Below, one piece after another: positions 1 to 6,460 of a DNA stretch of 6,460 bases. This DNA comes from an uncultured Lachnospiraceae bacterium. Lineage in GTDB: Bacteria; Bacillota_A; Clostridia; Lachnospirales; Lachnospiraceae. Numbering within the stretch: position 1 is the first letter of the stretch; every line of letters begins with the position of its first letter. Made by a program: the position numbers and the translations under genes. The notes below the pieces were generated by a model. That model saw nothing but the letters and a program-made list of their open reading frames with translations, searched no databases and had not been told where the DNA came from. The DNA is taken from positions 1 through 6,460 of the forward strand of contig CADBQK010000518.1 in the NCBI GenBank assembly GCA_902796775.1, given 5' to 3'.

Positions 1-495
1 GCCCAAGATGCCATTCTTTCCCGTCATAAGTGGATTGATCACATTGTCATCATATCCGGATCTCTGGATGAGAGAAGAGGCCCCGGTGTAGTTTGTAGCC
101 ACGAGAATAGGAACAATGACCTTCCCCTGACTAAGTCGGTGGAAGTTATTCAAATCAAGAGCATAGTCAAGAACTTGATCCACATCAGCTTCCAAAATTC
201 GCGATTCCCCTACTTTGAACTCGATGCAGAAAATGATTCCCCTGTAGAGTAAAACCACATCTATCCTTTTTCCAAGGCGTGGAATGTCATATTCGAAAAT
301 GATTTGTCCATTCTTATCCGCTAATCCAGAAAGGACATCTCTCATAATGGAGATTTCTCCGTTCCATGCTTCTAAGGATGTTGTTCTGACTTCGCCATGA
401 GTATTATCGACAAGCGCTCCCAGCACGGCTTTCTCGTCTTGAGATAGAAATTCAACAAAACTATTATCATATAAACAACGGTTGCTGATGCTCAT
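1..495 (-). CDS. DUF2075-type protein, N-terminal nuclease-like part (3' end outside window)
   Basis: An open frame of 165 codons starts at ATG 495-493 and runs off the left edge without a stop. A GAAAGG ribosome site (503-508) lies 7 nt before the start, and an extended -10 promoter lies further upstream. The sequence resembles the N-terminus of DUF2075 (Schlafen-group-3-like helicase) proteins as I remember them: a start like MSISNRCLYD, then IPRLGKRIDVVL (residues 71-82), IEFKVGE (91-97), DQVLDYALDL (106-115) and VPILVAT (128-134). D79, E92 and K94 fit a PD-(D/E)XK nuclease core, and Q107 with Y111 fits the QxxxY helix often seen in that fold. Full-length family members continue into a P-loop helicase domain, which would lie outside this window, so helicase activity is inferred from the family only. 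Such proteins often sit in defence islands. The gene is divergent from the rest and has its own promoter, so it is probably a neighbour rather than a component of the McrBC-like unit. Confidence 0.85.
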   Translation of the reverse strand, partial: MSISNRCLYDNSFVEFLSQDEKAVLGALVDNTHGEVRTTSLEAWNGEISIMRDVLSGLADKNGQIIFEYDIPRLGKRIDVVLLYRGIIFCIEFKVGESRILEADVDQVLDYALDLNNFHRLSQGKVIVPILVATNYTGASSLIQRSGYDDNVINPLMTGKNGILG

Positions 496-535
496 TGGAA
501 CGCCTTTCGAAAGAGTGATTTTGCTAGATATGTTT

Positions 536-544
536 ATTATATCA
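536..544 (-). promoter_or_regulatory. Extended -10 promoter of the leftward DUF2075-type gene
   Basis: Read on the minus strand this is TGATATAAT, a perfect TGn-TATAAT extended -10 element. It lies about 41 nt upstream of the ATG at 495 and leaves room for a short leader with the GAAAGG ribosome site. No good -35 hexamer is present at 17-18 bp (559-565 reads GTCAAC/TGTCAA on this strand), which is acceptable for extended -10 promoters. The assignment is by eye. Confidence 0.6.
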
Positions 545-601
545 TCATAACAGCGTGGGTTGACAGACTAGATGCAGTTAGTGAGCGACGAACGGAGAAA
601 T

Positions 602-718
602 ATGCATGAAGAGTATATTTTTAACCTTACTTTCGGGAAAATACAGCTGATCGATAATTTTGGCTCTTTTTTTGTGATTTGGTGGATGTACAAATATATC
701 TCACGGACTATTCTATAA
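602..718 (+). CDS. Possible small ORF, 38 aa, hydrophobic C-terminal half (doubtful)
   Basis: ATG 602 opens 38 codons ending in TAA 716-718. The frame can be extended back to an ATG at 572 (48 aa) before a stop at 569-571. GGAG at 594-597 lies only 4 nt before ATG 602, so the ribosome site is short-spaced; ATG 572 has none. The peptide begins MHEEYIFNLTFGKIQLID and carries an aromatic, hydrophobic stretch (FFVIWWMYKYI, residues 23-33), too short to call a membrane helix with assurance. It ends 22 nt before the next gene, whose ribosome site is much stronger. I recognise no family. It could equally be chance reading through AT-rich promoter DNA, or a translated leader for the downstream gene. 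Confidence 0.22.
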   Translation: MHEEYIFNLTFGKIQLIDNFGSFFVIWWMYKYISRTIL

Positions 719-726
719 ATAGCAGC

Positions 727-734
727 GAGGAGGA
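727..734 (+). promoter_or_regulatory. Strong ribosome binding site fixing the start at 741
   Basis: GAGGAGGA lies 6 nt before ATG 741. This near-perfect Shine-Dalgarno is the main support for treating the downstream unrecognised ORF as a real gene. A possible -10 (TATAAA, 714-719) sits too close upstream for a normal leader. A weaker pair, TTGTGA at 672-677 and TATATC at 695-700 with 17-bp spacing, is the better promoter guess but only 4/6 at each box. Confidence 0.6.
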
Positions 735-740
735 AGCACA

Positions 741-1202
741 ATGAAAGATCGAGAGATAGTAGTCTGTAGAAATTACAAATGTTTATATTATGACGATATT
801 GGCTGCTTTGCTGGTTACATCCACTGGGGAGTGGGTGAATATTGTGTTCTGTATCTTCATTGCAACCCGGCTGATCCGGTTGAGAAACTCATTGTTCAGT
901 TAGGGTTCGATGCTATTTATCACGATAGGTATTATTGGACGACGATGGCCATCTGGTTTGCATGTCAACGCTTCATCCCCTACTTTCGAAGCATCACCGG
1001 TTCTGAGGATGATCTTTGGGAAGAAGTTTTGCCTCAGCACCTTGTTCCTTGTGAGATTCAATTTGGAATTGACGGAACTCTTGAAGTTGGGTTCCAGAGC
1101 TTTTTCATCGGTAACCGGCAATCGGAGCTGTTTGTTAGTGGAAAGGTCGGCTACGGATTCACAAGTGTAAAGGATGGTTGTTACGAGATTCCGATCGTGT
1201 AG
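741..1202 (+). CDS. Hypothetical protein, 153 aa, cysteine- and aromatic-rich
   Basis: I do not recognise this protein. It is probably a real gene because a strong GAGGAGGA site lies 6 nt before the ATG and the frame is open for 153 codons in a region where the other frames hold only short shadows. The protein is rich in aromatics (HDRYYWTTMAIWF, residues 61-73) and has eight cysteines (9, 14, 22, 35, 41, 75, 104, 147). These are not arranged as clear CxxC pairs, so a zinc site cannot be claimed. No signal peptide, obvious transmembrane helix or nucleotide-binding motif is visible. The C-terminal half alternates hydrophobic and polar residues (EIQFGIDGTLEVGFQSFFIG, 105-124), suggesting beta-strands. 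It is separated by 320 bp from the McrBC-like unit, so it is probably transcribed independently. The reading immediately past the stop in the -1 frame looks protein-like, raising the possibility that this is a truncated version of a longer protein. Confidence 0.6.
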   Translation: MKDREIVVCRNYKCLYYDDIGCFAGYIHWGVGEYCVLYLHCNPADPVEKLIVQLGFDAIYHDRYYWTTMAIWFACQRFIPYFRSITGSEDDLWEEVLPQHLVPCEIQFGIDGTLEVGFQSFFIGNRQSELFVSGKVGYGFTSVKDGCYEIPIV

Positions 1203-1303
1203 AGCCAGCGGAGAAGGTCTATGTCATTCATCATTGTCACTCTGGACAACACAAATACTCGGCCGCTGAAGAATACTTGAAAATCTGTAAAGTCATTTAT
1301 TTC

Positions 1304-1331
1304 AATGTTTGTAATATTGTTACACGACATT
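1304..1331. repeat. Imperfect 28-nt inverted repeat / hairpin
   Basis: AATGT-T-TGTAA pairs with TTACA-C-G-ACATT around the 5-nt loop TATTG. That gives ten Watson-Crick pairs plus a U1309-G1326 wobble, with C1325 as a single bulge. The stem is AU-rich. Downstream DNA is pyrimidine-rich, but the T-run (1342-1346) starts about 10 nt after the stem, so a classical terminator is unlikely. It could be a weak terminator for the 741 gene, an operator dyad (the core TGTAA-N5-TTACA is symmetric), or chance. Confidence 0.35.
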
Positions 1332-1455
1332 TCCCCTACTCTTTTTGTTTGTTTATGTTTAGACCCCTAGTCGTAAGTTTATCGATATTTGTGAACAGAT
1401 AGTAAAAGAATGCATAATAGGCGTATGTTGTTCCATTATTCATACTGAAGGCGTG

Positions 1456-1461
1456 TATAAT
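1456..1461 (+). promoter_or_regulatory. Probable -10 box (TATAAT) for the macro/McrBC-like operon
   Basis: A perfect TATAAT, preceded directly by GTG, lies about 60 nt upstream of the ATG at 1523. No convincing -35 hexamer is found: TTCCAT at 1431-1436 (19-bp spacing) is a poor match. The expected start near 1468 would give a leader of roughly 55 nt. The small GTATG/CATAC dyad just upstream would be well placed for regulator binding. It is the only good -10 in the gap before the operon. Confidence 0.5.
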
Positions 1462-1522
1462 TAAAGATAGATAGCAAAAACATCGGATATATAACGATAA
1501 TCAAAAGAAAAGAGGAGTTTCT

Positions 1523-2329
1523 ATGAATGACATGCATCTAATTAATGCTTCTTGTGCAGATCAAGAGGTTGATGTCGTTGTTAATGCCGCAAATGATGGA
1601 TTATGGGCTGGCGGAGGAATCTGTGGTGTAATCTTCAGGAAAGCCGGAATGTCGGAACTTAAGGCTGCCTGTAGCAAATATAAAACACCTTTGCGTGATG
1701 GACAGGCAGTTATTACGCCAGCGTTTAATATGAAGAATGCTAAAGCTATTATTCACGCTGTTGGCCCAGATTTTGCAAGAACTCCCAAAGCGTTCAAAGA
1801 GCTTTATGAAGCCTACTACAATTCATTAGTAGTTCTAAAAGAGCATGGATATCACAGTATATCTTTCCCCTTGATTAGTTCTGGTATTTTCGGTGGTTCT
1901 TTGCGTGATCCTGTTGGAGAATCGACAAAACAATGTATGAGAGCATACAAGAATTTTACAGAAGATTATCCGGATTATGAGATCGATGTCAAGCTCTGTG
2001 CCTACACAGCTTCGGAGATGGATGCTGCATTGAAAATGTGGGAAAGCATGCGTGACGAAATTGTGAGAGATACTGCTTATGATCGATGGAGCGCCGGTGC
2101 TGGTGCCGTTGGAAAGGCAGATGCCCCCTTCCCGTATGACTTTTCGAAAAAAGAAAAGACGAACGAAGAAAAGCCTGACGAGACGGCTGAAACTGAACAG
2201 GATGAGTTTGCTCCGAAAGAAGGTGATATGGTTTTTGATGAAGAAGAACAGGCCATTCTCGATGCAGCTGTTAAGAAAAGGACTGAGGATGCAATGAAAG
2301 CATATGATGAGATTGAAAAAACTTGGTAG
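1523..2329 (+). CDS. Macro-domain protein, first gene of the McrBC/LlaJI-like unit
   Basis: AGAGGAG (1511-1517) lies 5 nt before the ATG. Residues 1 to about 178 form a macro domain, the fold that binds ADP-ribose and related nucleotides. Visible motifs are VDVVVNAAN (16-24), AGGGICGVIFRKAG (29-42), IIHAVGPDF (76-84) and FPLISSGIFGG (115-125), all in the usual order. Against the MacroD/YmdB-like pattern GGGVDGxIHRAAG, the Asp important for hydrolysis is Cys34 and the following His is Phe38. The Asp of the GDIT motif that usually contacts adenine aligns with Ser10. The second Asn of NAAN (N24) and the glycine-rich loop remain. The fold is therefore secure, but ADP-ribosyl hydrolase activity is doubtful; a sensor or reader role is more likely. 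Residues about 190-268 are a Lys/Glu/Asp-rich tail, probably disordered then helical, with no recognised domain. No signal peptide or membrane helix is seen, so it is probably cytosolic. It lies 42 bp before the McrB-like gene and is likely cotranscribed with it. Confidence 0.9.
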   Translation: MNDMHLINASCADQEVDVVVNAANDGLWAGGGICGVIFRKAGMSELKAACSKYKTPLRDGQAVITPAFNMKNAKAIIHAVGPDFARTPKAFKELYEAYYNSLVVLKEHGYHSISFPLISSGIFGGSLRDPVGESTKQCMRAYKNFTEDYPDYEIDVKLCAYTASEMDAALKMWESMRDEIVRDTAYDRWSAGAGAVGKADAPFPYDFSKKEKTNEEKPDETAETEQDEFAPKEGDMVFDEEEQAILDAAVKKRTEDAMKAYDEIEKTW

Positions 2330-2371
2330 TTTTGCCACATATAATCACAAATAAGGCGAGGAAAATGCACG

Positions 2372-4711
2372 ATGAATAGCGACACAAGACTTAATGAATA
2401 CCAGAATGCAGCTGAAGTCCTTAAAGAATTTGCTCTTGAGAGCGGATCTGATATTGTTCCTTCTTCAGACTCTATAGAAAATGCTCTTGAAATCTTCAAA
2501 AAAGCATATTCACCAGATGTGCTTGAAGCGTTAGATGATGATTCTATCTTGTCATATATGTTTTATACAGCCGGTGATAATACAAATGCACTTTGTTGCT
2601 GGTTGGAGATGAATAAAGAATGCAAATCTTATTTTGGAAGTATCTCGGGTGGTTCTGCTTTTAAGTTTGGTCTCTTTCAGAAAAAAGCTACTGGCGAATG
2701 GCTGACAGGAAGTTCTCAAAAGCAACAAGTGCTTTCAGAAGACGAGGCACTCGCTCTCGGAAAGAAAATCAGAGATGCTCTCGTAGCAGGTGCCAGGATT
2801 ATTCAAAATGCTGATCTCAATTCCTTAGAGGCTTATGAGAAACTGGATGACGATCTTAAGGCTAACGTTGGAATTCAGTACTACAATTTGGGTTGGTTCC
2901 ACAAGTATTTCTCTATTATTTGTAACGATAAACTGAGTGGCTTTCACTCAGATGATTGGCAAATGCATGTCCTGCGTTCGTTAAGAATCAAACCAAGCAC
3001 CAAGTACTATGCCAGAAGTGGTCAAATATCGATGATACAGAACTATGCTGGATGGTATTATAGACAGTTTTTTGAAGTCTTTCACGGGCATTTCGGCGAG
3101 ATTAAGACGTTTGTTAGACTTGGTTCCTCGGACGAAAAGATAAACTATGCATCTGAATGGGCAAAAAGAGATGTTGTTGGTATTGGTTGGCCGGATCTAG
3201 GTGATCTTACAGAGTATGTTCACGGAGAAGGCATAGATAAAAAAGAGTTGCAAGCACGGCTTAATGAACTGTACTATCCAACAAACGAAAGCTTAGCGTC
3301 ACGGAAAGCAGGCGAAATTGCTCGGTTCTATAGTTGTGATAAAAACACTGTCTTTGTAGTTATGGATGGTGAAACTCTAATTGCCCTAGCAGATAATGTG
3401 GGGAGTTACTATTTTGATTCAAATAGCAATATGGGGCATATTCGTTCTGCTAATTGGAAATTCGTTTTCGGAGATTCTGAGAAGCTTCCGAAAAAGAGTG
3501 AAGGAAAACTAACATCGTGTTTTCAGCTAAAAGACGAAGAGAACCTCTTATTCTTATATGAAAAGTATTTCTATGGTGTGAATTCTCCAAAAGAAATAGA
3601 AAAAAACGATTCAGATAAGGAATTGAATGAAGAGCCTATCAAATCTGTTGTTTTTTATTCAGGTTTTGAATCGCATTATTCGCGGAATCGCATCGTATTC
3701 GGAGCACCTGGCACCGGCAAGAGTTATACAATCAATGCAGATAGAAAGCTGCTTTTAGGGACGGATAACGAAGATGATTATGAGCGAGTAACGTTCCATC
3801 CTGATTATTCCTACGCTAACTTTGTTGGAACATACAAACCAGTTCCGTCAAAAGACATTCATGGAAATGATATGATCACATATGCCTATGTGCCTGGCCC
3901 ATTTATGCGTGTTTATGTTAATGCGCTAAAAAACAGTCGTACCAGCAATCCCAGACCGTTTCTTTTAATCATTGAGGAGATTAACCGTGCCAATGTAGCC
4001 GCGGTTTTTGGAGATGTCTTCCAATTGCTTGATCGTGGTGATGATAACGTTAGTGAGTACCCCATACAAGCATCAGAAGATATAAGGAATTATCTTGCTA
4101 AGGAACTGGATATTTCTCCTCAGGAATGTTCAAAGATACGAATCCCGGATAATATGTTCATCTGGGCTACAATGAACAGTGCCGATCAGGGTGTATTCCC
4201 AATGGATACGGCGTTTAAGAGAAGATGGGACTTTACATATCTTGGAATCGATGATAGTGATAAAGACATTCAGAACAAGTATGTTACTTTAGGTGCAAAG
4301 AATCAAAGAGTTGAATGGAATGAGCTCCGCAAAGCAATTAATGAGTTTCTTTCAAGCGAGAAGATTAACGAAGATAAGCAGCTTGGACCATACTTTATAG
4401 CTCGTAATATTGTAGTTCCTGCAGATGGTGGAAGCGAGATTGATAGTCAGAAATTCAGAGATGTTTTTAAGCATAAGGTTCTTATGTACCTTTTTGATGA
4501 TGCTGCTAAACAGAAACGAGGAAAACTGTTTGAAGGAAGCTCAAAAGGACAGGCTCGATATTCAAAGATATGCGAAGCATTTGATGAACAAGGAATAGGT
4601 ATCTTCCATGCAGATATTCAAAATGCTGTAAAGATACATAGTGATGTGTCCGGTGATCAGGAAATGACTGATGACGATAATACAAGTGATGAGCAGGATA
4701 GCGACGTATGA
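2372..4711 (+). CDS. McrB-like AAA+ NTPase (LlaJI R1-type) with PUA/EVE-like N-terminal reader
   Basis: This is the motor subunit of a McrBC-type restriction complex; by family knowledge it hydrolyses GTP (or another NTP) and translocates DNA or activates the nuclease partner encoded next. AAA+ motifs are clear: Walker A GAPGTGKS (444-451), Walker B LLIIEEINRANV (531-542), and the McrB signature MNSADQG (601-607) followed by FPMDTAFKRRW (609-619), whose basic residues are arginine-finger candidates. The 430-residue N-terminal region shows a block around FGSISGGSAFKFGLF (88-102), a second with GWFHKYF and DDWQ (174-197), and a third, about 245-365, with VVGIGWPDLGDL (268-279) and HIRSANWKF (356-364). 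The third resembles PUA/EVE-like domains that read modified bases in McrBC-type proteins; that match is from memory. The C-terminus is acidic. The start has GCGAGG upstream, with 10 nt from GAGG (2358-2361) to ATG 2372. The stop overlaps the next ATG (ATGA), indicating translational coupling. Confidence 0.92.
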   Translation: MNSDTRLNEYQNAAEVLKEFALESGSDIVPSSDSIENALEIFKKAYSPDVLEALDDDSILSYMFYTAGDNTNALCCWLEMNKECKSYFGSISGGSAFKFGLFQKKATGEWLTGSSQKQQVLSEDEALALGKKIRDALVAGARIIQNADLNSLEAYEKLDDDLKANVGIQYYNLGWFHKYFSIICNDKLSGFHSDDWQMHVLRSLRIKPSTKYYARSGQISMIQNYAGWYYRQFFEVFHGHFGEIKTFVRLGSSDEKINYASEWAKRDVVGIGWPDLGDLTEYVHGEGIDKKELQARLNELYYPTNESLASRKAGEIARFYSCDKNTVFVVMDGETLIALADNVGSYYFDSNSNMGHIRSANWKFVFGDSEKLPKKSEGKLTSCFQLKDEENLLFLYEKYFYGVNSPKEIEKNDSDKELNEEPIKSVVFYSGFESHYSRNRIVFGAPGTGKSYTINADRKLLLGTDNEDDYERVTFHPDYSYANFVGTYKPVPSKDIHGNDMITYAYVPGPFMRVYVNALKNSRTSNPRPFLLIIEEINRANVAAVFGDVFQLLDRGDDNVSEYPIQASEDIRNYLAKELDISPQECSKIRIPDNMFIWATMNSADQGVFPMDTAFKRRWDFTYLGIDDSDKDIQNKYVTLGAKNQRVEWNELRKAINEFLSSEKINEDKQLGPYFIARNIVVPADGGSEIDSQKFRDVFKHKVLMYLFDDAAKQKRGKLFEGSSKGQARYSKICEAFDEQGIGIFHADIQNAVKIHSDVSGDQEMTDDDNTSDEQDSDV

Positions 4712-6141
4712 TCTCGAAGTATTTGAGAGAACAAAAAAGGTATACTCAAAAAGAACTGTGTAAAGCGTTTGAGTGCTCGGAAGAGAGAGTTGTTCCGATA
4801 ATTCGTAAGCTAAAGGAATTTGGGGTGCTGAAAACCGTCAAAGCAACTGATATCCAACGAGATATGTCCGATCTTGTTGATGAGGATGTTGAGGTTGCTG
4901 ATGTTGAGATCGGTGAAAATGAATACTTATATGTCTTCACATTTGTTGGAGTAATTGTTGTTTCTGGAAGAGTGCTAAAGTGCTATCCCAAATACATTCT
5001 GCGCTCCACGGAACCAAAGGATGAGTTGCATCAGGTTCTGCAGGTCCTTGAAAAATACAACTCGAAGGAACAGATTATTCGTATGTTTAACGACAGTAGT
5101 GAAACAAGTTCCTTTAACCTTCTGGCGGTATTACTATTCTTAATTCAAGATTTCTTTGAAAACGGCGTATACAGTAATACGGAAGATATCATTGAGACTA
5201 ATGGTTCAGGCGAAATACTTTGGGACAAAACAATTAATGAGACATTTACTCTTCTTTCAAATAATAGGCCATATTATATCGACATCCAGACAAAAAGACG
5301 AGTAACTGATGATTTTGACTATTTCAAGAGGCTCCATGAGTGCATATTAACAAGAGCATCGAAAGAACTGAAAGATGCGGATCTTTTGGATTTGTTTGAA
5401 ATAACGGAGATTGATCTAACTGACGAAAAACTAGACGAGTTTGGAGACAAGGAGTATATACTTGGTCGAATTGAAAACGAATTGAATACTCAATTCAACA
5501 CTCGAAAACAGTTGGTGTTAAAAACCATCTACGCGTATATCAGTCACAGTGGAAGTCTTTACGATACAGATTGCCTTTCTCTTTTTGGAACGAATAGTTT
5601 TAATCTGGTCTGGGAAGAAGTTTGTGCAGAAATCATGGATAACCAACTGGATAAAAAGCTGGGGACTCTCCAGCTTCCAAAACCACTATGCCCGGAATAC
5701 AACAGAAATGAGAAATTGATAGAAATCATAGAAAAACCGTTATGGTCGGCAACTGGAATAACTGCTCGTGATACCCTTATTCCAGATTTGATTGCTATTT
5801 CAGGGAAACAGTTTATTATTGTCGATGCAAAGTACTATAATGCAATACTTAATCATGGGCTTCCCCCTAAAGGGCAGCCTGGCATTGAATCTGTGACAAA
5901 GCAGTATCTATACCAACTTGCGTATAAGAAGTTCATTTCGGATCATGGTTTCTCTTCAGTAAAAAACTGCTTTGTTATGCCAACAGAGAATCATAATGTT
6001 GAAAGCCGTGGAGAAGCGTCGCTTAATATGCTGACTGAACTTGGCTTGCAGAATATAAAAGTTCGATTCCTGCCGGCAACAATGGCGTACGATCATTATT
6101 TGTTTGGTAAGAACCTTGATTTAGAAGTATTGGGCCTTTGA
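4708..6141 (+). CDS. McrC-like LlaJI-family restriction endonuclease subunit
   Basis: This is the nuclease partner of the preceding McrB-like motor. The ATG overlaps that gene's TGA by 4 bp, with only a weak AGGA upstream, so it probably depends on coupled translation; this should give roughly tied expression. Residues 1-45 look like a winged-helix DNA-binding segment (YTQKELCKAFECSEERV, then IIRKLKEFGVLKTV). Residues 73-97 hold the strand-rich block YLYVFTFVGVIVV ... VLKCYPKYI typical of LlaJI R2-like proteins as I remember them. The middle has the McrC-like GEILWDKTIN (168-177) and a DDFDYFKRLHECIL stretch (201-214). The C-terminal nuclease shows LIPDLIAI (357-364) then IIVDAKYY (370-377): D360 and D373-A-K375 form the PD-(D/E)XK core, with YQLAY (402-406) as the supporting Q-helix. 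All key residues are intact, so an active endonuclease is expected. In LlaJI the partner genes include two cytosine methyltransferases; none is present here. Confidence 0.88.
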   Translation: MISKYLREQKRYTQKELCKAFECSEERVVPIIRKLKEFGVLKTVKATDIQRDMSDLVDEDVEVADVEIGENEYLYVFTFVGVIVVSGRVLKCYPKYILRSTEPKDELHQVLQVLEKYNSKEQIIRMFNDSSETSSFNLLAVLLFLIQDFFENGVYSNTEDIIETNGSGEILWDKTINETFTLLSNNRPYYIDIQTKRRVTDDFDYFKRLHECILTRASKELKDADLLDLFEITEIDLTDEKLDEFGDKEYILGRIENELNTQFNTRKQLVLKTIYAYISHSGSLYDTDCLSLFGTNSFNLVWEEVCAEIMDNQLDKKLGTLQLPKPLCPEYNRNEKLIEIIEKPLWSATGITARDTLIPDLIAISGKQFIIVDAKYYNAILNHGLPPKGQPGIESVTKQYLYQLAYKKFISDHGFSSVKNCFVMPTENHNVESRGEASLNMLTELGLQNIKVRFLPATMAYDHYLFGKNLDLEVLGL

Positions 6142-6312
6142 TTCTTCTTATTATCCGGATCCGTTTTGTAAATGATTAGATTCCCATATCAATGTTGATT
6201 ATTGAAAATGGTATCGCACCTTGTTCTTCAATTATGTCACTTTGAATCATGCCAGATCATGGATATGCTGCCATTAATGAGCTGCAAAGAATACAGTGTG
6301 ATTCCGACACAC
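6142..6312. other. Convergent intergenic region after the McrC-like gene
   Basis: This 171-bp stretch lies between the end of the plus-strand operon and the end of the minus-strand gene at the right edge. I see no gene. An 8-bp palindrome CGGATCCG (around 6156-6163) has no room for a loop, and an ATCAA-TG-TTGAT dyad (around 6188-6199) is short and lacks a T-run, so I found no convincing terminator for the operon. Confidence 0.5.
6296..6312 (-). terminator. Weak candidate terminator of the right-edge minus-strand gene
   Basis: GTGTG and CACAC form a 5-bp stem around a 7-nt loop. On the minus strand it begins directly after the TAG stop (6313-6315) and is followed by TGTATTCTTT, which is T-rich but interrupted. 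Position fits a terminator; the short stem and broken T-run make it weak. Confidence 0.25.
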
Positions 6313-6460
6313 CTATATCACATCAATATACTCCTCAAACACTTTCATTATATAATCCGCACTTGCTGGCGTGTAATTGGGTGATTGAGCTAATACAGCA
6401 TAATCAAAATCTCCATCATAATGAACATCCACAATACGAGGGATAATATGAAATGGAACA
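6313..6460 (-). CDS. C-terminal 48 codons of a gene, possibly a LysR-type regulator (5' end outside window)
   Basis: Read on the minus strand, an open frame enters from the right edge and ends at TAG 6315-6313. The visible 48 residues include VPFHIIPRIVDVHYDG, then FDYAVLAQSPNYTP, and end in an amphipathic helix (ADYIMKVFEEYI). A beta-strand with a hydrophobic core, a segment like LAQSPNYTPASA, and a closing helix of this kind fit the last part of the effector-binding domain of LysR-type transcriptional regulators. That family call rests on a short tail recalled from memory and is tentative. The residue pattern is much more protein-like than the opposite-strand frames through the same DNA. 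The gene is convergent with the McrBC-like unit, so it is unlikely to belong to it; it may be the chromosomal flank of the island. Confidence 0.62.
   Translation of the reverse strand, partial: VPFHIIPRIVDVHYDGDFDYAVLAQSPNYTPASADYIMKVFEEYIDVI

Follow-up and report, generated by a model that had tools for sequence, protein, structure and literature searches.

The three genes described here, which lie in a 6,460-nucleotide stretch of Lachnospiraceae DNA (the window), are on balance best explained as a modification-dependent, type IV-like restriction system assembled from LlaJI-family parts. Within the window, a macro-domain gene precedes the genes for an McrB-like motor and a LlaJI-family nuclease, neither a methyltransferase nor a specificity part is present, and the motor is modelled with the fold of an EVE/YTH-like reader. 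In the mechanism that we propose, this domain would recognise incoming DNA by a modified base, the GTPase ring of McrB type would engage the DNA and move along it, and the PD-(D/E)XK nuclease would cleave. Since marked DNA would be the target, both a protective methyltransferase and a part specific for unmethylated sites would be dispensable, and neither is seen. We infer the binding of a modified base and the cutting of modified DNA, as well as any contact between macro protein and motor, from this arrangement; the macro protein would be a putative accessory, possibly a captured neighbour.

Organization of the operon

Macro protein, motor and nuclease are encoded by three intact ORFs on the plus strand (Table 1), with 42 bp between the first two and a 4-bp overlap (4708–4711) between the last two. 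The preliminary description had reported this tight order and had named the three products as a macro-domain protein, an McrB-like motor and a LlaJI-type nuclease; we recovered the same ORF spacing, and the Pfam, PADLOC, NCBIfam and PDB matches agree with the assignments. The macro gene is probably co-transcribed with the motor–nuclease pair; promoter and terminator scans gave signals no higher than shuffled sequences, and a search of plasmid DNA returned no near match. At the left end of the window, a partial gene (1–495, minus strand) matches the PADLOC candidate-defence model PDC-S41 (E = 3.3e-45), so that the operon may lie inside a defence region. An ORF at 741–1202 (plus strand), encoding 153 aa, has no family match in Pfam (E ≤ 0.01), NCBIfam, PADLOC or PHROGs.

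Table 1. Features of the macro–motor–nuclease operon (window positions)
Feature	Position	Strand	Basis
Macro-domain protein, 268 aa (Pfam domain at residues 20–128)	1523..2329	+	PF01661, E 1.3e-26; model similar to YmdB 5cb3
C-terminal extension of macro protein, residues 181–268: disordered linker, then conserved end	2063..2326	+	pLDDT; pieces common to P0002 and others
Conserved tail end, residues 234–268	2222..2326	+	Common to P0002, P0007, P0008, P0010–P0014, P0045
42-bp macro–motor gap with ribosome-binding-site-like stretch (by eye)	2330..2371	+	
McrB-like AAA+ motor, 779 aa, without N-terminal specificity extension	2372..4711	+	
EVE/YTH-like modified-base-reader domain of motor (predicted), ~residues 242–405	3095..3586	+	
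McrB-type AAA+ GTPase domain of motor, ~residues 437–751	3680..4624	+	PDB McrB matches; motifs
LlaJI-family nuclease, 477 aa	4708..6141	+	PF09563, E 2.2e-50; PADLOC PDLC03447, 8.1e-165
PD-(D/E)XK motif of nuclease (PD..DAK), residues 359–375	5782..5832	+	

The nuclease matches PF09563 (RE_LlaJI) with 172.3 bits against a cut-off of 23.6, and this is its sole Pfam match at E ≤ 0.001, that of canonical McrC (PF10117) being absent. Its partner is an McrB-like GTPase, which matches AAA_5 in Pfam (E = 2.5e-8), is related to McrB by NCBIfam and PDB matches, and retains the motifs GAPGTGKS (444), IIEEINR (533) and MNSAD (601). Both proteins receive the PADLOC label REase_II (8.3e-118 for the motor, 8.1e-165 for the nuclease). 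Full-length motor or nuclease homologues with 97% identity occur on other contigs (P0241, P0121, P0122), and the pair is therefore no one-off assembly. Relatives that retain only a fragment of the motor do exist (L027, L053); that the operon is likewise a decaying remnant, bereft of methyltransferases and specificity, is nevertheless very improbable given the three intact ORFs, their intact motifs and these near-identical homologues. Most of the named relatives belong to Lachnospiraceae or other Bacillota. LlaJI-type cassettes with methyltransferases are also present in Ca. Heliusvirales gut phages (L046, L047, L199, L200).

Methyltransferases are absent from the window

LlaJI of Lactococcus, as set out in the available part of its description, combines an McrB-like motor (R1) and a PD-(D/E)XK nuclease (R2) with two 5mC methyltransferases; R1 carries an N-terminal site-specific DNA-binding part, and unmethylated DNA is restricted (PMC1459862). 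The window shares the McrB-like motor and the nuclease family but, measured against that account, lacks the methyltransferases and the N-terminal DNA-binding part and has a macro gene in addition. The lack of a methyltransferase, already stated in the preliminary description, held up both in Pfam searches and in searches with ORFs of related loci. No methyltransferase model matched any of the five window ORFs scanned (Pfam, E ≤ 0.001), and the 2371 bp that precede the motor yielded no such gene either with Pfam or by tblastn with relatives' ORFs. Moreover, 1087 ORFs from 83 related loci, methyltransferases included, revealed no remnant in the window flanks by tblastn (E ≤ 0.01), the single match displayed being antisense and inside the macro gene. 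The window reaches 319 bp past the nuclease, and the absence covers that span and the upstream DNA only.

The comparison drew on genomes, phage records and viral contigs, which supplied 93 loci with the nuclease or the motor; 70 of these were testable. The 23 rows dropped comprise 11 exact duplicates, four loci without a nuclease match in the available DNA (L101, L140, L146, L192), three whose motor lies at the edge of a contig (L020, L105, L139) and five without an intact motor ORF by regular expression (L027, L043, L053, L148, L149), methyltransferases being present in L043, L148 and L149. Near-identical loci among the 70 were left unmerged, so that these are not independent. Methyltransferases were called by tblastn to two enzymes of the L046 phage or by motif, and those that the motif missed (L019, L040, L144) matched PF00145 on checking. 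In 68 of the 70 testable relatives, a methyltransferase is located ≤4 kb upstream of the motor, in every case ending ≤1831 bp from it and in 54 loci ≤100 bp away, whereas the other two carry one downstream (L198 and L042, in the latter 2.7 kb away). The comparison shows that missing methyltransferases are exceptional among the relatives.

The motor carries a predicted reader and no specificity part

A helical part of ~240 residues precedes the EVE/YTH-like domain of the motor, whose predicted fold corresponds to the reader of type IV EVE–McrB proteins and which, judging from the model, would bind a modified base. The likeness to EVE–McrB/McrBC type IV systems, as far as the excerpted survey describes them, extends to the N-terminal position of the predicted reader in McrB and to the absence of a visible methyltransferase (PMC7641849), but the window's nuclease belongs to PF09563 rather than to McrC (PF10117), and a macro gene is found in the operon. 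Similarly, a YTH/EVE-like domain lies ahead of the McrB GTPase in Thermococcus gammatolerans McrBC (PMC7680126, available text), which differs in its nuclease partner and in lacking, in that text, the helical part that precedes the reader here. The B3 fold of LlaJI R1 is absent from the list of folds, which excludes nothing.

The first ~400 residues of the motor form a core that recurs in a subset of relatives. An extra N-terminal part is fused before the core in ten of 14 distinct full-core relatives, while in the other four (L005, L023, L039, L199) a separate gene of 303–304 aa stands between the methyltransferases and the motor, which has 749–755 aa and no extension. This set leaves out L103/L104 and L200 (partial core), L139 (contig edge), L049 and L100 (same as L039), the viral re-fetches L150–L172, and L140/L192, which are of McrC type and were used separately. 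Fused N-terminal parts are also there in the partial-core relatives L103 and L200, and those of L111 and L047 are found again on core-less motors (L010, L016, L052). Over short stretches, the separate protein resembles the fused parts of L200 (E = 2.9e-5, with 38% identity across 53 aa) and L008, both E-values coming from databases of few sequences. From these sequence relationships, we read the fused and separate parts as exchangeable specificity modules. The window's motor starts at the core, neither form being seen, and the 1087 ORFs of the 83 related loci gave no specificity-part match in the window flanks (E ≤ 0.01). Motors without a long extension (759–809 aa) number at least 16 in the database. 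A core-bearing McrB is paired with a PF10117 McrC at L192 (4805–8400 and neighbours), near apparent repeat arrays and Cas1/Cas2-like proteins (named by eye).

An ordinary LlaJI-type II restriction–modification system would have its methyltransferase downstream or at another genomic site, and would derive its specificity from the core or from another gene. A nearby methyltransferase occurs in every one of the 70 testable relatives, in two of them downstream, the DNA visible beyond the nuclease amounts to only 319 bp, and a specificity part of unfamiliar type, for example the product of ORF 741–1202, is conceivable. We nonetheless regard this reading as unlikely, albeit with appreciable weight, because 68 of the 70 carry the enzyme upstream at distances that the window covers, a specificity part is absent in cis, and the 153-aa ORF is matched by none of the 1087 ORFs from the 83 loci and by no Pfam model (both E ≤ 0.01). 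Under the modification-dependent reading that we favour, the predicted reader and the absent specificity part, neither of which the preliminary description had noted, can together explain the missing methyltransferases without recourse to the macro protein.

Fold and tail of the macro protein

Foldseek places the model of the macro protein (mean pLDDT 68.7) nearest to E. coli YmdB (5cb3, E = 7.8e-13), and the NAAN, GGG and SSGIFG loops are kept, which makes ligand binding plausible; the protein may bind an ADP-ribose-type ligand. While the overall fold is that of MacroD/YmdB-type macrodomains, the motif GGGVDG reads GGGICG at residues 30–35, and a C-terminal tail of ~90 residues is appended. 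The Asp replaced in this motif is catalytic in MacroD/YmdB. Alignments with DR_2288 and YmdB show Asp at this position; the window's protein has Cys34 there, a residue that is near-invariant across the 30 sequences aligned.

The tail is acidic, with pLDDT <50 at residues 181–231 and a predicted helix at 240–267. Nine other proteins within the best 120 of 3060 share its conserved end (P0002, P0007, P0008, P0010–P0014, P0045), so that the tail probably serves some function in one setting or another. Against the related loci, the best E was only 0.17, and a degenerate tail pattern occurred in neither the viral contigs nor 212 loci. Single-protein queries found no macro relatives in viral contigs, and an alignment query found one (L099), matched over 1–176 of 222 and without the tail end. 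Nor was the tail end of tailed macros ever reached in whole-genome searches, which used overlapping genome sets: the furthest matches extended to 238 of 268, interrupted by two stops (397 genomes, E ≤ 1e-20), to 209 of 222 with one stop (392 genomes, E ≤ 1e-40), and to 179 and 177 (two sets of 121 genomes, E ≤ 1e-60). A further set of 116 genomes gave no match at all (E ≤ 1e-40), a blank that carries no weight.

The macro gene stands where L005, L023, L039 and L199 have their separate gene, which together with the conserved, predictedly helical tail end would suit a recognition subunit that aims the motor–nuclease at an ADP-ribosyl or similar nucleotide mark while its tail docks on the motor. 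This role appears improbable to us, as nothing in the related loci convincingly matches the tail, no second locus was found and a predicted reader is already part of the motor; furthermore, the longest contigs of tailed macros are not those of the listed motors and nucleases (compared by eye among the 120 best of thousands each). We give equally little credence to a swap of the macro protein for the exchangeable specificity subunit, whereby restriction would be aimed at an ADP-ribose-type DNA mark, or be triggered by an ADP-ribose-derived ligand, with the EVE-like reader in place and methyltransferases unneeded.

No recurrence of the macro–motor adjacency in the sampled loci

Macro neighbours were sought with the window's macro protein (tblastn, E ≤ 1e-4), a search that divergent macros such as that of L015 escape, and no match was obtained ≤4 kb from the motor in the 70 testable loci. 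The preliminary description had made adjacency across distant genomes the check on its model; the trio was seen only in the window (0 of 70 related loci), which, as sampled, tells against that model. L041 and L015 have macro genes ~5–7 kb upstream of the nuclease, beyond the methyltransferases. That of L015 belongs to a DarT–macro pair (3045–4679) upstream of a broken-up methyltransferase/McrB/LlaJI locus, a proximity to restriction genes that recalls DarTG, whereas no DarT match was found in the five window ORFs scanned. In a gut phage (IMGVR 15682261; L202, 2225–6029), a 344-aa macro gene of a more distant type (38% identity) lies beside restriction genes, coming after an annotated methyltransferase and a restriction helicase of ResIII type. 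L086 (589–2691) encodes a 700-aa protein in which a microbial PARG domain is fused to a window-type macro domain and a C-terminal part without a Pfam match (E ≤ 0.01).

Close macro relatives without the tail lie in varied contexts, with HD-like, Nudix-like and other neighbours (named by eye). In a set of 397 genomes, macro matches (E ≤ 1e-20) turned up in 53 and motor matches (E ≤ 1e-40) in 21. Two genomes have both: in one, the genes are 88 kb apart, and in the other they are on separate contigs, of which the one with the motor measures only 4195 bp. A second draw of 392 genomes yielded 14 with a macro match (E ≤ 1e-40), 16 with a motor match (E ≤ 1e-60) and one with both, already part of the first draw's pair; this same genome is the only one of 20 with close macro relatives that has a LlaJI-family nuclease, ~86 kb off. 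Macro domains are present in 24 of 26 genomes drawn from the 44 nuclease-bearing genome loci, so chance meetings with the restriction pair are possible. These observations bring close to even the probability that the motor–nuclease pair landed next to an unrelated, stand-alone macro gene, a reading compatible with a modification-dependent system and likelier than any single functional role; the shared strand, the 42-bp gap, the leading position and the long conserved tail speak against it.

The preliminary description had proposed that the macro protein might gate the nuclease by sensing or clearing an ADP-ribose-derived signal, in a Thoeris-like logic. The macro fold with its three loops and its place in the operon speak for this role. 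We find little to recommend this proposal: no TIR, ADP-ribosyltransferase or sirtuin Pfam match is present in the five window ORFs scanned (E ≤ 0.001), in contrast to type II Thoeris with its TIR partner, the trio does not recur, and the MacroD-type Asp is replaced by Cys34. Of the preliminary description, the operon-like gene order, the assignment to the LlaJI family and the lack of methyltransferases stand, while the signalling role is so far unsupported.

Implications

In titles and opening abstract lines, we found no report of a macro domain paired with McrB-type restriction. The available portion of an McrBC census mentions methyltransferase-linked McrB GTPases but neither ‘macro’ nor ‘LlaJI’ (PMC11090510), both words are also missing from that of the EVE survey (PMC7641849), and the accessible parts of two papers on macro function name no macro–McrB restriction system (PMC9503650, PMC11833690). 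If the macro protein takes part, ADP-ribose biology would be linked to McrB-type restriction, a link that we did not find in the portions of print available to us. If the modification-dependent reading is true, a methylation-protected restriction system would have become an attacker of marked DNA through loss of its specificity part and methyltransferases with retention of an EVE-like reader, and the operon would represent an apparent intermediate between type II and type IV restriction.
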